Below, piece after piece: positions 1-64,000 of a DNA stretch of 64,000 nucleotides. Each line of letters starts with the position of its first letter. The stretch's first letter is position 1. Under the pieces are notes generated by a model. The model ran no database searches, was not told the origin of the DNA, and saw nothing but the letters and a program-made list of their open reading frames with translations. The stretch lies in NCBI RefSeq assembly GCF_900113955.1, contig NZ_FORH01000005.1, forward strand, positions 124,001 to 188,000, given 5' to 3'. The stretch is from Celeribacter neptunius (GTDB lineage: Bacteria > Pseudomonadota > Alphaproteobacteria > Rhodobacterales > Rhodobacteraceae). The position numbers were made by a program, and so were the translations under genes.

Positions 1-100
1 GCGCGATGGCCGCCGTCACCTGCGCGTCCTTGGCGGCGATATCGGTGGCGATGATACGGGCGATGCGGGCGGATGTCTGCGGATCGGTTACGGTGCTCAA
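1..100 (-). CDS. tex: Tex-like RNA-binding transcriptional accessory protein, N-terminal fragment
   Basis: Only the first 33 codons are inside the window, on the minus strand. The visible residues (STVTDPQTSARIARIIATD, then IAAKDAQVTAAI) resemble the start of Tex proteins, where an N-terminal helical domain precedes the YqgF-like and S1 domains. The reading frame opens with TTG at 100-98, preceded by an AGGAGGA Shine-Dalgarno. An ATG four bases nearer the SD (105-103) opens only a two-codon frame, ATG-AGT-TGA, whose stop overlaps the TTG. The gene is divergent from the LysR regulator. The identification rests on few residues. Confidence 0.55.
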   Translation of the reverse strand, partial: MSTVTDPQTSARIARIIATDIAAKDAQVTAAIA

Positions 101-226
101 CTCATGTCCTCCTGTCGGAAGACCTGTCTTAGCCTCCGGGAGAGGCGGCGCCAAGAGGGGGCGTGGCTTGTCCACGGTCGATATGATATTCCTATCGTGA
201 GATTGGATATTGATCGGAAAACTGGG

Positions 227-1111
227 ATGCTGAGCAAGCTCGAAATGTTCATTGCCGTGGCCAAGGAGGGCCATTTCGGCCGTGCCGCCCAGTCGCTCGG
301 CATCACCCAGCCCAGTCTTTCCACGGGAATCAAACAGCTCGAGGATCAATTGGGCGTACAGCTGATCTTTCGCGGGTCGCGCTTCGGCGGATTGACGCCG
401 GAAGGGCAGCGCGCGCTGACCTGGGCGCGCAAGATCACCGCCGACAGCCGGCAATTGCGCGACGAGATGCGGGCGACCAAGCACGGGCTGTCCGGGCAAT
501 TGCGATTGGCGGCGATCCCTACGGCGCTGACCTGGGCGGCGACGCTTTCGACCGCGTTCACCCAGGCGCATCCGAATGTACAGATGACCATCCTGTCACG
601 CCCCTCGATGCAGATTCTCACGATGCTCGACGATCTCGAGGCCGACGCCGGGCTGACCTATCTCGACAATGAGCCGCTGGGGCGGGTGAGCACCGTGCCG
701 CTCTACGAGGAGCGCTATATGGTGGTCGCCGCGCCGGGCAATGCGCTCTCCGGGCGTGCGCGCCTGCATTGGAGCGATCTGGCCGAGCAGCCGCTCTGCC
801 TCCTGTCGCCGGACATGCAGAACCGCCGGATCATCGACCGCAATCTCAACGCGGTGGGTGTGCTGCCGCGGGTCGGCGTCGAATCGAATTCCACCGTGGT
901 GCTGATCGCCCATGTCGAGAGCGGCGGCTGGATCACCGTCCTGCCCGAAGGCATCGCGCGGTTTCTGACCGAGGGCAAGCCGCTCGAACTCATCCCGCTC
1001 GAGGGTGGCGAGGTCGGCCATCGCGTCGGGTTGATCGCGCCGCACCGCGATCCCAATACGCCGGTGCTCGCCGCTTTGCTGGCCGAGGCCGGACGCATGT
1101 CGGCGCTCTGA
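227..1111 (+). CDS. LysR-family transcriptional regulator beside the formate dehydrogenase operon
   Basis: A 294-residue LysR-type regulator of normal family length. The N-terminal winged HTH occupies about residues 1-60, with the recognition-helix region GITQPSLSTGIKQLE. An effector-binding domain of the substrate-binding type follows from about residue 90. The ATG at 227 was chosen because the family start (MLSKLEMFIAVAKEGHFGRAA) begins there; an in-frame ATG at 104 would add 41 residues unlike the family. It is co-directional with fdsG, 119 bp away, so it is the obvious candidate regulator of formate oxidation. The effector is unknown; formate or a C1 intermediate is a guess from position. 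Confidence 0.9.
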   Translation: MLSKLEMFIAVAKEGHFGRAAQSLGITQPSLSTGIKQLEDQLGVQLIFRGSRFGGLTPEGQRALTWARKITADSRQLRDEMRATKHGLSGQLRLAAIPTALTWAATLSTAFTQAHPNVQMTILSRPSMQILTMLDDLEADAGLTYLDNEPLGRVSTVPLYEERYMVVAAPGNALSGRARLHWSDLAEQPLCLLSPDMQNRRIIDRNLNAVGVLPRVGVESNSTVVLIAHVESGGWITVLPEGIARFLTEGKPLELIPLEGGEVGHRVGLIAPHRDPNTPVLAALLAEAGRMSAL

Positions 1112-1119
1112 TCCTGAAC

Positions 1120-1149
1120 ATCGATTGATAGTTAAATCCTATCGATTGA
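1120..1149. promoter_or_regulatory. Direct repeats with 21-bp period in the fds promoter region
   Basis: The nonamer ATCGATTGA occurs at 1120-1128 and again at 1141-1149, exactly 21 bp (two helical turns) apart, in the 119-bp gap before fdsG. The words CCTATCG and TATTGAT, found just downstream here, also occur together in the lysR leader (about 190-217). This is a candidate operator for the adjacent LysR protein. Confidence 0.4.
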
Positions 1150-1230
1150 CGGATTTTCGATATTGATTTCGCGATATCTGGCATGATCTCATGGGTTTCA
1201 AGTATACGATCGTATTCGGAGAGGTCAGCC

Positions 1231-1743
1231 ATGACGCCAACCCAGCCCGCAGATGCCGGGGCCACCACAGAGACAATCGCCGGGATCATCTCTGCCCATG
1301 CGCATCTCGAAGGCCCGCTTTTGCCGATGCTCCACGCTTTGCAAGATGAATTCGGCTATGTTCCGGCAGAGGCGCATGCGCCTCTGTGCAAGGCGCTGAA
1401 AATCACCGCAGCGGAGCTCAAGGGCGTGCTGTCTTTCTACCATGATTTCAAGGACAGGCCGCATGGGCGGCATGTTCTGAAAATCTGTCGGGCCGAGGCC
1501 TGTCAATCGGTCGGAGGCACGGCGATGGCGGAACACCTTCTGGCGAAACTCGGCCTCGACTGGCACGGCACCACGCCCGACGGCGCGCTCACCGTCGAGC
1601 CGGTCTATTGCCTCGGCATGTGCGCCTGTGCGCCTGCCGCGATGGTGGATGAGACCCTGATCGGGCGCCTGGATGAAAGCCGTCTGAACAAGGCGCTGAA
1701 ATCGGTCGGGGTCAGAGCCACCGGCGCGGAGGTCTCGGCATGA
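1231..1743 (+). CDS. fdsG: NAD-dependent formate dehydrogenase gamma subunit (NuoE-like)
   Basis: A 170-residue NuoE/thioredoxin-like [2Fe-2S] protein. The cluster ligands are visible as C-x4-C in CRAEACQSVG and C-x3-C in CLGMCACAP. It forms the electron-entry module of the soluble, NAD-linked molybdenum formate dehydrogenase together with FdsB. The ATG at 1231 follows a GAGAGG ribosome site; the frame is open upstream to 1183, but those residues are unlike the family. The stop overlaps the fdsB start (ATGA). First gene of fdsGBACD. Confidence 0.95.
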   Translation: MTPTQPADAGATTETIAGIISAHAHLEGPLLPMLHALQDEFGYVPAEAHAPLCKALKITAAELKGVLSFYHDFKDRPHGRHVLKICRAEACQSVGGTAMAEHLLAKLGLDWHGTTPDGALTVEPVYCLGMCACAPAAMVDETLIGRLDESRLNKALKSVGVRATGAEVSA

Positions 1744-3257
1744 AGATTTACGTTCCCATGGATTCCGCGGCCAAGGCGCTGGGGGCGGACGAGGTGGCGG
1801 AGGCAATCCGCGCCGAGGTGGAAATGCGCGGGCTTGAGGCCGAGATCGTGCGCAACGGCACGCGCGGCATGATCTGGCTCGAGCCCCTGGTTGAGATCGA
1901 CATGGACGGGGAGCGTCTGGCCTATGGCCCGATCTCCGAGGACGACGTTCCGGCGCTCCTCGATGGCAAGATCGAGGCGCTGGGCAAGGTCGAGGATATG
2001 CCGTTCTTTGCCCGTCAGACCCGTCTGACCTTTGGACGCTGCGGTCTCATCGACCCGCTGTCGCTGGCGGATTATGAGGTGCATGGCGGTCTCGCGGGTT
2101 TGAGACGCGCCATCGCCATGCCGCAAGACGCGATCATCGATGAGGTGAAACTCTCCGGCCTGCGGGGCCGTGGCGGTGCGGGTTTCCCCACGGGGATCAA
2201 ATGGGACACGGTGCGACTGGCGAAAGCGCCGCAGAAATACATCGTCTGCAACGCCGACGAGGGCGACAGCGGCACATTCGCCGACCGGATGATCATGGAG
2301 GGTGATCCTTTCACCCTGATCGAAGGTATGGCGATTGCGGGATTGGGCTGTGGCGCCACGAAGGGCTATGTCTACACCCGCTCGGAATATCCGGATGCCG
2401 TGGCGGTGATGCGCCGGGCGATCGAGATCGCGCGCGGCGCGGGCGTGCTTGGCGCCGATGTTCTGGGCTCCGGGCGTGCGTTCGATATGGAAGTGCGCGT
2501 GGGGGCCGGCGCTTATGTCTGCGGCGAGGAGACCTCGCTTCTGAACTCGCTCGAAGGCAAACGCGGCGTGGTCCGCGCCAAGCCGCCGCTTCCGGCGCTC
2601 GAGGGGTTCCTGGGCCGTCCGACCGTGGTGAACAACGTGATCTCTCTGGCCACCGTGCCGGTGATCTTCGCCAAGGGCGCGGAGCATTATGCCAATTTCG
2701 GTCTCGGCCGCTCGAAAGGCACCATGCCGATCCAGATCGCCGGCAACGTGAAATTCGGCGGGCTGTTCGAAACCGCGTTCGGTATGTCGCTGGGGGAATT
2801 GGTCAATGACATCGCCGGCGGCACCGCCTCCGGTCGGCCCGTCAAGGCGGTGCAGGTCGGCGGGCCGCTGGGCGCCTATCTGCACCCGGATCAATTCGAC
2901 ACACCCTTTGGCTATGAGGAATTCGACGGGCAAAAGGCGCTCATCGGCCATGCCGGCATCGTCGTGTTCGACGACACGGCGGATATGCTGTCCATGGCAC
3001 GGTTCGCGATGGAATTCTGTGCCGTCGAGAGCTGTGGCAAATGCACCCCCTGCCGCATCGGCGCGGTGCGCGGCGTTGAGACCATCGACCGGATCAAGGA
3101 AGGCGACGAGAGCGCCATCCCGCTTCTGACCGATCTTTGCGAAACCATGGTGGATGGCTCGCTCTGCGCGCTGGGCGGCTTCACGCCTTACCCGGTCATG
3201 TCCGCGCTGCGTCATTTCCCCGAAGATTTCACCTCTCAGAAGGAGGCCGCAGAATGA
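1740..3257 (+). CDS. fdsB: NAD-dependent formate dehydrogenase beta subunit (NuoF-like)
   Basis: A 505-residue flavoprotein that carries FMN, binds NAD and holds one [4Fe-4S] cluster. Diagnostic NuoF-type motifs are GLRGRGGAGFPTG (about residue 140), NADEGDSGTF, GAYVCGEETSLL, and the C-terminal cluster motif ESCGKCTPCRIG. It passes electrons from the molybdenum subunit FdsA to NAD+. The gene overlaps fdsG at its start and fdsA at its end through ATGA junctions, which points to translational coupling and balanced stoichiometry. Confidence 0.95.
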   Translation: MKIYVPMDSAAKALGADEVAEAIRAEVEMRGLEAEIVRNGTRGMIWLEPLVEIDMDGERLAYGPISEDDVPALLDGKIEALGKVEDMPFFARQTRLTFGRCGLIDPLSLADYEVHGGLAGLRRAIAMPQDAIIDEVKLSGLRGRGGAGFPTGIKWDTVRLAKAPQKYIVCNADEGDSGTFADRMIMEGDPFTLIEGMAIAGLGCGATKGYVYTRSEYPDAVAVMRRAIEIARGAGVLGADVLGSGRAFDMEVRVGAGAYVCGEETSLLNSLEGKRGVVRAKPPLPALEGFLGRPTVVNNVISLATVPVIFAKGAEHYANFGLGRSKGTMPIQIAGNVKFGGLFETAFGMSLGELVNDIAGGTASGRPVKAVQVGGPLGAYLHPDQFDTPFGYEEFDGQKALIGHAGIVVFDDTADMLSMARFAMEFCAVESCGKCTPCRIGAVRGVETIDRIKEGDESAIPLLTDLCETMVDGSLCALGGFTPYPVMSALRHFPEDFTSQKEAAE

Positions 3258-6178
3258 AAGACTTTATCATTCCCTGGGAAAACGGGACCGGCATTCAGGA
3301 CGATATCGACCGGGGCACGCCGGCGAAATCCGGCAAACCGGTGACGCTGACCATCGACGGGGTGGAGGTCACCGTGCCCGAGGGCACCTCGGTGATGCGG
3401 GCGGCTTCCGAGCTGGGCATTCAGGTGCCGAAGCTCTGCGCCAGCGACAATCTCGAGGCTTTCGGCTCCTGCCGTCTTTGTGCCGTCGAAATCGAAGGGC
3501 GGCGCGGCACGCCCGCTTCCTGCACCACGCCGGTGCATAAGGGCATGAAGGTCCACACCCAGACCGACAAGCTGCGCAAGCTGCGCAAGGGCGTGATGGA
3601 GCTCTATATCTCCGATCACCCGCTTGATTGTCTGACCTGTGCCGCCAATGGCGATTGCGAATTGCAGGATATGGCGGGCGCCGTGGGCCTGCGCGATGTG
3701 CGCTATGAGGCGCCGAAAAACGCGCCCTTGGCGAACCATTTCGAGGCGCGGAACACCTCGGGCGAGGTCAATGCGGAATGGCTGCCGAAAGACGACAGCA
3801 ACCCGTATTTCACCTATGATCCGTCGAAATGCATCGTCTGCAACCGTTGTGTGCGGGCCTGCGAAGAGGTGCAGGGGACCTTTGCCCTGACCATCGAGGG
3901 CCGCGGCTTCGACAGCCGGGTCGCCGTTGGCGCGGAGAATTTCCTCGCCTCCGATTGTGTGTCCTGTGGCGCCTGTGTTCAGGCCTGCCCGACCGCGACG
4001 CTGCAAGAAAAATCGGTGATCGAGATGGGCACGCCGGACCGTTCGGTGGTGACCACCTGCGCCTATTGCGGCGTCGGCTGTAGCTTCAAGGCGGAGATGC
4101 AGGGCGATCAACTGGTCCGCATGGTGCCCTATAAACACGGCAAGGCGAACCGCGGTCATTCCTGTGTCAAAGGCAGATTTGCCTATGGATACGCCACGCA
4201 TAAGGATCGTATTTTGAGCCCGATGGTGCGCGACAGCGTCGATCAGCCATGGCGCGAGGTCTCCTGGGACGAGGCGCTGTCTTTCGCCGCCAAGAAACTC
4301 GTGGGCCTTCGGGAGAAATACGGTCAGAAGAGCATCGGCGTGATCACCTCGTCGCGTTGCACCAATGAGGAAACCTTCCTCGTCCAGAAACTCACCCGTG
4401 CGGTGTTTGGCAACAACAACACCGACACCTGTGCGCGCGTGTGCCATTCGCCGACCGGTTACGGCTTGGGCCAGACCTTTGGCACCTCGGCCGGGACACA
4501 GGATTTCGACTCGGTCGAAAAATCCGACGTCGTGGTGGTGATCGGCGCCAACCCGACGGACGGGCATCCGGTGTTTGCCTCGCGCCTGCGCAAACGTTTG
4601 CGCGAAGGCGCCAAGCTGATCGTGGTCGACCCGCGTCGCATCGATCTCTTGGAAACCCCGCATCTGGGGGAGGCGCATCACCTGCCGCTCAAACCCGGCA
4701 CCAATGTCGCCGTGGTCTCGGCGCTGGCGCATGTGATCGTGTCCGAGGGGCTCTATGACCAGACCTTTATCGCAGAGCGCTGCGATCTCGATGCCTGGGA
4801 AGATTACAAGTCCTTCATCTCGGATGAGCGCCATGCACCGGAAGCCACCGAAGCGCTCACCGGTGTTCCCGCAGCCACACTGCGCGAGGCCGCGCGCGCC
4901 TATGCGCAGGGTGGCAACGGCGCGATCTATTACGGTCTCGGTGTGACCGAACATTCGCAAGGCTCGACCACGGTCATGGCCATCGCCAATCTTGCGATGA
5001 TGACCGGCAACATCGGCCGCGAAGGCGTTGGCGTGAACCCGCTGCGCGGTCAGAACAACGTGCAGGGCTCCTGCGACATGGGCTCTTTCCCGCACGAACT
5101 GCCGGGCTATCGCCATGTGAAACTGCCGGAAGTGCGCAAGATTTTCGAAGACACCTGGGGTGTGGAGATCGACCCGGAACCGGGGCTGCGCATTCCCAAT
5201 ATGCTCGATGCCGCCGTCGATGGCACCTTCAAAGGGCTCTATTGTCAGGGCGAAGACATCCTGCAATCCGACCCGGACACCAAACATGTGGCCGCCGGCC
5301 TCGCCGCCATGGAATGCGTCATCGTGCATGATCTCTTCCTGAACGAGACGGCAAATTACGCACATGTTTTCCTGCCGGGTTCGAGCTTTCTGGAAAAAGA
5401 AGGCACGTTCACCAATGCCGAGCGCCGGATCAACCGGGTCCGCAAGGTGATGGCGCCGAAGAATGGCTACGAAGATTGGCAAGTCACCCAGATGCTCGCC
5501 AATGCGGTGTTGAAAGAGACCGGCGGCAAGCCCTGGTCCTACACTCACCCGGCCGAGGTGATGGCGGAGATCGCCGCCACCACGCCGTCTTTCGCCGGTG
5601 TCGATTACGCGCTTCTCGAAGAGAAAGGCTCCGTGCAATGGCCTTGCAACGAGGCGCAGCCCGAGGGCACGCCACTCATGCATGTCGACGGATTCGTGCG
5701 CGGCAAGGGCCGCTTTATCGTCACCGAATATATCGCCACCGATGAGCGCTCCGGCCCGCGTTTCCCGCTCCTGCTCACCACGGGACGCATCCTCAGTCAG
5801 TATAATGTCGGGGCACAGACCCGGCGGACGGAGAACTCCGTCTGGCACGATCAGGATGTGTTGGAAATCCACCCGCATGACGCCGAAAACCGTGGGCTTC
5901 GCGATGGCGATTGGGTGCGGCTCGCGTCGCGCTCCGGCGAAACCTCGCTGCGCGCCAAGATCACCGATCGGGTCAGCCCCGGCGTGGTCTACACCACCTT
6001 CCACCACCCGGATACCCAGGCCAATGTGATCACCACGGATTACTCCGACTGGGCGACCAACTGCCCGGAATACAAGGTGACGGCGGTGCAGGTCTCGCCC
6101 TCGAACGGGCCGTCGGAATGGCAGAAAGACTACGCCGCACAGGCCGAGCAATCGCGCCGGATCGAGGCCGCCGAATGA
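3254..6178 (+). CDS. fdsA: NAD-dependent formate dehydrogenase alpha (catalytic, molybdenum) subunit
   Basis: A 974-residue catalytic subunit oxidising formate to CO2. From the N-terminus: a NuoG-like [2Fe-2S] domain (CASDNLEAFGSCRLC); the His/Cys cluster motif HPLDCLTCAANGDCELQ; two [4Fe-4S] sites (CIVCNRCVRAC, CVSCGACVQACP); the Fe4S-Mo entry motif CAYCGVGC; then the bis-MGD domain. DTCARVCHSPTG near residue 392 carries a Cys-His pair expected at the Mo site of formate dehydrogenases. The start at 3254 overlaps the fdsB stop and has AGGAGG upstream. A longer in-frame opening from 3137 lies inside fdsB and was rejected. Confidence 0.96.
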   Translation: MKDFIIPWENGTGIQDDIDRGTPAKSGKPVTLTIDGVEVTVPEGTSVMRAASELGIQVPKLCASDNLEAFGSCRLCAVEIEGRRGTPASCTTPVHKGMKVHTQTDKLRKLRKGVMELYISDHPLDCLTCAANGDCELQDMAGAVGLRDVRYEAPKNAPLANHFEARNTSGEVNAEWLPKDDSNPYFTYDPSKCIVCNRCVRACEEVQGTFALTIEGRGFDSRVAVGAENFLASDCVSCGACVQACPTATLQEKSVIEMGTPDRSVVTTCAYCGVGCSFKAEMQGDQLVRMVPYKHGKANRGHSCVKGRFAYGYATHKDRILSPMVRDSVDQPWREVSWDEALSFAAKKLVGLREKYGQKSIGVITSSRCTNEETFLVQKLTRAVFGNNNTDTCARVCHSPTGYGLGQTFGTSAGTQDFDSVEKSDVVVVIGANPTDGHPVFASRLRKRLREGAKLIVVDPRRIDLLETPHLGEAHHLPLKPGTNVAVVSALAHVIVSEGLYDQTFIAERCDLDAWEDYKSFISDERHAPEATEALTGVPAATLREAARAYAQGGNGAIYYGLGVTEHSQGSTTVMAIANLAMMTGNIGREGVGVNPLRGQNNVQGSCDMGSFPHELPGYRHVKLPEVRKIFEDTWGVEIDPEPGLRIPNMLDAAVDGTFKGLYCQGEDILQSDPDTKHVAAGLAAMECVIVHDLFLNETANYAHVFLPGSSFLEKEGTFTNAERRINRVRKVMAPKNGYEDWQVTQMLANAVLKETGGKPWSYTHPAEVMAEIAATTPSFAGVDYALLEEKGSVQWPCNEAQPEGTPLMHVDGFVRGKGRFIVTEYIATDERSGPRFPLLLTTGRILSQYNVGAQTRRTENSVWHDQDVLEIHPHDAENRGLRDGDWVRLASRSGETSLRAKITDRVSPGVVYTTFHHPDTQANVITTDYSDWATNCPEYKVTAVQVSPSNGPSEWQKDYAAQAEQSRRIEAAE

Positions 6179-6909
6179 CAGCGGTGATCGACGCCCTGCC
6201 GGAAGAAGCCCCCGTCGCGCTGGTCTATAACGGCTCGACCGCGGCGGTGATGATGGCGTCGCCATTTGATCTTTCGGAGTTTTTGGTGGGGTTTGCGGTA
6301 TCGGAAGGACTCATCGACGATCCGTCTGAAGTCACGGAAATCTCCGCGATCAAGCATGCGCATGGCTATGAGGTCCGGGGCCGCATTCCGGAGGCGCGGT
6401 CGACAATGATGGACGCGCGCAGACGCGCCTCGGTCGGGCCGATGGGCTGCGGGTTGTGCGGCATCGAAAGCCTTGAGCAGGCCACGGCCTTTCCGGGCAG
6501 GGTGGCGCCGATGGCGGTGGGGCTCGAGGGGGACGCGCGCTCGGCCTTGGAGGCGTTGAACGCTGGGCAGAAGCGCCGCGATCAGGTCGGTGCGATGCAT
6601 GCCGCCGGGTTCTTTACCAAGGACGGGCTGATCGCGCTGCGCGAAGACGTCGGGCGGCACAACGCGCTCGACAAGTTGATCGGGGCGCTGAGCGGAACGG
6701 ATGTGAGCGGCGGCGCGGTGATCATCACCTCGCGGCTCTCCGTCGATCTGGTGCAGAAATGCGCCCGGGCCGGGATCTCCGGCCTGTTCGCGCTCTCCAG
6801 CCCGACCCGCGCGGCGGTGGAGCTGGCGCGGGAGACCGGAATGACCTTGATGGTGCTGCGCCGCGAGGCGGTGGTGGCCTATACGGATGAGAAGGAAGAT
6901 TGCGCATGA
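6175..6909 (+). CDS. fdhD: FdhD/FdsC sulfurtransferase-type formate dehydrogenase maturation protein
   Basis: A 244-residue FdhD-family accessory protein, called FdsC in fds operons. In this family it moves sulfur onto the Mo-bis-MGD cofactor and chaperones it into the catalytic subunit. The CxxC loop is present as GPMGCGLCG near residue 95. The start overlaps the fdsA stop (ATGA), and its own stop overlaps fdsD in the same way, so all five fds genes are translationally coupled. Confidence 0.93.
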   Translation: MTAVIDALPEEAPVALVYNGSTAAVMMASPFDLSEFLVGFAVSEGLIDDPSEVTEISAIKHAHGYEVRGRIPEARSTMMDARRRASVGPMGCGLCGIESLEQATAFPGRVAPMAVGLEGDARSALEALNAGQKRRDQVGAMHAAGFFTKDGLIALREDVGRHNALDKLIGALSGTDVSGGAVIITSRLSVDLVQKCARAGISGLFALSSPTRAAVELARETGMTLMVLRREAVVAYTDEKEDCA

Positions 6910-7109
6910 CCGATGCGAAAATGGTGCTGATGGCCAATCAGATCGCGGCGTTTTTTGCCACCCAGCCGGGGGGCGATCAGGCCGCCGGCGTGGCCGCCCA
7001 TCTCAAGGATTTCTGGGAGCCGCGCATGCTCACGCAGCTCAAGGCCTATCTTGGGAAGGGCGGCGAGGGGCTCAATGATCTGGTCATTGAAGCCGGAAAA
7101 ACGCTCTAA
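6906..7109 (+). CDS. fdsD: Formate dehydrogenase delta subunit
   Basis: A 67-residue protein matching the small FdsD subunit, with the conserved stretches MANQIAAFFATQ and HLKDFWEPRM. In other fds systems FdsD is needed for an active enzyme; whether it is structural or a maturation factor is less clear. The ATG at 6906 overlaps the fdhD stop. A TTG two codons upstream (6900) is possible but unneeded. Last gene of the operon; a strong hairpin terminator follows 20 bp later. Confidence 0.9.
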   Translation: MTDAKMVLMANQIAAFFATQPGGDQAAGVAAHLKDFWEPRMLTQLKAYLGKGGEGLNDLVIEAGKTL

Positions 7110-7128
7110 ATTATCAAAATCAAATATG

Positions 7129-7159
7129 AAAAGGCCCGCTGCGATCCAGCGGGCCTTTT
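7129..7159. terminator. Bidirectional intrinsic terminator between fds and tdm
   Basis: Perfect 13-bp inverted repeat AAAAGGCCCGCTG / CAGCGGGCCTTTT with loop CGATC. It ends in a T run on both strands, so it can serve the fds operon on the plus strand and tdm on the minus strand. Confidence 0.9.
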
Positions 7160-7181
7160 GTCTTGGGGAGATGTTCCGCGC

Positions 7182-9566
7182 TCAGGAACGCGGGCGTTCC
7201 TTTTTCGGATCGTAATGCGGGAAGGGGGCGACGCGGGCGGAATAGCGTTTCAGATGCCCGTCGAGTTGGCCGACCTCGACCGCTGTGCCAAGCTCTGCAT
7301 GCGCCACGTCGACGCGGGCGAGGGCGATCCACTGACCGGTGCGGGGAGACCGCATGGCGGAGCAGATCTCGCCCACCTGCGCGCGCCCGATGCGGATGCA
7401 ATCGCCGTGCGCCACGGCATTCTGACCGTCGATCTCAAGGCCCACGAATTTGCGCGATGGCGTTTCCTTACGGCGCAGCAGAGCGTCACGACCGACGAAA
7501 TCGGCGGTCTTGGATTTCAGCGGTACGGTGAAGCCGACGCCGGCCTCGAACGGATCGGTTTGATCGGAGAAATCATAGCCTGCGAACACCAGCCCGGCTT
7601 CGATGCGCACCAGATCCAGAGCGGCGAGGCCCATGGGTTTCATGCCGACCTTCTGACCTGCCTCCCAGACCGCTTTGAAAATCTCCGCGCCATGTTTCGG
7701 ATGACAGAAAATCTCATAGCCCAGCTCGCCGGTGTAGCCGGTGCGCGAGATCACCACGGGGATGCCCTCGTGATCGCCGAGACGCGCGGGGGTGAAGCGG
7801 AACCATCCCATCTCCATCAAATCGGGATGATGCGGTGCAGTCCAAAACAGATCATTGATCAAATCACGCGACTTCGGCCCCTGGACGGCGAGGTTGTGCA
7901 TCTGATCGGTGGAGGAGCGGATCATGACGTTGAGGCCAAGGCGCCTGGCCTCTTCGCGCATCCAGACGCCGCCCTCGTCCGAGCCACCGATCCAGCGGAA
8001 ATTATGCTCGCCCAGACGGAACAGGGTGCCGTCGTCGATCATGCCGCCGTGCGGGTAACACATGGCGGAATAGACCACCTGACCAATGGCGAGTTTTTCG
8101 ACATTGCGGGTCAGGACCCAGTTCATCAACGCTTCGGCATCGGGGCCGGTGACCTCGAATTTGCGCAGCGCCGAGAGGTCCATGACCACCACGCCCTCGC
8201 GACAGGCCCAGTAGCTTTCCACGGGATCGCATTCCGGGAAAGAGTTCGGCAGCCAGAACCCGTTATAATCGGCAAAGTCGCGGGTCATCGTGGCAAAGGA
8301 ATCGTAAAAACCGCTTTCACGCGTCATGATCGGATCCTCGTCAGGGGTCGGGCGCCAGGCGGTGGCGCGGGAGAAACGTTCCTCGGCGCCGTAGGTGCGC
8401 AGATGGATGTCGGTGAGGTGCCAGCCATTGGCGGCGGAGGTGTCATCGGGACAGGATGAGGACACGCAGATGAGATCGGTCAAAGCGCGCAGGAGCACAT
8501 AGTCGCCGGGCCGCGACCACGGCTCATCGGCCAGCATCACGCCATGTTCGTCGATCGCGGTGTTGAAAAAGAAATTCGCCGCCATCCAGCCGGGGCGGGC
8601 GGGAATGCCGTAAGGGTCGAGCACCGCGTTGAAATTGTCGGAACAATTGACGTGACCGGGATAGCCGATGTCGTCGTAATATTTGGCATTACAGGCGAGA
8701 CCAAAAGCGTCGTGGCGACCGCAGGTGTCTTGGACGACCTCGACCAAAGGCGTCAGGTCATGATCGAAGTACTTCGCGTGCAGACCCGGCATCGGATAGG
8801 CGTGGCCCTGGATCGTGCGGGTGGTGGTGACGTCGAGCGGGTGGAAAATGCCCTTGTCCACCTTGCGTGCATCGAAGCACTGGAAATCGGTGCATTGGCG
8901 GCCATCGACATCCATGATCTGGATGAATTCACCCTTCCTGACCCGGTAGGCCTGCGCCGTCGCCGAGGCGACGCGGATCTCCTGCAGCGGATCGGCGAGC
9001 GGGTCGGGCAGGGCGAAGGCCCCTGCGAGACGGGCCTCGGCGCGGGTGATCAGCACGGTGAGCGGCGTGGCGGTGGTCTGCGCCTCGAAATCCGGCTCGG
9101 GCGCGGGTGCGGTGACAAGGACCCAGCCCGCCGCCTGTGCGGTGAAACTCACGCCTTCGCCCGCCGCGCTCGTGCCGGAGAACAGGCCGATGACCTTGGC
9201 ACCGGCAAGCGCGATGCCGCGTTTGGCGAGGCCGAGGCGCAGCCGCGCCATGCCCGGCAGCGTGCTGTCCAATGTGGCGCGCAGGCCCTCGCCCGGGCTG
9301 TCGGCGGACCAGCCGAGCACGCCCGCGTCGACACGCCCGTCGAGATGCGCGGCCAGCATTTCGCAACGCTGACCGCCTTCGGTGTTGGTCACGGTGATCC
9401 GGTCGCCCGGTTTCAGCTCCAGAAGCGCTGCCCCGCCGCCTTGCACGGTATGACGTTCCTCGTTGGGGGCGAGCCGATAGGCGCCGGCGCGCCGCGGCTG
9501 GGACGCCAGAGGGGCGCCGGATCGGAAAGGCAGGCCAGAAGGATCTAGGATCACTGGAAACTCCAT
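7182..9566 (-). CDS. tdm: Trimethylamine-N-oxide demethylase (TMAO aldolase)
   Basis: A 794-residue two-part protein. The N-terminal half, with YRVRKGEFIQIMDVDGRQC and HVNCSDNFNAVL, is the DUF1989-type metal-binding catalytic part. The C-terminal half, from about residue 420, is a GcvT-like tetrahydrofolate-binding module (YEIFCHPKHGAEIFKAVWE, MGLAALDLVRIEAGL). Tdm cleaves TMAO to dimethylamine and formaldehyde; the folate module can capture the formaldehyde. The ATG at 9566 begins MEFPVILDPSGLPF. No good Shine-Dalgarno precedes it, only a T-rich tract that is the tail of a hairpin. It lies downstream of tmm on the same strand, as expected for consecutive steps. Confidence 0.92.
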   Translation of the reverse strand: MEFPVILDPSGLPFRSGAPLASQPRRAGAYRLAPNEERHTVQGGGAALLELKPGDRITVTNTEGGQRCEMLAAHLDGRVDAGVLGWSADSPGEGLRATLDSTLPGMARLRLGLAKRGIALAGAKVIGLFSGTSAAGEGVSFTAQAAGWVLVTAPAPEPDFEAQTTATPLTVLITRAEARLAGAFALPDPLADPLQEIRVASATAQAYRVRKGEFIQIMDVDGRQCTDFQCFDARKVDKGIFHPLDVTTTRTIQGHAYPMPGLHAKYFDHDLTPLVEVVQDTCGRHDAFGLACNAKYYDDIGYPGHVNCSDNFNAVLDPYGIPARPGWMAANFFFNTAIDEHGVMLADEPWSRPGDYVLLRALTDLICVSSSCPDDTSAANGWHLTDIHLRTYGAEERFSRATAWRPTPDEDPIMTRESGFYDSFATMTRDFADYNGFWLPNSFPECDPVESYWACREGVVVMDLSALRKFEVTGPDAEALMNWVLTRNVEKLAIGQVVYSAMCYPHGGMIDDGTLFRLGEHNFRWIGGSDEGGVWMREEARRLGLNVMIRSSTDQMHNLAVQGPKSRDLINDLFWTAPHHPDLMEMGWFRFTPARLGDHEGIPVVISRTGYTGELGYEIFCHPKHGAEIFKAVWEAGQKVGMKPMGLAALDLVRIEAGLVFAGYDFSDQTDPFEAGVGFTVPLKSKTADFVGRDALLRRKETPSRKFVGLEIDGQNAVAHGDCIRIGRAQVGEICSAMRSPRTGQWIALARVDVAHAELGTAVEVGQLDGHLKRYSARVAPFPHYDPKKERPRS

Positions 9567-9577
9567 CGCTGAAGAAG

Positions 9578-9611
9578 AAAAAAATCCGGGGGCACACAAA
9601 GTCCCCCGGAT
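9578..9611 (-). terminator. Intrinsic terminator or attenuator between tmm and tdm
   Basis: On the minus strand a perfect 9-bp stem, ATCCGGGGG / CCCCCGGAT with a 10-nt loop, runs into seven Ts and ends only 11 nt before the tdm ATG. Co-transcription from tmm would have to pass it. Confidence 0.75.
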
Positions 9612-9664
9612 CAGGGGAGAAGAGGCACGCCCGGCCTCTTGGCGCCGGGCGTACTCGTCAGGGA

Positions 9665-11008
9665 TCAGTTCTGCAAATAGGCTTCCATGCTGTCGTCCAG
9701 CGCGTCTTTCCACGGTGTGTGATGCACGGGGGCCATGGTGCCGGTGATCACCGATTTGTAGCAATTGTTGCGGAAAGCCATGATGTCCTTGGCCTTGTGT
9801 TTCTTCCATTCGAAGAAGGCCTCGCAGGCGCCGTCGATGTCAAACGACGGGTAATCGGTCTCGGCCACCAGTTCCTTGACGTACTCGGCCTGATATTTGA
9901 TCGCGTATTTCACATCGTCATCGGCCTCTTCGCGGGCGACGCGCTCGGCGACATCGGCATCGAGCACGGCCTTGTTGGTCGGAACCTCGATCCGGCCGAG
10001 GATGATGTCACGCACATACCAGGCCTGGGCGTCGAACATGTTGAAGGTGAACCACTGGTCCTGCATGCCGAGATAGAAGAGTTTCGGATTGGGGGTATAG
10101 ACCACGCCCTTGTAGAGATCGGCGGTCGCCAGACGGTTGGCGGTCTTGAGCCGCAGATCGTCGGGCAGGAAGGGGAAATAGTGCTTGTAGCCGGTGCACA
10201 GGATGATCGCATCGACATCCTTGGTGGTGCCGTCCTTGAAATACACGGTCTTGCCCTCGACACGTTCGAGCGCCGGTTTTTCTTCCCAGTTGTCGGGCCA
10301 GTTGAAACCCATGGGGGCGGAGCGGTAGCAGCTGGTGATCGATTTGGCACCGTATTTCCAGCATTGCGAGCCGATGTCCTCGGCGGAGTAGGACGAGCCC
10401 ATCACCAGCACATCCTTGCCTTCGAACTCGCGGGCGTCGCGGAAATCATGGGCGTGAACGATGCGGCCGTTGAACTGCGCAAATCCTGGATATTCCGGTA
10501 CGTTGGGCGAGGAGAAGTGACCGGAGGCGATGATCACATTGTCAAAGCGTTCCTTGTAGACCGTGTCCTTTTCCATGTCGTGTACGGTGATTTCGAAATC
10601 GCCCTTCTCGGCGTCATATTCGACCCAGCGGATCACCGAAGAGAAACGGATCCATTTGCGCACGTCGGCCTTTTTTACCCGGCCCTCGATATAGTCGAAG
10701 AGCACGGCGCGCGGCGGGTAGGAGGCGATCTGTTTGCCGAAATGTTCCTCAAAGGAATAGTCGGCAAACTCCAGCCCCTCTTTCGGACCGTTGGACCAGA
10801 GGTAACGATACATCGAGCCATGTACGGGCTCGCCATTCTCATCGACGCCGGTGCGCCAAGTGTAATTCCACAGCCCGCCCCAGTTCGACTGTTTCTCGAA
10901 GCAGACGACTTCCGGGATCTCGGCGCCCTGGGCGGCGGCGGATTGGAAGGCGCGAAGCTGGGCGAGGCCGGAAGGGCCCGCGCCGATGACGGCGACTCGT
11001 TTGGTCAT
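9665..11008 (-). CDS. tmm: Trimethylamine monooxygenase (bacterial flavin-containing monooxygenase)
   Basis: A 447-residue FMO. The FAD Rossmann motif is GAGPSG at residues 9-14. The FMO fingerprint F-x-G-x3-H-x3-F is present as [11 protein letters not shown] near residue 180, and the NADPH motif is [10 protein letters not shown] near 206. Length and motifs match the marine bacterial Tmm clade, which turns trimethylamine into TMAO with NADPH and O2; some members also oxidise dimethyl sulfide. Its place immediately upstream of tdm supports the assignment. An ATG at 11008 with GGGAGTT upstream starts [11 protein letters not shown]. It is divergent from the LivJ-like gene, and the shared gap holds operator-like dyads. 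Confidence 0.93.
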
Positions 11009-11078
11009 GGATGGAACTCCCGTTGGTTGTTGGTGTTTTCGTGTGATCCGTTTTCAGATCAGTCTGTGCGTTGCGTTC

Positions 11079-11107
11079 TGGTATGGACCAATATTTGTAA
11101 TTGGTTC
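11079..11107. promoter_or_regulatory. FadR/GntR-type operator-like dyads upstream of tmm
   Basis: TGGTATGGACCAAT (11079-11092) has TGGT/ACCA half-sites. GGACCAAT (11085-11092) forms a second inverted repeat with ATTGGTTCC (11099-11107). A further TGGTCC lies near 11128. The half-sites match those near gntR and amt. The site is 71-99 bp upstream of the tmm ATG and about 125-150 bp upstream of the divergent gene. Confidence 0.45.
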
Positions 11108-11172
11108 CTTTTGATTTGCTCCGGTATGGTCCAAAAATTTTCTGGTGGTCAACGAATTTTCTTTAGAGGAAT

Positions 11173-11220
11173 ATGAGATTCACCGAACAGGAGATGGTTT
11201 TGTCCCAATATTGGGCGTGA
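11173..11220 (+). CDS. Possible 15-codon leader peptide before the LivJ-like gene
   Basis: ATG at 11173 follows AGAGGAAT and reads MRFTEQEMVLSQYWA, then TGA, ending 9 nt before the next start codon. The ribosome-site spacing is short and there is no comparison available, so this is only a candidate. Confidence 0.2.
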   Translation: MRFTEQEMVLSQYWA

Positions 11221-11229
11221 GGTTAAAAA

Positions 11230-12516
11230 ATGAGCACAGACTCCTTGGCGCAAAGGCTGGCCGTCGCGGGATCGCTGCCGCGGTTGAGCGTGCAGGACCG
11301 GGCGCCCATTCGCATTGGCGCATTGGTGCCCTTGTCTGGGCCGGAAGAGCCCTGGGGCCGACCGGGGGTCGAGGGCTGTCAGATCTGGGTCGACTGGATC
11401 AATGCCCATGGCGGTATGATGGTTGGCGGGCGGCGGCATCTGGTGGAGCTCTCGGTCACCGATTGCGCCGGCGGCGCCGAGGCGACACTCGAGGCGGCGC
11501 GCCAGATGGTCGAGACCCAGCGGGTGCGGCTGGTGCTGACATTGGGCGGCAGCGACATGGCGCTGGCGCTGCCCTATCTGATGAGCCGCCGTATCCTGAC
11601 CGCGACGCTTCTGCCCTCGGATCTTTCACCCGATGCGCCCTATCTGATCGCGCCGGCGGAGGTGCATCCGTTTTTCAATGTTACCGGGGTCGACTGGCTG
11701 ACCCGGCAGCGCCCGGAGGCGAGGCGCGTGGCGCTCTGTTCCCAGACCGACCTTCTGGGCCTGCCGTCACTGGCCACCTACCGGGCGGCTTTCGATGTCG
11801 CCGGGCGCGAGGTGGTGCAAGAGGTGCTCTATGATCCGGAGGCGGGGGATGCCCGGCGGATCGTGGCGGAGATGCTCGAGAGCGCGCCGGATATCCTCTG
11901 CTGGTGCTCCTCGGCACCGGCGATGATCGAGGAGCTGACCGTTGCCGCCTATGAGATGGGGTTTCAGGGCGAGATCCTCGCCTGTACCTGTGACCATTAT
12001 CCCCGGATGATCGCGCGGACCTCGCCAGACTTTATGGAGCGGTTCACCTTTCAATTCCCGGATTTCGACGATGCGGACCTAGCCGAAACGGCGTTTTTCT
12101 TTCGCCGGCCCAAGGCGTTCTTCGACACTTATAATGAGCGCTATCCGGAGCATTGGACCGCGGTAAGCTGGGAATATGCGTCGATCCTTGATCTCTGGCA
12201 TGAGGCGGTGGAGACCGCGGACAGTCTCGCGACCGCCTCCGTCCTCGTGGCGCTCAAACGCGGCCGCAAGATGCCGCATGCGTTCGGTCTGGCCTCGTGG
12301 TGGGGCACCGAGGTCTACGGTATCGACAATGCGCTGGTTGGCGATTGGCCGGTGGTGGCGATCCGCGACGGCAAGGCGCAGATCCAGGAATTCGGGTCGG
12401 TGCTGGCCTGGCTTGAGACACATGGCGGCCGGTTGATGCAGGAGCTTGGCGCTCTGGGTCAGCTCTGGCATCAGCGCGGCAAGGCCGATTGGGCGCGCGC
12501 GCTGGCCCGGGGCTGA
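11230..12516 (+). CDS. LivJ/AmiC-like periplasmic-binding-fold protein without signal peptide
   Basis: A 428-residue protein of the Peripla_BP_6 (branched-chain amino acid/amide binding) fold. It opens with IRIGALVPLSGPEEPWGRPGVEG at about residues 27-49, followed by LVLTLGGSDMALALPYL and the second lobe near 150-350. The first 26 residues (starting MSTDSLAQRLAVAG) contain no hydrophobic signal core or lipobox, and no ABC permease or ATPase gene is adjacent. Known relatives without export signals include AmiC, a cytosolic amide sensor that controls a transcription antiterminator. An intracellular sensor role for a methylated amine is inferred from divergence from tmm-tdm and from the downstream XRE gene 31 bp away. 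GAGG precedes the ATG. Confidence 0.75.
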   Translation: MSTDSLAQRLAVAGSLPRLSVQDRAPIRIGALVPLSGPEEPWGRPGVEGCQIWVDWINAHGGMMVGGRRHLVELSVTDCAGGAEATLEAARQMVETQRVRLVLTLGGSDMALALPYLMSRRILTATLLPSDLSPDAPYLIAPAEVHPFFNVTGVDWLTRQRPEARRVALCSQTDLLGLPSLATYRAAFDVAGREVVQEVLYDPEAGDARRIVAEMLESAPDILCWCSSAPAMIEELTVAAYEMGFQGEILACTCDHYPRMIARTSPDFMERFTFQFPDFDDADLAETAFFFRRPKAFFDTYNERYPEHWTAVSWEYASILDLWHEAVETADSLATASVLVALKRGRKMPHAFGLASWWGTEVYGIDNALVGDWPVVAIRDGKAQIQEFGSVLAWLETHGGRLMQELGALGQLWHQRGKADWARALARG

Positions 12517-12547
12517 GGTCGCAGGAACACGGGAGTTATAGAGACGG

Positions 12548-13216
12548 ATGAATAAGACGGTGACGACAGGAGAGATGGATTTGAAAGCCAATGAAGAGGC
12601 GCTGCGGCAGAACCCGCATGCGGTGAAGGAACAGCGGGAAAAGAATCTCGAAGTGGCGATCGGGCGACAGGTGCGCGAGCTGCGCAAGCGCCAGCGCCTT
12701 ACCGGTGCCGATCTGGCGGCGCAGACCGGGCTGTCGGTCGGCATGCTCTCGAAAATCGAGAACGGGGTGATCTCGCCCTCGCTCAACACCATCTCGGTCC
12801 TGGCGCATGCGCTGCGGGTGCCGCTGGTGCAGCTGTTTTCCGGCTATGAGGAAGAGCGCGGCTGCATGCATGTGAAAGCTGGCGAAGGGGTCGAGATCGA
12901 ACGCGCCGGCACCCGGGCCGGGCATCAGTATAATCTTCTGGGCCATATCGGCTCGAACAACTCGGGCGTGGTGGTCGAACCCTATCTGATCACATTGGAT
13001 GACGCCTCGCACCGGTTCCCGGCGTTTCAGCACGAGGGGATCGAGCTTTTGTACATGCTCGAGGGCACGGTGAATTACCGCCATGGCGATCAGACCTATC
13101 TGCTGGAGCCGGGGGATTCGCTTCTCTTCGATTCCGATGCGCCGCACGGGCCGGAGGAAATTGTCGAACTGCCGGCGAAATACCTGTCGGTGATCACCTA
13201 TCCGCAGGCGCGCTGA
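12548..13216 (+). CDS. XRE-family regulator with C-terminal cupin domain
   Basis: A 222-residue regulator. The HTH_3 domain covers about residues 35-95 (IGRQVRELRKRQRLTGADLAA, LSVGMLSKIENG). A cupin sensor covers about 140-220 (HEGIELLYMLEGTVNYRHGD, LEPGDSLLFDSDAPHG). It probably forms an operon with the LivJ-like gene. XRE-cupin proteins often control amine or amino-acid catabolism; the cupin is expected to sense a small ligand. The target is unknown; nearby tmm/tdm and the downstream mgs operon are the candidates. Confidence 0.88.
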   Translation: MNKTVTTGEMDLKANEEALRQNPHAVKEQREKNLEVAIGRQVRELRKRQRLTGADLAAQTGLSVGMLSKIENGVISPSLNTISVLAHALRVPLVQLFSGYEEERGCMHVKAGEGVEIERAGTRAGHQYNLLGHIGSNNSGVVVEPYLITLDDASHRFPAFQHEGIELLYMLEGTVNYRHGDQTYLLEPGDSLLFDSDAPHGPEEIVELPAKYLSVITYPQAR

Positions 13217-13316
13217 GCAGTCCGCGCCGCTCGACAAGAGGGGCTGGATTCACTTTTGATGAATTTATGGGCAAATCCATCCGATGCGGGTCGGTTTTGA
13301 CTGCAAATTAATCAGA

Positions 13317-13392
13317 TTTCCTGTGAGTGAGGTATTTTTCCAAAGGGGATAAAAACTTTCTTGAAGGGAAAATAGGTTTCCCGGTAGTGAGG
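13317..13392 (+). promoter_or_regulatory. 60-bp-spaced direct repeats upstream of mgsA
   Basis: TTTCCTGTGAGTGAGG at 13317-13332 and TTTCCCGGTAGTGAGG at 13377-13392 match in 13 of 16 positions and are exactly 60 bp apart in the 224-bp gap before mgsA. The stretch also has a small hairpin, GGCGA/TCGCC, near the start codon. A regulator-binding role is inferred. Confidence 0.3.
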
Positions 13393-13440
13393 GGTGAGCG
13401 GCGACGGAATCGCCGAGATCAACCCCGAATGGAGGAACCT

Positions 13441-14331
13441 ATGTGTGGCATCGTAGGCCTGTTCCTGAAAAAGGACGAAATGCGCCCGCAGCTGGGCGAT
13501 CTGCTGACGGATATGCTCATCACCATGACCGACCGTGGCCCGGACAGTGCCGGGATCGCGATCTATGGTGACGAGGCCGAAGGCTCTGTGAAAATCACCG
13601 TGCAATCCGACACGCCGGCCGAGGCCTTCGCGGATCTCGACGCTGCCGTCTGTGCCGCGATCGACGCGCCGGTGGAGATCAAGGTTGTCGATACCCATGC
13701 GGTTCTGACCCTGCCCGAGGCGAAAGAGGCCGAGGCCATCGCTTTCCTTGAGGAAAAGGGTCTGCGGATCATGGGCTCCGGCGCCTCGATGGAAATCTAC
13801 AAAGAGGTCGGCCTGCCGAAGGACGTCGCGGCCCGTTTCGGTCTGCGCGCGATGGGCGGCTCCCATGGCATCGGGCACACCCGCATGGCGACCGAGTCGG
13901 CCGTGACCACCATGGGCGCTCACCCGTTCTCCACCGCCGATGACCAGTGCCTGGTGCACAACGGCTCGTTGTCGAATCACAACCAGATGCGTCGCAAGCT
14001 CGCGAAAAAGGGCGTCTTCACCCGGTCCGAGAACGACACGGAAGTGGGCGCGGCCTATATTTCCTCGCGCATTGCCGAAGGGGCATCGCTTGGCGAAGCG
14101 CTCGAAGGCACGCTCGAGGATCTCGACGGGTTCTTCACCTTTGTCACCGGCACCAAGAACGGGTTCGGCGTGGTGCGCGACCCGATCGCCTGCAAGCCGG
14201 CCGTGATGGCCGAGACCGAGGATTACGTCGCTTTCGCCTCCGAATACCGCGCCTTTGCCGATCTGCCCGGCATCGAGACCGCGCGTGTCTGGGAGCCGGA
14301 ACCCGCAACTGTTTATTTCTGGGAGCGCTGA
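13441..14331 (+). CDS. mgsA: N-methylglutamate synthase subunit A (class II glutamine amidotransferase-like, GlxB)
   Basis: A 296-residue class II glutamine amidotransferase domain. The Cys immediately after Met (MCGIVGLF) is the N-terminal nucleophile of this family, which fixes the start at 13441 behind GGAGG. Conserved segments GIGHTRMATES and DQCLVHNGSLSNH follow. With MgsB and MgsC it corresponds to the three domains of glutamate synthase split into separate proteins, here making N-methylglutamate from methylamine-derived nitrogen. First gene of mgsABC-gmaS. Confidence 0.9.
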   Translation: MCGIVGLFLKKDEMRPQLGDLLTDMLITMTDRGPDSAGIAIYGDEAEGSVKITVQSDTPAEAFADLDAAVCAAIDAPVEIKVVDTHAVLTLPEAKEAEAIAFLEEKGLRIMGSGASMEIYKEVGLPKDVAARFGLRAMGGSHGIGHTRMATESAVTTMGAHPFSTADDQCLVHNGSLSNHNQMRRKLAKKGVFTRSENDTEVGAAYISSRIAEGASLGEALEGTLEDLDGFFTFVTGTKNGFGVVRDPIACKPAVMAETEDYVAFASEYRAFADLPGIETARVWEPEPATVYFWER

Positions 14332-14334
14332 GAT

Positions 14335-15033
14335 ATGGCGAAAGATATGGCCACCACGCTTGATATGGCGACCACCGAGCTGCGCGAGGTGAACTCGACG
14401 CTGCAAGCCGCCGCCAAATCCAAGGCAAACGAGCAATATGTCATCACCAATGCCCGCGGCAGCCACGCCATGGCCTGTGGTCTCGATGGCCCGCTCAATG
14501 TCGTGGTGAAAGGGTCCACCGGCTACTATTGCGCCGGCATGAACAAGGAAGCCACGGTGACGGTCGAAGGCTCTGCCGGTCCGGGTGTTGCCGAAAACAT
14601 GATGTCCGGTGTCGTCACCATCGAAGGCGACGCCAGCCAATATGCCGGCGCGACCGGTCATGGCGGACTTTTGAACATCAAGGGCAATGCCTCCTCGCGC
14701 TGCGGCATTTCGATGAAAGGCATCGATATCGTCGTCCATGGCAACATCGGCCACATGTCCGCCTTCATGGCGCAAAAGGGCAATCTCGTTGTCTTGGGCG
14801 ATGCCGGCGATGCGCTGGGCGACTCGCTCTATGAAGCGCGTCTGTTCGTGCGCGGCAATGTGAAATCGCTGGGCGCCGACTGCATCGAGAAAGAGATGCG
14901 TCCGGAGCATCTCGAGATCCTCAAGGAGCTGCTCGAGAAAGCCGGCGCCGACGCCAAGCCGGAAGAGTTCAAGCGCTACGGCTCGGCCCGCAAGCTCTAT
15001 AATTTCAACATCGATCACGCCGACGAATACTGA
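14335..15033 (+). CDS. mgsB: N-methylglutamate synthase subunit B (GXGXG domain, GlxC)
   Basis: A 232-residue protein of the glutamate-synthase alpha C-terminal (GXGXG) beta-helix domain. Repeating glycine-rich turns are visible, such as VKGSTGYYCAGMN, TVEGSAGPGVAENM and YAGATGHGGLLNIKG. It has no catalytic residues of its own in this family and is structural, probably organising the ammonia or amine channel between MgsA and MgsC. It starts 3 nt after the mgsA stop. Confidence 0.9.
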   Translation: MAKDMATTLDMATTELREVNSTLQAAAKSKANEQYVITNARGSHAMACGLDGPLNVVVKGSTGYYCAGMNKEATVTVEGSAGPGVAENMMSGVVTIEGDASQYAGATGHGGLLNIKGNASSRCGISMKGIDIVVHGNIGHMSAFMAQKGNLVVLGDAGDALGDSLYEARLFVRGNVKSLGADCIEKEMRPEHLEILKELLEKAGADAKPEEFKRYGSARKLYNFNIDHADEY

Positions 15034-15043
15034 GGAGCGCGAT

Positions 15044-16369
15044 ATGGACAAGACACCTATGACTGAGCCGCGCCAGAGCTGGACCTTCTCCAACTCGATC
15101 AACTCGGAAATCCGTCGTGCTGCCGACACCGGCATCTACGACATCCGGGGCGGGGGCGCGAAACGCCGCGTGCCGCATTTCGACGACCTGCTGTTCCTCG
15201 GCGCCTCGATGTCGCGCTACCCGCTCGAAGGTTATCGCGAGAAATGCGACACCTCGGTCACCCTCGGCACGCGGTTCGCGAAAAAGCCGATCGAGCTGAA
15301 AATCCCGGTGACCATCGCCGGCATGTCCTTTGGCGCGCTTTCGGGCCACGCCAAAGAGGCTCTGGGTCGCGGCGCCTCCATGGCGGGGACCTCGACCACC
15401 ACCGGTGACGGCGGTATGACCGAGGAAGAGCGCGGCCATTCCGAAAAACTGGTCTACCAATACCTGCCGTCGCGCTACGGTATGAACCCGGACGACCTGC
15501 GCCGTGCCGATGCCATCGAGATCGTGGTGGGTCAGGGCGCGAAACCGGGCGGTGGCGGCATGCTGCTGGGTCAGAAGATCACCGAACGCGTCGCCGGCAT
15601 GCGCGACCTGCCGGTGGGCATCGACCAACGCTCCGCCTGTCGTCACCCGGACTGGACCGGCCCGGATGATCTCGAGATCAAGATCCTCGAGATCCGCGAA
15701 ATCACCAATTGGGAAAAGCCGATCTACATCAAGGTTGGCGGCGCGCGGCCTTACTATGACGTCGCTCTGGCCTGTAAGGCGGGCGCCGATGTGATCGTCC
15801 TCGACGGGATGCAGGGCGGCACGGCGGCAACCCAGGACGTGTTCATCGAACATGTCGGTCAGCCGACGCTGGCCTGTATCCGCCCCGCCGTTCAGGCGCT
15901 TCAGGATCTGGGCCTGCACCGCGAAGTGCAGCTCATCGTCTCCGGCGGTATCCGCACCGGCGCCGATGTGGCGAAAGCTCTGGCGCTTGGCGCCGACGCA
16001 GTGGCCATCGGCACCGCCGCTCTGGTTGCTCTGGGCGACAATGACCCGAAATGGGAATCCGAGTACAACAAACTCGGCACCACCACGGGCGCCTATGACG
16101 ACTGGCATGAGGGCCGCGACCCGGCGGGCATCACCACCCAGGATGTGGAGCTGATGAAGCGCCTCGATCCGGAAGTGGCGGGCCGCAAGCTGCGCAACTA
16201 CCTCAATGTGCTGACGCTGGAATGCCAGACGCTCGCACGCGCCTGTGGTCACAACCATGTCCACAACCTTGAGCCGGAAGATCTCTGTGCGCTGACCATG
16301 GAGGCCGCTGCCATGGCACAAGTTCCGCTTGCGGGGACCAACTGGTACCCGGGCAAGCCGGGCTTCTGA
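15044..16369 (+). CDS. mgsC: N-methylglutamate synthase subunit C (FMN glutamate-synthase-like, GlxD)
   Basis: A 441-residue protein matching the FMN-binding central domain of glutamate synthase. The TIM-barrel motifs are present (GMSFGALSGHAKEALGRGA, GTSTTTGDGGM, VLDGMQGGTAATQDVF, ADAVAIGTAAL). A Cys-rich tail (CQTLARACGHNHVH) occupies the place of the Fe-S cluster region. This subunit should catalyse the reductive transfer forming N-methylglutamate. GAGGAGCG precedes the ATG. Confidence 0.9.
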   Translation: MDKTPMTEPRQSWTFSNSINSEIRRAADTGIYDIRGGGAKRRVPHFDDLLFLGASMSRYPLEGYREKCDTSVTLGTRFAKKPIELKIPVTIAGMSFGALSGHAKEALGRGASMAGTSTTTGDGGMTEEERGHSEKLVYQYLPSRYGMNPDDLRRADAIEIVVGQGAKPGGGGMLLGQKITERVAGMRDLPVGIDQRSACRHPDWTGPDDLEIKILEIREITNWEKPIYIKVGGARPYYDVALACKAGADVIVLDGMQGGTAATQDVFIEHVGQPTLACIRPAVQALQDLGLHREVQLIVSGGIRTGADVAKALALGADAVAIGTAALVALGDNDPKWESEYNKLGTTTGAYDDWHEGRDPAGITTQDVELMKRLDPEVAGRKLRNYLNVLTLECQTLARACGHNHVHNLEPEDLCALTMEAAAMAQVPLAGTNWYPGKPGF

Positions 16370-16388
16370 TCTCAAAAACGCACATATT

Positions 16389-16409
16389 TGAGGGGCCTCT
16401 GGCCCCTCA
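16389..16409 (+). other. Hairpin between mgsC and gmaS
   Basis: Perfect 9-bp stem TGAGGGGCC / GGCCCCTCA with a 3-nt loop, without a T run. It is therefore more likely an RNA stability or processing element inside the operon than a terminator. Confidence 0.45.
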
Positions 16410-16431
16410 TTCACCAACAGGGAATAGGAAA

Positions 16432-17748
16432 ATGAGCAAACTTGCTAAATTCGCCGCGGAAACAGGCGTCAAATATTTCATGATCTCCTACACCGACCTG
16501 TTCGGCGGTCAGCGCGCCAAACTGGTGCCGGCGCAGGCGATCGCGGATATGGAAGAGGACGGGGCGGGCTTTGCCGGTTTTGCCACATGGCTCGACCTGA
16601 CGCCAGCGCACCCCGACATGCTCGCGGTGCCGGATGCGGACGCGGCGATCCAGCTGCCGTGGAAACCCGAGGTGGCCTGGGTGCCCGCCGATTGCGTGAT
16701 GGAAGGCGAGCCGGTCGAACAGGCGCCGCGCAACGTCTTGAAGAAACTGGTGAAGGAAGCCGCCGAGGCCGGGCTCCGCGTCAAGACCGGGATCGAGGCG
16801 GAATTCTTCCTTTTGACCCCCGAGGGCGATCAGATCTCCGACCCGTTCGATACGGCGGAAAAGCCCTGCTACGACCAGCAGGCGGTGATGCGCCGCTATG
16901 ACGTGATCGCGCAAATCTGCGATTACATGCTGGAGCTTGGCTGGGGCCCGTATCAGAACGACCACGAGGACGCCAACGGCCAGTTCGAGATGAACTGGGA
17001 TTTCGACGACGCCCTGATCACCGCGGATCGCCACAGCTTCTTCAAGTTCATGGTGAAATCGGTCGCCGAACAGCACGGTTTCCGCGCCACCTTCATGCCG
17101 AAACCGATCGAGGGGCTGACCGGCAACGGCTGTCACGCGCATATTTCGGTCTGGGATCTCGAGGGCAAGACCAACGCCTTCGCCGGCAAGGCGGCGGGCC
17201 AGATCGGCGAAGTGGGCCTGTCGGAACAGGGCGGCTATTTCCTCGGCGGCATCATGAAACATGCCGAAGCCCTGGCCGCGATCACCAACCCGACGGTGAA
17301 CAGCTACAAACGCATCAACGCGCCGCGCACCATGTCGGGCGCGACCTGGGCGCCGAACACCGTGACCTGGACCGGCAACAACCGCACCCACATGGTGCGC
17401 GTGCCCGGCCCGGGCCGGTTCGAGCTGCGCCTGCCGGACGGGGCGGTGAACCCCTATCTGTTGCAGGCCGTGATCATCGCGGCCGGGCTTTCGGGGATTT
17501 CCTCCAAGGCCGATCCGGGGCCGCGCTATGACATCGACATGTATGCCGAAGGCCACAAGATCGAAGGCGCGCCGAAACTGCCGCTCAATATGCTCGATGC
17601 GATCCGCGCCTATGACGCCGATCCGGAGTTGAAGGCGATGCTGGGCAATGATTTCTCCGCCTCCTACATCAAGATGAAGCATCAGGAGTGGAACGCGTTT
17701 GTGTCGCATTTCTCGCGTTGGGAAAAAGACAACACGCTCGACATCTGA
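16432..17748 (+). CDS. gmaS: Gamma-glutamylmethylamide synthetase (GlnA-like)
   Basis: A 438-residue glutamine-synthetase-family enzyme. Visible GS motifs are the metal-binding EAEFF, NGCHAHISVW (the GS glutamate/ATP signature near residue 225), NPTVNSYKRINAPRTMSG and RVPGPGRFELRLPDG. It is shorter than GlnA type I and sits directly after mgsABC, the typical setting of GmaS, which ligates methylamine to glutamate with ATP. GMA is then the substrate for the next enzymes. Ordinary nitrogen assimilation is less likely given this context. Confidence 0.92.
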   Translation: MSKLAKFAAETGVKYFMISYTDLFGGQRAKLVPAQAIADMEEDGAGFAGFATWLDLTPAHPDMLAVPDADAAIQLPWKPEVAWVPADCVMEGEPVEQAPRNVLKKLVKEAAEAGLRVKTGIEAEFFLLTPEGDQISDPFDTAEKPCYDQQAVMRRYDVIAQICDYMLELGWGPYQNDHEDANGQFEMNWDFDDALITADRHSFFKFMVKSVAEQHGFRATFMPKPIEGLTGNGCHAHISVWDLEGKTNAFAGKAAGQIGEVGLSEQGGYFLGGIMKHAEALAAITNPTVNSYKRINAPRTMSGATWAPNTVTWTGNNRTHMVRVPGPGRFELRLPDGAVNPYLLQAVIIAAGLSGISSKADPGPRYDIDMYAEGHKIEGAPKLPLNMLDAIRAYDADPELKAMLGNDFSASYIKMKHQEWNAFVSHFSRWEKDNTLDI

Positions 17749-17773
17749 GGTTTGGATTTCCCTGTGGAAGCCG

Positions 17774-18751
17774 TCAGGCTTTCGCTGTCCCAGACGGGTC
17801 CGGTTCGCGCCGGGCCCGTTTTTTGCGCAGCTCGGAGGGCGCGATGCCGTGGGTCTTGCGGAACGCGTCGGAGAAATGCGCCTGTGAGGAAAACCCGGTC
17901 ATCTGGGCGATTTCCGCGAGTGAGAGCCGGGTCGAACTGATCAGGTCCTTGCCGGTCTCGAGGCGGATGCGGCGGTATTCCTCCATCACCGAATGGCCCA
18001 GCCCCTCGCGGAACTGGCGTTGTAATTGCCGGGTCGAGAGGCCCGAAAGCGTGGCGATTTGGTCCTGATCCAAGGGATCGGCGATATGGCTTTCCATCAG
18101 CTCCAGCGCGGCCTCGACCGCGCGCGGCAGGGCGCCATAGCGGGAATGCAGCGACGTCCGCTGCGGCGCTTCGGCGCCACGCACCTCGGTCTGGATGAAC
18201 CAGTCCGAGATCCGCCCGGCAAACCGTGTGCCGTGATCGCGGGCGATGATCGCATGCATCATGTCGAGGGGCGCGGAACCGCCGGCGCAGGTGTAGCGGT
18301 CGCGGTCGATGACGAAGAGTTTGCGCTCCAGCAGCCAGGGGCCGGGCAGGCGTTCGAAATCATCGTAATGGTGCCAGTGCACGGTGAAACGCCGGTCCTG
18401 CAACAGCCCGGCTCGGGCGAGAATGACCGCGCCGCCGGAGATGCCGCCGAGGGCGCAGCCATTGCGGTCCGCCTGTCTGAGCCAGGAGAACAGCGCCGGG
18501 TCGGTGATGCGTGCCGGATTGCCGCCCGCAACCACGAAGATCATGTCGTAAAGCGGCAGGGCATCGCGGTAAAACCGCCCGTCGAACCGGGCGCCGAGAG
18601 AGGCGGTGGATGTCGTGCCGCTGTGCGACAGCAGGGTCACGTCATAGGGCATCTCGGGGGCAAAGACATTGGCGGCGCGCAAGGGCTCGAGCGCGGCGGC
18701 CGTCGAGAGCAGCGCGAAATCGTCGATCAGCAGAAAGGCGATTCTCCGCAT
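17774..18751 (-). CDS. GlxA/AraC-family regulator (GATase1-like sensor plus HTH)
   Basis: A 325-residue regulator with an N-terminal DJ-1/PfpI (class I glutamine amidotransferase-like) domain (about residues 1-195, with AGGNPARI and GGISGGAVILARAG) and a C-terminal AraC HTH (about 225-310, ATLSGLSTRQLQRQFREGL, SLAEIAQMTGFSSQAHFSDAF). This is the GbdR/GlxA architecture that often senses quaternary or methylated amines. It is divergent from mgdA and convergent with gmaS, so it likely controls one or both. A 21-bp direct repeat sits at its own promoter. Its 3' end carries the gmaS terminator within codons. Confidence 0.92.
   Translation of the reverse strand: MRRIAFLLIDDFALLSTAAALEPLRAANVFAPEMPYDVTLLSHSGTTSTASLGARFDGRFYRDALPLYDMIFVVAGGNPARITDPALFSWLRQADRNGCALGGISGGAVILARAGLLQDRRFTVHWHHYDDFERLPGPWLLERKLFVIDRDRYTCAGGSAPLDMMHAIIARDHGTRFAGRISDWFIQTEVRGAEAPQRTSLHSRYGALPRAVEAALELMESHIADPLDQDQIATLSGLSTRQLQRQFREGLGHSVMEEYRRIRLETGKDLISSTRLSLAEIAQMTGFSSQAHFSDAFRKTHGIAPSELRKKRARREPDPSGTAKA
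17794..17824 (+). terminator. gmaS terminator embedded in the convergent regulator gene
   Basis: ACGGGTCCGG / CCGGGCCCGT (10 bp with one wobble), loop TTCGCG, followed by five to six Ts on the plus strand. It lies inside the final codons of the convergent GlxA/AraC gene. Confidence 0.8.
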
Positions 18752-18770
18752 CGGGTATTTTCCTCATTTG

Positions 18771-18798
18771 CGTCCTGTATTGAAAAATATACGTCCTG
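18771..18798. promoter_or_regulatory. AraC-type direct-repeat operator in the mgdA / glxA-like divergent promoter
   Basis: CGTCCTG at 18771-18777 and 18792-18798, exactly 21 bp apart and each followed by an A/T-rich AT. AraC-family dimers often bind direct repeats of about this spacing. The adjacent gene encodes such a regulator, 20 bp away. Confidence 0.55.
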
Positions 18799-18859
18799 AA
18801 TATGAAAGAACAGGGTGAAAATCGCCGTTACAACATTTTGAGACGAAGGAGCGCAATGC

Positions 18860-20110
18860 ATGAAATTCTCTGGTTTCAAAGTCGTGAAAGAGGCCCTCAC
18901 CGGGCATAAGGGCTGGCAGCCGCTGTGGCGCAACCCGGAGCCGAAACCCGCCTATGACATCGTGATTGTCGGCGGCGGCGGGCACGGTCTGGCCACCGCC
19001 TTTTACCTCGCCAAGACATTTGGCGAGCTCAAGGTGGCGGTGCTGGAAAAGGGCTGGCTCGGCTCCGGCAATATCGGTCGCAACACCACGATCATTCGCT
19101 CCAATTACCTGCTTCCGGGCAACGAGCCGTTCTACGAATTCTCGATGAAGCTCTGGGAAAATCTCGAGCAGGAAACCAATTTCAACTCGATGGTCAGCCA
19201 GCGCGGCATCATCAACCTCATTCACACCGACGGTCAGCGCGACGCCTATCGCCGGCGCGGCAATGCGATGCTCCTGGCGGGCGCCGATGCGCGGCTTCTG
19301 GGCCGTGACGAGCTAAAGGAGATGGTGCCGTTTCTCAACTATGACAACGCGCGCTTCCCGATCAAGGGCGGGTTGATGCAGCCGCGCGCCGGCACGGCGC
19401 GCCACGATGGCGTGGTCTGGGGCTATGCCCGCGGCGCCGATCAGCGCGGTGTCGACATCATCCAGAATTGCGAAGTCACCGGCTTCAAGATCGAGAATGG
19501 CAAGGTGCTGGGCGTTGAGACCTCGCGCGGCTTCATCGGTGCGAAAAAGGTCGGGGTCTCGGTGGCGGGGTCCTCTTCCCGCGTCATGCAAAAGGCGGGG
19601 ATGCGCCTGCCGATGGAAAGCCATGTGCTGCAGGCCTTCGTTTCCGAGGGGCTCAAGCCGACCATCCCGGGTGTCATCACCTTTGGCGCCGGGCATTTCT
19701 ATGTCAGCCAATCCGACAAGGGCGGGCTGGTGTTCGGTGGCGATCTCGACGGCTATAATTCCTATGCCCAACGCGGCAACCTGCCGGTGGTCGAGGATGT
19801 GCTCGAAGGCGGTATGGCACTGATGCCGATGATCGGCCGGGCGCGGCTGTTGCGCAGCTGGGGCGGCATCATGGACATGTCGATGGATGGCTCGCCGATC
19901 ATCGACAAGACCGATATCGACGGGCTCTATTTCAACGGTGGCTGGTGCTACGGCGGGTTCAAGGCGACGCCGGCCTCCGGCTATGCCTTTGCGCATTTGC
20001 TCGCCACCGACCGCCCGCATGAGACCGCAACCGGTTACCGGTTCGACCGGTTCAACCGTGGTCATGTCATCGATGAAAAGGGCGTTGGCGCCCAACCGAA
20101 CCTGCACTGA
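18860..20110 (+). CDS. mgdA: N-methylglutamate dehydrogenase, SoxB-like FAD subunit
   Basis: A 416-residue DAO-fold flavoprotein similar to the beta subunit of heterotetrameric sarcosine oxidase. The FAD motif is GGGGHG at residues 38-43, with NIGRNTTIIRSNYL around the flavin attachment region and GWCYGGFKATPASGYAFAHLLA near the C-terminus. With MgdBCD it oxidatively demethylates N-methylglutamate to glutamate, delivering the methyl carbon to tetrahydrofolate. Order mgdABCD follows sarcosine oxidase soxBDAG, but the surroundings (mgs, gmaS) favour N-methylglutamate as the substrate. AAGGAGC precedes the ATG. Confidence 0.88.
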   Translation: MKFSGFKVVKEALTGHKGWQPLWRNPEPKPAYDIVIVGGGGHGLATAFYLAKTFGELKVAVLEKGWLGSGNIGRNTTIIRSNYLLPGNEPFYEFSMKLWENLEQETNFNSMVSQRGIINLIHTDGQRDAYRRRGNAMLLAGADARLLGRDELKEMVPFLNYDNARFPIKGGLMQPRAGTARHDGVVWGYARGADQRGVDIIQNCEVTGFKIENGKVLGVETSRGFIGAKKVGVSVAGSSSRVMQKAGMRLPMESHVLQAFVSEGLKPTIPGVITFGAGHFYVSQSDKGGLVFGGDLDGYNSYAQRGNLPVVEDVLEGGMALMPMIGRARLLRSWGGIMDMSMDGSPIIDKTDIDGLYFNGGWCYGGFKATPASGYAFAHLLATDRPHETATGYRFDRFNRGHVIDEKGVGAQPNLH

Positions 20111-20120
20111 GGTAGAGAAA

Positions 20121-20402
20121 ATGTTGATCCCTCATCCCCTTCTCGGACTGCGCGACAGTCAGGAATTCACCTATCTCGGCGATGCCAATCTGATGCACCG
20201 CCCCGATCCGGCGGCGGAGAATGCCGAAGCGGCGTTCTGCGAGTACGTCTTTCTGCGCGACAACCCGGCGGGTGTGCATCGCGAGTTGTGGTTCCACGAA
20301 CAGGGCGACCGCTCCTGGCTCGTCGTCACCCGCGACACCACCACGCATGAAATTCTCGGCGCCGAGCTGGCATCCGATGTGAAACTGGGAGCTGCGCAAT
20401 GA
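20121..20402 (+). CDS. mgdB: N-methylglutamate dehydrogenase, SoxD-like small subunit
   Basis: A 93-residue SoxD-family delta subunit with the family core EFTYLGDANLMHRPD and LRDNPAGVHRELWFHE. In sarcosine oxidase SoxD, zinc is held by two Cys in an N-terminal CPxC, one His and a later Cys. Here the first motif reads IPHPLLG and the later position HEQGDRSW, so three of the four ligands appear changed. The ATG at 20121 follows a GAGGTAGAG sequence, 10 bp after mgdA; the stop overlaps mgdC (ATGA). Confidence 0.85.
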   Translation: MLIPHPLLGLRDSQEFTYLGDANLMHRPDPAAENAEAAFCEYVFLRDNPAGVHRELWFHEQGDRSWLVVTRDTTTHEILGAELASDVKLGAAQ

Positions 20403-23344
20403 CCCGTCTTTCTGGTGGTCTGATCGACCGCTCCAAGCCACTGAATTTCACCTTCAACGGCAAGTCCTACAGAGGTTTCGAAGGCGATACGCTCGCCTCG
20501 GCGCTGCTGGCCAATGGCGTCCAGCTGATGGGCCGCAGCTTCAAATACCACCGTCCACGCGGCGTTGTGGCGGCAGGTTCCGAAGAGCCCAACGCCATGG
20601 TCGAGCTGCGCACCGGCGCTCGTCAGGAGCCGAACACGCGGGCCACCATGGCCGAGCTCTATGACGGGCTTTCCGCGCGCTCGCAAAACCACATGGGGCC
20701 GCTCAATCGCGACCTTCTGGCGGTCAATGACCTGATGTCGCCGTTTTTCGCGGCGGGCTTCTATTACAAGACCTTCATGTGGCCGAAGGCGTTCTGGGAA
20801 AAGCTCTACGAGCCCGCGATCCGCAAGGCGGCGGGGCTTGGCAGCCTGTCGATGCTGCCGGACCCGGATCAGTATGACAAAGGTTTCCTGCATTGCGATC
20901 TGTTGATCGTGGGCGCCGGTGCGGCCGGTCTCGCGGCGGCGCTGACCGCCGGTCGGGCAGGGGCCGAGGTCATCCTCGCCGATGAGGATTTCTCCCTTGG
21001 CGGGCGGCTGACGATGGAGAGCGATACGCTCGACGAGGCCGAGGCCGCGGCGTGGATCGCCTCCGTGAAAGCCGAGTTGGAGAGCCTGCCCAATGTCCGC
21101 ATCATGACCCGCACCACGGTGTTCGGGGTCTATGATCATGGCATTTTCGGTGCGGTCGAACGCGTTGCCGATCATTTGAAAGAGCCGGGCGCGAAGGTGC
21201 GTCAGACGCTCTGGCGGATTACCGCGAAACGCGCGGTTCTGGCGGCGGGCGCGACCGAGCGGCATATCCCCTTTGCCGATAATGATCGTCCGGGCGTGAT
21301 GATGGCCGGGGCCATGCGCGCCTATGCCAATCGCTGGGCCGCCAGCCCGGTGAAACGCGACGGCGATGCGATCGCGATCTTCACCAATGGCGACGATGGC
21401 CACCGCACGGCGATGGACCTGATCGCCAAGGGCGCGAATGTGCTGGGCGTGATCGATGCCCGGGCCGGGGCGGAAGCCTTGGGCGATTACAAGCTCTTTG
21501 CCGGTGCCACCGTGACAGGCACCAAGGGGCGTCTGGGCCTCACCTCGATCGAGATCACCCGCAATGGCACCTCGGAATGGCACAATGTCGGCGCGCTGGG
21601 CGTGGCCGGCGGCTGGAACCCCAATGTGCATCTGGCCTCGCATCATCGCGGGCGCCCGGTCTGGGATGACAGGCTTCTGGCCTTCGTGCCCTCCGCCGAT
21701 GGTCCGAAAGGGCTGATCCCGGCGGGCGCTGCGGCGGGCAAGGGCGGCACGGCGGAGGCGCTGGCCGACGGCATGCGCGCGGCGATCGAAGCGCTCTCCG
21801 AGATCGATGTCACCGCCTCCGAGATCGCGCTGCCGAAAGCCGAGAATGCCGCCTCGGACCAGGCCGCCTTCTGGCATGTGCCGGGTGACAAACGAGCCTG
21901 GGTGGATTTCCAGAATGACGTCACGGTCAAGGATATCGCTCTGGCGCATAAGGAGAACATGAAGCCGGTCGAACATCTGAAACGCTGGACCACGCTCGGC
22001 ATGGCCACGGATCAGGGCAAGACCTCGAACATTTCGGCATTGGCCGTGATGGCCGAGCTGACCGGCAAGAGCATTCCCGAAACGGGCACCACGATTTTCC
22101 GGCCGCCCTACACCGGTGTGTCGCTTTCCGTTCTGGGCGGCGGTGATACGGGCAACAATTTCCGCCCGAGCCGTCTGACACCGACCCATCACTGGGCCGA
22201 GAAACTCGGTGCCGAATTCGTCGAGGTCGGCCAGTGGATGCGGGCGCAATATTTCCCGCGCCAGGGTGAGACCCATTGGCGGCAGGCGGTGGACCGTGAG
22301 GTTCTTGCCGTGCGTGCGGGCGTCGGGATCTGTGACGTGACCACGCTTGGCAAGGTCGATGTGCAGGGCGCCGATGCCGGTGAATTCCTCAACCGGGTCT
22401 ATGCCAATATGATGGGCACGCTTGCGGTTGGTAAGGTCCGCTACGGTCTGATGCTGCGCGAGGACGGGCATCTCTATGACGACGGCACCTGTGCGCGGCT
22501 TTTCGAGGATCACTATGTGGTCACGACGACCACCGCCAATGCCGGGCTGGTCTATCGCCAGATGGAATTCTTCCATCAATGCGTCTGGCCGGAGCTCGAT
22601 GTGCAGCTGATTTCGACCACCGACGCCTGGGCGCAGATCGCCGTGGCGGGGCCGAAATCGCGCGAGCTTCTGTCGCGGATCGTCGATGAGTTCGACATCT
22701 CGAACGAAGGCTTCCCCTTCATGGGCTGTGCCGCGCTGACGATCTGTGGCGGGCTCCGCGCCCGGCTGTTCCGGATCTCGTTTTCGGGTGAATTGGCCTA
22801 TGAGGTGGCTGTGCCCGCCCGTTACGGTCAGGCGCTGATGGAGCGGCTGATGCAAGAGGGTGCGGATCTCGGCGTGACGCCTTACGGGACCGAGGCGCTG
22901 GGCGTGCTGCGGATCGAGAAAGGCCATGCGGCGGGGGCCGAGCTCAACGGTCAGACTACGGCGCAGATGCTGGGTCTGGGCAAGATGGTCTCAATGAAGA
23001 AGGACAGTGTCGGTGCGGTGATGTCGCGCCGCGGCGGTCTCGCCGAGGACAAGCGCCGTCTGGTCGGGTTGAAACCGATCGACGGGCAGCAACAGATCAT
23101 GGCCGGATCGCATCTTTTCACCCGCGGCACGGCGCAGGAGACCGGCACGGATCAGGGCTGGGTCACCTCGTCCTGCTACTCGCCGCATCTCAAGAGCTAT
23201 ATCGCCTTGGGTTACCTCGAGGAGGGCGATACGCGGATCGGCGAACAGATCACCGCCGCCAACCCGCTCGAAGGTAAAACGCTCATGGCCGAAGTGGTCT
23301 CCGCCCATTTCGTCGATCCCGAAGGAGGACGTCTCCGTGATTGA
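20399..23344 (+). CDS. mgdC: N-methylglutamate dehydrogenase, SoxA-like large subunit
   Basis: A 981-residue protein similar to the alpha subunit of sarcosine oxidase. An N-terminal ferredoxin-like segment (about residues 10-60, FNGKSYRGFEGDTLASALL) is followed by an NAD/FAD Rossmann region (LLIVGAGAAGLAAAL near 167, LAAGATERHIPFAD), then a GcvT-type tetrahydrofolate-binding region from about 590 to the end (GVGICDVTTLGKVDVQG, FSGELAYEVAVP, GTEALGVLRIEKGH). The folate module accepts the methyl carbon as methylene-THF. Overlaps mgdB by ATGA and mgdD by 8 bp. Confidence 0.92.
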   Translation: MTRLSGGLIDRSKPLNFTFNGKSYRGFEGDTLASALLANGVQLMGRSFKYHRPRGVVAAGSEEPNAMVELRTGARQEPNTRATMAELYDGLSARSQNHMGPLNRDLLAVNDLMSPFFAAGFYYKTFMWPKAFWEKLYEPAIRKAAGLGSLSMLPDPDQYDKGFLHCDLLIVGAGAAGLAAALTAGRAGAEVILADEDFSLGGRLTMESDTLDEAEAAAWIASVKAELESLPNVRIMTRTTVFGVYDHGIFGAVERVADHLKEPGAKVRQTLWRITAKRAVLAAGATERHIPFADNDRPGVMMAGAMRAYANRWAASPVKRDGDAIAIFTNGDDGHRTAMDLIAKGANVLGVIDARAGAEALGDYKLFAGATVTGTKGRLGLTSIEITRNGTSEWHNVGALGVAGGWNPNVHLASHHRGRPVWDDRLLAFVPSADGPKGLIPAGAAAGKGGTAEALADGMRAAIEALSEIDVTASEIALPKAENAASDQAAFWHVPGDKRAWVDFQNDVTVKDIALAHKENMKPVEHLKRWTTLGMATDQGKTSNISALAVMAELTGKSIPETGTTIFRPPYTGVSLSVLGGGDTGNNFRPSRLTPTHHWAEKLGAEFVEVGQWMRAQYFPRQGETHWRQAVDREVLAVRAGVGICDVTTLGKVDVQGADAGEFLNRVYANMMGTLAVGKVRYGLMLREDGHLYDDGTCARLFEDHYVVTTTTANAGLVYRQMEFFHQCVWPELDVQLISTTDAWAQIAVAGPKSRELLSRIVDEFDISNEGFPFMGCAALTICGGLRARLFRISFSGELAYEVAVPARYGQALMERLMQEGADLGVTPYGTEALGVLRIEKGHAAGAELNGQTTAQMLGLGKMVSMKKDSVGAVMSRRGGLAEDKRRLVGLKPIDGQQQIMAGSHLFTRGTAQETGTDQGWVTSSCYSPHLKSYIALGYLEEGDTRIGEQITAANPLEGKTLMAEVVSAHFVDPEGGRLRD

Positions 23345-23930
23345 TTATGCGACTAATGCTGTGACTGATCTCACACCTATCACCGCCCTTGGCGGCACCG
23401 TGGCACGGTCCGAAAGTTTCGGCGCGCTGAGCCTTTCGGAGAATGCCGGGCTTGGCCTGGCCTCGCTGAGCCTGCGCAAGAGTGCCGAAAAGGGCCAGGA
23501 GGCGCCGCAGGTCTTTGGTCTGCCGCTGCCCGGCGTCGGCAAGGCCACCGCCATGGGGGCGTACGGCGCTTTCTGGACCGGGCGCGATCAATGGATGATC
23601 GAGGCTCAGGGCAAGGGTGAGGTGGATTTCGCCGCGATGCTGAAATCCGAGGCACCAGACTGTTCGGTGACCGAGCAGACCGACGGGTTCGTCGCTTTCG
23701 AGATTGCTTCGGCAAACGGCGCGGGACCGCTCGAGGCGCTGATGGCCAAGCTGGTCAATCTCGATCCGAAAGCTTTCGGGCCGGGGCAGGTGACGCGTAC
23801 CGGGCTTGAACATATGACTGTTTTCCTGATCCGCCGGGCCGAAGACCGGTTGGCGGTGATCGGAATGCGCACATTGGCGGGATCGCTGTGGCATGCGTTG
23901 AGCGTGGCCGCCCGCCGCCTTGAGGCCTGA
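23337..23930 (+). CDS. mgdD: N-methylglutamate dehydrogenase, SoxG-like gamma subunit
   Basis: A 197-residue SoxG-family protein, itself a distant GcvT-fold relative. Recognisable parts are LGLASLSLRKSAEK, FWTGRDQWMIEA and the C-terminal FLIRRAEDRLAVIGMRTLAGSL. It starts with GTG at 23337 behind GAAGGAGGACG and overlaps the last codons of mgdC, as expected for a co-translated complex subunit. Confidence 0.87.
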   Translation: MIDYATNAVTDLTPITALGGTVARSESFGALSLSENAGLGLASLSLRKSAEKGQEAPQVFGLPLPGVGKATAMGAYGAFWTGRDQWMIEAQGKGEVDFAAMLKSEAPDCSVTEQTDGFVAFEIASANGAGPLEALMAKLVNLDPKAFGPGQVTRTGLEHMTVFLIRRAEDRLAVIGMRTLAGSLWHALSVAARRLEA

Positions 23931-23961
23931 GCGCCTCGAAGACTGACTGGGAGACTGAAAC

Positions 23962-24879
23962 ATGACTGCACAGATCATCGACGGCAAGGCATTCGCCGCC
24001 ACCGTCCGGGAAAAGGTCGCCGCCCATGTGGCACGTTTGAAAGAGGTGCACGGGATCACCCCCGGCCTGGCCGTGGTGCTGGTGGGCGAAGACCCGGCCA
24101 GCCAGGTCTACGTGCGCAACAAGGGCAAACAGACCGTCGAATGCGGGATGAATTCCTATGAGCACAAGCTGTCGGCGGAGACCTCGGAAGAGGATCTTCT
24201 GGCGCTGATCGAGCGTTTGAATGCCGATCCGGAGGTGCATGGCATCCTCGTGCAGCTGCCGCTGCCGGATCATCTCGACAGCGATCTGGTGATCAATTCC
24301 ATCGATCCGGCCAAGGATGTGGACGGGTTCCATATTTCCAACGTCGGGCTTTTGGGGACCGGTCAGAAATCGATGGTGCCGTGTACGCCGCTCGGGTGCC
24401 TGATGATGCTGCGCGATCATCTGGGCAGCCTCTCCGGTCTCAATGCCGTGGTGGTCGGGCGCTCCAATATTGTGGGTAAGCCGATGGCCCAGCTTTTGCT
24501 GCGCGACAGCTGCACCGTGACCATCGCGCACAGTCGCACGAAAGAGATCGAAGCGCTGTGCCGCACCGCCGATATTCTCGTTGCCGCGGTCGGACGCCCG
24601 GAAATGATCAAGGGCGACTGGGTCAAACCAGGAGCGACCGTGATCGACGTGGGCATCAACCGTGTCGAGGCGCCGGAAAAGGGTCTCAGGGACGACGGTT
24701 CGGTGAAAATGAAACTGGTGGGCGATGTCGAGTTTGACAGCGCCGCCGCGGTCGCAGGTGCGATCACCCCGGTGCCGGGCGGCGTCGGTCCGATGACCAT
24801 CGCCTGTCTTCTCGCCAATACGGTGACGGCGGCCTGTCGCGCCAATGATCTTCCCGAGCCCGAAGGGCTCACAGCCTAA
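23962..24879 (+). CDS. folD: Methylenetetrahydrofolate dehydrogenase / methenyltetrahydrofolate cyclohydrolase
   Basis: A 305-residue bifunctional FolD oxidising methylene-THF to 10-formyl-THF with NADP. Motifs: [15 protein letters not shown] (catalytic Lys/Tyr region), [27 protein letters not shown] for dinucleotide binding, and [15 protein letters not shown]. It follows mgdD by 31 bp and processes the C1 released by MgdABCD, so this copy is probably catabolic; a second housekeeping folD could exist elsewhere. Confidence 0.96.
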
Positions 24880-25005
24880 ATACGCATAGGGCCCTTATAG
24901 GATCTCAGGCCCGACCCAACGATAAAAATCCAAATCAACAACCAATAGACAAACCAACACCCGGGGAGCGCGATCAGGGGAGCGCTTCTCGTCTGGAGAG
25001 TAAAC

Positions 25006-25890
25006 ATGACGAAATATTGTCTCACCGTGGCCTGCGCAACGACGCGCGGGATCGTCGCCGCCATCGCCACCTATCTCGCCGATCATGGCTGTAACATCAC
25101 CGACAGCTCGCAATTCGACGACACTGAAACCGGTCAGTTCTTCATGCGCGTGAGCTTCACCTCGGAAGAGGGCAAGGCGCAGGACGCGCTGGAAAAGGAA
25201 TTCGCCCCGATCGCCGAAGAGTTCGGCATGACGTTTGCCTTCCACGACGAGAGCGTGAAGATGAAAGTGGTGATCATGGTCAGCCGTTTCGGCCACTGTC
25301 TGAACGATCTGCTGTACCGTGTGCGCATCGGCGCCCTGCCGGTCGAAATCGTCGCGGTGATCTCCAACCACATGGATTATCAGAAGGTCGTGGTGAACAG
25401 CGACATCCCGTTCCACTGCATCAAGGTGACCAAGGAGAACAAGCCGGAGGCCGAAGCCGCGATCATGAAAGTGGTCGAGGATTCCGAGGCCGAGCTGATC
25501 GTTCTGGCGCGTTACATGCAGATCCTTTCCGACGAGATGTGCACCAAGATGTCCGGCCGGATCATCAACATTCACCACTCTTTCCTGCCGTCGTTCAAGG
25601 GCGCGAACCCGTACAAACAGGCCTATGCGCGTGGCGTGAAGCTGATCGGGGCGACCTCTCACTACGTGACTGCGGATCTCGACGAGGGCCCGATCATCGA
25701 ACAGGACACGGTGCGGATCACCCATGCGCAGAGCCCGGATGATTACGTCAGCCTCGGCCGTGACGTGGAAAGCCAGGTTCTGGCCCGCGCGATCCATGCT
25801 CATGCCAACCACCGTGTGTTCCTCAACGGCAACAAGACCGTGGTGTTCCAGGCCTCGCCGGGGAGCTATTCGTCGGAACGGATGGGGTGA
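25006..25890 (+). CDS. purU: Formyltetrahydrofolate deformylase
   Basis: A 294-residue PurU: an N-terminal ACT domain (about residues 1-80, CLTVACATTRGIVAAIATYL) and a C-terminal formyltransferase-fold hydrolase (FGHCLNDLLYRV, INIHHSFLPSFKGANPYKQAY, SHYVTADLDEGPIIEQD). It releases formate and THF from 10-formyl-THF. Here it links methylamine-derived C1 to formate dehydrogenase and regenerates THF. It is 126 bp after folD; the gap has the short direct repeat GGGGAGCGC but no clear promoter or terminator. Confidence 0.95.
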   Translation: MTKYCLTVACATTRGIVAAIATYLADHGCNITDSSQFDDTETGQFFMRVSFTSEEGKAQDALEKEFAPIAEEFGMTFAFHDESVKMKVVIMVSRFGHCLNDLLYRVRIGALPVEIVAVISNHMDYQKVVVNSDIPFHCIKVTKENKPEAEAAIMKVVEDSEAELIVLARYMQILSDEMCTKMSGRIINIHHSFLPSFKGANPYKQAYARGVKLIGATSHYVTADLDEGPIIEQDTVRITHAQSPDDYVSLGRDVESQVLARAIHAHANHRVFLNGNKTVVFQASPGSYSSERMG

Positions 25891-26077
25891 GGAGCGGTCG
25901 GCCCATATGGGCCGATCCATCGCTCCAGTGGAGCGATGGAAGCGCCGAACGCCCGAGCACGCCTGCGAGGGCCGGGTAGGGAAGACCCGAGCCCCCTTGC
26001 GAGGGCCGGGCAGGGGCCGCGCCCGCATAGCGTGCGAGACCCGGGCAAAGATCCAACCCGACATCGCAAACCCGATC
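25891..26077. repeat. Palindromes and GC-rich short repeats between purU and gntR
   Basis: Just after the purU stop lie a 16-bp perfect palindrome (CGGCCCATATGGGCCG, 25899-25914) and an 11-bp stem with an AGT loop (TCCATCGCTCC / GGAGCGATGGA, 25916-25940). From about 25969 the unit TGCGAGGGCCGGG recurs twice, with a degenerate third copy TGCGAGACCCGGG. No gene is supported here. Confidence 0.5.
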
Positions 26078-26105
26078 AGAGGCGCGGTTTTCCCGCGCCT
26101 CTTTT
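26078..26105 (+). terminator. Intrinsic terminator after the mgd-folD-purU operon
   Basis: 10-bp stem AGAGGCGCGG / CCGCGCCTCT, loop TTTTC, followed by a short T run. It separates purU from gntR. Confidence 0.8.
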
Positions 26106-26138
26106 CGTTTCCGGTTTCGGTTCCAAAGCGCGGGCTCT

Positions 26139-26161
26139 GGACCAATCCTTCGGAATTGGTC
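26139..26161. promoter_or_regulatory. Operator-like dyad in the gntR promoter
   Basis: GGACCAAT (26139-26146) and ATTGGTC (26155-26161) form an inverted repeat with an 8-nt spacer, 30 bp upstream of the gntR start. The half-sites are the same as at tmm and amt, suggesting autoregulation by the GntR protein. Confidence 0.5.
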
Positions 26162-26191
26162 TAATAGGGGCGAATCCCAAGGACTGACTTC

Positions 26192-26914
26192 GTGCCCAAT
26201 TCCCCACTTTCCTCAACTCAACCCGGCCAGAGCTCCCTGCCGGGGGCGACCGTGAAATATGTGATCGAAACGCTGTCGACGCGGATCGTGACCCAGGAAT
26301 ATGCCACCGAAGAGCGCCTGCCCTCGGAGCGGCAGCTGGCGCAGGAACTGGGTGTGGCGCGCAACACGGTGCGCGAGGCTCTGGATCAGCTCGAGACCCG
26401 CGGCATGATCCGTCGGCGCGCCGGTGCCGGGTCCTTTGTCACCTATAATCCCGATGGCAATGGCGCGGCGCTTTCGCCCGTGGCCTCCGAGACCGGGCCG
26501 CTGCAATTGCAGGTGATGCGCGGCATTCTGGAACCCGAAATGGTGCGTCTTGCGATCGTCAACATGTCGCCGCGGCAGATCGAAGCGCTTTCCACCGTGC
26601 TCTCCAGAATGGAGGGGGTGCAGGCCGATGCCAGCGCCTTTATGCGGCTCGAGGAAGAATTCCACCGTTTGATTGCCGAGGGCACCGGCAATCCGCTTTT
26701 GGTGGCTTGTTACAATCTGGTGCTCGACGCCCGGCGCCAGGCCTTTCGCAGCGCCATGTATCGGCGGCACATGACCCCGGCCCGGATCGAGATCTATCAG
26801 CGCGGTTATAACGGTCTGTTCAATGCGATCGCGGCGCGGGACATCGAAGAGGCCTCGGAATTCATGAAGCTCGCCCTGATCGAGGATCAGCGCCTGTTGC
26901 TTCAGGAAGACTGA
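26192..26914 (+). CDS. FadR-subfamily GntR regulator (FCD domain)
   Basis: A 240-residue GntR regulator. The winged HTH is at about residues 20-85 (LPSERQLAQELGVARNTVREALDQLETRGM) and the all-helical FCD ligand domain at about 105-225, with the metal-site pattern around EEEFHRLIAEGTGN. FadR-subfamily operators usually have TGGT/ACCA half-sites, and such dyads lie in its own promoter, upstream of amt and upstream of tmm. The start is GTG at 26192 with AAGGAC upstream. It probably controls the dmm/amt segment; the ligand is unknown. Confidence 0.92.
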   Translation: MPNSPLSSTQPGQSSLPGATVKYVIETLSTRIVTQEYATEERLPSERQLAQELGVARNTVREALDQLETRGMIRRRAGAGSFVTYNPDGNGAALSPVASETGPLQLQVMRGILEPEMVRLAIVNMSPRQIEALSTVLSRMEGVQADASAFMRLEEEFHRLIAEGTGNPLLVACYNLVLDARRQAFRSAMYRRHMTPARIEIYQRGYNGLFNAIAARDIEEASEFMKLALIEDQRLLLQED

Positions 26915-27025
26915 CGCAGCGGGACCGAGGTCTGACGCGCTGTTTTCGGCGGAGGCCGCGCCGGAGCGGAATGATGGCCGTGACCGCCTGTGTCTGGTGG
27001 CTCATGACAAGGGCCGAATGTCGTG

Positions 27026-27050
27026 ATTGGCCCAACCAATCCAAATTGGT
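27026..27050. promoter_or_regulatory. Overlapping LldR/FadR-type palindromes
   Basis: ATTGGCCCAACCAAT (27026-27040) is a perfect ATTGG-N5-CCAAT dyad and closely resembles the known LldR-type operator pattern. It overlaps ACCAATCCAAATTGGT (27035-27050), a second inverted repeat. Both lie between gntR and amt. Confidence 0.55.
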
Positions 27051-27360
27051 TCTGTTCTGGTCTGTCGGTGAGATTTTCGGCGCGATTTTCTGACCGAACG
27101 GTCCATAAATCCTGCCGAATCTCCATGAAAATCCGGCTTGCCTGCGCGCGGCGGCGGAGAGGTCCTTGGGGCGAAACAGACCAATTTTCTCTGAAAAGAT
27201 TCTCCCTGCGCCCATAAATTCAGCTTTCCTGGAAAATCCCGCGGGTCTTTGACCTAAAAAACGGCGCGCGTCGCCGCCGGATTAATTCCTGTCAGGAAAA
27301 AAGTTTGACCCATGGTGATTTGTTCGCCTTGATAAAGGGACTGAGTGAGCCAGTTCGCAC

Positions 27361-27376
27361 AATTGGTCCGAACCAA
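27361..27376. promoter_or_regulatory. GntR-type operator-like site close to amt
   Basis: AATTGGTCCGAACCAA has TTGGT/ACCAA half-sites separated by four bases, 55 bp before the preferred amt start. A repressor bound here would be placed at or just after a promoter. Confidence 0.5.
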
Positions 27377-27430
27377 AAATGGACCGCTGGCTTTGAATCG
27401 AAAAGTCAACTTCAGGACAGGGAGAACGAC

Positions 27431-28810
27431 TTGGAACAGGATCTTGCATCCTTGGCTGCCGCGGTTGCGGAGCTACAGGGAAATCATGCCGCGACAAACG
27501 GTACGTTTTCCGAGACTTTCTACTTTCTGACGATCCCGCTCATGGTGCTGATCCATGCCGGGTTCCTCGCATATGAAATGGGCGCATCGCGGTCGAAGAA
27601 CGCGCTGGCCTCCGGTATCAAGAACATTCTCGCCTTCGCGATGATCGTTCCGTTCTTTTATTTTGTCGGCTGGTGGATCTACTGGGCCTTCCCGACGGGC
27701 CTCACGCTTTCCGAAGGTGCCATGGGCATTTCCGGTCTGGCCTATGCCAATGACGTGGCCCTGCCGTGGAGCCAGTACATGGGCCCGAACCTCGATGACC
27801 GCGCCTCCGGCGTGTTCTGGGGGGCTTTCGTGCTGTTTGCCGCCACCACCGCCTCGATCCTCTCTGGCGGGGTGATCGAACGCATCAAGCTGACCGGCTT
27901 TGTCGTTCTGGCCATCGCACTGGGCGCTTTCGTCTGGATCCTCGCGGCCGCCTGGGGCTGGCATGCGGATGGCTGGCTGGTGACCAAGTTCGGCTATCAT
28001 GATTTCGGTGCGGCTGGCGTCGTGCACATGATCGCGGGCTTCTTCTCGCTGGGTGTTCTGATCAACCTCGGGCCGCGCATCGGCAAATTCAACGCCGATG
28101 GCTCCGCCAACAACATCCCGGGTCACTCCATGCCGATGACGCTGATTGGTCTCATGCTGATCATCGCCGGGTTCTGGGGCTTCCTGATGGGGTGTGTCAT
28201 CGTTCCGGGCGAAGCCTGGTCCTGGGGCACCGAGATCGAAGCGACGATCTACGGCACGCCGATGACCATTTCCGGCATGACTTTCAACACGCTGATGGGC
28301 TTTGCCGGCGGCATCATCGGGGCCTGGATGGTCACTCGCGATCCGTTCTGGATGATGTCCGGTGCTCTCGGCGGGATCATCTCGGCCGCTGCCGGTCTCG
28401 ACCTGTGGTATCCGCCCATGGCCTTTGCCATCGGTTTCATCGGCGCCTGCATGATGCCCTTCGTCGCCTCCTTCATCGAGAAACGCGGCATCGACGATGC
28501 GGTTGGCGCCTTTGCAGTGCACGGCTTTCTCGGCATGTGGGGCCTCCTGGCGGTCGGTATCGCGGCCCAGGGCTACCCGGCGATGTTCGGGGAAGACGTG
28601 ATCGAGACCTCGTTTATGGGTCAGCTCGTCGGCGCCGTCACCATGGGGCTTCTGGGCTTCGTTCCGGGCTATGTCATCTCCTTCATCCTGAAGGTGACCG
28701 GCCAGCTCCGGGTGCCCGAAGAAGCCGAACTGCTCGGTCTCGACAAGGTCAAAGTGCCTGCCGAAGCCTATCCCGAAGCGCTTCACCCGTCGGTCAGCCC
28801 GGCCGAGTGA
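27431..28810 (+). CDS. amt: Ammonium transporter (Amt family)
   Basis: A 459-residue Amt channel with about 11 hydrophobic segments. Visible Amt features are HAGFLAYEMGASRSKNA, FWGAFVLFAATTASILSGGVIERIKL, the channel-His region YHDFGAAGVVHMIAGFFSLG, and GAFAVHGFLGMWGLLAVG. The TTG at 27431 behind GGGAGAACGAC is preferred; upstream in-frame codons cover an operator-like site. About 30 soluble residues (starting MEQDLASLAAAVAELQG) precede the first membrane span. Its place between the regulator and dmm suggests import or retention of ammonium, or possibly uptake of methylammonium. Confidence 0.9.
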   Translation: MEQDLASLAAAVAELQGNHAATNGTFSETFYFLTIPLMVLIHAGFLAYEMGASRSKNALASGIKNILAFAMIVPFFYFVGWWIYWAFPTGLTLSEGAMGISGLAYANDVALPWSQYMGPNLDDRASGVFWGAFVLFAATTASILSGGVIERIKLTGFVVLAIALGAFVWILAAAWGWHADGWLVTKFGYHDFGAAGVVHMIAGFFSLGVLINLGPRIGKFNADGSANNIPGHSMPMTLIGLMLIIAGFWGFLMGCVIVPGEAWSWGTEIEATIYGTPMTISGMTFNTLMGFAGGIIGAWMVTRDPFWMMSGALGGIISAAAGLDLWYPPMAFAIGFIGACMMPFVASFIEKRGIDDAVGAFAVHGFLGMWGLLAVGIAAQGYPAMFGEDVIETSFMGQLVGAVTMGLLGFVPGYVISFILKVTGQLRVPEEAELLGLDKVKVPAEAYPEALHPSVSPAE

Positions 28811-28837
28811 TCCCTCTGACAAGGAAAGGATAATCCA

Positions 28838-29011
28838 ATGGAAGCTCCGTTTGACGCAACCTCCTGGGACGGCATCACCGGCGCCATCTACGCTGGCTAC
28901 GGCTCCGTCGAAGGTCTCTGGCTCCTTCTCGTGCTGGCCATGGTCGTGATCGCGATCGTGTTTGGCTGGCGCCACGAGGAACACGCCTACAAGGCGACAG
29001 AGAAAAAATAA
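28838..29011 (+). CDS. 57-residue single-span membrane protein between amt and dmmD
   Basis: A short frame, MEAPFDATSWDGITGAIY to EEHAYKATEKK, preceded by AAGGAAAGG. The middle, about residues 26-45 (GLWLLLVLAMVVIAIVFGW), is one clear transmembrane helix; the tail is charged and probably cytosolic by the positive-inside tendency (RHEEH, KATEKK). It starts 27 bp after amt. Codon use matches its neighbours (GC-rich third positions). Function unknown; an accessory subunit of Amt or of an amine transporter is a guess from position only. Confidence 0.7.
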   Translation: MEAPFDATSWDGITGAIYAGYGSVEGLWLLLVLAMVVIAIVFGWRHEEHAYKATEKK

Positions 29012-29027
29012 GAACCGAAACTGGTTC
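29012..29027. promoter_or_regulatory. Short dyad between the small membrane protein and dmmD
   Basis: GAACC and GGTTC separated by six bases, directly after the stop of the 57-residue gene. It resembles one half of the gntR-type sites and could be a weak operator. The rest of the 120-bp gap has a GGCCCGGCGG/CCGTTGCCGGG-like GC-rich stretch but no clear terminator. Confidence 0.25.
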
Positions 29028-29131
29028 AAAGAGACAGGGTTTCACGCCCTTCCTCTGGCCCGGCGGCGCTTCCCGTTGCCGGGTCACCCCGAAAATCCCC
29101 AAATTCAATACACGACCCGAAGGACAGAATA

Positions 29132-30265
29132 ATGATCACCTCATGGAGATTTTCCGCACTGGCGGACCGGCACCGCGCCCTGGGCTCCGCTCTCGAAGAC
29201 TGGAGCGGCATGGGCACCGCCTGGAGCTATGACAAGGATCAGACGGAAGAGTACCTGGCGATCCGCACGAAAGCGGGCGTCATGGATGTCTCGGGCCTGA
29301 AGAAAGTCTATGTCGTCGGCCCGCACGCGCAATATGTGATCGACAAGGCCACGACCCGCAATATCGAAAAACTGAAACCCGGTCGTTCGACCTATGCCAC
29401 CATGCTCAATGATGCCGGCAAGTTCGTCGATGACTGCGTGATCTACCGGCTCGGGCCGCAGAATTTCATGGTGGTGCACGGGTCCGGCGCGGGCCATGAG
29501 CAACTGACCAAATACGCCGCCGGGCGCAATGTCGCGGTGATCTTCGACGACGAGCTGCATGACATCTCGCTGCAAGGGCCGCTGGCCGTCGATTATCTCG
29601 AGAAGCACGTGCCGGGCATCCGCGACGTGGTCTATTTCAGCCATCTCCAGACCACGCTCTTTGGCAAGCCGGTGATGATCTCGCGTACCGGTTACACCGG
29701 CGAGCGCGGCTACGAGATCTTCTGCCGTCGTCAGGACGCGGTGGAGATCTGGGACACGATTGTCGCCGAGGGCGAAGCGATGGGCATCATCCCGACGCGC
29801 TTCACCACGCTCGATTGGCTGCGGGCCGAGAGCTATCTGCTGTTCTTCCCCTATGACAATTCGGAAATGTACCCGTTCAAGGACGAGGCCGCCGGCGACA
29901 CGCTGTGGGAGCTGGGTCTCGACTTTACCGTCTCGCCGGGCAAGACCGGGTTCCGCGGCGCCGAAGAGCATTACCGTCTGAAGGGCAAAGAGCGCTTCAA
30001 AATTTACGGTGTGAAACTCGAAGGCACCGAACCCGCCGCCGAAGGTGCGCCTTTGCTGAAAGACGGCAAAGAGGTCGGTGTCGTGACCGTCGGCATGTAT
30101 TCGCCCCTCAATGAGCACAATGTCGGCATCGCGCGTATGCCGGTCGAGTGCGCCGTCGAAGGTGTGGAGCTCACGGTCAAGAACCCCGATGGCGAGATCA
30201 AGGCAATTGCGCATCCGATGCCCTTCTACGACGTCGACAAGAAGCGTCGCACCGCCAAGGGCTGA
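29132..30265 (+). CDS. dmmD: Dimethylamine monooxygenase operon protein DmmD (GcvT-like, folate-binding)
   Basis: A 377-residue single GcvT-type protein: MDVSGLKKVYVVGPHAQ, HDISLQGPLAVDYL, SRTGYTGERGYEIFCRR, and the C-terminal barrel VGVVTVGMYSPLNEHNVGIA. In marine bacteria this gene type heads dmmDABC and is thought to bind THF and trap formaldehyde from dimethylamine demethylation. It is the third GcvT module of the island besides those in Tdm and MgdC. A glycine-cleavage T protein role is unlikely because no gcvH/P is present. Confidence 0.88.
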   Translation: MITSWRFSALADRHRALGSALEDWSGMGTAWSYDKDQTEEYLAIRTKAGVMDVSGLKKVYVVGPHAQYVIDKATTRNIEKLKPGRSTYATMLNDAGKFVDDCVIYRLGPQNFMVVHGSGAGHEQLTKYAAGRNVAVIFDDELHDISLQGPLAVDYLEKHVPGIRDVVYFSHLQTTLFGKPVMISRTGYTGERGYEIFCRRQDAVEIWDTIVAEGEAMGIIPTRFTTLDWLRAESYLLFFPYDNSEMYPFKDEAAGDTLWELGLDFTVSPGKTGFRGAEEHYRLKGKERFKIYGVKLEGTEPAAEGAPLLKDGKEVGVVTVGMYSPLNEHNVGIARMPVECAVEGVELTVKNPDGEIKAIAHPMPFYDVDKKRRTAKG

Positions 30266-30354
30266 TAAAAATACGAACGCACAAAGACTTACGAGGCGGG
30301 GGCAATTCGGTGCCCGCCTCCTGAGACCAACAGGAAGACCGACGGGACCTCACA

Positions 30355-30957
30355 ATGCCCAACACTGAATTTTCCCCCTCCATCGATAGCCGGCCGACCT
30401 ATGCCGGGCTCTCCTCGCAAGGGGCCGCGCCCGCGATCATGGTCGCCGATGCGGCCGGCGCTGCGGCGCTCATCGATCTTGCCACGGCCGATGCCTCTGT
30501 CATGGATCATGCCCATGTCATCCTGGTCGCGAAAGCGCCGGACATGGCGGCAAGACTAACTGATCTCGGCCCGAAGGCGCTGCATGAGGCGCCGGACTTT
30601 GAGGCCGCGACGCCGCTGGTGAGCCAGCTTCTCGACAGTGCCAAAATGGGCACGCAGCTTTACCTCGCCGGCTCCGAAGGGCTGATGGGCCATGTCTCGG
30701 CCTTGGCGACGACCGCCGGCATGCCGCTCGAGGCGATCCAGATGGAACATCGCGGCTCGATCGCGCGGCGCATGCAATGCGTGCATTGCAAGGGCATCAC
30801 CGAGGACGTGACCACCGATCCCTTCACCTGTTCGCATTGCGGGCTGACACTGTTCGTCCGCGATCACTTTTCGCGCCGGCTGGGCGTGTTCCAGGGCGTC
30901 TGTGTCGACGCGGAAACCCCGGGTGTCGTGCCCGAAACCGTGGAGATCCGCGCATGA
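30355..30957 (+). CDS. dmmA: Dimethylamine monooxygenase subunit DmmA
   Basis: A 200-residue DmmA-family subunit. The N-terminal two thirds have a Rossmann-like alternation (HVILVAKAPDMAARL, GTQLYLAGSEGLMG). The C-terminal part carries a zinc-ribbon-like pair of CxxC motifs, CVHCKG and CSHCGL, then VRDHFSRRLGVFQGVC. It works with the DmmB reductase and DmmC haem subunit in NADPH- and O2-dependent conversion of dimethylamine to methylamine and formaldehyde. It is separated from dmmD by 89 bp; the stop overlaps dmmB by ATGA. Confidence 0.88.
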   Translation: MPNTEFSPSIDSRPTYAGLSSQGAAPAIMVADAAGAAALIDLATADASVMDHAHVILVAKAPDMAARLTDLGPKALHEAPDFEAATPLVSQLLDSAKMGTQLYLAGSEGLMGHVSALATTAGMPLEAIQMEHRGSIARRMQCVHCKGITEDVTTDPFTCSHCGLTLFVRDHFSRRLGVFQGVCVDAETPGVVPETVEIRA

Positions 30958-31898
30958 AACTCGCTCTGAAAGTGACCGAGGTCGAACAGCTTTCACCGCT
31001 CGTCAAACGCTTCCGTTTCGAGGACCCGAAAGGCGCCTCTCTGCCGGTGTTTTCCGGGGGCGCGCATATCACCGTGGACATGCCCGAAGAGGATGCGATC
31101 CGTCGCAATTCCTATTCGCTGATCTCCGATCCCTATGACGGCACCGGCTATGAGATTGCCGTGCGGCGCGAGGACCGGGGTCGCGGCGGCTCGCTCTACA
31201 TGCACACGAAAGTGGCCGAGGGCGACGACATCACCGTGTCCCTGCCCTCGAACCTGTTCCAGCTTGATCTGCGCGCAAAGAAACATGTGCTGATCGGTGG
31301 CGGCATCGGCATCACGCCGTTCCTGTCGCAATTGAAACAGCTCGAGATGGAGCAGAAACCGTTCGAGCTGCATTACGCGGCGCGCTCGCGCGAAGAGGCG
31401 GCGGGGTTGAAACTGTTGCAGGAGGCGGCGCATATCCATGTGCATATCTCGGAAGAGGGCGCGCGCATGGATCTTGGCGCCATTCTCGACGGCCAGCCGA
31501 TGGGCACCCATGTCTATACCTGCGGTCCCGACGGGTTGATCACGGCCGTGGCCGATCAGACCGCGCGTCTGGGCTGGCCGAAGACGGCGGTGCATTCCGA
31601 AGCCTTCACCGCGCCGCCGCCGGGCGAGCCTTTCGAGGTGGTGATCGCCTCCACCGGTCAGACCGTGACCGTGAAGGCCGATCAGAGCCTCTTGGAAGCT
31701 TTGGAAGCGGCCAAGGTCGAGATCGATTCTTCCTGTCGCGGTGGCGCCTGTGGCCGCTGTCACACCAAGGTCACCGCCTGCGACGGTCGCATCCTGCACA
31801 ATGACCATTGGCTGTCCGAGGGTGAACGCGCGGCGCAGCAAGACATCATGCCCTGCATGTCCCGTTTCAAAGGCACGCGCCTTGAGCTTGATCTCTGA
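30954..31898 (+). CDS. dmmB: Dimethylamine monooxygenase reductase subunit DmmB
   Basis: A 314-residue PDR/VanB-type reductase. Order: flavin-binding barrel (about residues 1-100, RRNSYSLISDP), NAD(P)-binding domain (GGGIGITPFLSQLKQLE, YTCGPDGLI), and a C-terminal plant-type [2Fe-2S] ferredoxin domain (CRGGACGRCHTKV with a later Cys in MPCMSRF). It passes electrons from NAD(P)H to the haem oxygenase subunit. The ATG at 30954 overlaps the dmmA stop. Confidence 0.92.
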   Translation: MKLALKVTEVEQLSPLVKRFRFEDPKGASLPVFSGGAHITVDMPEEDAIRRNSYSLISDPYDGTGYEIAVRREDRGRGGSLYMHTKVAEGDDITVSLPSNLFQLDLRAKKHVLIGGGIGITPFLSQLKQLEMEQKPFELHYAARSREEAAGLKLLQEAAHIHVHISEEGARMDLGAILDGQPMGTHVYTCGPDGLITAVADQTARLGWPKTAVHSEAFTAPPPGEPFEVVIASTGQTVTVKADQSLLEALEAAKVEIDSSCRGGACGRCHTKVTACDGRILHNDHWLSEGERAAQQDIMPCMSRFKGTRLELDL

Positions 31899-31910
31899 GG
31901 AGAAGACCAG

Positions 31911-32951
31911 ATGACGATGCAATTCAACGATGAGACCTTTCGCGGCGATTACAGCTATTTCAATTCGCCGGCGGCGGTGAAACGCTTCCCGTTTCCTTTC
32001 GATCAGGACAGCTACATGTACTCGGTGAACATCGAGCAACATCCGGGCGGTCCGAAAGGATCGCCATTTGAGTTCGCCTTCGATGTCGACGAACATTACG
32101 TGGCCGAGATGAAGGATCGCGAGATCACCCTGGCCGGGGACCCGATGCGCTGTCAGTCGCTGCCGCATATGGAGCTGGCGGGCTGGGATCTCTTGGAGCT
32201 GATCATGGTGTCGAAGGCGCGCGATTATCCCGAGCTGTTCAAGCTCACCCGCGATGGCAATGACTGGCATTGGGTCAACAAGCCGCTGGGCATCGAGAAA
32301 CGCTTCACCTTCCTCGATCCGACCACGCTGCCTTGCGGCCCGATGGAATATATCACCCGTCAGGCACAGGGGGACTTTGCGCTCCTGCACGAGCGCGAGG
32401 GCAATCTCTGGCTCGACGCCGGCATGATCACCTCGCAGGCCGACTGGTCCTTGGATTTCGATGTCGGGATGAATTTCTTCGAATGGCACGCGCCGGTGCC
32501 GAAGGCCCGCAAGATGGGCGTGTTCGACAAGGCGCTGAAATTCTTGCTCGCGGTGGGGCAGGACCAGAGCTATCGTCGGCTGAACTGGACCATGACGGTG
32601 AACCCGCGGCTCGACACCTCGCCCGAGAACTATCACAAATGGGGCCCGGAAAAGCGCACGGTGACGCCGGAAAATGTCGGCAAGAAGCAGTTTCTGCGGG
32701 TGGAGCTGCAGACCTTCTGGCGGCTGCCGCGCTCTAACGCGCTGGCCTTTCCGATCCGCTGTTATCTCGCCAATCTGGAAGACATCGCGTCCCAGCCGAA
32801 ATGGGGGCGCCGCCTGCACCGGGTGCTGCGCGACATCGACCCCGATCTGGCGGAGTACAAGGGCTTTGCGGTCAACCAGAAATATATCGTCGACTACCTG
32901 TCGCAATTCGACGATGGGGCGGAGACCTCGCCGGGGATTTTCCCGGACTGA
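31911..32951 (+). CDS. dmmC: Dimethylamine monooxygenase oxygenase subunit DmmC (haem-dependent oxidative N-demethylase family)
   Basis: A 346-residue DUF3445 protein, the family now known as haem-dependent oxidative N-demethylase catalytic subunits. Recognisable segments are MRCQSLPHMELAGWDLLELI, DWHWVNKPLG, EREGNLWLDAGMITSQADW and RVELQTFWRLPRSNALAF. It carries out oxidative N-demethylation of dimethylamine with electrons from DmmB. It follows dmmB by 12 bp with GAGGAG upstream of the ATG, in the expected dmmDABC order. Confidence 0.9.
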   Translation: MTMQFNDETFRGDYSYFNSPAAVKRFPFPFDQDSYMYSVNIEQHPGGPKGSPFEFAFDVDEHYVAEMKDREITLAGDPMRCQSLPHMELAGWDLLELIMVSKARDYPELFKLTRDGNDWHWVNKPLGIEKRFTFLDPTTLPCGPMEYITRQAQGDFALLHEREGNLWLDAGMITSQADWSLDFDVGMNFFEWHAPVPKARKMGVFDKALKFLLAVGQDQSYRRLNWTMTVNPRLDTSPENYHKWGPEKRTVTPENVGKKQFLRVELQTFWRLPRSNALAFPIRCYLANLEDIASQPKWGRRLHRVLRDIDPDLAEYKGFAVNQKYIVDYLSQFDDGAETSPGIFPD

Positions 32952-32965
32952 TCAGAGGAGCGGCC

Positions 32966-33280
32966 ATGGCCTGGATCTTGCTCACCATCGCGGGGCTGTT
33001 GGAAGTGGTCTGGGCCACGGCGATGAAATCCTCGCAGGGCTTCACCCAATTCTGGCCGAGCGTGGTGACGGTCGTCACCATGCTCGCCTCCTTCGGCCTC
33101 CTGGCCGTGGCGATGAAAAGCCTGCCGCTGGGGACCTCTTACATGGTCTGGGTCGGGATCGGCGCGGTCGGGGCGTTCATCGCCGGGATCGTGCTGCATG
33201 GCGAAGCGTTGAATCTGATGCGGGTGCTCGCCGCGACGCTCATTGTCGCCGGCATCGGGGTGATGCGGTTGGCGGGGTGA
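32966..33280 (+). CDS. gdx: Small multidrug resistance transporter, Gdx/SugE type
   Basis: A 104-residue four-helix SMR exporter. Residues typical of the guanidinium-exporting Gdx branch are in place: G10, E13 (the central proton/cation carboxylate) and W16 in GLLEVVWA, S42, Y59 and W62 in GTSYMVWVGIGAVG. Members usually work as antiparallel homodimers. It starts 14 bp after dmmC with AGAGGAG, so it is probably in the dmm transcript, hinting that it exports guanidinium or an organic cation met during methylamine growth. Confidence 0.88.
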   Translation: MAWILLTIAGLLEVVWATAMKSSQGFTQFWPSVVTVVTMLASFGLLAVAMKSLPLGTSYMVWVGIGAVGAFIAGIVLHGEALNLMRVLAATLIVAGIGVMRLAG

Positions 33281-33558
33281 GGGGGATGGAGCCCTTTGGG
33301 GACATTTGAACTTTGCGCACCCGCCCGGAACAGCCACGAAGTGGCCCGGGCGTGCGCTGGCCCGTCCCGGCGGGCGAGCGCATTTGGCCCCCGCGCTTAG
33401 CAGATTGAACTTTCACGGATTTGGTCGGGATAAAGCAAAGACCACATCTGTTGACGCGCTCCCCCACGGGCCAGCGCACGCCCTTCGTTGCTCTTGGTTC
33501 GAACATCAGCTTCGTCCGCAAAGCAGACATCTGGCCCGTCGTCTCGCCGCCTCTCCCC
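33281..33558. repeat. Intergenic region with inverted copies of a short dispersed repeat
   Basis: A perfect 18-bp inverted repeat: GGGCGTGCGCTGGCCCGT (33348-33365) and ACGGGCCAGCGCACGCCC (33466-33483). The left copy extends through GCCCGTCCCGGCGGGC to GCGCATT (33384); the right copy has the same GCGCTC flank with a short internal deletion. The first arm recurs, degenerate, at 44191-44223. GAGCCCTTTGGGGACATT (33289-33306) also recurs at 44060. No gene or clear terminator seen. Confidence 0.6.
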
Positions 33559-35307
33559 TCACGCCCGGTTGGAAATCCAGCGGCTCTGATAGGGGGCGAA
33601 GGTGATATTGGGTGTCGAGAGATCGATTTGCTCGCCGGTCAGCAGGTCGTACCAGACCTCGCCATCGATCAGGTTGATCGCGATATGCGGCACCTCGACG
33701 GTTTCGGCGGTGAGATTGTGCAGCGAGAAGATCGACTGATCGCGGGCTGGCGACTGGCGCCAGATGCCGAACATCTGATCGCCCAGCTGCATGGTGAACT
33801 GCGTCGCATTCGGGTGAAAGGCCTTTTGCGCCGTGCGGATGCCGATCCGGCGTTTCATCTCGGACAGGACCTGTGCGTTCTGGCTCTCCGGATCGTCCAG
33901 GAGCGCGCGCAGTTCCGGGTAATCCCAGCGGTGGCGGTTGATCGCGCGGTTGACGCCGGTCTTCTCGACCCCCGCATGATCGTTGTGGGTGGCCAGAAGC
34001 GAATGGATGTAGAAGGCGGGTACGCCTTCGAGCGACATGACGATGGTCTGGGAGCAGATGAACCGATCGATCTGCCAGTCATCCTCACCGCCGTCGATCG
34101 TGCCCTTGAGCGCGTCGAAATAGGTGATGTTGAGCTCATAGGGTTTCTCGGAGCCGTCCGGCAGCGCCCGCATCGACACCAGCCCGCCGAAATCGCGCAC
34201 GCATTTGATCACTTGCCCCAGTTCCTCGGGCTCCAGAAGCCCTTCGGCGCCGCGCACGCCGATGCCGTCATGCGAGGCGGAGAAATTGAGATAGGCGCAG
34301 CCCAGCTGCGCCGGCGGCATGCGCATGACCCATTTGTTGAGATAGGTCGAGGTGCCCGACAAGAGCGCGTGCAACAACAGCGGCGGCAGCGAGAAATTGT
34401 AGATCATGTGCGCTTCGTTGCGGTTGCCGAAATAGCTCAGGTTTTCGGCATTGGGCACATTGGTCTCGGTCAGGAGCACCACGCGCTCCTCGGCATAATC
34501 GCACAGGAGCCGCATCAGCCGGACGATGGCATGGGTCTGGGGCAGGTGGATGCAGGAGGTGCCGAGTTCCTTCCAGACGAAGGCCACGGCATCCAGGCGG
34601 ATGATCCGCACGCCGTTGTCCATATGCAGCCGCATGATGCGCAAAAATTCGAGGAGCACCTCGGGATTCTTGAAATCCACGTCGATCTGATCGTGGCTGA
34701 AGGTGCACCAGACATGTTTCGGGCCGTTGGCGGTATTGACCTCGCGCAGAAGCGGCGAGGTGCGCGGGCGCACCACCTGGCTCAGGTCGTCTTCGGGCGT
34801 GGCTTCGACAAAGAACTTGTCATAGGGCTCGTGGCCCTGACGATATTCCGAGAACCAGGTCGACATTGAGGACACATGGTTCAGGACCAGATCCGACATC
34901 AGCCGGAATTCGCTGCCGATGCGCTGAATATCGGCCCAGTCGCCCAGCTGGCTGTTCACCGCCCGGTAATCGGTGACGGCAAACCCGTCGTCCGAGGTGA
35001 ATGGGAAGAAGGGCAGGATATGCACCCCGTGTACCGTGCCGCGCAGGTAACGATTGAGGAAATCACGCAACAGATCGAGCGGCTTATGCTGCCCGTCGAC
35101 CAGCGAGTTGCCATAGGTGATGACCAGCGTGTCGGTCTCGTTCCACAGGTTGTGGCCGGGCGCGCGGGCGCGGGCGCGCTGTCCATGGCCCTCGGGCCAG
35201 AACGCGTCGATGATCTGTTGGCTCAATGCAGTCGCGTCCAGATTCGGGTAAATCTGTCCGATCAGCGCGCAGAGTCTGGACTTGAATTGAGAAGACGGTT
35301 TGGCCAT
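33559..35307 (-). CDS. GH13 sucrose-phosphorylase-like glycoside phosphorylase
   Basis: A 582-residue GH13 (subfamily 18-like) barrel enzyme. Catalytic regions: HVSSMSTWFSEY, RIIRLDAVAFVWKELG with the nucleophile Asp, LLTETNVPNAENLSYF with the acid/base Glu, and NFSASHDGIGVRG with the transition-state His-Asp. This subfamily phosphorolyses sucrose, glucosylglycerol or glucosylglycerate. Marine bacteria often hold glucosylglycerate-type solutes, so glucosylglycerate phosphorylase is plausible, but specificity cannot be read here. The ATG at 35307 (MAKPSSQFKSRL) has AAGGGGA upstream. It stands alone, without sugar ABC genes. Confidence 0.85.
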   Translation of the reverse strand: MAKPSSQFKSRLCALIGQIYPNLDATALSQQIIDAFWPEGHGQRARARAPGHNLWNETDTLVITYGNSLVDGQHKPLDLLRDFLNRYLRGTVHGVHILPFFPFTSDDGFAVTDYRAVNSQLGDWADIQRIGSEFRLMSDLVLNHVSSMSTWFSEYRQGHEPYDKFFVEATPEDDLSQVVRPRTSPLLREVNTANGPKHVWCTFSHDQIDVDFKNPEVLLEFLRIMRLHMDNGVRIIRLDAVAFVWKELGTSCIHLPQTHAIVRLMRLLCDYAEERVVLLTETNVPNAENLSYFGNRNEAHMIYNFSLPPLLLHALLSGTSTYLNKWVMRMPPAQLGCAYLNFSASHDGIGVRGAEGLLEPEELGQVIKCVRDFGGLVSMRALPDGSEKPYELNITYFDALKGTIDGGEDDWQIDRFICSQTIVMSLEGVPAFYIHSLLATHNDHAGVEKTGVNRAINRHRWDYPELRALLDDPESQNAQVLSEMKRRIGIRTAQKAFHPNATQFTMQLGDQMFGIWRQSPARDQSIFSLHNLTAETVEVPHIAINLIDGEVWYDLLTGEQIDLSTPNITFAPYQSRWISNRA

Positions 35308-35457
35308 CGGGCGTCCCCTTCCGTTAATCTTTTCTTTCGGTAGAGCAGACCGGAGAGTGAGGTTCAATGGAGGGAAAGGGGGGAATTGCACTTTCGATGT
35401 GCAAATACCCATGGGACGGGGGCGTGACGTTTGTATTCTGCACAATTATGCGGCAGT

Positions 35458-35470
35458 CGAAACGGTTTCG
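35458..35470. promoter_or_regulatory. LacI-type operator-like palindrome upstream of the GH13 gene
   Basis: CGAAACGGTTTCG is a perfect 6-1-6 inverted repeat, about 150 bp upstream of the phosphorylase start. LacI-family sugar regulators commonly bind AAACG/CGTTT-type sites. No lacI gene is in this window. Confidence 0.4.
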
Positions 35471-35495
35471 GATTTATGCCCTGTGATTTGGCCCT

Positions 35496-35513
35496 CTGAA
35501 ACGCATGTTTCAG
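35496..35513. promoter_or_regulatory. Second dyad near the GH13 promoter
   Basis: CTGAAAC and GTTTCAG flanking GCAT. It may be an operator, or a transcript hairpin after the small minus-strand frame that ends at 35570; there is no T run. Confidence 0.3.
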
Positions 35514-35569
35514 ATGCGCTCATCCGGAGAGACTCGCTGTCTGGCCAATGTCGGTTTGGCAGCTGTGGC

Positions 35570-35722
35570 TCAGGAAACCTGATCGCCCAGAGCGGTATCG
35601 ATCAGCCAGCCGCCGGGGCCGGCGATGCGATCGGGGAGTGCGACGATCATGACTTCGCGGATCGCGATGGTGGCCATGACGGCCAATGCCAGCTGGTCGA
35701 AAGTGATGGCAGAAAGATCCAT
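35570..35722 (-). CDS. Candidate 50-residue hypothetical protein
   Basis: Minus-strand frame MDLSAITFDQLALAVMATIA to TALGDQVS, with GGGAGC six bases upstream of the ATG. Codons resemble those of neighbouring genes. The first half is fairly hydrophobic but too broken by charged residues (REVM) for a sure membrane helix. It lies between truA and the GH13 gene in the same direction. No family recognised; it may be spurious. Confidence 0.35.
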   Translation of the reverse strand: MDLSAITFDQLALAVMATIAIREVMIVALPDRIAGPGGWLIDTALGDQVS

Positions 35723-35821
35723 GGCAATGCTCCCGTGTCTACGAGGATATCGCTGACAGGCAAATCGGGCTGAAATGGGGCAGGTATCGGGCGGCTTTGG
35801 GAAGTCGGTCTTGACCTTGCG

Positions 35822-36592
35822 TTAACTTGTGAACGGGTCGTCCGGATAGCCCACCCCGACAAGATACAACCCCTCGGGCGGGCAGACCGGGCCACAGGCG
35901 GCACGGTCCCTCGCTTCGAGCGCCTCGGTGACGTCTTCGGGCGTCCAGGCGCCGGAGCCGACGCGTTCCAGCGTGCCGACGAAGCTGCGCACCTGATTGT
36001 GCAGGAAGCTCCGCGCCCGGAAATAGAACCGGAATTCCTGACCGTAGGGGATGTCCGCGACCTCGACCCGGGCCTCATCGAGCGTCTTCACAGGGCTGTC
36101 GGCCTGACACATGGTCGAGCGAAACGTGGTGAAATCGTGCAGGCCAATGAGCCGATCTGCGCCTGCCTGCATCGCTTCGACGTCCAGCTCATGATTGACC
36201 CGCCAAGCCAGCCCCGCCTCGTGCACCAAAGGTGCGCGGCGCGAGATCAGCCGAAACATGTAGCGCCGCTCACGGGCCGAAAACCGCGCGTGCCAGTCGT
36301 CATCCACGCGGGCGGCTTCGAGAATCGCCACCGGGTTGGGCTTCAGATGATGGTTCAGCGCTTCAGAGAGCCGGAACGGGTCCCAATCCTTGGCCATGTC
36401 GCAATGCGCCACCTGGCCCGTGGCATGCACCCCCGCATCGGTGCGCCCGGCGGCGCCGATCCCGGGACAATCGGGTTCCAATTTGCGCAGGGCCTCCTCG
36501 ACGGCCTGCTGAACCGAAGGATGCTCTTTCTGGCGCTGCCAGCCGGCAAAGGGTGCGCCGTGATATTCGATCTTGAGGGCGTATCTGGGCAT
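35822..36592 (-). CDS. truA: tRNA pseudouridine synthase A
   Basis: A 256-residue TruA that makes pseudouridine at positions 38-40 of the tRNA anticodon arm. The catalytic Asp lies in [15 protein letters not shown] near residue 50, and the C-terminal family stretches [19 protein letters not shown] and GVGYPDDPF are present. The ATG at 36592 begins [19 protein letters not shown]. It is divergent from ycjX. Confidence 0.96.
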
Positions 36593-36698
36593 GGGGGCGC
36601 TTTAGCGCGCTGCGGGGAAGTCGTCCAGTGTTTCTCCCTTACATGTGCGTCTGTCCATGCTTATGTTGATGCCATAAACATCGAGAGAGGCGACAGGC

Positions 36699-38102
36699 TT
36701 GATCCTGAACGATATTGCAGACCGGATTTTCCGCGGCGTCGAGACGGTGCAGGATGGCGTGCACGAGGCGCTGTTCGAGCCAGTGATCCGATTGGGCGTG
36801 ACGGGGCTGTCGCGCGCCGGCAAGACGGTGTTCATCACCTCTTTGGTTGCCAATCTGCTGGACCGGGGCCGGATGCCGCAATTCGGGCCGGGCACGGCGA
36901 TCACGGCGGCCTATCTGCAACCGCAACCCGACGATACCGTGCCGCGCTTCGACTATGAGAGCCATCTCTCGGCGCTGAGCGGGCCGGAGCCGCACTGGCC
37001 CGAGAGTACCCGCGCCGTCTCCGAGCTGCGCCTGTCGTTCAAGATCCGCCCCGCCGGGCTCTTGGGCGGGCTCACCGGGTTGCGCACCGTGCATCTCGAC
37101 ATTGTGGACTATCCCGGCGAATGGCTTCTCGATCTCGGGCTGATGGAAAAAAGCTATGCCGAGTGGTCGGCAGAGGCGCTCGAGGCGGCCGGGGCGCGTT
37201 CCGAAGGCGCGTCCTTTCTCGAGGCGCTCGCCGCCGTCGATGCGACCGAAAAGCATGCAGAGCCCGTCGCGAAAACGCTGTCCCAGAGCTTTACCGCCTA
37301 TCTGCAATCGGCCCGGGCCAACGGTTATTCCGATTGCACGCCGGGGCGGTTTCTGTTGCCCGGGGAACTCGACGGCTCTCCCGTCCTGACCTTCGCACCT
37401 CTGCCCGCGGGCGAGGCGCCGCGCGGCTCGCTGCATCGCGAATTCGAGCGCCGGTTCGAGGCCTACAAGCGCGAGGTGGTCAAGCCGTTCTTTCGCGATC
37501 ATTTCTCGCGCATTGATCGCCAGATCGTGCTGGTCGACGCCTTGGGCGCGATCCACGCCGGGCCGAAAGCGGTCGAGGATCTGCGGCGCACCATGGCCGA
37601 TATCCTTGCCGCCTTCCGTCCCGGCCGCGTCGGGCGGATCATGTCGCTTTTGGGCCAGCACAAGGTCGAAAAGATCCTCTTTGCCGCCACCAAGGCCGAT
37701 CACATTCATCACAGTCAGCACCCGCGCCTGACTGCGATCATGGAGGCGATGCTACGCGAGGCCCGCGACCGGGCCGATTTCGCCGGTGCTTCGACCATGG
37801 CCATGTCACTGGCGGCGCTCCGCGCCACGGTGGAGGAGACGATGGAGCACGAGGGCCAGAGCCTCGATGTGGTGCGCGGCACCACCGAGACCGGCAAACA
37901 GGCGGCGTTTTATCCGGGTGAGCTACCCGAAGATCCGTCGCATATCCTCTCGCCCGCCCGCAAGGGTGCGGATAAATGGCTCGACGGGTCTTACGAGGTG
38001 ATGAAATTCCGCCCCGCGAAGCTCACCCTGCGCCCCGGCGAAGGCCCGCCGCATATCCGCCTCGACCGCGCCGCCGAGTTCCTGATCGGAGACAAGCTAT
38101 GA
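36699..38102 (+). CDS. ycjX: YcjX-family P-loop NTPase (DUF463)
   Basis: A 467-residue DUF463 protein. The P-loop is GLSRAGKTVF at about residues 34-43; LDIVDYPGEWLLDL near 135 looks like the Walker B/switch region, and NHxD-like ATKADHIHHSQHPRL lies near 330. In enterobacteria YcjX sits with YcjF and a phage-shock-like response, but its biochemical role is not settled. It starts with TTG at 36699 behind GAGAGAGGCGACAGG. The stop overlaps ycjF (ATGA). Confidence 0.85.
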   Translation: MILNDIADRIFRGVETVQDGVHEALFEPVIRLGVTGLSRAGKTVFITSLVANLLDRGRMPQFGPGTAITAAYLQPQPDDTVPRFDYESHLSALSGPEPHWPESTRAVSELRLSFKIRPAGLLGGLTGLRTVHLDIVDYPGEWLLDLGLMEKSYAEWSAEALEAAGARSEGASFLEALAAVDATEKHAEPVAKTLSQSFTAYLQSARANGYSDCTPGRFLLPGELDGSPVLTFAPLPAGEAPRGSLHREFERRFEAYKREVVKPFFRDHFSRIDRQIVLVDALGAIHAGPKAVEDLRRTMADILAAFRPGRVGRIMSLLGQHKVEKILFAATKADHIHHSQHPRLTAIMEAMLREARDRADFAGASTMAMSLAALRATVEETMEHEGQSLDVVRGTTETGKQAAFYPGELPEDPSHILSPARKGADKWLDGSYEVMKFRPAKLTLRPGEGPPHIRLDRAAEFLIGDKL

Positions 38103-39109
38103 CTGACACGCCAGAGGGGAAACGCGGCCCGGTTTTGATCGAGTTGGAAGCGGATGAGACGGTGAACCCGTCCATGGCCGACCCGGTGCCGGATCTGGCG
38201 CCGCTCACGCGACCTGCGGCGATGGAACGGGTTGCCGTACTGGCCGCCCGCAGGCCCTCGGCGCTGGGCCGGTGGTTCTGGCGTCTCTTCGCGGCGCTCT
38301 TCACCTTCGGGCTGACGCTGGCGGCCTATGATTTCATCGCCGGGCTGATCGCCCGCAATACCGTGCTGGGCTATGCCGCGCTGGGCCTCACCGGTGCGTT
38401 CCTCTTTGTTTTGGCCGCGATTGCGCTCAAGGAGCTCTCCGCCTTCGCCCGGCTCAAACGCATCGACACGCTGCAAAAGACGGCAGGCGAGGCGATTGCC
38501 GCCGCCGATCTGAGCGCGGCCAAGGATGTGACCGGCAAGCTTCTGTCGGTCTATGGGCATCGCGATGAGCTCAATTGGGGCAAGGAGCGGTTCAAGGAGC
38601 GTCAGGGCGAGGTTTTCGACGCCGACGGGCTGTTGGGGCTGGCGGAGACCGAGTTGCTCGTGCCTCTGGATGCCGCCGCAAGGCGCGAGGTCGAGGCCGC
38701 CGCACGTCAGGTCGCCACGGTGACCGCGCTGGTGCCGCTGGCGCTGGCCGATGTCTTCACCGCGCTGACCGCCAACCTGCGGATGATCCGGCGGATCGCC
38801 GAGATCTACGGCGGGCGGTCGGGGACGCTGGGCAGCTGGCGGGTGACGCGGTCGGTTTTAACCCATCTCGTGGCCACTGGCGCCGTTGCCGTCGGCGACG
38901 ATCTGATTGGCACCATGGCTGGCGGCGGCGTCATGGCGAAAGTCTCGCGCCGCTTTGGCGAGGGTGTCGTCAACGGAGCGCTGACCGCCCGCGTCGGCGT
39001 GGCCGCCATCGAAGTCTGCCGCCCGCTGCCGTTCATGAAGGCCAAGAAACCGTCCGTGTCCGGCACGGTGAAGCGGGCGCTGACCGGGTTGTTCGATCGG
39101 GGGGAGTGA
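38099..39109 (+). CDS. ycjF: YcjF-family membrane protein (TIGR01620)
   Basis: A 336-residue protein with two transmembrane helices at about residues 60-80 and 85-108 (WFWRLFAALFTFGLTLAAYD, LGYAALGLTGAFLFVLAAIAL) and a C-terminal DUF697-like domain (TALVPLALADVFTALTANLRMI, GVAAIEVCRPLPF). The N-terminal 45 residues are acidic and soluble. Translationally coupled to ycjX, with which it is presumed to act at the inner membrane. Confidence 0.87.
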   Translation: MTDTPEGKRGPVLIELEADETVNPSMADPVPDLAPLTRPAAMERVAVLAARRPSALGRWFWRLFAALFTFGLTLAAYDFIAGLIARNTVLGYAALGLTGAFLFVLAAIALKELSAFARLKRIDTLQKTAGEAIAAADLSAAKDVTGKLLSVYGHRDELNWGKERFKERQGEVFDADGLLGLAETELLVPLDAAARREVEAAARQVATVTALVPLALADVFTALTANLRMIRRIAEIYGGRSGTLGSWRVTRSVLTHLVATGAVAVGDDLIGTMAGGGVMAKVSRRFGEGVVNGALTARVGVAAIEVCRPLPFMKAKKPSVSGTVKRALTGLFDRGE

Positions 39110-39118
39110 GACGGCGCC

Positions 39119-40318
39119 TTACCCTGTCGGCGTGAGATAGCCCAGCGGTGGCAGGAGCGTGCCTTTCACCAGCAGGGTCAGGAGCTGTTTCGCGGGTGGG
39201 AGGATCGAGAGCGGAAACAGGATGCGATCCCGGACGACGGGCAGGATGCGGCTGTCCGATTGGTATTGCGGCGTGAAAGCCGCCGACATCCATTGGTAGG
39301 CAAAGACATGGGCGCGTCGCGCCCGAGCATAGGCCGGCAGGGCTTTCTCGAGCGGAAAGTGCCGCAACGCCTGCGCTAGGGCCCAGGCATCCAGCAGCGC
39401 CATATTGGCGCCCTGTCCCAATTGCGGCGAGGCCCGGTGCGCCGCGTCGCCGATATGGACGATGCCCGCGCCATAGGGGCGGCGCAGCGTGCCATGGGAA
39501 TAGCGCGCCATGATCATCTGATCGGGGTCGGTGATCTGATCGAGAAAGGGCACGAGCGCTGGCCAGAGCGACAGTGCGTCGTCTTTCCAAGCCGCGAGAC
39601 CGGCACTACGCCAGCTGTCGTAGCCGTTCCGCGGCAGAGACCAGAACAGCGCGGCCTTTGGCCGGTTTTCTCCGGGCAGGGTGCCGATCGGGATGATGCC
39701 GATCATCCGGTCGGCCCGGCGATAGCGCTGCGACAGCTCCGTCTGCGGCAGGCCCGTGTCCGGCCAATCGACGGTGGTCCAGATGGCCCCATAGGGCAGG
39801 GGGCGTGCCTTGAGCGGGCTCAGCGTGGAGTGTGCCCCGCTGGCATCGACGATCAGATCAAAGGTTGCAGAGAGGCTGCGATCGGCAAAGACAAGCCGCG
39901 TGCCCGCGCGATCCGTCATCATGTGCCCTGTCACCTTGTGATCCGGACACACCGGCACATGGCGGCGCTGCACCGCGTCGAGCAGGCTGTTGAAAAGTGC
40001 CCCGCGATGGATCGCCAAGCCATAGCTCTTGCCATAGCTGACATCGAGCACGCGGCGCCCGCTGAAGGCGTCGCGCCCGAGCATACGCTGAATTTTCTGA
40101 CCATGGGCGCGCGCCATCTCTCCGGCGCCGATGGCGTCGAGAACCCGCCGCCCCACCGGTTGAATCACCAGCCCCGACCCGACCGGGCGCGGCCTGTCGA
40201 ACTGGTCGAAGAGCGTGACCTCATGGCCCTGATCGGACAGCAACGCGGCGGCGGTGAGCCCGCCGATCCCGGCGCCCGTGATGGCAATTCTGAGGGGCTT
40301 GCCCTGTCTTCGCGTCAT
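39119..40318 (-). CDS. FAD-dependent monooxygenase (PHBH fold)
   Basis: A 399-residue aromatic-ring-hydroxylase-type flavoprotein. FAD motif GAGIGG at residues 15-20, the DG-type motif DLIVDASGAHS, and the GD motif VHIGDAAHRASPQLGQGAN. The substrate cannot be told. The start at 40318 (MTRRQGKPLRIAITG) was preferred over one 35 codons upstream, which would overlap the globin gene. It lies 11 bp after the globin gene on the same strand, probably in one operon. Confidence 0.85.
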   Translation of the reverse strand: MTRRQGKPLRIAITGAGIGGLTAAALLSDQGHEVTLFDQFDRPRPVGSGLVIQPVGRRVLDAIGAGEMARAHGQKIQRMLGRDAFSGRRVLDVSYGKSYGLAIHRGALFNSLLDAVQRRHVPVCPDHKVTGHMMTDRAGTRLVFADRSLSATFDLIVDASGAHSTLSPLKARPLPYGAIWTTVDWPDTGLPQTELSQRYRRADRMIGIIPIGTLPGENRPKAALFWSLPRNGYDSWRSAGLAAWKDDALSLWPALVPFLDQITDPDQMIMARYSHGTLRRPYGAGIVHIGDAAHRASPQLGQGANMALLDAWALAQALRHFPLEKALPAYARARRAHVFAYQWMSAAFTPQYQSDSRILPVVRDRILFPLSILPPAKQLLTLLVKGTLLPPLGYLTPTG

Positions 40319-40329
40319 TGCCCGATGTC

Positions 40330-40761
40330 TCAAAACAGCTTTGGCGGCGCGTCTTTTGGCTGATCTCGGCTGACGATGCCCATGCGAAAGGCGCGGCCGA
40401 TGCGGTGCGCGATGGCGGACCATTTTGCGGCGGTCTCCGGGTCGAGCTCGGCCTGCACGGTCTCGTCGAACAGGGCGAGCCAGAGGGCAAAATGATGCTC
40501 CTTCACCTCCGGCGCCATCAGGTGCACGCGTTGCGGGAAGCCGTCGTAATTGCGTTCGTGCAGGATCGCGTTGCGCCAGAACCGGCCGATCTTTTCCTCA
40601 TGCGCCGGCCAGTCCTCGACATGGGCGCCGAACACCGGGGCAAGCTCCGGATGTTGGCGCACGCCGGCGTAGAAGCGTTTGAGAACCCGGTCCATCTCCT
40701 CATGCGAGATCTCGAATTTCGGCGGCAGGGCGGAGCGGGTGTCGGGGTGGCTGTCAGTCAT
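40330..40761 (-). CDS. Group III truncated haemoglobin
   Basis: A 143-residue 2/2 globin of group III. Distinguishing segments are ISHEEMDRVLKRFYAGVRQHPELAPVF, DWPAHEEKIGRFWRNAILH and the proximal-His helix EVKEHHFALWLALFDETV. Function in this group is uncertain; O2 or NO handling is usual speculation. Pairing with an oxygen-using flavoprotein suggests an O2-related role. Confidence 0.9.
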   Translation of the reverse strand: MTDSHPDTRSALPPKFEISHEEMDRVLKRFYAGVRQHPELAPVFGAHVEDWPAHEEKIGRFWRNAILHERNYDGFPQRVHLMAPEVKEHHFALWLALFDETVQAELDPETAAKWSAIAHRIGRAFRMGIVSRDQPKDAPPKLF

Positions 40762-41042
40762 CGGGGCCTCTCGGGTTGCGCGGGCGCGATCCTGCGTCAG
40801 ATAGGACGAAGCTGCAATGCGGCAATCACGCAGCTGCCCAGAGCGCGGTAAGGGGCGAGAGCGCCATGTATGTGTGCTTGCTCAACGCGGTTTGCGCTCC
40901 TATAAGGCGCTTATGACATTCGTGGCGATCATTATTCGAATTATCAGCCCGGCGCTCTAAGATACGAGCCGCCGGGACAAGGCGTATGGAGACCCGCGCC
41001 GAATTCGAACCTGACACCCTCCCTCCCAAGGACCGATCCGAC

Positions 41043-43979
41043 ATGTGTTCCGAGACGACCACACCCGATTACAAAGACACACTGAACCTGCCGAAAACCG
41101 AATTCCCGATGCGCGCGGGCCTGCCCAAGCGCGAGCCTGCCTGGCTGGAGCGCTGGGAGGAGATCGGCGTTTATGAACGGCTGCGGGAAAAGGGCAAGGC
41201 CGAGGGGCGCCCGTCTTTCGTGCTGCACGATGGCCCGCCCTACGCCAACGGTCACCTGCATATCGGTCATGCTCTGAACAAGACGATCAAGGATATCATC
41301 ACGCGCTCGCATCAGATGATGGGGTTCGACGCGCGTTACGTGCCGGGCTGGGACTGTCACGGTCTGCCGATCGAATGGAAGATCGAAGAGAAATACCGCG
41401 AAAAAGGCCAGAACAAGGACGAGGTTCCGGTCGTGGACTTCCGTCAGGAATGCCGCGCCTTTGCCGAGGAATGGGTGGGTATCCAGCGCGAGGAATTCAA
41501 ACGCCTCGGCGTCTATGGCACCTGGGATGATCCTTACCTCACCATGAATTTCCACGCCGAGCGGGTGATCGCCGAGGAATTCATGAAATTCCTGATGAAC
41601 GGCACGCTCTATCAGGGCTCCAAACCCGTGATGTGGTCGCCGGTCGAAGAGACCGCGCTGGCCGAGGCGGAGGTCGAATATCACGACAAGGAAAGCCCGA
41701 CCATCTGGGTGAAATTCGCGGTCGCCAATGAGGGTGCGGATCTTCAGGGCGCCTATGTCGTGATCTGGACGACCACGCCCTGGACCATCCCGTCGAACAA
41801 GGCGGTCGTCTATGGTGCCGACTATAATTACGGCCTCTATGAGGTGACGGGCACGCCGGACGAGTGCTGGCTCAAGGTTGGCGAGAAATACCTTCTGGCC
41901 GACAAGCTTGCCGCGCAGTGCTTTGCCAAGGCGCGCCTTGCCGAGGATCAGTGGACCCGCGTCCGCGATGTGCCGACCTCCGAATTCGAGGGCCTGTCGC
42001 TTCTGCACCCGCTGGCGGGGGCTGAGGGCGGCAATGGCGAATGGGACGGGCTGCGCGACTTCCGTGCCGCACCTTTCGTGACCGATGACGAGGGCACGGG
42101 CTTTGTCCACTGTGCGCCGTCGCACGGGATGGAAGAGTTCGAACTTTACCGCGATCTCGGCATGCTCGAGCAGGTCATCACCTACAACGTCATGGACGAC
42201 GGCTCCTTCCGTGCCGATCTGCCGTTTTTCGGCGGCAAGCGCATCCTGCGCGAAAAGCCGAAGAAAGGCGATTGGGAGGGCGATGCCAACGCCACCGTGA
42301 TCGCCAAACTCACCGAGGTTGGCGGGCTCATGGCGCGTGGCAAGATCAAGCACAGCTACCCGCATTCCTGGCGTTCGAAAGCGCCGGTGATCTTCCGCAA
42401 CACGCCGCAATGGTTTGCCGCCGTCGACAAGAAACTCGACGATGGCATGGGCACCTATGGCGACACGATCCGCGAGCGCGCATTGAACTCCATCGACCAG
42501 CTGGTGAAATGGACGCCGCAGACCGGCCGCAACCGTTTGTACTCGATGATCGAGAACCGCCCGGACTGGGTGCTCTCGCGTCAACGCGCCTGGGGCGTGC
42601 CGCTGACCTGTTTCACCAAGAAGGGGTTGCTGCCGACCGAGGATGGTTTCCTGCTGCGCAACGATGAGGTCAATGCCCGCATCGCGGAGGCCTTCGAAGA
42701 GAAGGGCGCCGATATCTGGTACGAGGACGGGTTCAAGGAGCGCGTTCTGGAGGGCATCGTCGATCCGAGCGAATACGATCAGGTCTATGACGTGCTCGAT
42801 GTCTGGTTCGACAGCGGCTCGACCCATGCGTTTGTGCTGCGCGACCGCGAAGACGGCACGCCCGATGGCATCGCCGATGTCTATCTCGAAGGCACCGACC
42901 AGCACCGTGGCTGGTTCCACAGCTCGCTGTTGCAGGCCTGCGGCACCAAAGGCCGTGCGCCCTATAAGAACGTTGTGACCCATGGGTTTACGCTCGACGA
43001 GAAGGGCATGAAAATGTCCAAATCCCTGGGCAACACCATCCTGCCGGAGCAGATCGTCAAACAATACGGCGCCGATATCCTGCGGCTCTGGGTGGCACAG
43101 ACGGATTACACCGCCGACCAGCGGATCGGGGCGGAAATCCTCAAAGGCACCGCTGACAGCTATCGCCGGTTGCGCAACACCATGCGTTTCATGTTGGGCT
43201 CGCTTGCCGACTTCACCGAAGCCGATCGTGTCGATTGCGCCGATATGCCGGAGCTGGAGCGCTGGGTGCTGCATCGTCTGGCGGAGCTCGACACCGTGGT
43301 GCGCGAGGGCTACGAGACCTTCGATTTCTCCGGCGTCTGGCAGGCGGTGTTCAACTTTGCCACCGTGGATCTGTCGGCCTTCTATTTCGACATCCGCAAG
43401 GATGCGCTCTATTGCGATGGCGACACCATGCGCCGCCGTGCCGCGCGCACCGTGCTGGACATCCTGTTCCATCGTCTGACCACCTGGCTGGCGCCGATCC
43501 TCACCTTCACCATGGAAGAGGTCTGGCTGGAGCGCTTCCCGGGCGCGCAGAGCTCCGTGCATCTCATCGATTTCCCGGCACCGACCCCGGGCTGGCTCGA
43601 TGGCGATCTTGCCGCGAAATGGGCCGGTATCCGCAAGGCGCGCCGTGTGGTCACCGCCGCGCTCGAAGTGCAACGCCGCGACAAGGTGATCGGGGCCTCG
43701 CTCGAAGCCGCGCCGGTGGTGCATGTCGGTGATGCCGAGATCCTGGCGGCGCTCAAGACCGTCAATTTCGATGATCTCTGCATCACCTCCGGCATCACGC
43801 TGACCGGCGACCCGGCCCCCAACGAGGCCTTCCGCCTCGAAGGTGAGGTCGATGGGATCGGCGTGGTGTTCGAGAAGGCCGAGGGCGAGAAATGCCAGCG
43901 CTGCTGGAAGATCCTCCCCGATGTCGGCACGCATGGCCATGATGGCGTCTGTGGCCGCTGCGACGAGGCGCTGGGCTGA
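41043..43979 (+). CDS. ileS: Isoleucyl-tRNA synthetase
   Basis: A 978-residue class I synthetase. The HIGH motif is HIGHAL in [15 protein letters not shown] (about residue 77), KMSKS in [12 protein letters not shown] (about 658), a CP1 editing region lies between, and the C-terminal zinc site [12 protein letters not shown] / CGRCDEALG is intact. The ATG at 41043 has CAAGGA upstream; an in-frame ATG at 40986 would add 19 residues and cannot be ruled out. The 280-bp gap before it has no other gene. Confidence 0.97.
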
Positions 43980-44002
43980 TCAGCTGTTTGACAGAATGAA
44001 GA

Positions 44003-44028
44003 AAAGGGCGCTTTCGGGCGCCCTTTTT
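44003..44028 (+). terminator. ileS terminator
   Basis: 9-bp stem AAAGGGCGC / GCGCCCTTT, loop TTTCGG, followed by a T run, 23 bp after the stop codon. Confidence 0.85.
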
Positions 44029-44059
44029 GTTGCTGAGGTTTGGGGGGAAAGGTGGGTGT

Positions 44060-44223
44060 GAGCCCTTTGGGGACATTGCCCTTCTGCTCAAGCCGTGACA
44101 AGCCTGCCCGTGGGGTGGCGCTCAAACGGCTGAGCGGGTCATTTTATGGTGCAAAATACATCGATAATCTGGGGTCTGCGCGCGGATGACAATGCGCCAG
44201 CCCGCCGGGACGGGCAGGCGCAG
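44060..44223. repeat. Degenerate copy of the dispersed intergenic repeat
   Basis: GAGCCCTTTGGGGACATT at 44060-44077 is identical to 33289-33306. At 44191-44223, AATGCGC, a 16-bp core GCCCGCCGGGACGGGC and GCGCA match the reverse complement of 33351-33384 with few differences. The two parts are about 113 bp apart here. No gene is supported in 44030-44306. Confidence 0.5.
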
Positions 44224-44306
44224 GCGCGGCGGCCTTCGACCTTGTTCCGCGCCGAACACCGCTTCGTTCAAATGGCAGGAAAGTCCGCAAACCGGACCTT
44301 CGCGGG

Positions 44307-44996
44307 TCACCGTCTCGCCGGAAACAGCTGCTGCACCATGCCGATGGTCAGAAGATAGGCCGAGCTCAGCCCCAGTCCCCATTGTGTCAGAGCCGTTTCC
44401 AGCCGCAAAAGCGTCGCAGCGGCGCAGAAAATCCAGACCAGCGTCACCGGCAGGGTCACGATCTGCCAGCGCTTGGTGCGCATCGGATGGATGAACCGCA
44501 AGGGCAGGAACATCGCCGGTGTCAGGACCACGATCACCGCCAGCATCAGCCAGACCGGCGGGGTGAGGGCGAAAAATACCAGAATGACCATCGACCAGGC
44601 GCCGGGGAATCCTTCGAAGGAGCCGTCATCGGTCTTCATTCGCGTGTCGGCGAAATAGAGCGCCGAGACCGGGGTGATCAAAAGGGCTGCGACCCAGCCG
44701 GTCCAACCGGTCATCAGCCCGGATTGGAACAGGGCAAACACCGGAATGAACACCCAGGTGATGAAATCGATCACCAGATCGAGGATCACCCCATCGATCC
44801 GCGGGGCATGGGTGCGCACGTCAAAGCGCCGGGCCAGCGGGCCGTCGATGCCATCGATGATGATCGAGGCGAGTATCCACAGGAACATCCTGTGCCAATC
44901 GCCCTCGGCGGCGGAAAAAGCGGCGAGCATGGCGCAGGCCGCCCCGAGCGCGGTGAACAGATGAACGAAATAGGCTTTGAACTGGAGCTGTGACAT
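44307..44996 (-). CDS. pcs: Phosphatidylcholine synthase (CDP-alcohol phosphotransferase family)
   Basis: A 229-residue integral membrane enzyme with several helices. The CDP-alcohol phosphotransferase signature is visible as DGIDGPLARRF, then RIDGVILDLVID, the metal-binding Asp residues being around positions 48-80. The PRIDGVILDLVIDF form and length fit Pcs, which condenses choline with CDP-diacylglycerol, a pathway typical of alphaproteobacteria. Phosphatidylserine synthase is a less likely alternative. The gene is single and convergent with ileS. Confidence 0.9.
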   Translation of the reverse strand: MSQLQFKAYFVHLFTALGAACAMLAAFSAAEGDWHRMFLWILASIIIDGIDGPLARRFDVRTHAPRIDGVILDLVIDFITWVFIPVFALFQSGLMTGWTGWVAALLITPVSALYFADTRMKTDDGSFEGFPGAWSMVILVFFALTPPVWLMLAVIVVLTPAMFLPLRFIHPMRTKRWQIVTLPVTLVWIFCAAATLLRLETALTQWGLGLSSAYLLTIGMVQQLFPARR

Positions 44997-45219
44997 CGGT
45001 CTGCAATGCCTGTCTTTGCGCCGTCAGGCAAGGGATAGCCGCGCCGTGCCGACATTTATTCCCGAAGGAAATCGTCCGTCGCGCATCTTGCGCGAAAGGA
45101 AGGGGCGGCAAAACGGCAGAGAGTCTTTCGAGCCCCTGCCGCAGGGTCTTTGGGATATCGGGCCAAGGCGTCCGCCCGAGCCACGAGGAAGTGGCGTGGA
45201 AATGGACGGTCTGGGGGGA

Positions 45220-45702
45220 TCAGACCGCACGTGAATTCAAGATTGAACCCATCGCCGAATAGAGATCTTCGGCATATCGGTTGGAGGTGTCATTCTCCGT
45301 GCCGGATGGGGAAAGCTGGTCGATCAGGCTTTCGAACATCGCCATCGGGTCGGCGGCCGAGGGAGTGGCCATCTGCGTGAGAGCCGCCAGACCGGCGCCG
45401 GCTTCCACCATGGCGTCGCGTCGGGTCCGCAGCTCGCTTGCCGAGAGCGCGCCATCGCCGTCGCTGTCGATATCGGCCCAGTTGTCCTCATTGATGAAAT
45501 TGGACAACGCACTGTCGCTGAGCTCGTCCATGGAGAGCCCGCCGCTGGAATCGCTGTCGAGCGTGCTGAGCAGCGTATCGATGGAAAAGCGCGACGAGGA
45601 TTTGTCGTCATCCGAACCACCCGGGGGCGGGGGCGGAGGGGGCGGCATTTGCGCCGCGATGCTGTCATAGGCCGACAGCGCGCCTGTCATTGAAACGTTC
45701 AT
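45220..45702 (-). CDS. EF-hand calcium-binding protein with polyproline tract
   Basis: A 160-residue protein with two canonical EF-hand loops, at residues 49-60 (DSDSSGGLSMDE) and 79-90 (DSDGDGALSASE), each with Asp at 1, 3 and Glu at 12. Eight consecutive prolines occupy 20-27 (QMPPPPPPPPGG). There is no signal peptide or membrane helix. Such run lengths normally need elongation factor P. A Ca2+ sensor or buffer role is implied, but the partner is unknown. A second EF-hand gene lies 155 bp upstream on the same strand. Confidence 0.8.
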   Translation of the reverse strand: MNVSMTGALSAYDSIAAQMPPPPPPPPGGSDDDKSSSRFSIDTLLSTLDSDSSGGLSMDELSDSALSNFINEDNWADIDSDGDGALSASELRTRRDAMVEAGAGLAALTQMATPSAADPMAMFESLIDQLSPSGTENDTSNRYAEDLYSAMGSILNSRAV

Positions 45703-45857
45703 AGCGTAGTCCTTTCTGGATGTCTGAGCGAACGCGAGGACAGGCTGGCGCGAAAAGGTTGAGAAACGTTAAGACCCACCGCGTCGAGAGGCGCGGCGGG
45801 CGGCGTTTCTGTCTAATATTTTATTAAGATTATAAGGAATTGCGCGGACGGGCGTGA

Positions 45858-46085
45858 TTAGCCGGCATCCTTGAAGGCATCTTCCACCCATTTCCATTCT
45901 TCTTCGCTCAGATCGCCGTCACCGTCCTGATCGTAAAGGGCGAGGGCCTGTGCCAGCTGGGCGAGGAAATCTTCCTGGGTGATGCGGGTGATTGTCGCGA
46001 CTTCGCGGGGACCGATGGGGGACGATCCGGGTCCATCGGTTGGTCCCGCCGCAGAGGTCTCTGGCCCGTGCTCATTGTCCGACAT
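45858..46085 (-). CDS. Small EF-hand protein
   Basis: A 75-residue protein with a disordered acidic/proline-glycine N-terminus and one EF-hand at residues 52-63 (DQDGDGDLSEEE), flanked by helices FLAQLAQALALY and WKWVEDAFKDAG. A single EF-hand suggests dimerisation. The ATG at 46085 was chosen; a start at 46160 would add 25 residues. No export signal. It lies 85 bp downstream of xerC on the same strand. Confidence 0.65.
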   Translation of the reverse strand: MSDNEHGPETSAAGPTDGPGSSPIGPREVATITRITQEDFLAQLAQALALYDQDGDGDLSEEEWKWVEDAFKDAG

Positions 46086-46170
46086 GTCATTGTCCCATTC
46101 CGTCTCGCTCCCGCCGAATGTAACCGGGCAGAAGTGAACAAATGGTGAGTTCTCTGGCAAAACCGTTGAT

Positions 46171-47127
46171 TTAAGTGCGCTTTGCCCGCGGATGCGCGGC
46201 CTCGTAGATCTTGAGCAGATGGGCGCTGTCCACCGCGGTATAGGCCTGTGTCGTGGTCAGGGAGGCATGCCCCAGAAGCTCCTGAATCGCCCGCAGATCG
46301 CCACCGGCAGTCAACAGATGGGTGGCAAAGCTGTGGCGCATGGCGTGCGGCGTGACCGAGGCGGGCAGGCCGAGCTGCATGCGTGCGGCTTCGGTGACCT
46401 TGGAGATCATCCGCGGATTGAGCGCGCCGCCGCGCTTGCCGCGAAACAGCGGCGTCTCGGGCGCCAGCTCATGGGGGCAGAGCGCGACATAGTCGGCCAC
46501 GGCGCGCCTTGCCGCGGGCAGCACCGGCACGATCCGCTCCTTGTTGCCCTTGCCGACGATCCGGAGCACCTCGCCCAGCGGTGCCTCCGCGCCGGTGAGC
46601 GACAGCGCCTCGGAAATCCGCAGCCCGCAGCCGTAGAGCAGCGTCACCACGGCGACGTCGCGGGCCGCCACCCAGGGCTCTTCGCTTTGCAGCTCGACCG
46701 TGGCGAGCATGCCGCGCGCCGCCTCGGGCGCCAGAGGCCGCGGCAGTTTCTTCTGGAATTTCGGCGAGCGGGTGGAGAGGATCGCGGTGGCATCGAACCC
46801 GTCGCGCTCGGAGAGCCAGCGGGTGAAACTTTTCACCGCCGACAGGGACCGCGCCAGCGAGCGGGGCGCCACGCCACGCGCCCGCTCATGCGCCATCCAG
46901 GCCCGCATATCGGTGATCCTCAGCGTCGCGATATGGGCCGGGCCGAAGCCGCCGCCCTCATGTTGCGCCAGAAAGGCCAGCCAGCCCGAGACATCGCGCG
47001 CATAGGCGGTGATCGTGTGTTCGGAAGCGGATTTCAGCGCGCGCTCATGGGTGAGCCATTGCGCCAGCCGATCGCGCATCCCGGGCGAGAGGGCCAATGT
47101 GGTGACGGGATCGGAGCCGCGGCTCAT
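46171..47127 (-). CDS. xerC: Tyrosine recombinase XerC
   Basis: A 318-residue tyrosine recombinase. The SAM-like N-terminal domain (about residues 15-105) precedes the catalytic domain with Arg in YGCGLRISEALSL, HAMRHSFATHLL (H-x-x-R), the later His in LGHASLTTTQAY and the Tyr nucleophile in that same stretch. It resolves chromosome dimers at dif with XerD. It overlaps the DUF484 gene by ATGA, the conserved DUF484-xerC pairing, so it is a housekeeping gene and not an integrase. Confidence 0.93.
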   Translation of the reverse strand: MSRGSDPVTTLALSPGMRDRLAQWLTHERALKSASEHTITAYARDVSGWLAFLAQHEGGGFGPAHIATLRITDMRAWMAHERARGVAPRSLARSLSAVKSFTRWLSERDGFDATAILSTRSPKFQKKLPRPLAPEAARGMLATVELQSEEPWVAARDVAVVTLLYGCGLRISEALSLTGAEAPLGEVLRIVGKGNKERIVPVLPAARRAVADYVALCPHELAPETPLFRGKRGGALNPRMISKVTEAARMQLGLPASVTPHAMRHSFATHLLTAGGDLRAIQELLGHASLTTTQAYTAVDSAHLLKIYEAAHPRAKRT

Positions 47128-47846
47128 CCGAGCCAGCGGCGCATCATCCGCTCGAAAGCATCGGAGAAGAATTTCAACAGATCCGTGCCCTGCGAGGCGC
47201 GGAACATATGCGGGTCCTCGGAGCCGAAAATCAGCAGCCCGGGCAGGCGTGCCTCGCCGAGATCGAGTTTCATCAGCGCTTCCGAACGGATGAACTCGCC
47301 CTCTTCGCCATAGACCATGTCGGTGGCGGGGGCGACCTGCCGGAGCGTGATCTGGCGCACCGGGATGTTGCGGCCATAGGTGATATACTGGTCGATGAAG
47401 CCCGGCTCGGCGGTGACCAGAACATTTTCGAACTGCTTGATCGCCGGTTCCTGACTCTCGATCCGGGTTTCCAGCATCAGCCGCACCGCATCGACCCGCA
47501 GGGATTGCACGATCTCGCCGGAGAGCAGGGTGAGAAAGCCGGTGAAATCCCTGGGCTCCAGCAATTGCAACACGGCGCGGTGGATCAGATTGGTGCCGGC
47601 GAGGTTCTCATAGGCGGCGGCAATGACGCCGCGATGGGTGTCCTCGAGCCGGTCCAGCCGTTCCTCGAGCCGTTCCATCGCCAGACCGCGCAGATCGACC
47701 ACATTCGAGCCTGCGCCTTTCTCATTGGCGGCGATCAGCGCCCGCATCACGTCGAGATCGTCGAGCACCATATCCGGGTCGGAAATGATCTTTTCACGGA
47801 GTTCTTCGGCCATAGGGGATATGGCCCGGGGGAGTTGGGTACTCAT
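47124..47846 (-). CDS. DUF484 family protein
   Basis: A 240-residue DUF484 (GAF-like) protein of unknown function. N-terminal LREKIISDPDMVLDDLDVMRALIAANE and the coiled segment LRGLAMERLEERLDRLEDTHRGVI precede a GAF-like domain ending GLLIFGSEDPHMFRASQGTDLLKFF. It is co-translated with xerC, as in many proteobacteria. Function remains open. Confidence 0.88.
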   Translation of the reverse strand: MSTQLPRAISPMAEELREKIISDPDMVLDDLDVMRALIAANEKGAGSNVVDLRGLAMERLEERLDRLEDTHRGVIAAAYENLAGTNLIHRAVLQLLEPRDFTGFLTLLSGEIVQSLRVDAVRLMLETRIESQEPAIKQFENVLVTAEPGFIDQYITYGRNIPVRQITLRQVAPATDMVYGEEGEFIRSEALMKLDLGEARLPGLLIFGSEDPHMFRASQGTDLLKFFSDAFERMMRRWLG

Positions 47847-48169
47847 GCTGCCTCGTTCACTTGCTCGATGCGCCGGTTGTCCGGTCGTTGCTCAAGTTAT
47901 GCCCGGATGGGGGCGTCGTTTCAAGCCTCTTGCCATGCGCCCCATGCGCCGGAACCGAGGGCGCGCTGCGCCTTCCGCAAGGAGACGGTGCGGAAGGCGG
48001 CCTGTGGTCTGAGGTCCGTGGGCGCCGGGTTTCTCGCCGGGCGCCTTGCCCGGTCTCTGTTCCGATCCTGCGCCCGGTCGCCGGTCGAAACCGCTCCGGG
48101 CGGGCCTGGTCAGTCTTCGGCGTCGCTTGTCGCCGCGTCCTTCTGCGCCGCTTTGGCCTCGCGGGCGGT
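47847..48169. other. 323-bp gap between DUF484 and the FkbM/GT gene, containing a coding-like tail
   Basis: The part 48110-48169 continues the frame of the upstream minus-strand gene beyond its TAG for 19 sense codons to a TGA and looks coding. The rest has GC-rich inverted repeats (GGCGCC ... GGCGCC near 48021-48045) without a T run, and no convincing gene. Confidence 0.6.
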
Positions 48170-49972
48170 CTACTGCTCTGCAACCCGGCTGCGGTAGGGC
48201 TCGGGGATCTCGCCCTTCCAGGCCTCCGAGAAAATCCACATCTTGCGCTGCTCGAACGCCGGCACGCCTTCGAGCGACTTGATCCGGGCCTCATGGGCGG
48301 CACAGCTGTCGTCATGACATTTCGCCAATATGTCATCCTGCAACAGGCGGTCATATTCCGCCTGTGCCTGCGGCCGGAAGCGGGTGAGGTCCGAGGTGTG
48401 ATGTTCGGCCTTGTTGCGGGTGCGCCAATAGCGGTTGGAGACGCTCTTATTGGCCACCACCACGTCGCCGCGATGCATTTTGACCAGATAGCATTCCAGA
48501 GAGCGCAGCGGGAAATGGTCCAGGGTCACCAGATCGTAGCTGTCGCGGCTGTCCCAGCCATTGTCCTCGGCCTCTGCCATGAATTCATTGCGGGCGCGGC
48601 CCGAGCCGTCCAGCCATTTCACCTCGCCCAGATCCGGAGAGATGTCGGGCCGGTGGTTGCGGATCGCCTGCACCCGCGGGCTGAGCCGGGTGATGCTTTT
48701 GACTCCTCTGCGGGCCTTGCGCCATCCCGGCGACGGGCTTTCGTGGCCCGGATACAGCGCCGTGACCCAGTCGCGCTCATAGGCGAGCCTGTCGTTCGAG
48801 CCGTGGTTCATTTCCGACATCGACAGAACGTCGAATTCGCCCGTGGCCTCGAACAGGTCGGTCAGCTTGCCCTCGCCGACATGAATGTTGATGAATTCGT
48901 CCACATCCATCGAGATGATGTAATCGGCCTCGCGCATTTGCCGGGTGTAATGCAGATACCGCAGCGCCTGCGGCTGGAAATTCGCGCTGCCCGAGGCGAG
49001 CGCCGGGTTCGGCATGTGGCGCACCAGCCCCATATCGTCGAGCCGGTCCAGCATCTTGTCCGAGCCATCGGTGCAGTCATTGGTGAAAATCAGGAAATCG
49101 GTGACGCCAACCGCACGGTGCCAGGCCAGCCATTCGAGGATGAACGGGCCTTCGTTCTTCATGCAGGTGACGATGAGAATGCGCGGGGTCTCGACCGGCC
49201 AGCTCTTGTAGACCCGCTGGGGGATGCCCTGTTCCTCGGTCATCCGCCCATCCACCTCAACCCGGTCAAAGCGTTTGACGGAGCCGGAGGTGGTCGCCTC
49301 GGGCGATGGCAGAAACCCCTTGGCGCCGAGCATGTCGACGATTCTGCGCACGCCCTCCGGCCCGTAGACCTTCGGATGAATCTCCATGATGATATGGCGG
49401 ATGCCGGAGAGATCGGCGCCGTCCAGAAGCCCGAGCTCGGCGCCTTCGATGTCACAGGACAGGACCGTCGGCCGAAACTCTTTCAACAGGGTCTCGACCC
49501 CGGCGGCAGGCACTTTCTCGACCCGTTCATAGGCGCGTGAATCCGGCTCCATCGAGCTGGCCCAGAAATCCTGCCGGACATAGAAGTTCACCTCTTGGGC
49601 ATCTTTGGCATCGCTCTCGGCCATGGCCACGCCGTTGCGCAGCTCGGCATTCTCAATTCCGTTGAGGCGCCATGTCTCACGGATCATCGGCAACAAGGTG
49701 GGGTCGGCCTCGATCGAGAGCACCGCGTCCACACCGTCGATGCTGGCGGCGGCGGAGGAAACGACACCGACACCCGCCCCGAGCTCCAGAAGACGGTCGC
49801 CGGGGCGCAGGATGTCGCGCATGAACCCGACCTCGCCGGCTTCATAATGGCCTTTGCGCATCGGGCGTTCGATCTTCGGCGTGATGATGCCGCTGACGAA
49901 GGGGACGTCGATCCCGTGGACATTGATCTTTTCGGAATACGCGTATTTGTCCATATCGAAATACCTGCTCAT
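48170..49972 (-). CDS. Fusion of FkbM-type methyltransferase and GT2-like glycosyltransferase
   Basis: A 600-residue two-domain protein. Residues about 1-245 are an FkbM methyltransferase with the SAM motif LLELGAGVGVVS at 61-72 and LSCDIEGAELGLLDG. Residues about 260-590 are a glycosyltransferase of the DUF23/GT92- or GT2-like kind (ILIVTCMKNEGPFILEWLAWH, IFTNDCTDGSDKML, a DxD-like SMDVDEF near 355, and YLVKMHRGDVVV). It may decorate an exopolysaccharide or lipid-linked sugar. The frame ends at TAG (48170-48172), yet the next 19 codons (TAREAKAAQKDAATSDAED) look coding and end in TGA. Confidence 0.83.
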   Translation of the reverse strand: MSRYFDMDKYAYSEKINVHGIDVPFVSGIITPKIERPMRKGHYEAGEVGFMRDILRPGDRLLELGAGVGVVSSAAASIDGVDAVLSIEADPTLLPMIRETWRLNGIENAELRNGVAMAESDAKDAQEVNFYVRQDFWASSMEPDSRAYERVEKVPAAGVETLLKEFRPTVLSCDIEGAELGLLDGADLSGIRHIIMEIHPKVYGPEGVRRIVDMLGAKGFLPSPEATTSGSVKRFDRVEVDGRMTEEQGIPQRVYKSWPVETPRILIVTCMKNEGPFILEWLAWHRAVGVTDFLIFTNDCTDGSDKMLDRLDDMGLVRHMPNPALASGSANFQPQALRYLHYTRQMREADYIISMDVDEFINIHVGEGKLTDLFEATGEFDVLSMSEMNHGSNDRLAYERDWVTALYPGHESPSPGWRKARRGVKSITRLSPRVQAIRNHRPDISPDLGEVKWLDGSGRARNEFMAEAEDNGWDSRDSYDLVTLDHFPLRSLECYLVKMHRGDVVVANKSVSNRYWRTRNKAEHHTSDLTRFRPQAQAEYDRLLQDDILAKCHDDSCAAHEARIKSLEGVPAFEQRKMWIFSEAWKGEIPEPYRSRVAEQ

Positions 49973-50091
49973 TGCTCTTGCCGCGGTCGGTTTCTCGCCG
50001 CGTTAAAATTATCGGGCCGCCCGGGTCGTTTCGGACAGGAGCGCCTCTTTGTCACCGCCATGTTGCAACAGCTGGACCTAAAATTTCCATA

Positions 50092-50120
50092 AAAAATGCC
50101 TTCGGAACGAAGGCATTTTT
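50092..50120. terminator. Bidirectional-looking terminator after transaldolase
   Basis: Perfect 13-bp stem AAAAATGCCTTCG / CGAAGGCATTTTT with a GAA loop, 32 bp after the transaldolase stop on the minus strand. Confidence 0.9.
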
Positions 50121-50151
50121 CAAGTGTTGCAGAGAATATGATCCGGGGCGA

Positions 50152-50805
50152 TCAGACGATCTTGATCCCGGCGTCCTCGGCGTCTTTCACGAATTGTGCC
50201 AGACCCTTGTCGGTCAGCACGTGATTGGCCATGGCCTTGATCACATTGGCCGGCGCGGTGATCACGTCGGCGCCGATCTTGGCGCATTCGGTGATGTGGT
50301 TCACCGTACGGATCGAGGCGGCGAGGATCTCGGTCTCAAACCCGTAATTGTCATAGACGGTGCGGATGTCCTCGATCAGGTCGACCCCGTCGAGGTTGAT
50401 GTCGTCGAGACGACCGATGAAGGGCGAGATGAAGCTCGCGCCGGCTTTTGCCGCCAGGATGGCCTGATTGACCGAGAAACACAGCGTGACGTTGATCTTG
50501 TGACCTTCGCCCGACAGCGTCTTGCAGGCCTTGAGCCCGTCGAGGGTCAGCGGCAGCTTGATGACGACATTGTCGGCGATGGTGGCCAGTTTGCGGCCCT
50601 CGGTGACCATGCTGTCATAGTCGAGCGCGATCACCTCGGCGGAGACCGGACCCTCGACGATGTCACAGATTTCCTTGGTGACTTCGAGAATGTCACGACC
50701 GGATTTCTTGATCAGCGACGGGTTGGTGGTGACCCCATCCACAAAGCCAAGATCGTTGAGTTCGCGGATCGCCGCAACATCGGCAGTATCGACAAAGAAT
50801 TTCAT
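50152..50805 (-). CDS. tal: Transaldolase (short TalC/FSA-type)
   Basis: A 217-residue short transaldolase. Family marks: [37 protein letters not shown] with the Schiff-base Lys, SPFIGRLDD and [12 protein letters not shown]. This subfamily includes both transaldolase and fructose-6-phosphate aldolase; most alphaproteobacterial members are annotated as transaldolase, linking the pentose phosphate pathway and glycolysis. Divergent from priA. Confidence 0.92.
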
Positions 50806-50942
50806 GGGCGCGTCTCCTTTCGCCTGCGTTCGTGGGCCTTTTAATCCATGTTAGCGCGCATAGAAAGGGGGCAGTGACAGGGGCTTTGAATGAGAACTGG
50901 AAAGCGCTGGCTTGCGCGCACGAAAATCCCTATCACATCCGC

Positions 50943-53138
50943 ATGGATGAGGCAGATTTCTACCCCGAAGGCGCATTGGTCACCGTCTTGACCGCCGAGC
51001 CGCTGGACCGGACGCTCGATTACAAGGCGCCCGAGGGCGGGGTCGAACGCGGCGCCTTTGTCGAGGTGCCGCTCGGTCCGCGCAAGGTCCTGGGCTGTGT
51101 CTGGGGGGCGGGCCTCGGTGGGTTTGACCTGTCGAAGGCGCGCCGCATTTCCGCCGTGCTGGACGTGGCGCCGATGCGCGACGAGATGCGGAGCTTTCTG
51201 GAAAAGGTCGCCGCCTATACGCTCACGCCAATGCCCGCCATGCTGCGATTGGCCACCCGCGCGCCGGGGCTGATGAACCCGCCGGGGATGCGCAAGATCT
51301 ATCGGCGCGGCACCGGCCTCCCGCCGCGCGAGACCGAGGCGCGCAAACGCGTGCTCGACACGCTGGACGATTACGGCGGTCTGTCCTTTACCCTCAAAGA
51401 GCTCGCCGATGCCGCCGATGTCACGCCTTCGGTCATCAAGGGCCTTTTACCCTCGGGCGCGATTGTCGAGGAGGACACGCCGCGCGATCTGCCCTATCGC
51501 CGGTTGGATGCCGACGCTCCGGGCAAGGAGCTGACCGAGGCGCAGGGCGAGGCCGCGCAGGCGCTGCGGGCTGCGGTGGCAGCGCAGGCCTATTCCACCA
51601 CGCTTCTCAAGGGCGTGACCGGCTCCGGCAAGACCGAGGTCTATCTCGAGGCGGTCGCGGAATGTCTCAAACATGGTCGTCAGGCGCTGGTGCTTCTGCC
51701 GGAGATCGCGCTGACCTCGGAGTTCTTGACCCGGTTCGAGGACCGGTTCGGGGCACGCCCGGCCGAATGGCATTCCGGCGTGACCATGACCGAGCGGCGC
51801 CGGGTCTGGAAAATGGTGGGCCAGGGCGGTGCGCAGGTGGTGATCGGCGCGCGGTCCGCGCTCTACCTGCCGTTTCAGAACCTTGGGCTGATCGTCGTCG
51901 ATGAGGAACACGATGGCTCCTACAAGCAGGAAGACGGGGTGATGTACAATGCCCGCGACATGGCGGTGCTGCGTGCGTCCTTGTGTTCCGCCGCGGTGGT
52001 GCTGGCCTCGGCCACACCCTCTCTGGAGACCTGGGCCAATGTCGAGGCGGGGAAATACAAACGTCTCGATCTGGAGAGCCGCTATGGCCCGGCGGTGATG
52101 CCCGACATGCAGGCGCTCGACATGCGGGTGGACAAGCTGCCGGCGACGCAGTTCATCTCGGAGCGCCTCGCCAATGCGGTGCGGATGCGGATGCAGAAGG
52201 GCGAGCAGAGCCTGTTGTTCCTCAACCGGCGTGGCTATGCCCCGGTCACCATCTGTCGGGCCTGCGGGTTCCAGATCGCCTGCGATCATTGCGACGCGCG
52301 GATGGTCGAGCATCGGTTCCTCAAGCGCCTGATGTGCCATCAATGCGGGGAAACCAAACCGATGCCGGAGGCCTGTCCCTCCTGCGGTGTCGAGGGGCGT
52401 CTGGCGCCGGTGGGGCCGGGGGTGGAGCGTCTGGCCGAAGAGGTGGCGGAGCGCTTCCCGGAGGCGAAATGCGCCGTGCTGTCGTCTGACCTTTTTGCCT
52501 CGGCGCGGGCGTTGAAGGAACAGATCCGGCTGATCGCCGAGGGCGACACCGATATCATCATCGGCACGCAGCTGGTGGCCAAGGGGCATAATTTTCCGAA
52601 CCTCACTCTCGTGGGCGTGATCGACGCCGATCTCGGCCTGCAAGGTTCGGACCTGCGGGCCGCCGAGCGGACCTTTCAGCTGATGCGACAGGTGGCGGGA
52701 CGGGCCGGGCGGTCCGAGAAAAAGGGCATCGCGCTGTTGCAGACCTATCAGCCGGAACATCCGGTCATTCGCGCCATTCTTGCGGGCGACGAGGAGGGCT
52801 TCTGGCGCGCCGAGGCGGCGGAGCGGAAAATGGCCGGTGTGCCGCCCTATGGCCGCATGGCCGGGATCATCCTCTCTGGGCCGGACCTCGCGGTGGTCTC
52901 GGATGTCGCCAATCATCTGGCGCGGAGTGCCATGCCCTTGCAACGCGTCGGCGCACAACTTTTCGGCCCGGCCCCGGCGCCGATTGCCCGGGTGCGCGGG
53001 CGGCATCGCATAAGGCTCCTGGTCAAGGCGGAAAAAGGCGCGCCGCTGCAAGTGGCGCTCTCGGATTGGGTGCGACAGGTCAAGCTGCCCAATAACGTGC
53101 GGCTACAGATCGATATCGACCCGCAATCGTTCTGGTAG
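50943..53138 (+). CDS. priA: Primosomal protein N' (replication restart helicase PriA)
   Basis: A 731-residue helicase. The 3'BD domain is at the N-terminus (LDRTLDYKAPEG). Walker A is GVTGSGKTEVY (about residue 225), and the DEAH-type box is VVDEEHDGSYKQE. The zinc-binding insertion has paired cysteines (CRACG, CDHC, CHQCG, CPSCG). Helicase motif VI lies in RQVAGRAGRSEKKG. The ATG at 50943 gives MDEADFYPEGALVTVL; its ribosome site is poor, and the frame stays open upstream to 50832. PriA reloads DnaB at stalled forks. Confidence 0.95.
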   Translation: MDEADFYPEGALVTVLTAEPLDRTLDYKAPEGGVERGAFVEVPLGPRKVLGCVWGAGLGGFDLSKARRISAVLDVAPMRDEMRSFLEKVAAYTLTPMPAMLRLATRAPGLMNPPGMRKIYRRGTGLPPRETEARKRVLDTLDDYGGLSFTLKELADAADVTPSVIKGLLPSGAIVEEDTPRDLPYRRLDADAPGKELTEAQGEAAQALRAAVAAQAYSTTLLKGVTGSGKTEVYLEAVAECLKHGRQALVLLPEIALTSEFLTRFEDRFGARPAEWHSGVTMTERRRVWKMVGQGGAQVVIGARSALYLPFQNLGLIVVDEEHDGSYKQEDGVMYNARDMAVLRASLCSAAVVLASATPSLETWANVEAGKYKRLDLESRYGPAVMPDMQALDMRVDKLPATQFISERLANAVRMRMQKGEQSLLFLNRRGYAPVTICRACGFQIACDHCDARMVEHRFLKRLMCHQCGETKPMPEACPSCGVEGRLAPVGPGVERLAEEVAERFPEAKCAVLSSDLFASARALKEQIRLIAEGDTDIIIGTQLVAKGHNFPNLTLVGVIDADLGLQGSDLRAAERTFQLMRQVAGRAGRSEKKGIALLQTYQPEHPVIRAILAGDEEGFWRAEAAERKMAGVPPYGRMAGIILSGPDLAVVSDVANHLARSAMPLQRVGAQLFGPAPAPIARVRGRHRIRLLVKAEKGAPLQVALSDWVRQVKLPNNVRLQIDIDPQSFW

Positions 53139-53171
53139 TGGGGCGCGCCCTGAGAACAGTCCGGCTCAGGC

Positions 53172-54233
53172 TCAGCAGGCCAGCGCCGGATCGGCCTGAC
53201 GGTCGACGATCAACGTGGTGACGATCGCCCCCATCCACATGCAGAACAGCGCAAGCCAGGCGGTGGCGGCAAAGACCGAGCTGTTGGTGACGCCATTGCC
53301 GATGGCGCAGCCGCCGGCGAGCATGGCGCCGAAGCCCATCAGCACCGCACCGATCATCGAGCGCCGCATCACCGGCACCGAGTCGAAGCTCTGCCAGCGG
53401 AACTCGCCATTGATCATCGAGGCGGCGAAAGCACCGAGCACGACGCCCGGCACAAGACCCACGTCGAATTCGAGAATGGCATTGCGGTCCAGGAAATACA
53501 TCAGCGTATTGGCCGACGGCCCGGAGAAGGTCACCGAGGTCACCGGCACCGGATCAAAGGCCATCTGTGCCAATTGCCAGGTCAGCACCCAGCCGACCGC
53601 GACCGAAAACCCGACGCCCGAGGCGAAAATCCAGGTCTTCGGCCCGATCTGGTTCTTGGCGGCGAGATAAAGCGCCAGGGCGGCAAACATCAGCCCGAGC
53701 GCCAGGCCGGTGCCATCGGGCAGATGCAGCGCGTGCAACAGGTTGACGTTCTCGGAGCCGGTGATCGAGAGCGACGCGAGCCGGTCCCGCAGTGGCGAAA
53801 GCAGCCCATGCAAGCTCATCTGGGCGGTGACGGCAAAGATCAGCCCGGAGACGACGGAGCGCAGGTTGCCGGTGGAGGCCAAGACCAGAAGCCGGCCGGA
53901 ACAGCCGCGCGAGAGCACCATGCCGATGCCGAACAATGTGCCGCCGATGATCGCACCGGACCAGCTTCCCGGCACCGCCATCACCCGGCTGTCGGCGCCG
54001 CGAAAGAAGCCGAGCATCTGCGCCGCCTGCACCCAGACGATGCCGGTCGAGAGCGTCAGGAACCAGACCGCGACCTTGGGGCCGAGCTTGCCCCGGGCAA
54101 ATTCCACCGTCGCGGCACGCAGGCAGAATTGCGAGCGTTGCGCCGAGACGCCAAAAATAAGCCCGGTGATCAGGCCGAACAGAGCAGCCGCCGGGCTTTC
54201 GCCGATACGTTCCACAAGGGCCAGAATATCCAT
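53172..54233 (-). CDS. YeeE/YedE-family (DUF395) thiosulfate-type permease
   Basis: A 353-residue polytopic membrane protein with about nine hydrophobic helices. The Cys-containing family motifs are present: QRSQFCLRAA, LSRGCSGRLLVLAS and GGCAIGNGVT. In the related TsuA these conserved cysteines line a thiosulfate path. The ATG at 54233 follows GAAAGGAAC; codons farther upstream in frame do not fit the family. An FNR-like box lies 62 bp upstream. No tusA-like partner is adjacent. Confidence 0.87.
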   Translation of the reverse strand: MDILALVERIGESPAAALFGLITGLIFGVSAQRSQFCLRAATVEFARGKLGPKVAVWFLTLSTGIVWVQAAQMLGFFRGADSRVMAVPGSWSGAIIGGTLFGIGMVLSRGCSGRLLVLASTGNLRSVVSGLIFAVTAQMSLHGLLSPLRDRLASLSITGSENVNLLHALHLPDGTGLALGLMFAALALYLAAKNQIGPKTWIFASGVGFSVAVGWVLTWQLAQMAFDPVPVTSVTFSGPSANTLMYFLDRNAILEFDVGLVPGVVLGAFAASMINGEFRWQSFDSVPVMRRSMIGAVLMGFGAMLAGGCAIGNGVTNSSVFAATAWLALFCMWMGAIVTTLIVDRQADPALAC

Positions 54234-54529
54234 GGGCCATGTTCCTTTCGCGCGCAAAATTTGAGCAAGTCTAGAAGAGGATCGGCATTTTGCCTTGATC
54301 TGAATCACACAGGTGCGAATGGCAGAATGTGTTCGCAGGTGTTCGCGAAAGATGAAGCAATGCTCTGAGGATGGCTTCGCGAACGGAGAGGACGTTTGCA
54401 CCAAGCGCCATTTTGCCCGGAACAAGCCGAAGGCGCCGGGCGTGCGGTCCAGCCCGTCGTGTCCTCCGCGCAGCGGCTGTGCGGGAATTCCGGCTATTCA
54501 ATATCGTTTTTCTCACCTAAAGGCGAATT
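54234..54529. other. 296-bp divergent promoter region of the YeeE and MFS genes
   Basis: It contains the FNR-like box and a nearby direct repeat GTGTTCGC (around 54329-54348). GC content falls near 54245-54300. No gene is supported. Confidence 0.55.
54295..54308. promoter_or_regulatory. FNR/Crp-family box-like site
   Basis: TTGATCTGAATCAC differs from the TTGAT-N4-ATCAA consensus only in the last base. It is 62 bp upstream of the YeeE-type permease start (minus strand). Redox control by an FnrL- or Dnr-like regulator is inferred. Confidence 0.45.
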
Positions 54530-55771
54530 ATGAGACATGCACCCACCCCTCTCGCCGAGGTCTCGCACCTGCCGCGTTGGCGCAGGCCCGAGTCGCTTTT
54601 GTTCCTGATGGCTTTCGCCATGCCGGTGGCCTTTGCCACCTGGAACGCGCTGTTGAACAATTTCGTCATCGAGGTGGCGGGCTTCACCGGCGTCGAGATC
54701 GGTTGGCTGCACACGATCCGGGAGATCCCCGGCTTTCTCGCCATCGGGGTGATCGCTCTGATCATGGTGATCCGCGAGCAGGTTCTGGGCGTGGTGTCGC
54801 TTCTGCTTTTGGGCGTGGCGACCGCGGTGACGGCGTTTTTCCCGTCTCTGGGCGGTATTCTGACCGTGACCATGCTGTCCTCCATCGGCTTTCACTATTT
54901 CGAGACGGTCAACCAGTCGCTGCAGCTGCAATGGCTGTCCAAGGACCGTGCGCCGATCGTCATCGGGCGGCTGATGGCGGCGGGCTCTGCCGCCTCGCTC
55001 ATCGCCTATGGCGTGCTGGTGCTGACCTGGAAGACATTCGATCTCTCCTATGCGCTGGTCTATGTGATCTCCGGCGGGTTCACCGCGGTGGTCGCCGGTT
55101 TTGCGTTGATGGCCTATCCGCAATTCGAGGCGCCCAACCCGCAGGTCAAGAAGATCATTCTGAAACGTCGGTATGGCCTCTATTATGCGCTGCAATTCAT
55201 GTCCGGGGCGCGGCGCCAGATCTTTGTCGTCTTCGCGGCCTTCATGATGGTCGAGAAATTCGGGTTCCAGGTGCATCAGGTGACGGCGCTGTTCCTGATC
55301 AACTATGTGGCCAATATGGTGATTGCGCCCTTCATGGGCAAAGTGGTGCACCGTAAGGGTGAACGCTTTGTTCTGATGCTCGAATATGTCGGTCTGACAC
55401 TGGTGTTCCTGGCCTATGGCGGGATCTATTGGTTGGGCTGGGGCGTGGTGATCGCCGCTGGCCTCTATGTGATCGACCACATGCTGTTCGGGCTGGCCTT
55501 TGCGCTCAAGACCTATTTCCAGAAGATCGCGGACCCCGAGGATATCGCGCCGACCGCTGCCGTGGCCTTTACCATCAACCATATCGCCGCGGTGTTTCTG
55601 CCGGCGCTTCTGGGCTATCTCTGGGTGGTGTCGCCGGGCGGGGTCTTTGCCCTGGCGGCGGGGATGGCGATGGCGTCGCTTGCGCTTGCCGCGCTGATCC
55701 CGCGCCATCCGGAAAAGGGCAATGAATGGCGGCTCCTGCCGCTGGCGCGCAGCGCGACCCCGGCGGAGTGA
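54530..55771 (+). CDS. Major facilitator superfamily transporter
   Basis: A 413-residue MFS protein with about 12 membrane spans. Visible are MPVAFATWNALLNNFVIEVAGF (first span and loop), GWLHTIREIPGFLAIG, FHYFETVNQSLQLQWLSKDRAP and the second-half FLINYVANMVIAPFMGKVVHRKGER. The substrate is unknown. It starts at 54530 (MRHAPTPLAEVSHLPRW) and is divergent from the YeeE-type permease, with no enzyme gene in its transcript. Confidence 0.85.
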   Translation: MRHAPTPLAEVSHLPRWRRPESLLFLMAFAMPVAFATWNALLNNFVIEVAGFTGVEIGWLHTIREIPGFLAIGVIALIMVIREQVLGVVSLLLLGVATAVTAFFPSLGGILTVTMLSSIGFHYFETVNQSLQLQWLSKDRAPIVIGRLMAAGSAASLIAYGVLVLTWKTFDLSYALVYVISGGFTAVVAGFALMAYPQFEAPNPQVKKIILKRRYGLYYALQFMSGARRQIFVVFAAFMMVEKFGFQVHQVTALFLINYVANMVIAPFMGKVVHRKGERFVLMLEYVGLTLVFLAYGGIYWLGWGVVIAAGLYVIDHMLFGLAFALKTYFQKIADPEDIAPTAAVAFTINHIAAVFLPALLGYLWVVSPGGVFALAAGMAMASLALAALIPRHPEKGNEWRLLPLARSATPAE

Positions 55772-55874
55772 ACGGGCGGATTGATCCCGCGCGTCGACTG
55801 TAAAGAGCAAGTTTGGAGATTGCGACAATCTGTCCTATATTGCGTGTGAAACGCGATCTGGAGGAGAGTTGCGG

Positions 55875-56606
55875 ATGTTCGGAGCACTGACCATGAGCCT
55901 GACCAAGAAACTGACCATGCCCCGCCCGGATGAGGCCTTGCCCGGACGCGCCGAACCGATCGAGACGGCGGCGGAGCATTTCGTGTTGCATGTGCCGCTC
56001 GAGGCGGAGGTGCCCGAGGGCTGCGACGAGGCGATCTTTGGCATGGGGTGTTTCTGGGGTGTGGAGCGGATTTTCTGGCAGGTGCCGGGCGTGGTGAACA
56101 CGGCCGTGGGCTACAGCGGCGGCTACACCCCCAATCCGACCTATGAAGAGGTCTGCACCGGCAAGACCGGACATAATGAGGTGGTGCGCGTGGTGTTCGA
56201 CCCGGCGAAGGTCAGCTACAAGGAGCTGCTCAAGCTGTTCTGGGAAAATCATGACCCGACCCAGGGCATGCGCCAGGGCAACGATCAGGGCACGCAATAC
56301 CGCTCCGGCATCTATTACATGGACGAGGCCCAGCACGAGGCCGCCGAGGCCTGTCTCGCGGGCTATGACTTCCTGTTGCAGGACGCAGGCTTTGGTGCCG
56401 TGACCACGGAGATCCTGCCGGCCGGCGCCTTCTATTTCGCGGAAGCTTATCATCAGCAATATCTGGCGAAGAATCCTGCGGGCTATTGCGGCATCGGCGG
56501 CACGGGAGTGTCCTGTCCCATAGGTCTGGTCATGGGCGCCAAGGTCAAATGGACCGATCAGGTCGAGCCTTTCGCGAAACTCGGCGGCGAATCCGACGCG
56601 CCGTAA
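55875..56606 (+). CDS. msrA: Peptide methionine (S)-S-oxide reductase
   Basis: A 243-residue MsrA. The catalytic GCFWG motif is in [14 protein letters not shown] (about residues 57-70), followed by [44 protein letters not shown] and a C-terminal resolving-Cys segment [12 protein letters not shown]. It repairs oxidised methionine in proteins. GGAGGAGAG precedes the ATG at 55875. A terminator follows. Confidence 0.95.
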
Positions 56607-56642
56607 AGCACAGGCAGGATCATTGTCATGATATGGGGTTTG

Positions 56643-56666
56643 AAAGGGCGCTCTTGGGCGCCCTTT
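56643..56666 (+). terminator. msrA terminator
   Basis: 9-bp stem AAAGGGCGC / GCGCCCTTT, loop TCTTGG. The T run is short. The stem is the same sequence as the ileS terminator stem. Confidence 0.7.
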
Positions 56667-56760
56667 GCCTTTGACTGCTTCGGTCTGTCTCCTGCGAGCC
56701 TGTGCTTGAGTAAATCGCGCCGGAGGGGTAAGCGGGGACAAACCTATCAGGAGCGCCGCC

Positions 56761-57633
56761 ATGCCCACATTTACTGCTTTCACCAAGACCCGGGGCAAGG
56801 CCCCCGCCGAGGCCATTGGCGAGGCGCTTGAATTTCTCGAGCCCGAACCGACGGGCGTGGGTGTTTTCGAGATCGAAGACGGCTCCGGGCTCTGGGAAGT
56901 CGGCGCCTATTTCACCGAAGCCCCCGACGAGATCGCGCTGGCGCTTCTGTCGAAGGCGCATGACGCGCCGGATTTCGTCATTTCCGAACTGCCGGAGACC
57001 GATTGGGTTGCCAAGGTGCGTCGCGACTTGGCGCCGGTCGAGGCCGGGCGGTTCTTTGTCTATGGTTCGCATGACGCGGACAAGCTGCCCTCTGACAAGA
57101 TCGGTCTGTTGATCGAGGCGGCGATGGCCTTTGGCACCGGTCATCACGGGACCACTCTGGGCTGTCTCAAGGCGCTCGACCGGTTGCTGGGCGACGGGCT
57201 CTCTTTTGACAAGGTGGCCGATATCGGCTGTGGCACCGCGGTGCTGGCGATGGCGGCGGCGAAATTCACCGATCAGCTGGTCTATGCTTCCGACATCGAC
57301 GAGGTGGCGGTCGAGGTGGCGCAATCGAATGTCGATGCCAATGGTCTGACCGGGCAGGTGAACTGTCTCGAAGCGGCGGGCTTCAACCATCCTGTGCTGG
57401 CCGAAGTGGCGCCGTTCGATCTGGTCTTTGCCAATATCCTCAAGGGGCCGTTGGTGGCGCTCGCCCCCGACATGGCGGCGCATGTGAAGCCCGGTGGGTA
57501 TGTGATTCTCTCGGGGATTCTCAATCCGCAGGCCGATGAGGTTGTCGAGGTTTATACACGCAACGGGTTCAATCTCGTTGACCGCCAAGAGATTGTTGAC
57601 TGGACGACGCTGACTATGGCGCGGGAAGCCTGA
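56761..57633 (+). CDS. prmA: Ribosomal protein L11 methyltransferase
   Basis: A 290-residue PrmA-family SAM methyltransferase. The N-terminal substrate domain (about residues 1-100) precedes MAFGTGHHGTTLGCLKAL, the SAM motif VADIGCGTAVLAMAAAKF and FDLVFANILKGPLVALAPDM. It trimethylates ribosomal protein L11. A start at 56761 follows GGAGCGCC. Preceded by a terminator, so it has its own promoter. Confidence 0.94.
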   Translation: MPTFTAFTKTRGKAPAEAIGEALEFLEPEPTGVGVFEIEDGSGLWEVGAYFTEAPDEIALALLSKAHDAPDFVISELPETDWVAKVRRDLAPVEAGRFFVYGSHDADKLPSDKIGLLIEAAMAFGTGHHGTTLGCLKALDRLLGDGLSFDKVADIGCGTAVLAMAAAKFTDQLVYASDIDEVAVEVAQSNVDANGLTGQVNCLEAAGFNHPVLAEVAPFDLVFANILKGPLVALAPDMAAHVKPGGYVILSGILNPQADEVVEVYTRNGFNLVDRQEIVDWTTLTMAREA

Positions 57634-57726
57634 AAACACCCAAAAATGCCTTGTTTGCCACATTTGCGCCACATTTTGCCGCAATCTTGTCATGGTCGGT
57701 GGGGGCCGGCGTACAAGGAGGCTGCC

Positions 57727-58074
57727 ATGGCATATGCCGGCTCGCAGCAATTGGAAAAAAGGCTGACCAAGATCGAAGCGCGGCGTCGCGCCTTGTCTCA
57801 TGGTGCCGTGTATTCGGTGAACCAGGATGGCCTGATCATTGCCCGTCCGCGTCGGCGTGGCATGCGGCGTCCGCTGCATCTCGTGATCGTGGCCCTCGTT
57901 GGGGTCTTGCTGTTCAAGGCAATGCTCTTTGCCTCGATCGGCGCAGGCACCTACAACGCCCGGGTCGCAACCCTGTCCGAAGGGACGGCGATCGAACGCG
58001 CTGGTGGCTGGCTCATGCATGCCGATGGTCTGACCGTCTGGCTTGCCACGCAGGGGAAGATGCTCCTGAAGTGA
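57727..58074 (+). CDS. Hypothetical membrane protein, one transmembrane segment
   Basis: A 115-residue protein. A basic, coiled-coil-prone N-terminus (QQLEKRLTKIEARRRAL) and an arginine-rich patch (RPRRRGMRRPLH) precede one transmembrane helix at about residues 52-72 (LVIVALVGVLLFKAMLFASIG). A small C-terminal domain follows, presumably periplasmic. Strong AAGGAGG before the ATG at 57727. No family recognised; it resembles small conserved hypotheticals of Rhodobacteraceae. Confidence 0.8.
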   Translation: MAYAGSQQLEKRLTKIEARRRALSHGAVYSVNQDGLIIARPRRRGMRRPLHLVIVALVGVLLFKAMLFASIGAGTYNARVATLSEGTAIERAGGWLMHADGLTVWLATQGKMLLK

Positions 58075-58143
58075 GTTGTCGGAAATTTTGGGCTCCGTGA
58101 GAATGGCCTTTTCCCTCTAGGCCGCCCGGACCCGTCCACGTCG

Positions 58144-58175
58144 AAACCCGTACCGCCTCGCCGGTGCGGGTTTTT
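58144..58175 (+). terminator. Terminator upstream of ruvC
   Basis: 12-bp stem AAACCCGTACCG / CGGTGCGGGTTT (one wobble), loop CCTCGC, ending in five Ts. It ends transcription from the 57727 gene. Confidence 0.85.
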
Positions 58176-58310
58176 CTTTGGTTTGGCCCGCGCCGTGGCC
58201 GCGGCCGGGGCGAATTGCGATCGGGGCCACGATGGCATGAAACCTCCGCTTGGCAAATGTTCTCGTTTCGTGCTAACTCGGTTGCAACGAATAAACGAGC
58301 AGGTGAGAGC

Positions 58311-58820
58311 ATGCGTGTGATGGGGATCGACCCGGGGCTGCGCAATATGGGCTGGGGCATCATCGATGTCGCCGGGCCGCGGATCAGCCATGTGGCCAAT
58401 GGCATTTGCCGCTCGGCCTCCTCCGATGATCTGGCCACCCGGCTGTTGTCGCTGTTCGATCAGCTGACCGAGATTGTCAAAACCTACGCCCCCGATTGCG
58501 CCGCGGTTGAGCAGACTTTCGTCAACAAGGACGCCGTGGCGACGCTGAAACTCGGTCAGGCGCGCTCCGTCGCGCTTTTGGTGCCCGCCCGTGCCGGGCT
58601 GCCGATCGGGGAATATGCCCCCAATGCGGTGAAAAAGACCGTCGTCGGGGTTGGGCACGCCGCCAAGCAACAGGTCGAGCATATGATCAAGCTGCAATTG
58701 CCGGGCGCCAGGCTCGAAGGCCCGGACGCGGTCGACGCGCTGGCCATCGCCATCACCCATTCTTACCACGCGCAATCCGCAAGCCGTTTGCAGGATGCGA
58801 TCAGGAAAGCCGCCTCATGA
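58311..58820 (+). CDS. ruvC: Holliday junction resolvase RuvC
   Basis: A 169-residue RuvC endonuclease. The first catalytic Asp is in [13 protein letters not shown], Glu in [20 protein letters not shown], and the final Asp pair in [14 protein letters not shown]. It cuts Holliday junctions in complex with RuvAB. A start at 58311 (MRVMGIDPG) behind GCAGGTGAGAG was chosen. First gene of ruvCAB, 13 bp before ruvA. Confidence 0.96.
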
Positions 58821-58833
58821 TCGGGAAACGCCT

Positions 58834-59514
58834 ATGATTGGAAAGCTCACCGGTGTCATCGACTATATCGGCACGGATCACGTGATGATCGATGTGCGCG
58901 GGGTCGGCTATATCGTCTATATCTCCGAACGCACCCGCATGGCGCTTCCGGGGCAGGGGGCGCCGGTGGCGCTCTACACCGATATGCTGGTGCAGGAGAC
59001 CAACCTGCAGCTCTTCGGCTTCACCTCACGCCTGGAAAAGGAATGGTATCGCCTGTTGATCTCGGTGCAGGGCATCGGTTCGAAAGCCGCTATGGCGATC
59101 CTGGGCACGCTCGGGCCGGAAGCCACGGGGCGGGCGATCGCGCTGGGCGACTGGACCGCGGTCAAGGCCGCGCCGGGCGTCGGGCCGAAGATTGCGCAGC
59201 GCGTGGTCAACGAGCTGAAGGACAAGGCGCCCACGGTGATGTCCATGGGCGGATCGCTGTCAAAGACTTTGGAAGCGCCGGAGACGGGTGAGGTGATCGA
59301 AAGCGCTGCACCCACCGCGAAATCTTCGCCAAAGAAAGCTGCTCCGAAGGCGAATGCAAGTGCCGAGGCCGAAGCCCTGTCCGCGCTTCAGAACCTCGGC
59401 TATTCTCCCTCCGATGCGGCGCAGGCCGTGGCACAAGCCGCACAAGAGGCGCCCGAGGCCGACACCTCCGCGCTGATCAAGGCCGCGCTGCGCCTTCTGG
59501 CACCGAAAGGGTAA
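58834..59514 (+). CDS. ruvA: Holliday junction branch migration protein RuvA
   Basis: A 226-residue RuvA. The OB-fold domain I ([21 protein letters not shown], about residues 1-65), the HhH motifs ([38 protein letters not shown], 70-130), and the C-terminal RuvB-binding domain III ([19 protein letters not shown]) are all present. An Ala/Lys-rich linker near 160-180 joins domains II and III. It forms tetramers that hold the four-way junction. Confidence 0.96.
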
Positions 59515-59518
59515 GTGA

Positions 59519-60559
59519 ATGGAAAGCCCCGATCCGACCCTGCGCCCGGACCGTCGCCCGGAAGATGAGCGCGCCGATGCCGACCGCGCGTTGCGACCGC
59601 AGGCGCTCGAGGAATTCATCGGCCAGCACGAGGCCCGCGCCAACCTGCGGGTCTTCATCGAGAGCGCCAAGATGCGCGAAGAGGCGATGGATCACGTGCT
59701 GTTCCACGGCCCGCCGGGGCTCGGTAAAACCACGCTGGCGCAGATCATGGCGCGTGAGTTGGGCGTGAATTTCAAGATGACCTCGGGACCGGTTCTGGCG
59801 AAAGCCGGCGATCTGGCGGCGATCCTGACCAATCTCGAGGCCCGCGACGTGTTGTTCATCGACGAGATTCACCGGATGAACCCGGTGGTCGAAGAGGTGC
59901 TCTACCCGGCGATGGAGGATTTCGAGCTCGATCTGGTGATCGGTGAAGGCCCCGCCGCGCGCACGGTGCGGATCGAGTTGCAGCCGTTCACATTGGTCGG
60001 CGCGACCACGCGTCTGGGGCTGTTGACCACGCCCTTGCGCGACCGTTTCGGCATCCCGACGCGGCTCCAGTTCTACACCACCGAAGAGTTGCACGAGATC
60101 GTCACCCGGGGTGCGCGCCTCTTGGGGGTGCCCGCCGATCCCGACGGGGCGCATGAGATCGCCAAACGCGCCCGTGGCACGCCAAGGATCGCCGGGCGTC
60201 TCCTGCGCCGCGTGGTCGATTTCGCCGTGGTCGAGGGCGACGGGCGGATCACCAAGCCGCTGGCCGATGGTGCGCTCACTCGTCTGGGCGTCGACCTGTT
60301 GGGCCTCGACGGCGCAGATCGGCGGTATTTGAGCATGATCGCCGAGAATTACGGTGGTGGACCGGTCGGGGTGGAGACGCTGGCGGCGGCGCTCTCCGAG
60401 AGCCGCGACGCCATCGAGGATGTGATCGAGCCCTATCTGTTGCAGCAAGGTCTGATTCAGCGCACCCCGCGTGGTCGGATGCTGACCCAGAAGAGCTGGA
60501 AACATCTCGGCCTGGAGGCGCCGAAAGCGCCGGATCAAAGCGATCTGTTCGGAAAGTAG
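59519..60559 (+). CDS. ruvB: Holliday junction branch migration DNA helicase RuvB
   Basis: A 346-residue AAA+ motor. Walker [15 protein letters not shown] (about residue 64), Walker [12 protein letters not shown], sensor/arginine-finger region [15 protein letters not shown], and the winged-helix C-terminus [17 protein letters not shown]. It pumps DNA through the RuvA-bound junction. It starts 4 bp after ruvA. Confidence 0.97.
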
Positions 60560-60580
60560 AGGGCAGGAGATGAGATCGCG

Positions 60581-60883
60581 ATGGAGCTGACAGAGTTGCA
60601 GCGGCAGGCGAAGGTCGTGAATGACATCTATGTCGAGACTTTCGATCTCACCCGGGACGGGCTTATGCTGATCGGCAAGATGACCGAGGAGATGGGGGAA
60701 GTGGCGTCGGCCTATCTCAAACTCCACGGACGCGCGCGGGGCGCGGCTGGCGACCCGGAGGCCTTGCGGCGCGATTTTGAGGACGAACTGGCGGACCTTT
60801 TGGGGTTTCTGGCCGTTTTGGCGGAGACAGAAGGCGTTGATTTGGCAGAGGCTTTTGCGCGCAAATGGGGCAAGTATCTATGA
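60581..60883 (+). CDS. MazG-like nucleotide pyrophosphohydrolase
   Basis: A 100-residue all-helical NTP-PPase-fold protein. The metal-binding pattern is seen as KMTEEMGEVASAYL and DELADLLGFLAVLAE (E-x2-E ... E-x2-D). These enzymes hydrolyse (d)NTPs or similar molecules to monophosphates; the substrate here is unknown. It starts 21 bp after ruvB and overlaps the next gene by ATGA. Confidence 0.8.
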   Translation: MELTELQRQAKVVNDIYVETFDLTRDGLMLIGKMTEEMGEVASAYLKLHGRARGAAGDPEALRRDFEDELADLLGFLAVLAETEGVDLAEAFARKWGKYL

Positions 60884-61704
60884 GGCGTGTGCCTGTTTGG
60901 CGCTTCTGTTTGTCGTTCGTTTTGAGCGCCCTTTCGTTTGGTGCTCTTGCGGCGGACCGGGTGGAGACCTCGGCGGGCGTGGCCGAGATTTTGCCGCTTG
61001 GGCCCCTTGAGACGAATGCACTTTGGATTGCCGATGAGGCGGTGGCTTTGCCGCTTGCCGTGGATCATCTCGACATTGCCGCACAGGACGAGGATTTGTT
61101 GCTGATCCTCTTGGCTTCGGGCGGGACGGCCTGTCCAAAGATGTGGGTCTATCTCGATGCCGGGGCCGACCCCCTTTGGGTGTCGGAACCATTCGGGACA
61201 TGCCACGACGATGCGCAGGCTTTTAGGACGGAGCGGGGGATCGAGGTCATCTCTCCTGCGACCGATCTGGGGCAGAGCGGGGATGTGCGCTACTGGCTCG
61301 AAGGGCATGAGGTCCATGAGGCGCAGGCGCCGTTGAAATCACTGGGCTTTACCCAAGTGACCCAATGGGAGGGGATGCATCCAAAGCGTTTGGTCGACGA
61401 TCCGGCGTGGGAGGCATGGTTCTTGAAACGCGTTGGTCCCGTCGGGCTGCTGGAGCTGCGCGGACTGTTCGAGCAGGCCAGCCTCTTCTTTTGGGACGGC
61501 GACTGGTTGGTTGCGGAGGGCTGCAAAGCTGACGCTTGCGACGAGCTTCGTGGCGTTCTCATGCTCCACAAGGATGGTGATCGGGTATCAGCGGCGGTTC
61601 AGCGAAAGAATGGTAATATACAGCAACCGATGTTGCTTATGGCTAGCGAGGACAATGACGTGATCCAAGCATTCATCCGCATGTATGAGGCGCAGGACGA
61701 GTAG
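60880..61704 (+). CDS. Secreted or periplasmic protein of unknown function
   Basis: A 274-residue protein with a signal peptide at about residues 1-22 (RRVPVWRFCLSFVLSALSFGALAAD, cleavage after ALA). Four to six cysteines are visible (ACPKMW, GTCHDD, GCKADACDE), consistent with disulfides in the periplasm. No domain recognised. Codon choice is less GC-biased than around it (more TTG, CTT, GTAT), notably near 61590-61690, suggesting foreign or relaxed sequence. Translationally coupled to the MazG-like gene. Its stop abuts that of aroQ with no gap. Confidence 0.75.
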   Translation: MRRVPVWRFCLSFVLSALSFGALAADRVETSAGVAEILPLGPLETNALWIADEAVALPLAVDHLDIAAQDEDLLLILLASGGTACPKMWVYLDAGADPLWVSEPFGTCHDDAQAFRTERGIEVISPATDLGQSGDVRYWLEGHEVHEAQAPLKSLGFTQVTQWEGMHPKRLVDDPAWEAWFLKRVGPVGLLELRGLFEQASLFFWDGDWLVAEGCKADACDELRGVLMLHKDGDRVSAAVQRKNGNIQQPMLLMASEDNDVIQAFIRMYEAQDE

Positions 61705-62142
61705 TCACCCCAGCAGATGCCCCATCTGCGCGACGGCCAGCTTGTAGCCATTGACGCCACAGCCGGCCATGACCGCATCCGCGCGCATGGAGACATAGGA
61801 ATGGTGGCGGAAGGCTTCGCGTTTGTGGACCTGTGAGATATGCACCTCGATCACCGGGCCTTCGAATGTGTTGAGCGCATCGAGAATGGCCACAGACGTG
61901 TGGGTATAGGCCGCTGGGTTGATGACGATCCCAGCGGCTTTGTCGCGCGCTTCGTGGATCAGATCGATGATCTCGCCCTCATGGTTCGACTGCGCGAAAA
62001 CGATGTCGAGATCCTGCGCGGAGGCCTCGGTCGCACAGAGCGCCTCGACATCTTCGAGCGTGTCGGCGCCGTAGATCTCCGGCTGGCGTTTTCCCAGAAG
62101 GTTCAGGTTGGGGCCGTTCAGGATGTAAATCGTCTTGCTCAT
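61705..62142 (-). CDS. aroQ: 3-dehydroquinate dehydratase type II
   Basis: A 145-residue type II dehydroquinase of the shikimate pathway. The active-site segments are [18 protein letters not shown] (with the catalytic Arg and Tyr), [16 protein letters not shown] and [20 protein letters not shown]. Normal length. Convergent with the secreted protein, with no intergenic base between the two stop codons. Confidence 0.95.
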
Positions 62143-62251
62143 GATGCGCCTCATGTGTCTTTGCGGCCAAGCTACGCGGAGCGGGGGTTGCCGCGCAAGG
62201 CGTTGCGTTGCAAAAGGGCGGGCAAAGGTGACGAGGACGCGAGAGGGCGAC

Positions 62252-62881
62252 ATGAGCGAGATCACACCGGAACACATCGAAGAGTTTTTTACCCGCTCGA
62301 ATGGCGACTATGTCTTTGCCCGCTGGGGGCGCCCGATCGCGCCCGTCGTGTTCGGTGTCGAGGACGAGACGCTGGTGACGGTGAAATCGGCGATCGAGGC
62401 CTGTGTCGCCATCGCCGGACACCGGATCGAGGAAATGGACCCGGAACTGGGCACCAACCTGATGGTGTTCTTCCTGTCCGACTGGGCGGAGCTTCTGGAC
62501 GTGCCGCATATGGGCGATCTGATCCCCGATCTGGAGGCCAAGGTCGCCAAGCTACAGGAGCGTAATGCGCATCAATATCGGGCCTTCCGGTTCGACGATC
62601 AGGGCGCGATCAAGGCGTGCTTTACCTTTGTGCGCATGGGCGGGGCCATGGATAATGTGCCCGCCGAGGTGATCGCATTGAGTCAGGCGGTGCAGGCGAT
62701 GCTTCTGTGGTCGGACGTCGAATTCACCCAAGACAGCCCCTTGGCAGAGACTGCCGAGGGCACGGTGGTGCGCCCGGATGTGGCGAATGTGCTGCGGGCC
62801 GCCTATGACCCGATGTTGCCCGCCGCGGCCCGCGACGCCTCCCATGCGCTCAGGCTCTATGCCCGGGTCATTGCGGGGTGA
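62252..62881 (+). CDS. YbjN-like protein
   Basis: A 209-residue protein. The N-terminal 75 residues ([24 protein letters not shown]) form a YbjN/T3SS-chaperone-like fold. The C-terminal part has a helical region ending [18 protein letters not shown]. Resemblance to YbjN proteins is from pattern only; their role is poorly known. GAGAGGG precedes the ATG at 62252. It is followed after one base by thpR. Confidence 0.65.
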
Positions 62882-62882
62882 G

Positions 62883-63425
62883 ATGCGCGCCTTTGTCGGC
62901 ATTCCCCTGCCGGAAGACCTGAGTGACCGGTTCGAAGATCTGGCGAGTGGCCTGCGCTTGGGCCGCGCGGTGCCGGCGGAAAATATGCATGTCACGCTGG
63001 CCTTTCTCGACGATCAACCCGAAGAGGTTCTGGCGGAACTGCATGAGGCGCTGAGCGCCATGACCCTGCCACAACCGGAGATCGCGATTGAAGGCCTGGA
63101 CCTGTTCGGGGGCGCGAAACCGCGTCTGCTCTTTGCCTCTGTCACCGCGCATGAGGCGCTCACAGAGCTGCGGCGCAAGGTGCGGCAGGCGGTTCAACGG
63201 GTTGGCATCACCCTGCCGCACGAACGGTTTCGCCCGCATGTGACGCTCCGCCGGTTCAACCGTCTCGCGCCTTTCGAGCGCGATGAACTGGAACGCTTTC
63301 TCACCCTTCAGGGCGGGTTTCAATGGCCGGGGTTCCGGCCCGAGGCCTGTCAGATGGTCGAATCCCTGCTGACCCAGGAAGGCGCGCAATATGAGGTGCT
63401 TGCGAGCTATCCGTTGAGCAAATAG
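62883..63425 (+). CDS. thpR: RNA 2',3'-cyclic phosphodiesterase
   Basis: A 180-residue member of the 2H phosphoesterase (LigT/ThpR) family. Both HxT motifs are in place, HVTLAFL near residue 36 and HVTLRRF near 119, which are the catalytic residues. MRAFVGIPLPEDL is a typical N-terminus. It hydrolyses 2',3'-cyclic phosphates, with some 2'-5' ligase activity in relatives. Confidence 0.92.
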   Translation: MRAFVGIPLPEDLSDRFEDLASGLRLGRAVPAENMHVTLAFLDDQPEEVLAELHEALSAMTLPQPEIAIEGLDLFGGAKPRLLFASVTAHEALTELRRKVRQAVQRVGITLPHERFRPHVTLRRFNRLAPFERDELERFLTLQGGFQWPGFRPEACQMVESLLTQEGAQYEVLASYPLSK

Positions 63426-63464
63426 GCTTGGCGCAAACCGGCCCGAAGCAAAAGGCGAGCGCAG

Positions 63465-63854
63465 ATGACCCACAGATTTCCCGTTCATGTCTATTACGAG
63501 GACACCGATCTCGCGGGCATCGTCTATTACGCCAATTACCTCAAGTTCATCGAACGCGCGCGCACCGAATGGGTGCGCGATCTCGGCGTCGATCAGGTGA
63601 AGCTGAAGGAAGAAGAGGGCGTGGTTTTCGCCGTGCGCCGGGTCGAGGCGGATTACCTCAGCCCCGCGAAGTTCGACGACGATCTCACCGTCGAGACCGC
63701 GCTCGAGGCGATGACCGGTGCCCGGATCGTGCTCGCTCAGGTGGTCAAACGCGGGGAAGAGCTGCTTTTCACCTCGCAAGTCACCCTTGTCGCCCTCACC
63801 GCGACCGGTCATCCGGCGCGTCTTCCGGCGGTTCTCCGCCGAAATCTGCACTGA
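63465..63854 (+). CDS. ybgC: Acyl-CoA thioesterase YbgC
   Basis: A 129-residue hot-dog-fold thioesterase. The signature is VYYEDTDLAGIVYYANYLKFIERAR, with the catalytic Asp at about residue 14. In proteobacteria ybgC usually heads tolQRAB-pal, so a tolQ gene is expected just after this window. GCGAGCGCAG lies upstream of the ATG. Confidence 0.93.
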   Translation: MTHRFPVHVYYEDTDLAGIVYYANYLKFIERARTEWVRDLGVDQVKLKEEEGVVFAVRRVEADYLSPAKFDDDLTVETALEAMTGARIVLAQVVKRGEELLFTSQVTLVALTATGHPARLPAVLRRNLH

Positions 63855-63910
63855 GCCGCCCCGAAATCGCCGAAAACCGGAAAAATTCGCGTGTCTTTCA
63901 CATGTTCGTG

Positions 63911-63940
63911 TTGGCGTGTGGGCTGCCGATGCGATAGAAT
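63911..63940 (+). promoter_or_regulatory. Possible sigma70 promoter after ybgC
   Basis: TTGGCG (63911-63916) and TAGAAT (63935-63940) are 18 bp apart in the last 146 bp of the window, where no gene is seen. It may drive a downstream gene, perhaps tolQ. Confidence 0.3.
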
Positions 63941-64000
63941 CCTGCGTAATGATAGAGCCGTGTAGATGCGGCCGACAGGCGATTAAAAGAGCAGGTTCAT

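Follow-up and report, generated by a model that had tools for sequence, protein, structure and literature searches.

A Peripla_BP_6 protein encoded beside tmm as a candidate cytosolic methylated-amine sensor associated with the repressor TmoR

In the sea, trimethylamine (TMA) is described as being used primarily through its oxidation by Tmm (PMC13390433). The stretch of Celeribacter neptunius DNA analyzed here (64 kb, hereafter the window) contains tmm and, divergent from it, a gene for a protein of the Peripla_BP_6 family, which raises the question of what a relative of importer binding proteins does at such a place and with which partner it works. The sequence-only reading of this locus took the protein for a cytosolic amine sensor and paired it with the XRE-cupin regulator encoded next to it. 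Below, the protein and its relatives of the same kind are referred to as class A, and an exported sister class as class B. The relevant features of the window are as follows:

7182-9809, minus strand: tdm, trimethylamine N-oxide demethylase, start codon uncertain (DUF1989, GCV_T, GCV_T_C; named from its neighbourhood)
9665-11008, minus strand: tmm, trimethylamine monooxygenase (NCBIfam NF058570, 841 bits, cut-off 675)
11009-11229: divergent tmm/class A intergenic region, 221 bp
11079-11090: TGGTATGGACCA, candidate TmoR operator (TGGTN4ACCA), with an extra TGGT half-site 11 bp on, at 11102-11105
11230-12516, plus strand: class A protein, Peripla_BP_6 (LivJ/AmiC fold), 428 aa (Pfam E 5.3e-43 over residues 26-380); proposed cytosolic methylated-amine sensor
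12548-13216, plus strand: XRE-cupin regulator, 222 aa (HTH_3 E 1.5e-12, Cupin_2 E 2.8e-12), heading mgsABC-gmaS
13441-16369, plus strand: mgsABC, N-methylglutamate synthase subunits (GATase_6, GXGXG, Glu_synthase; names in part from PMC13390433)
16432-17748, plus strand: gmaS-type glutamine-synthetase-like ligase (TIGR03105, 666 bits)
17774-18751, minus strand: AraC-type regulator (DJ-1_PfpI and HTH_18), probable TmaR orthologue by comparison with excerpts of PMC13390433
26192-26914, plus strand: TmoR orthologue, a GntR/FCD repressor (GntR and FCD domains)

The open reading frames and their Pfam and NCBIfam matches bear out the layout given earlier, with a 428-aa Peripla_BP_6 protein divergent from tmm and, after a gap of 31 bp on the same strand, the XRE-cupin regulator. 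The longest tdm reading frame runs 145 bases into tmm, and its real start is probably further in. Farther along the window lie folD-like and purU-like genes, the GntR/FCD gene at 26192-26914, an ammonium transporter gene and dimethylamine monooxygenase genes. Among the 17 other genes scanned around the class A gene (7.2-18.8 kb and 23.3-33.3 kb), none matched an ABC-importer permease or ATPase, in agreement with the claim that the protein has no ABC partners, and none matched the ANTAR family; the sister class, in turn, serves a Liv-type importer as its binding protein.

The class A gene is present in a single copy in its genome. In an alignment of 24 sequences, each from a different genus, columns are on average 69% identical, so the gene is a maintained one. 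An AlphaFold2 model of the protein (mean pLDDT 88.1, pTM 0.86; pLDDT below 50 at residues 1-4 and 12-23) was compared with solved structures using VIA-align. The closest ones are Liv-, aromatic-acid- and urea-type binding proteins, with 4eyg at the top (Z 34.7) and AmiC included (1pea, Z 33.0, rmsd 3.3 over 348 residues, 16% identity; AmiC-AmiR complex 1qo0, Z 32.6). The likeness to AmiC proposed earlier is thus real and is shared with numerous other binding proteins; since many matches are nearly tied, the fold identifies a binding protein and not AmiC specifically. Membership in the urea-type Peripla_BP_5 family was ruled out by a score below the cut-off.

The absence of a signal sequence, also claimed from the letters alone, was examined in 80 class A proteins, the best 80 of 433 relatives, whose loci are called named loci below. 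A twin-arginine-type motif in its loose form ([RK]R-x-hydrophobic-hydrophobic within the first 30 residues) is present in 0 of these 80 class A proteins and in 14 of the 14 class B proteins from the same loci. For Sec signals we relied on inspection by eye and on hydropathy. The N-terminal motif common to class A, roughly M-x-x-S-S-F-A-x-R-L-A-V-x-x-x-L-P-R-L, shows to the eye neither a charged n-region nor an AxA site. N-terminal hydropathy does not separate class A from class B, and, as it does not tell Tat signals apart, its use as proof of location was dropped. We therefore infer the location from the motifs, and on this basis class A is very probably cytosolic. That it is instead exported by an unusual signal and serves an orphan ABC importer would agree with an N-terminal hydropathy near the lower range of Tat signals, but the count of 0/80 (best 80 of 433) against 14/14 and the missing n-region and AxA site make this reading highly improbable.

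Conservation of the locus was followed in the named loci (best 80 of 433), in a family sample of 394 genomes and in a class-wide draw of 385 genomes; the first two samples have at least six loci in common (L070, L087, L098, L100, L104 and L140). Class A is present in 24 of the 394 family genomes, the window's included, at 48-83% identity in the others, and the class-wide draw adds one more (G550), located between tmm and a TmoR relative. The expectation of conservation beside tmm holds for class A taken alone: tmm is divergent to it in 72 of the best 80 of 433 loci, where 151-197 bp separate the two genes (221 bp in the window), and in 21 of the 24 family genomes, the exceptions being G246, where the locus is cut by a contig end, G275, where tmm is elsewhere, and G064, which is without tmm. 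Six of the best 80 of 433 loci have no tmm in reach, and five of these have it elsewhere in the genome. Conversely, tmm is found in 81 of the 394 family genomes, and 58 of these 81 are without class A. The family draw includes one further member of the window's genus, G260, which has neither tmm nor class A (best match 26% identity).

We considered whether class A could sense amines and signal to the XRE-cupin protein 31 bp downstream within one operon with mgsABC-gmaS. Both genes lie on the same strand and adjoin each other in 17 of the best 80 of 433 loci, none of which has TmoR as a neighbour, and in one locus (L031) their reading frames overlap by 4 bp. The adjacency is missing, however, in the other 63 of these 80 loci and is found in 3 of the 24 family genomes with class A. 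XRE-cupin matches at E up to 1e-30 occur in 128 of the 394 family genomes versus 24 for class A, and in 14 of the 20 best-matching XRE-cupin loci away from class A the gene is directly upstream of mgsABC-gmaS (in the other six it is downstream of these genes once, and they are out of reach in five, one of them at a contig end). The genes mgsC and gmaS also follow in all 17 XRE-adjacent class A loci (best 80 of 433), and 16 of the 17 genomes concerned have kept TmoR. Adjacency, distribution and operon context speak against the proposed partnership, and signalling from class A to the XRE-cupin protein is improbable. Judged by gene order, the class A/XRE-cupin pair marks the place where one module, tmm|class A, meets another, XRE-mgsABC-gmaS, in one genus group (Celeribacter, Salipiger, Shimia and others). 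The XRE-cupin protein may be a local regulator of mgsABC-gmaS. It resembles PuuR (E 3.7e-13, below the cut-off), and mgsABC-gmaS forms a gamma-glutamyl amide, as does the Puu pathway.

A different companion of class A emerged from the same loci. TmoR of Ruegeria pomeroyi is a GntR repressor of tmm, and tmoR is usually near tmm, with one gene of no assigned function between them in the excerpted account (PMC13390433). Among the best 80 of 433 relatives, class A occupies this middle place in most, and SPO1552 of R. pomeroyi may be a class A protein. The window departs from this arrangement, its TmoR gene being 13.7 kb from class A and about 15 kb from tmm. In the named loci, a TmoR-type GntR gene is convergent with and adjacent to class A in 59 of 80 (best 80 of 433) and about 2 kb off in one more; by an approximate measure, the 3' ends of the two genes overlap in 35 of the 59 adjacent loci. 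At the level of genomes, TmoR is present in 79 of the 80 (best 80 of 433): where the fetched locus lacks TmoR (20 genomes), all but one encode it at another place, with 76-92% identity to the TmoR of the window, and the sole genome without it, G783, is a MAG. In the family sample of 394 genomes, those with TmoR of at least 53% identity (53-100%) and those with class A of at least 50% identity are the same 22 genomes. The next match (40%, in G275) is encoded convergently beside that genome's class A gene, and G064 likewise has a convergent GntR gene beside class A (class A identity 48-49% in G275 and G064). Since at most seven GntR candidates were scored per genome in the family search, and the class A-adjacent GntR of G064 fell outside that set, the absences of TmoR are not firm.

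In a tree of the tmm sequences of 80 of the 81 genomes (the tmm of G246 was left out, and G275 was scored as without class A, which is not beside its tmm), the presence of class A beside tmm switches five times or more. As the set of genomes with TmoR is the same, TmoR changes state together with class A. An independent-pairs sign test gave 5/5 (p 0.0625) with TmoR states taken as equal to those of class A; because they were set from identical genome sets, it is a restatement of the co-occurrence and no separate test. Part of this co-occurrence is explained by joint transfer, as the two genes mostly lie side by side; the retention of TmoR in 19 of the 20 genomes where it is out of reach of class A (best 80 of 433) is a counterweight.

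Divergence was compared by a distance test on 70 distinct loci, drawn from 74 that each contain a single TmoR and a single near-full-length tmm. A locus whose genome encodes TmoR at another place was left out; the exception is the window, as both genes lie within its 64 kb. The distances among class A proteins and those among TmoR proteins are correlated with r 0.82, and the partial correlation given tmm is 0.80 (0.71 in the closer group of 22 loci and 0.78 in the farther group of 48). The plain correlation was reached in 0 of 2000 permutations in each set. With TmoR accounted for, the partial correlation between class A and tmm is -0.04 over the 70 loci, 0.46 in the closer 22 and 0.10 in the farther 48. 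These values bear on the suggestion that class A has no regulatory task and acts as a cytosolic amine buffer or as a supplier of TMA to Tmm. Such a role would suit the divergent arrangement with tmm that 72 of the best 80 of 433 loci show, but the divergence of class A follows TmoR above tmm, 58 of the 81 tmm-bearing family genomes do without class A, and in two of the 24 family genomes with class A a dehydrogenase and a GntR gene replace the adjacent tmm. Weakened by these observations, the buffer or delivery role is unlikely. Because class A keeps company with TmoR and changes in step with it, it is probably an amine sensor of the trimethylamine oxidation pathway, and comparison of the sequences makes a functional tie between the two proteins quite likely.

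The intergenic region between tmm and class A offers a place where TmoR might act. After dereplication, 71 tmm|class A regions were left; the palindrome TGGTN4ACCA is present in 44 of them, with 0.45 expected from 20 shuffles, and ACCAN11TGGT, which corresponds to a tandem arrangement, in 41, with 0.25 expected. Among all 93 such regions, at least one is present in 79. As the palindrome was chosen as the most enriched among many dyads and the shuffles are approximate, the fairer control is the comparison of tmm upstream regions, where it is found in 14 of 21 with class A beside tmm versus 1 of 59 without (G275, whose class A is away from its tmm, is counted among the 59). In regions between tmoR and class B the palindrome is present in 1 of 17 and absent in 16, and no copy was detected next to the class A genes of L051 and L052. 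The TGGTN4ACCA shape is one that FadR-like GntR proteins bind, and we infer that the palindrome is the site of TmoR. The window contains four exact copies, one of them at 27364-27375, 55 bp upstream of 27431, where the ammonium transporter gene that comes after tmoR probably starts. This copy is possibly a second TmoR target or, given four exact copies in the window, a matter of chance.

Clues to the ligand come from genomes with another TMA-degrading enzyme. In G275 and G064 (2 of the 24 family genomes with class A), class A and the GntR gene are located beside trimethylamine-dehydrogenase genes and not beside tmm; one of the dehydrogenase copies of G275 scores 1314 bits to PDB 1djn. In G275 (locus L051), the class A and GntR genes lie between two dehydrogenase-like genes (4434-6632 and 10794-13016) and tmm is elsewhere, while in G064 no tmm was detected at E 1e-60. 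Trimethylamine N-oxide (TMAO) is no intermediate of the trimethylamine dehydrogenase route, and therefore TMA or dimethylamine (DMA) fits both settings. The dehydrogenase context comes from two genomes, since 0 of the best 80 of 433 loci have a trimethylamine dehydrogenase gene within their flanks. A counterexample is Paracoccus acridae (L109), in which class A and TmoR are kept, with neither tmm nor trimethylamine dehydrogenase detected at E 1e-60. Judged by the gene neighbourhoods as a whole, the ligand of class A is likely a methylated amine, and the importer contexts of class B point to methylated amines too.

Class B consists of Tat-exported Peripla_BP_6 proteins with 42-48% identity to the window's class A, found in 12 loci of the 394 family genomes. 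Eleven of the 12 match the strict twin-arginine pattern and the twelfth has KR. Most class B genes are followed by genes for a Liv-type permease and ATPase, livH coming after class B in relatives; it is in the Tat signal and in these permease and ATPase genes that class B differs from class A. In-frame stops that appeared in class B matches turned out to be ordinary stop codons passed by the alignment.

In the class-wide draw, eight of 19 class B-type loci adjoin tmm, five are near a trimethylamine-dehydrogenase-like gene, three are near a tdm-like gene only, and three (two on contigs of about 6 kb) are near none of these. In the family sample, four of the 12 loci follow a tmm-class A-tmoR cluster, two adjoin tmm, one is near the dehydrogenase gene, one is near mgs/gmaS genes and four are near none of tmm, dehydrogenase or mgs-gmaS. 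Class B with Liv-type permease and ATPase genes adjoins tmm in L231-L234, L236-L238, L240, L196 and L197, and a trimethylamine-dehydrogenase-like gene in L052, L227, L228, L235, L239 and L243. In some loci, a protein of about 217 aa, with no NCBIfam match, is encoded after the importer genes (L041, 15515-16168). By its gene context, class B is a candidate binding protein of a methylated-amine ABC importer; TmaT, the TMA transporter already known, belongs to the BCCT carriers (PMC11708041), and a search of titles and abstracts in the openly licensed literature returned nothing on a Liv-type methylated-amine importer.

Columns of the two classes were compared at 90% conservation using 66 class A rows, some of them repeated, and 12 class B rows. 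At 107 positions the residue is conserved and identical in both classes, and at 15 it is conserved in each but different. Five of the latter are at 225-232, at or after the end of a strand. In LivJ-type proteins, the loop at this place touches the ligand, and the ligand of class A may thus be related to that of class B and not the same.

Taken together, the reading that we prefer, with somewhat more confidence than doubt, is that class A is a cytosolic sensor of methylated amines, most likely TMA or DMA, which is kin to importer binding proteins, has no Tat signal and works with TmoR and not with the XRE-cupin protein. Ligand-free class A would keep TmoR active as a repressor of both tmm and the class A gene, and binding of an amine to class A would release the repression. 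The opposite sign, with ligand-bound class A as an anti-repressor, is about as likely. By analogy with known sensor-effector pairs, a direct, ligand-controlled contact between class A and TmoR has an even chance of being correct.

Points against this model are that TmoR has an FCD domain of its own, that class A and tmoR are convergent and do not form an operon, and that in the closer 22 loci class A correlates with tmm too when TmoR is given. TmoR might sense amines through its FCD domain, with class A serving a separate task such as sensing for the sister ABC importer; the order tmm, class A, tmoR, class B importer seen in several loci would suit such a task. FCD domains usually bind metal through His, yet none of the TmoR columns has a His in more than 77% of the 81 sequences aligned. 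The response of R. pomeroyi TmoR to DMA and TMAO was inferred from transcripts in blocked mutants, data that can be explained without a partner, and the excerpted account names none; the portion of TmoR that was purified is the DNA-binding part alone (PMC13390433). Because the effectors come from mutants, the purified part is the DNA-binding one and no His column exceeds 77%, we propose class A as the sensor and TmoR as the effector. Sensing by TmoR alone also leaves aside its co-occurrence and correlated divergence with class A, and we regard it as possible though doubtful.

The proposed arrangement has precedents. AmiC of Pseudomonas aeruginosa, a sensor of small amides, has, like class A, a type I periplasmic-binding-protein fold, and NasS of Paracoccus denitrificans is predicted to be what class A would be, a sensor in the cytosol that is kin to the binding protein of a transporter and devoid of its export signal (PMC3795266). 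The differences lie in the ligands and partners: NasS is NrtA-like, binds nitrate and works with the ANTAR protein NasT (PMC3795266). The partner of AmiC, AmiR, is likewise an ANTAR antiterminator, whereas the candidate partner of class A is a GntR/FCD DNA-binding repressor. The idea of class A as a cytosolic amine sensor appears well founded in the comparisons made here. More tentatively, and a little short of an even chance, class A and TmoR would form a two-protein module in which a cytosolic transporter-type binding protein senses TMA or DMA and controls a GntR/FCD repressor, a module used with the unrelated enzymes Tmm and trimethylamine dehydrogenase and alongside a sister Liv-type importer of methylated amines. 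Neither module nor importer is described in the literature searched, and the search of openly licensed titles and abstracts returned nothing on a cytosolic binding protein acting with TmoR.

The gene between tmm and tmoR, which has no assigned function in the excerpted account (PMC13390433), thereby gains a testable role, and a candidate methylated-amine ABC importer, that of class B, is named. If the model is true, the principle known from AmiC and NasS would extend from RNA antiterminators to a DNA-binding repressor.
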